From NCBI GenBank assembly GCA_902488555.1, contig CABTWT010000060.1, positions 1 to 6,928 on the forward strand: 6,928 nucleotides of DNA. The letters are read 5' to 3'. Every line of letters begins with the position of its first letter. The stretch's first letter is position 1. Source of the stretch: an uncultured Anaerococcus sp. GTDB taxonomy: Bacteria > Bacillota_A > Clostridia > Tissierellales > Peptoniphilaceae. Position numbers and translations under genes: made by a program. Below the pieces are notes generated by a model. That model saw nothing but the letters and a program-made list of their open reading frames with translations. It was not told where the DNA came from and made no database searches. Positions 1 to 6,928 of this stretch are shown in pieces.

Positions 1-32
1 GACTGGAGTTCAGACGTGTGCTCTTCCGATCT
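1..32 (+). other. Illumina TruSeq adapter remnant (artefact)
   Basis: These 32 bases equal the 3'-terminal 32 bases of the Illumina TruSeq read-2 adapter (it begins GACTGGAGTTCAGACGTG and ends CTCTTCCGATCT). This is not biological sequence: it is untrimmed library adapter left at the end of an assembled contig. Genomic sequence begins at 33. Nothing should be annotated across the 32/33 junction. Confidence 0.97.
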
Positions 33-33
33 T

Positions 34-72
34 GATGAAATAACAAAGGGATCATCAATCCCAGTTTGGTAA
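34..72 (+). CDS. Possible 3' tail of an upstream gene
   Basis: Directly after the adapter one frame reads 12 codons (DEITKGSSIPVW) and then TAA at 70-72. It could be the last residues of a gene truncated by the contig end. The stretch is so short that one open frame is expected by chance, and no family can be recognised. The weak inverted repeat GGGAT-CATCA-ATCCC (48-52 / 58-62) lies inside it and has no T-run. Treat as a hint only. Confidence 0.22.
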   Translation, partial: DEITKGSSIPVW

Positions 73-76
73 AATC

Positions 77-104
77 TTTAAATGTTATAAAAATCACGTA
101 TAGT
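77..104 (+). promoter_or_regulatory. Candidate promoter of the gpx operon
   Basis: TTTAAA (77-82) and TATAGT (99-104) are separated by 16 bp, ahead of a good ribosome site at 121-126. The -10 box is one base from consensus and the -35 box matches 4 of 6. In such AT-rich DNA this match is only moderately informative. No PerR-box-like palindrome was found around it. Confidence 0.35.
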
Positions 105-131
105 AATAGCATCGTAAAATAAGGAGTTACT

Positions 132-614
132 ATGACAGAGATTTATGACATAATTGTTAAAGATAATAAGGGTGATGATATATCCCTTGAAAAATATAAG
201 GGTAAGGTACTTTTGATAGTAAATACTGCAACAGAATGTGGATTTACTCCCCAATATGATGCCTTGCAAAACTTATATGAAAGATACAAAGATAGAGGCT
301 TTGAAATATTAGACTTCCCATGCAATCAATTTGGAGGACAAGCTCCAGGAAGTGACCAAGAGATAGCTAATTTTTGCACATCAAACTTTGGAACAACTTT
401 TGATAGATTTGCCAAAATTGATGTAAATGGAGAAAATGAAGCAGACTTATATAAGTTCCTAAAAAATGCCCAAGGGGGAATTTTCGGGGATAAAATCAAG
501 TGGAATTTTACCAAATTTCTTGTAGATAAAAATGGAAATGTAGTTAATCGCTACGCTTCTCAAAAAAAGCCGGAAAATATCTCTAAAGATATAGAAAAAT
601 TATTGGATGACTAA
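132..614 (+). CDS. gpx: Glutathione peroxidase family protein (2-Cys, thioredoxin-type likely)
   Basis: A 160-residue cytoplasmic thiol peroxidase of the glutathione peroxidase family, reducing H2O2 or organic hydroperoxides. The length is normal for bacterial members and there is no signal peptide. The catalytic tetrad is visible: peroxidatic Cys36 in [11 protein letters not shown], Gln70 in FPCNQFGGQ, and Trp124-Asn125 in KWNFTKF. The enzyme has Cys, not selenocysteine, at the active site. Cys82 (EIANFC) sits where the resolving cysteine of thioredoxin-dependent 2-Cys members lies, so the reductant is probably thioredoxin rather than glutathione (family knowledge, not shown here). Start ATG 132 is fixed by AAGGAG at 121-126, five bases upstream. 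The stop overlaps the next gene by 8 bp (ATGACTAA), implying cotranscription and translational coupling. The likely role is peroxide defence. Confidence 0.95.
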
Positions 615-1101
615 AATGGACAAACTAGTGCAATTAGCAAAAGATTCAATTAAATACTACGAGGAAAACAAGGCTTATTTAAAGGACTATGATGAAGAAT
701 TTAAGAAAAACAACAATGGCGCAATCATTGTGGTTAGCCAGGAAGATAGGATTGAAACAAGTGGTTCTATCTATCCAACCCGTTCTGATATAGGTCTTGA
801 TGTGATCTATGAAGCAGTCAACGCTACTATATTTAATAATGGAGTAGATTTGGTAAACTATGGCATAGATGATTTGTACATCATGGTTTATGAAGTAGTT
901 AAGGTCAAACAAATCCAATATATGGAAGAATTTGGTATGTACCATGGCCTAGTTGTCAAATACAATAATGAAGACACCATGGTATTTAGAAATGACTATG
1001 AGTCTGACTATCAAATGTTTGAAGATGCCCTAGATAAGGCAAATGTTGATAGCCAGGATGTGTTTTCCCTATATAAATTCAAGGTGGTAAAACATATCTA
1101 A
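607..1101 (+). CDS. Divergent AMMECR1-like domain protein
   Basis: A 164-residue soluble protein (155 if Met4 at 616 is the start). The order of motifs resembles the AMMECR1 domain: an N-terminal [12 protein letters not shown] helix, then GAIIVVS (38-44), [18 protein letters not shown] (53-70), a DLYIMVYEV strand (89-97), a central GLVVKYNN segment, and the ending EDALDKAN...[18 protein letters not shown]1 proteins have a strongly conserved LRGCIG motif before the PT element; here the equivalent is [10 protein letters not shown], with the Arg-Gly-Cys lost. The biochemical function of AMMECR1 is not firmly established, and this copy may have diverged. In many bacteria AMMECR1 is linked to Memo and a radical-SAM protein; neither is visible here. 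ATG 607 lies inside the end of gpx (8 bp overlap). ATG 616 has a weak GGA eight bases upstream, so the start is uncertain. The similarity is judged by eye. Confidence 0.6.
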
Positions 1102-1112
1102 GGCTTTTACCC

Positions 1113-1140
1113 TTGACAAGTAGGACTAGATTAGTATTAT
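1113..1140 (+). promoter_or_regulatory. ileS promoter
   Basis: A perfect TTGACA (1113-1118) and TATTAT (1135-1140) with a 16 bp spacer form a good housekeeping sigma-A promoter. It begins 12 bases after the AMMECR1-like gene ends. Transcription would start near 1147, just before the T-box leader, which supports the assignment. Confidence 0.8.
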
Positions 1141-1146
1141 CTATGT

Positions 1147-1343
1147 AGAATATCAACGTTATAGAGAACAGTAACTTATCAATAACTTTAAGAGAGGCGC
1201 TGGCTGGTGAAAAGTGCTAAGGGAAGGATAAGCGAATATCATCTTTTAGTTTGCAAGGTGAAATTATTAGCCTTGTACGAAAGCCAATCGTTAAGAGCAA
1301 AACTATCAATAAGTGGACCGTCTGTATGGACGGTTCTTTTTTT
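1147..1343 (+). promoter_or_regulatory. T-box riboswitch leader of ileS (Ile, AUC specifier)
   Basis: An untranslated leader that senses uncharged tRNA-Ile and lets transcription continue into ileS. Stem I hallmarks are all present: AGTA at 1170-1173 (specifier-loop E side), CTTATC 1175-1180 pairing with GATAAG 1227-1232, AGAGAG at 1191-1196, and distal hairpin GCGCT/AGTGC (1197-1201 / 1213-1217) closing a GGCTGGTGAAA loop. On the 3' side GAAT-ATC-A places the specifier at ATC 1238-1240, an isoleucine codon, in agreement with the downstream gene. A second hairpin CAAGG/CCTTG (1254-1258 / 1271-1275) follows. The T-box proper is AAGTGGACCGTC at 1311-1322; it has TGGACC where the consensus is TGGNACC, so one base of the bulge is missing. 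The start of the leader is estimated from the promoter. Confidence 0.93.
1315..1343 (+). terminator. T-box attenuator (intrinsic terminator)
   Basis: GGACCGTC (1315-1322) pairs fully, with one G-U, with GACGGTTC (1329-1336) around a six-base TGTATG loop, and is followed by seven T (1337-1343). The 5' arm takes in the GG of the T-box UGG, so folding of this hairpin and binding of the tRNA CCA end are mutually exclusive. It is probably also the first terminator met by transcripts running out of the gpx operon. Confidence 0.92.
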
Positions 1344-1358
1344 ATGAAGGAGGTAAAA

Positions 1359-4300
1359 ATGAGTGAATTCAAATCTCTAAACACAAACGATACAAAAAAT
1401 CGTGAAGCGAGTATAGAAGAATATTGGAGAGAAATCGACCTATTAGATCAAACTTTCAAAACACGTGAGGATGCAGAAGAATACATAATCTATGATGGCC
1501 CACCAACAGCAAACGGCAAGCCAGGTATCCACCACGTTATAGCAAGAACCCTAAAAGATATGACTAGCCGTTACAAGAATATGAAAGGCTACAAAGTCCT
1601 AAAAAAAGCAGGCTGGGATACCCACGGTCTACCAGTAGAAATAGAAGTTGAGAAAAAATTAGGATTCCACGACAAAAATGACATCGAAGGCTATGGTATA
1701 GAAAAGTTCAACAAACTTTGTAAAGAATCAGTATGGACCTACTCTGATATGTGGCGCGATATGTCTGACCGCATGGGATTCTTATATGATATGGACCACC
1801 CTTATGTAACCATGGATAATGACTATATAGAAACAGAATGGTATCTATTAGATAAGGCCTTCAAAAATGGCTACATCTACGAAGGGGCAAAAGTTATGCC
1901 ATACTGCCCAAGATGTGGTACAGGTCTTGCAAGCCACGAGGTAGCTCAAGGTTACCAAATGGATAAAACCATCACTCTTACAGTCAAGTTTAAGAAAAAA
2001 GATACAGAAAACGAATATTTCCTAGCATGGACAACAACACCATGGACACTTCCATCTAACGTTGCCCTATCAGTAAATCCAGACCTTGACTATGTAAAAG
2101 TATTTGATAAAACTGACAATGCTTATTACTATATGGCAAAATCCTTGTGTGAAAATCTGATGACTGACCATGAATACGAAGTGGTAGAAACTCTCAGGGG
2201 TTCTGATATGGAATATATGAAATATGAGCAACTACTTCCATATGTAGATGTCAATGAAGAAAAGGCCTTTATAGTAACACTTGCAGACTATGTTTCTGCA
2301 GAAGATGGTACAGGTATAGTTCACTCTGCACCTGCCTTTGGTGAGGACGACTATCAAATTGGTAGAAAATATGGTCTAGATTTCGTTCAACCTGTTGATA
2401 AAGAAGGTAAGTTTACAGATACTCCTTGGAAGGGCCAATTCATCTTTGATACCAATGAAGATATCTGGCACCACCTTGTAAATGAAGGCAAAGTCTTCAA
2501 AAAACAAACTGTAGAGCACAACTATCCACACTGCTGGAGATGCCACACACCACTTGTTTACTATGCAACACCATCTTGGTATATAGAGATGAGCAAGTTT
2601 TCTGATAAGTTAGTTGAAAACAACAAGTCTGTAAACTGGTATCCACCAACTATAGGTGAAAAGCGTTTTGGAAACTGGATAGAAAATGTAAAAGACTGGG
2701 CTATATCAAGAAGCCGTTATTGGGGAACACCACTTAATATCTGGCGCTGTGATGATTGTGGCCACACTAGGACAGTAGGATCTAGAAAAGAACTGGCAGA
2801 GCTTGCCATAGAAGACATAGATGAGAATATAGAACTTCACAGACCATATGTGGACGAAGTTTCTATCAAGTGTGACCACTGCAATGGAACAATGCACCGT
2901 GTACCAGATGTAATTGACGTTTGGTTTGACTCAGGAGCTATGCCATTTGCCCAATTACACTACCCATTCGAAAATAAAGACCTATTTGAAAACTACTATC
3001 CAGCAGACTTTATCTGTGAGGGTATAGACCAAACTCGTGGATGGTTCTACTCACTTATGGCTATATCAACTATAACAACAGGCAAGGCACCATACAAAAA
3101 TGTTTTGGTAAATGACCTAGTGGTTGACAAAAACGGCCAGAAAATGTCTAAGTCAAAGGGCAATACCCTAGACCCATTTGCATTATTTGACAAGTACGGG
3201 GCAGATGCAGTGAGATTCTATTCCCTATATGTATCACCACCATGGATGCAAACAAAATTTGATGAAGCTGGTTTGGTTGAAGTAAGAAACAACTTCTTTA
3301 GAACCTACGAAAATGTCTACAACTTCTTTAGCCTATATGCAAATACTGACAATCTTGGTATAGAAGACCTTAAAAATATTGGGGAAGTAAAATTAGAAAA
3401 AATTGATAAGTGGTTATACTCTAGACTAAACACACTTATAAAAGAATACAGTGAACAAATGGAAGTCTTTGATTACAACAAGGTCGTTCACTTGATATCT
3501 GACTTTGTAGTAGAAGACATATCAAATTGGTACATCCGCCGCAATAGAAAGAGATTTTGGGTAAGTGAACTTACAGATTCCAAAAAGGCAGTATATAAAA
3601 CAACTTATGATGCCCTAATAACCATTGCAAAACTAATTGCACCAATTACTCCTCATATTGCAGAAGAAGTTTATAGAAACCTAACAGATGAAAAGACAGT
3701 TCACACCCAAATCATGCCAGAAGCAAATGATAATCTCATAGATGAGAGCCTAGAGGCTGATATGGACTTAGTAAGAAAAATTGTAAACTTAGGCCGTGCA
3801 AGCCGTGAGAAAGAATCTATCAAGGTTCGTCAACCGCTAGCAAAAATCATAGTAGACGGTTCTTACCAAGAGAGTATTACTAACTTAATCCCTCTAATCA
3901 AAGAAGAGCTAAATATAAAAGAAGTAGAATTTGCAAATGATCTTTCCGAATTTATGGACTTCTCACTAAAACCAGACTTCAGAGTTGTTGGCCGTATTTT
4001 CCAATCAAAGGTAAATGATTTTGCAAAATATTTGGCAAGTGTAGATGCCAAGGACTTTGTAAACCAAACTAACGAGGGACCTGTTGAGATTGATCTTGAC
4101 GGCGAAAAATACCAAGTCACAAGCGACTACCTAGATGTAAGAATCTCTGCCAAAGAAGGTTTTGATGTGGAGATGAACGGCAATGTCTTTGTAGTTCTAG
4201 ACACTGAAATCACAGAAGATCTAAAAGACGAAGGTTATGCTCGTGAATTTATTTCAAAAATTCAAAACTTGAGAAAAGACTCTGGATTTGAAGTGACTGA

Positions 4301-4472
4301 TAGGATCAATATCTCTTATGGAGCAGATGAAGATTTAAGCAAATCATTAGAAAAATTTGCCGATGAAATCAAGAAAGAAACTCTAGCAGATAGTCTAAAT
4401 ATAGAAGACTTATCAGCAGAGGAAATAGAGTTAAATGATAAGAAGATTAAAATCGAAATAGAAAAATTATAA
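1359..4472 (+). CDS. ileS: Isoleucyl-tRNA synthetase, IleS2 type with GIHH motif
   Basis: A 1037-residue cytoplasmic enzyme that activates isoleucine with ATP and loads it onto tRNA-Ile. Start ATG 1359 follows AAGGAGGT (1347-1354); in-frame upstream codons lie in the T-box leader and are not used. Visible parts: catalytic N-terminus DGPPTANGKPGIHH (46-59), HGLPVE, editing domain CP1 with WTTTPWTLPSN (224-234) and GTGIVHSAPAFGEDD (317-331), WFDSG (522-526) and KMSKS (595-599), then the anticodon-binding region and a long C-terminal domain. Four CxxC pairs (183/186, 392/395, 464/467, 505/508) could bind zinc. The TANGKPG.HH and AGWDTHGLPVE wording and the length mark the IleS2 (eukaryote-like) clade, known for low mupirocin sensitivity. 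The class I HxGH motif is replaced by G56-I-H-H59, with first and third residues swapped. The gene has its own promoter, T-box control and terminator. Confidence 0.97.
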   Translation: MSEFKSLNTNDTKNREASIEEYWREIDLLDQTFKTREDAEEYIIYDGPPTANGKPGIHHVIARTLKDMTSRYKNMKGYKVLKKAGWDTHGLPVEIEVEKKLGFHDKNDIEGYGIEKFNKLCKESVWTYSDMWRDMSDRMGFLYDMDHPYVTMDNDYIETEWYLLDKAFKNGYIYEGAKVMPYCPRCGTGLASHEVAQGYQMDKTITLTVKFKKKDTENEYFLAWTTTPWTLPSNVALSVNPDLDYVKVFDKTDNAYYYMAKSLCENLMTDHEYEVVETLRGSDMEYMKYEQLLPYVDVNEEKAFIVTLADYVSAEDGTGIVHSAPAFGEDDYQIGRKYGLDFVQPVDKEGKFTDTPWKGQFIFDTNEDIWHHLVNEGKVFKKQTVEHNYPHCWRCHTPLVYYATPSWYIEMSKFSDKLVENNKSVNWYPPTIGEKRFGNWIENVKDWAISRSRYWGTPLNIWRCDDCGHTRTVGSRKELAELAIEDIDENIELHRPYVDEVSIKCDHCNGTMHRVPDVIDVWFDSGAMPFAQLHYPFENKDLFENYYPADFICEGIDQTRGWFYSLMAISTITTGKAPYKNVLVNDLVVDKNGQKMSKSKGNTLDPFALFDKYGADAVRFYSLYVSPPWMQTKFDEAGLVEVRNNFFRTYENVYNFFSLYANTDNLGIEDLKNIGEVKLEKIDKWLYSRLNTLIKEYSEQMEVFDYNKVVHLISDFVVEDISNWYIRRNRKRFWVSELTDSKKAVYKTTYDALITIAKLIAPITPHIAEEVYRNLTDEKTVHTQIMPEANDNLIDESLEADMDLVRKIVNLGRASREKESIKVRQPLAKIIVDGSYQESITNLIPLIKEELNIKEVEFANDLSEFMDFSLKPDFRVVGRIFQSKVNDFAKYLASVDAKDFVNQTNEGPVEIDLDGEKYQVTSDYLDVRISAKEGFDVEMNGNVFVVLDTEITEDLKDEGYAREFISKIQNLRKDSGFEVTDRINISYGADEDLSKSLEKFADEIKKETLADSLNIEDLSAEEIELNDKKIKIEIEKL

Positions 4473-4479
4473 GAATTAT

Positions 4480-4519
4480 GACTGATGAAAATAGCTTTAT
4501 TTTTATCAGTCTTTTTTTT
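4480..4519 (+). terminator. Intrinsic terminator after ileS
   Basis: GACTGATGAAAATA (4480-4493) and TATTTTTATCAGTC (4498-4511) form a 14 bp stem with one G-U pair and a GCTT loop. Eight T follow (4512-4519). It begins seven bases after the ileS stop and isolates ileS from the next operon. Confidence 0.95.
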
Positions 4520-4576
4520 CTTTAATAATATAATTTAAGTAATATTATCAAGATAAAAATAAAATACAAACATCTA

Positions 4577-4605
4577 TTGACAAAACGTTTTCTACGGTTT
4601 ATACT
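4577..4605 (+). promoter_or_regulatory. Strong promoter of the acyl-CoA dehydrogenase fusion operon
   Basis: TTGACA (4577-4582) and TATACT (4600-4605) with the optimal 17 bp spacer give a near-perfect sigma-A promoter. An overlapping TATAGT (4605-4610) would need a 22 bp spacer and is less likely. Together with the strong ribosome site at 4629-4636 this predicts high expression unless repressed. The AT-rich stretch from 4520 to 4576 holds no other clear signal. Confidence 0.88.
4580..4593. promoter_or_regulatory. Candidate cre-like operator in the promoter spacer
   Basis: ACAAAACGTTTTCT matches 12 of 14 positions of the CcpA catabolite-response element (TGWAARCGYTWNCW); the two misses are the leading TG. 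It contains the perfect 10-base palindrome AAAACGTTTT (4582-4591). It overlaps the last -35 bases and fills the spacer, where a bound regulator would block RNA polymerase. CcpA control of an acyl-CoA oxidation gene is plausible, but the match is imperfect and rests on one site; another palindrome-binding repressor is equally possible. Confidence 0.33.
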
Positions 4606-4640
4606 ATAGTAAAATAGTAGTGATAAATAAGGAGGTCTCA

Positions 4641-6566
4641 ATGCTATTTAGAACAACTGATGAGCATGAAGCTTTACGTAAAAAAGTAAGAGCTTTTGCT
4701 GAAGAAAAAGTAAAACCAATCGCTTTTGATCTAGATCAAAACAACGAATTTCCTGATGACATTGTAAAAGAAATGGGTGAACTAGGATTTATGGGAATCC
4801 CATATCCAAAAGAATACGGCGGCCAAGGCCTTGATGCAATTTCTTATGCTATAACAGTAGAAGAATTATCAAGAGTTGACGGTGGTGTTGGTGTAATCTG
4901 TTCTGCACATACTTCACTAGGTAGCTGGCCAATATTTGCCTTTGGTACAGAAGAACAAAAGCAAAAATACTTAGTTCCACTTGCTAAGGGAGAAAAACTA
5001 GGTGGATTCGGTCTTACAGAAGAAAACGCAGGTTCAGATGCAGGTGGTACAGAAACTACAGCAGAACTTGACGGAGATCATTACATATTAAATGGCAAAA
5101 AAATATTTATAACCAATGCTCCAAAAGCTGACACATATGTTGTATTTGCAGTAACAACACCAGGTATTGGAACCCATGGTATTTCAGCTTTCATAGTAGA
5201 AAAAGAATTCGAAGGATTTACCTTCTCTGATCACTATGACAAACTAGGTATCAGATCTTCATCTACAGCAGAACTTCACTTTGACAATGTAAAAGTTCCA
5301 AAAGAAAACTTACTTGGCAAAGAAGGTCAAGGATTTAAGATTGCTATGGCAACTCTTGACGGTGGTAGAATTGGTATTGCTTCACAAGCATTAGGTATTG
5401 GTCAAGGTGCTTACGAATCAGCTCTAGCTTATGCTAAAGAACGTGAACAATTTGGTATGCCAATAGCTCACTTACAAGCAAATACATTCAAACTTGCTGA
5501 TATGGCAACTCAACTTGATGCTGCAAGACTTATGATTTATAGAGCTGCAGAACTAAAAGAAAATCATGAAAGATATTCTGCAGAAGCAGCTATGGCTAAA
5601 CAATTTGCTTCAGATCTTGCTATGAAGATTACAACAGAAGCTATCCAACTTTACGGTGGTTCTGGATTTATCAAGGGTGTTGATGTTGAAAGATTCTTCA
5701 GAGATGCAAAAATCACTCAAATCTATGAAGGAACTAACGAAATCATGAGAGTAGTAGTTGGTGCAAGTACGGTTGGTCGTCCTCCCAGAGTTAAAGCAGT
5801 TGGTGGAAAATCTAAACAAGGCCCAATCGCAGGAGTTAGAAAAGGCGAAATCTTTGAGGGAGATCCTAAAGAAGCGGTTAAGAATCTAGTAGCAGCTCTT
5901 AAAAAAGACGGATACGACTTCACAGTAGGTATCGATCCTTGGACACCAGTAACAGAAGCTGAAAGAATAGTAGTAGCTGGTCGTGGTATTGGCGAAAAAG
6001 AAAATATGAAGCTAATAGAAGACTTAGCTTACCAAGCAGGCGCAGCTATATCATCATCTAGACCAGTAGCAGAAACATTAAAATATGTTCCACTAGAAAG
6101 ATACGTTGGTATGAGTGGACAAAACTTCAAAAACAACCTTTACATCGGCGTTGGAGTATCAGGTGCAGGCCAACACTTAAAAGGCATCCGTGATGCATCA
6201 ACAATAGTTGCAATCAACAACAGCAAAAATGCTCCAATCTTTGCAAACGCTGACTACGGTATAGTAGGAGACTTCAAAGAAGTACTACCACTACTAATAG
6301 CAGAACTTGACAATGGTGAAGAAAAGAAACCAGCTCCACCAATGAAGAAAGTAAAAAGAAGCAAACCACGTAAGATGGCTCCAAAAGAAGATGTTTATGT
6401 TGACTTAGGTTCAGGTTATGAATATGACCCAGAAGTTGGTGATCCAACACAAGGTATAGAACCAGGAACACCATTTGATAAATTGCCAGATAGCTGGGTA
6501 TCACCAGTATCAGGTGAAGCAAAAGAAGAATTTATCAAAGTAGAATTCCCAGAGGATAGAAAGTAG
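4641..6566 (+). CDS. Acyl-CoA dehydrogenase–EtfA domain II–rubredoxin-like fusion lacking all Fe ligands
   Basis: A 641-residue soluble three-part flavoprotein; no signal peptide. Residues 1-380 are a complete short-chain acyl-CoA (butyryl-CoA type) dehydrogenase: [12 protein letters not shown] (122-133), [20 protein letters not shown] and QIYEGTNEI with catalytic base Glu363. After a linker, about 438-556 match the FAD-binding domain II of electron-transfer flavoprotein alpha: [14 protein letters not shown] (438-451), SSSRP (471-475), VGMSGQ (489-494), GVSGAGQH (505-512) and ADYGIVGD (537-544). EtfA domain I and EtfB are absent. A Lys/Pro-rich linker (560-583) leads to a rubredoxin-like domain (about 585-636) with [18 protein letters not shown] and SWVSPVSG. 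The four Fe ligand positions, exactly spaced as C-x2-C-x29-C-x2-C, are Asp588, Ser591, Ser621 and Ser624. Start 4641 follows AAGGAGGT (4629-4636). The next gene begins six bases after the stop. Likely electron flow is acyl-CoA to FAD to ETF-type FAD; the final acceptor is inferred. Confidence 0.93.
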
Positions 6567-6572
6567 GTAAAT

Positions 6573-6928
6573 ATGTATACAGTTAGAAAAGTAACAGAAG
6601 ATTTATACTATGTAGGTGGGGATGATAGAAGACTTGCCCTATTTGAGAATATATTCCCAATTCCTGAAGGTGTATCATATAACTCTTACCTACTAATGGA
6701 CGAAAAAACAGTTTTAGTAGATGCAGTAGACTGGGCAATCACACGTGAATATATCATAAATGTAAGCCGTGTTCTTGATGGACGTGACCTAGATTATATG
6801 ATAATAAACCACATGGAACCAGACCACTGTTCTTCAATCGAATTGATGCTAGAAAGATATCCAAACCTTAAAATCATTTCCTCAGAAAAAGGGGTAATGT
6901 TCATGAGACAATTTGGCTATCACGTAGA
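6573..6928 (+). CDS. FprA-type flavodiiron protein, N-terminal part (runs off window)
   Basis: The first 118 residues of an A-type flavoprotein (flavodiiron protein), truncated only by the window edge. What is visible is the start of the metallo-beta-lactamase-like diiron domain: DLYYVGGDDRRLALFENIFP, SYNSYLL, then INHMEPDHCSSIE with the family iron ligands H80-x-E82-x-D84. The later His/Asp/His ligands and the C-terminal flavodoxin domain would lie beyond 6928, so it is unknown whether the protein carries its own rubredoxin or other extension. The family reduces O2 to water or NO to N2O in anaerobes, usually fed by rubredoxin. The start ATG follows a weak TAGGT (6564-6568) overlapping the upstream stop. 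The six-base gap and lack of a promoter indicate an operon with the dehydrogenase fusion, which suggests an electron donor-acceptor pair (inference). Confidence 0.93.
   Translation, partial: MYTVRKVTEDLYYVGGDDRRLALFENIFPIPEGVSYNSYLLMDEKTVLVDAVDWAITREYIINVSRVLDGRDLDYMIINHMEPDHCSSIELMLERYPNLKIISSEKGVMFMRQFGYHV

Follow-up and report, generated by a model that had tools for sequence, protein, structure and literature searches.

A putative genus-wide variant of butyryl-CoA:O2 oxidoreductase without the iron ligands of its rubredoxin-like domain in Anaerococcus

Results

The locus and its resemblance to BOOR

The window (the whole stretch of DNA analyzed here, 6,928 nucleotides) comes from Anaerococcus, a human-associated anaerobic genus. 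The closest named genome in a scan of genome contigs (best 80 of 406 stretches) is that of Anaerococcus provencensis (L023), whose best segment is 98% identical. The window carries a gene for a fusion of an acyl-CoA dehydrogenase, the C-terminal FAD domain of EtfA, and a rubredoxin-like domain, followed by the beginning of a flavodiiron protein (FDP) gene (Table 1). We take Glu367 of the dehydrogenase part to be the catalytic base; this residue, together with S473, R474, and H512 of EtfA, does not vary across 38 aligned rows. Upstream of the fusion gene, TTGACAA is present in all 23 Anaerococcus rows of the upstream alignment and absent in L022, a relative outside the genus. A TTGACAAAACGTTTTC-like core is also found upstream in several relatives, perhaps with an operator over the -35 box. 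Elsewhere in the window, a 164–amino acid open reading frame (ORF; 607-1101), which had no Pfam match at E 1, lies behind a glutathione-peroxidase-type gene (132-614). In L023, a transposase-like ORF (11352-12635, minus strand) lies directly downstream of the FDP gene, while the same place in L002 is without one.

Table 1. Features of the fusion gene and its surroundings, in window coordinates.
Feature	Position	Strand	Basis
Promoter-like site TTGACA-17-TATACT, upstream of the fusion gene	4577..4605	+	Read from sequence
Fusion gene (BCR-like subunit of BOOR), 641 aa	4641..6566 (incl. stop)	+	ATG 4641 behind AGGAGG 4630-4635; Pfam domains
Acyl-CoA dehydrogenase part, residues 1-378, Glu367 of YEGTNE kept	4641..5774	+	E367 invariant in 38 aligned rows
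EtfA C-terminal FAD domain, residues 437-556	5949..6308	+	Pfam ETF_alpha, 84.5 bits at 437-517; solved EtfA relatives
Lys/Arg-rich linker, EtfA to rubredoxin-like domain, residues 557-584	6309..6392	+	Gap between domain matches
Rubredoxin-like domain without iron ligands, residues 585-636	6393..6548	+	Pfam Rubredoxin, AlphaFold2, Foldseek
Ligand position 1: Asp588 (GAC) replaces Cys	6402..6404	+	Sequence, relatives' alignment
Ligand position 2: Ser591 (TCA) replaces Cys	6411..6413	+	Sequence, relatives' alignment
Ligand position 3: Ser621 (TCA) replaces Cys	6501..6503	+	Sequence, relatives' alignment
Ligand position 4: Ser624 (TCA) replaces Cys	6510..6512	+	Sequence, relatives' alignment
FDP, first 118 residues, then window end; HxExDH motif kept	6573..6926	+	Pfam ODP

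The arrangement resembles butyryl-CoA:O2 oxidoreductase (BOOR), an enzyme reportedly first described in 2024 by Bystrom and Wolthers. As presented in three reports, BOOR of Fusobacterium nucleatum is a four-plus-four complex of a BCR fusion and an FDP, which oxidizes butyryl-CoA and reduces O2 to water (PMC12288474, PMC13404960, PMC12630350); according to one of them, many obligate anaerobes of Firmicutes encode it (PMC12288474). Like the FN1424/FN1423 pair described there, the Anaerococcus locus has a dehydrogenase–EtfA C terminus–rubredoxin fusion paired with a flavodiiron gene (PMC12288474). The BOOR fusion has a rubredoxin, whereas the Anaerococcus version carries Asp/Ser/Ser/Ser at the iron ligands. 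The comparison with the F. nucleatum enzyme is one of described architecture. The domain order of the fusion and the adjacent FDP with its diiron ligands agree with BOOR, while the Fe(Cys)4 ligands are absent. Because these ligands are missing, the Anaerococcus pair, apparently a BOOR by architecture, is filed here as a putative variant and not as a plain member.

The four ligand positions

The sequence-only reading had placed Asp588, Ser591, Ser621, and Ser624 (numbered from ATG 4641) at the C-x2-C-x29-C-x2-C positions of a rubredoxin, and the codons bear this out, with the exact spacing of x2, x29, and x2. Further rubredoxin motifs are found around them, including one starting at 593, GIEPGTPF at 605, and LPDSWV at 615, and the frame is open to residue 641. 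The same reading had considered a sequencing error unlikely, since all three serine codons are TCA, two substitutions away from TGT or TGC, in an intact frame. Both the codons and the frame were as described. Moreover, the Asp-Ser-Ser-Ser state (D-S-S-S, as opposed to C-C-C-C for four cysteines) recurs in all 22 Anaerococcus-type loci and in all 10 genus regions fetched later, which rules out a sequencing error or one aberrant strain.

Pfam assigns residues 592-631 to the Rubredoxin family (PF00301; E 2.1e-13, 50.5 bits against a cut-off of 23), covering profile positions 8-47 of 47. Among solved structures, the best sequence matches are rubredoxins; the third PDB match is 1qcv, titled "rubredoxin variant PfRd-XC4." Thus, the domain is a rubredoxin by sequence family and predicted fold but has none of the four cysteine iron ligands. 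Other cysteines of the fusion cannot supply them, because Cys87 is the only one in the 641–amino acid chain. From the chemistry of such a site, four oxygen side chains should not hold the rubredoxin iron, and the Anaerococcus domain is thus likely to be iron-free. The domain passes the curated cut-off nonetheless, and a Pfam rubredoxin match is therefore not proof of an iron site.

Distribution of the ligand states

An alignment of homologous fusions tabulated at the four positions, as proposed with the sequence-only reading, showed D-S-S-S fixed in the genus and C-C-C-C elsewhere. Among the 80 loci of the contig scan (best 80 of 406 confirmed stretches), all 22 Anaerococcus-type loci were D-S-S-S and all 58 others C-C-C-C. 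The closest outsider, L022 (80% identical), is C-C-C-C, as are the loci L031 and L042 from Fusobacterium MAGs. One of the 22 loci, L004, is titled Peptoniphilaceae only; its genome is G032 of our genus sample. In that sample, 29 of 31 genomes carry the fusion, all of them as D-S-S-S, and G026 and G033 are without it. The 29 fusions correspond to the 22 scan loci plus 7 further genomes, and the 10 genus regions fetched later include three of the 22. A first protein search, in which 20 of 97 matches were read by eye, gave 13 D-S-S-S and 7 C-C-C-C. With the EtfA-rubredoxin query, G026 and G033 each gave one weak match (E about 7e-10), and they may lack EtfA too.

Other regions of the family were C-C-C-C in 53 of 53 cases. 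In wider samples of the class (291 genomes), the order (249), and the phylum (398), all 25 fetched regions were C-C-C-C, and 23 of them are such fusions by frame length. The remaining two, G605 and G680, have frames of 237–238 amino acids and are left out of the fusion total; the count also leaves out four short rubredoxin-type matches in the order and one in the phylum. Together, 58, 53, and 23 fusions less 6 overlaps (defined by a 120-base match) give 128 distinct fusions outside the genus, all C-C-C-C. We found no intermediate ligand state in any row examined, that is, in the 29 genus genomes with the fusion and the 128 outside fusions; the class and phylum samples are draws queried with the D-S-S-S sequence at E 1e-15, which a very divergent cysteine-less relative could escape.

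Single origin and constraint

In a tree built from only the columns before residue 557, and thus without the rubredoxin-like domain, the 23 D-S-S-S rows group in a single clade (SH-aLRT 100 by a quick method) that excludes L022, and the four-letter state undergoes a single change. In 85% or more of the 58 C-C-C-C rows, 24 domain positions are conserved. Anaerococcus differs at exactly four of them, the iron ligands; the chance of picking exactly these four is 1 in about 10,600, a post hoc figure. The codons at these positions vary within the genus. At 591 (TCA, TCT, and AGT) and 621 (TCA, TCT, AGC, and AGT), serine is always encoded but by codons of both the TCN and the AGY box, while GAT and GAC occur at 588 and TCA and TCT at 624.

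In the 23 Anaerococcus rows, pN/pS was 0.18 for the rubredoxin-like domain, 0.16 for the EtfA domain, and 0.10 for the dehydrogenase, all of them rough values with a median dS near 1. We also compared the rate at non-ligand domain positions, relative to the dehydrogenase, in three divergence bins. It was 1.69, 1.53, and 1.64 in Anaerococcus and 1.26 (6 pairs), 1.92, and 1.97 in C-C-C-C pairs; thus, the Anaerococcus positions change more slowly in two of three bins and faster in the lowest one. Constraint on the non-ligand positions is therefore not clearly relaxed, the lowest bin pointing the opposite way. The aromatics at 586, 593, 595, 612, 619, and 631 are fixed in 23 of 23 Anaerococcus rows, 586 as Tyr. 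By ligand spacing, they correspond in this order to Trp3, Tyr10, Tyr12, Phe29, Trp36, and Phe48 of Pyrococcus rubredoxin, residues given in a published account (PMC3945938). In the former metal loops, Val623 is found in 23 of 23 and Leu589 in 21 of 23 Anaerococcus rows, while relatives most often have E, A, D, or K at 623 and N, G, Q, or P at 589. Together, these data show that the ligand loss is genus-wide, of single origin, and selective, with the rest of the domain constrained. The sequence-only reading had claimed that the fold signature was retained under selection without the metal site, which agrees with the 20 of 24 conserved positions kept and with the pN/pS above.

Predicted structure

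Modeled alone with AlphaFold2, the domain reached a mean pLDDT of 85.6, with core block means of 93–96; the alignment behind it held 15 D-S-S-S and 23 C-C-C-C rows of 38, and the model is not independent of the cysteine-bearing relatives. The sequence-only reading had staked itself on these residues superposing on rubredoxin, and they do so in the model. Among the 50 Foldseek matches listed, most free-standing rubredoxins lie at 0.8–1.1 A over 50–52 columns, with chimeras and a few others higher. The full-length model had a mean of 85.0 and a pTM of 0.61, with block means of 76–87 over residues 581-630, then 72 and 62. The Anaerococcus domain is thus predicted to retain the rubredoxin fold.

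Changes elsewhere in the fusion

Fixed changes were counted at positions that L022 shares with 90% or more of the C-C-C-C rows. The dehydrogenase has 3 among 225 such positions and EtfA 5 among 82. The rubredoxin domain has 4 among 21, namely the ligands, the two linkers have none among 27, and the FDP has 2 among 155, a count for which 2 of the 58 outside rows were dropped for motif absence. The excess in EtfA over the dehydrogenase (p 0.034) is suggestive only. The EtfA changes are S445V, G471S, A503G, I506V, and A555E; in a larger family sample, S471, V506, and E555 are present in some C-C-C-C relatives too, while V445 and G503 are not. Val445 and Gly503, fixed in Anaerococcus, lie in conserved stretches of the FAD domain, where relatives nearly always have Ser and Ala. 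Relative to the dehydrogenase, EtfA changed at 1.4–2.1 in Anaerococcus and at 0.9–1.6 in relatives, the Anaerococcus value being the higher in each of the three bins. This faster EtfA domain may reflect a re-tuned EtfA flavin or looser constraint.

The flavodiiron partner and the separate rubredoxin

All 22 Anaerococcus loci have the FDP gene behind the fusion. We take its diiron ligands to be H79, E81, D83, H84, H147, D166, and H226. All seven are kept in the 22 loci, as read from the longer relatives, the window holding the first 118 residues. Outside the genus, each ligand is found in 53–57 of 58 rows, the few others being fragments or wrong frames. A transfer of the rubredoxin onto the FDP is ruled out by length, as the FDP frames span 415–422 amino acids in the 21 whole Anaerococcus loci (the frame of L020 runs into Ns and is excluded). 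The case for a co-evolved FDP is weak, given fixed changes at just 2 of 155 conserved positions.

All 31 genus genomes encode a separate rubredoxin that matches the full profile; visual inspection of the sequences from one Anaerococcus and two relatives (L084, L085, and L086) showed its cysteines. Relatives with an intact fused rubredoxin also carry a separate one, the nearest (L085) in a similar neighborhood; a new gain of the separate rubredoxin in exchange for the lost site is thus unsupported. In five of the 31 genomes (G005, G007, G029, G030, and G036), the separate rubredoxin occurs as two tandem copies. Rubrerythrin and desulfoferrodoxin-type genes are each found in 30 of 31 genomes, and the separate rubredoxin therefore has other possible clients.

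Discussion

The Anaerococcus fusion and its FDP look like an oxygen-detoxifying enzyme. Judging from its architecture, the rubredoxin of BOOR presumably relays electrons from the EtfA flavin to the FDP. The kept shape without iron ligands suggests that in Anaerococcus electrons take another route, with the relay surviving as a structural part. The sequence-only reading had proposed that the domain might serve, for example, to dock to the flavodiiron partner or to a separate rubredoxin. The explanation that we favor, to which we give slightly less than an even chance, is that the domain is a folded but redox-silent module that lost Fe(Cys)4 on the genus stem and holds the FDP, while electrons pass directly from the EtfA flavin to FMN. 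The Fe(Cys)4 site of the C-terminal rubredoxin of the BCR-like subunit would have been lost on the Anaerococcus stem, and the ligand-less domain would then have been kept as a folded module that most likely continues to keep the FDP attached to the fusion. From butyryl-CoA, electrons would travel through the dehydrogenase FAD and the EtfA-domain FAD to the FMN of the FDP, bypassing rubredoxin, and O2 would be reduced at the intact diiron site. Direct flavin-to-flavin transfer would be the favored electron path and passage via the separate rubredoxin the second.

We favor this explanation because D-S-S-S is genus-wide and goes back to a single change in which the ligands alone were altered, with the domain constrained, its predicted fold kept, the six core aromatics present in 23 of 23 rows, and the FDP diiron ligands intact. 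In addition, the fixed changes in EtfA (5 of 82, against 3 of 225 in the dehydrogenase) are compatible with a re-tuned EtfA flavin, and there is a precedent in PfRd-XC4, a rubredoxin variant folding without iron. Against it, the separate rubredoxin in all 31 genus genomes could carry the electrons, and the few fixed changes of the FDP give no clear sign of a re-shaped docking site. The faster change of the domain in the lowest bin and of EtfA in all bins could mean that both are of lesser importance now, and the fold prediction leans on the 23 cysteine-bearing rows of 38. Almost as probable in our view, the Anaerococcus BOOR would be a working butyryl-CoA:O2 oxidoreductase from which the iron has evolved away, the domain serving as a clamp while the EtfA flavin reduces FMN directly; it would then be a natural counterpart of the designed cysteine-free rubredoxin.

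Rubredoxin is a common electron donor of flavodiiron proteins, and its presence as a separate protein in every genus genome, in tandem copies in five, fits a relay in trans from the EtfA flavin to the flavodiiron FMN, with the iron-less domain as a tether or docking site. We regard this as unlikely, though worth weighing, since the separate rubredoxin is no new gain, being found also in relatives with an intact fused one, and since rubrerythrin and the desulfoferrodoxin-type proteins are other possible clients.

Less probable still, the complex may no longer be a butyryl-CoA:O2 oxidoreductase, the FDP being fed from elsewhere and the rubredoxin-like domain only stabilizing the assembly. The electron-carrying half is indeed altered: four ligands are gone, EtfA exceeds the dehydrogenase in fixed changes, and its relative rate is above that of C-C-C-C relatives. 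However, Glu367 and the three EtfA residues are invariant in the 38 rows, and the FDP stays behind the fusion with its diiron ligands in all 22 loci. Moreover, among the matches listed, the EtfA-rubredoxin query hits each fusion-bearing family genome at least three times, while G026 and G033, the genus genomes that lack a fusion, are each hit once and weakly.

We consider it improbable that Asp-Ser-Ser-Ser binds a different, harder cation where the iron used to sit. The four positions carry one Asp and three Ser in all 23 rows and not an assortment of residues, but four oxygen ligands in a small tetrahedral thiolate pocket make a poor iron or zinc site by established chemistry, and hydrogen bonds in place of the Fe-S bonds explain an invariant polar cluster equally well. 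Neutral decay of an unneeded domain, which would account for the loss of the known ligands and for the somewhat faster non-ligand change than in relatives in the lowest bin (6 comparison pairs), is rejected as having almost no chance, unless saturation of dS (near 1) misleads, on the measured constraint: a pN/pS of 0.18, 20 of 24 conserved positions unchanged and the remaining four each replaced by a fixed residue, two other bins without acceleration, and a stop-free domain in frames of 641–664 amino acids across 29 genomes.

A loss of iron ligands from a rubredoxin is not without parallel. Strop and Mayo are said to have made, in 1999, a rubredoxin variant without its metal-binding cysteines that folds without iron, and 1qcv (PfRd-XC4) is that variant. 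Although the two are alike in this loss, PfRd-XC4 is man-made and free-standing, whereas the Anaerococcus domain is natural, genus-wide, and part of an enzyme, and at the three ligand positions that the alignment covers, the two carry different replacements. The domain shares the family and the predicted fold of Rubredoxin (PF00301) but none of its four defining cysteines. In class III superoxide reductase (Treponema pallidum type), one region is a desulforedoxin-type domain without its iron site. By description, this is another fold family in another enzyme, and no superoxide reductase (desulfoferrodoxin) active-site domain was among the Pfam matches of the fusion. MASS-delta, described as a rubredoxin-fold accessory subunit of an alkane-activating glycyl radical enzyme, has a proposed regulatory role and so is likewise a rubredoxin fold with a proposed non-electron role, but unlike the Anaerococcus domain, it binds a single Fe (PMC12358834). 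We found no prior report of such a ligand-less rubredoxin domain in the literature searched, which omits most subscription papers. The BOOR enzyme is already known; new is what appears to be its natural, genus-wide variant without the rubredoxin iron ligands.

A genus that has lost only the iron ligands of an otherwise constrained domain constitutes a natural experiment on the dependence of BOOR on rubredoxin iron, and the question of the electron link can be tested with two recombinant proteins.

Anaerococcus genomes also carry a second dehydrogenase-EtfA fusion of about 570 amino acids without a rubredoxin part (gene labels assigned by eye). In L147, it lies at 6762-8474 on the minus strand, divergent from a second flavodiiron-type gene (8697-9917, plus strand); in L148, it is split into two ORFs (5626-6855); and in L149, it is found at 6589-8298 on the minus strand, beside butyrate-pathway-like genes.
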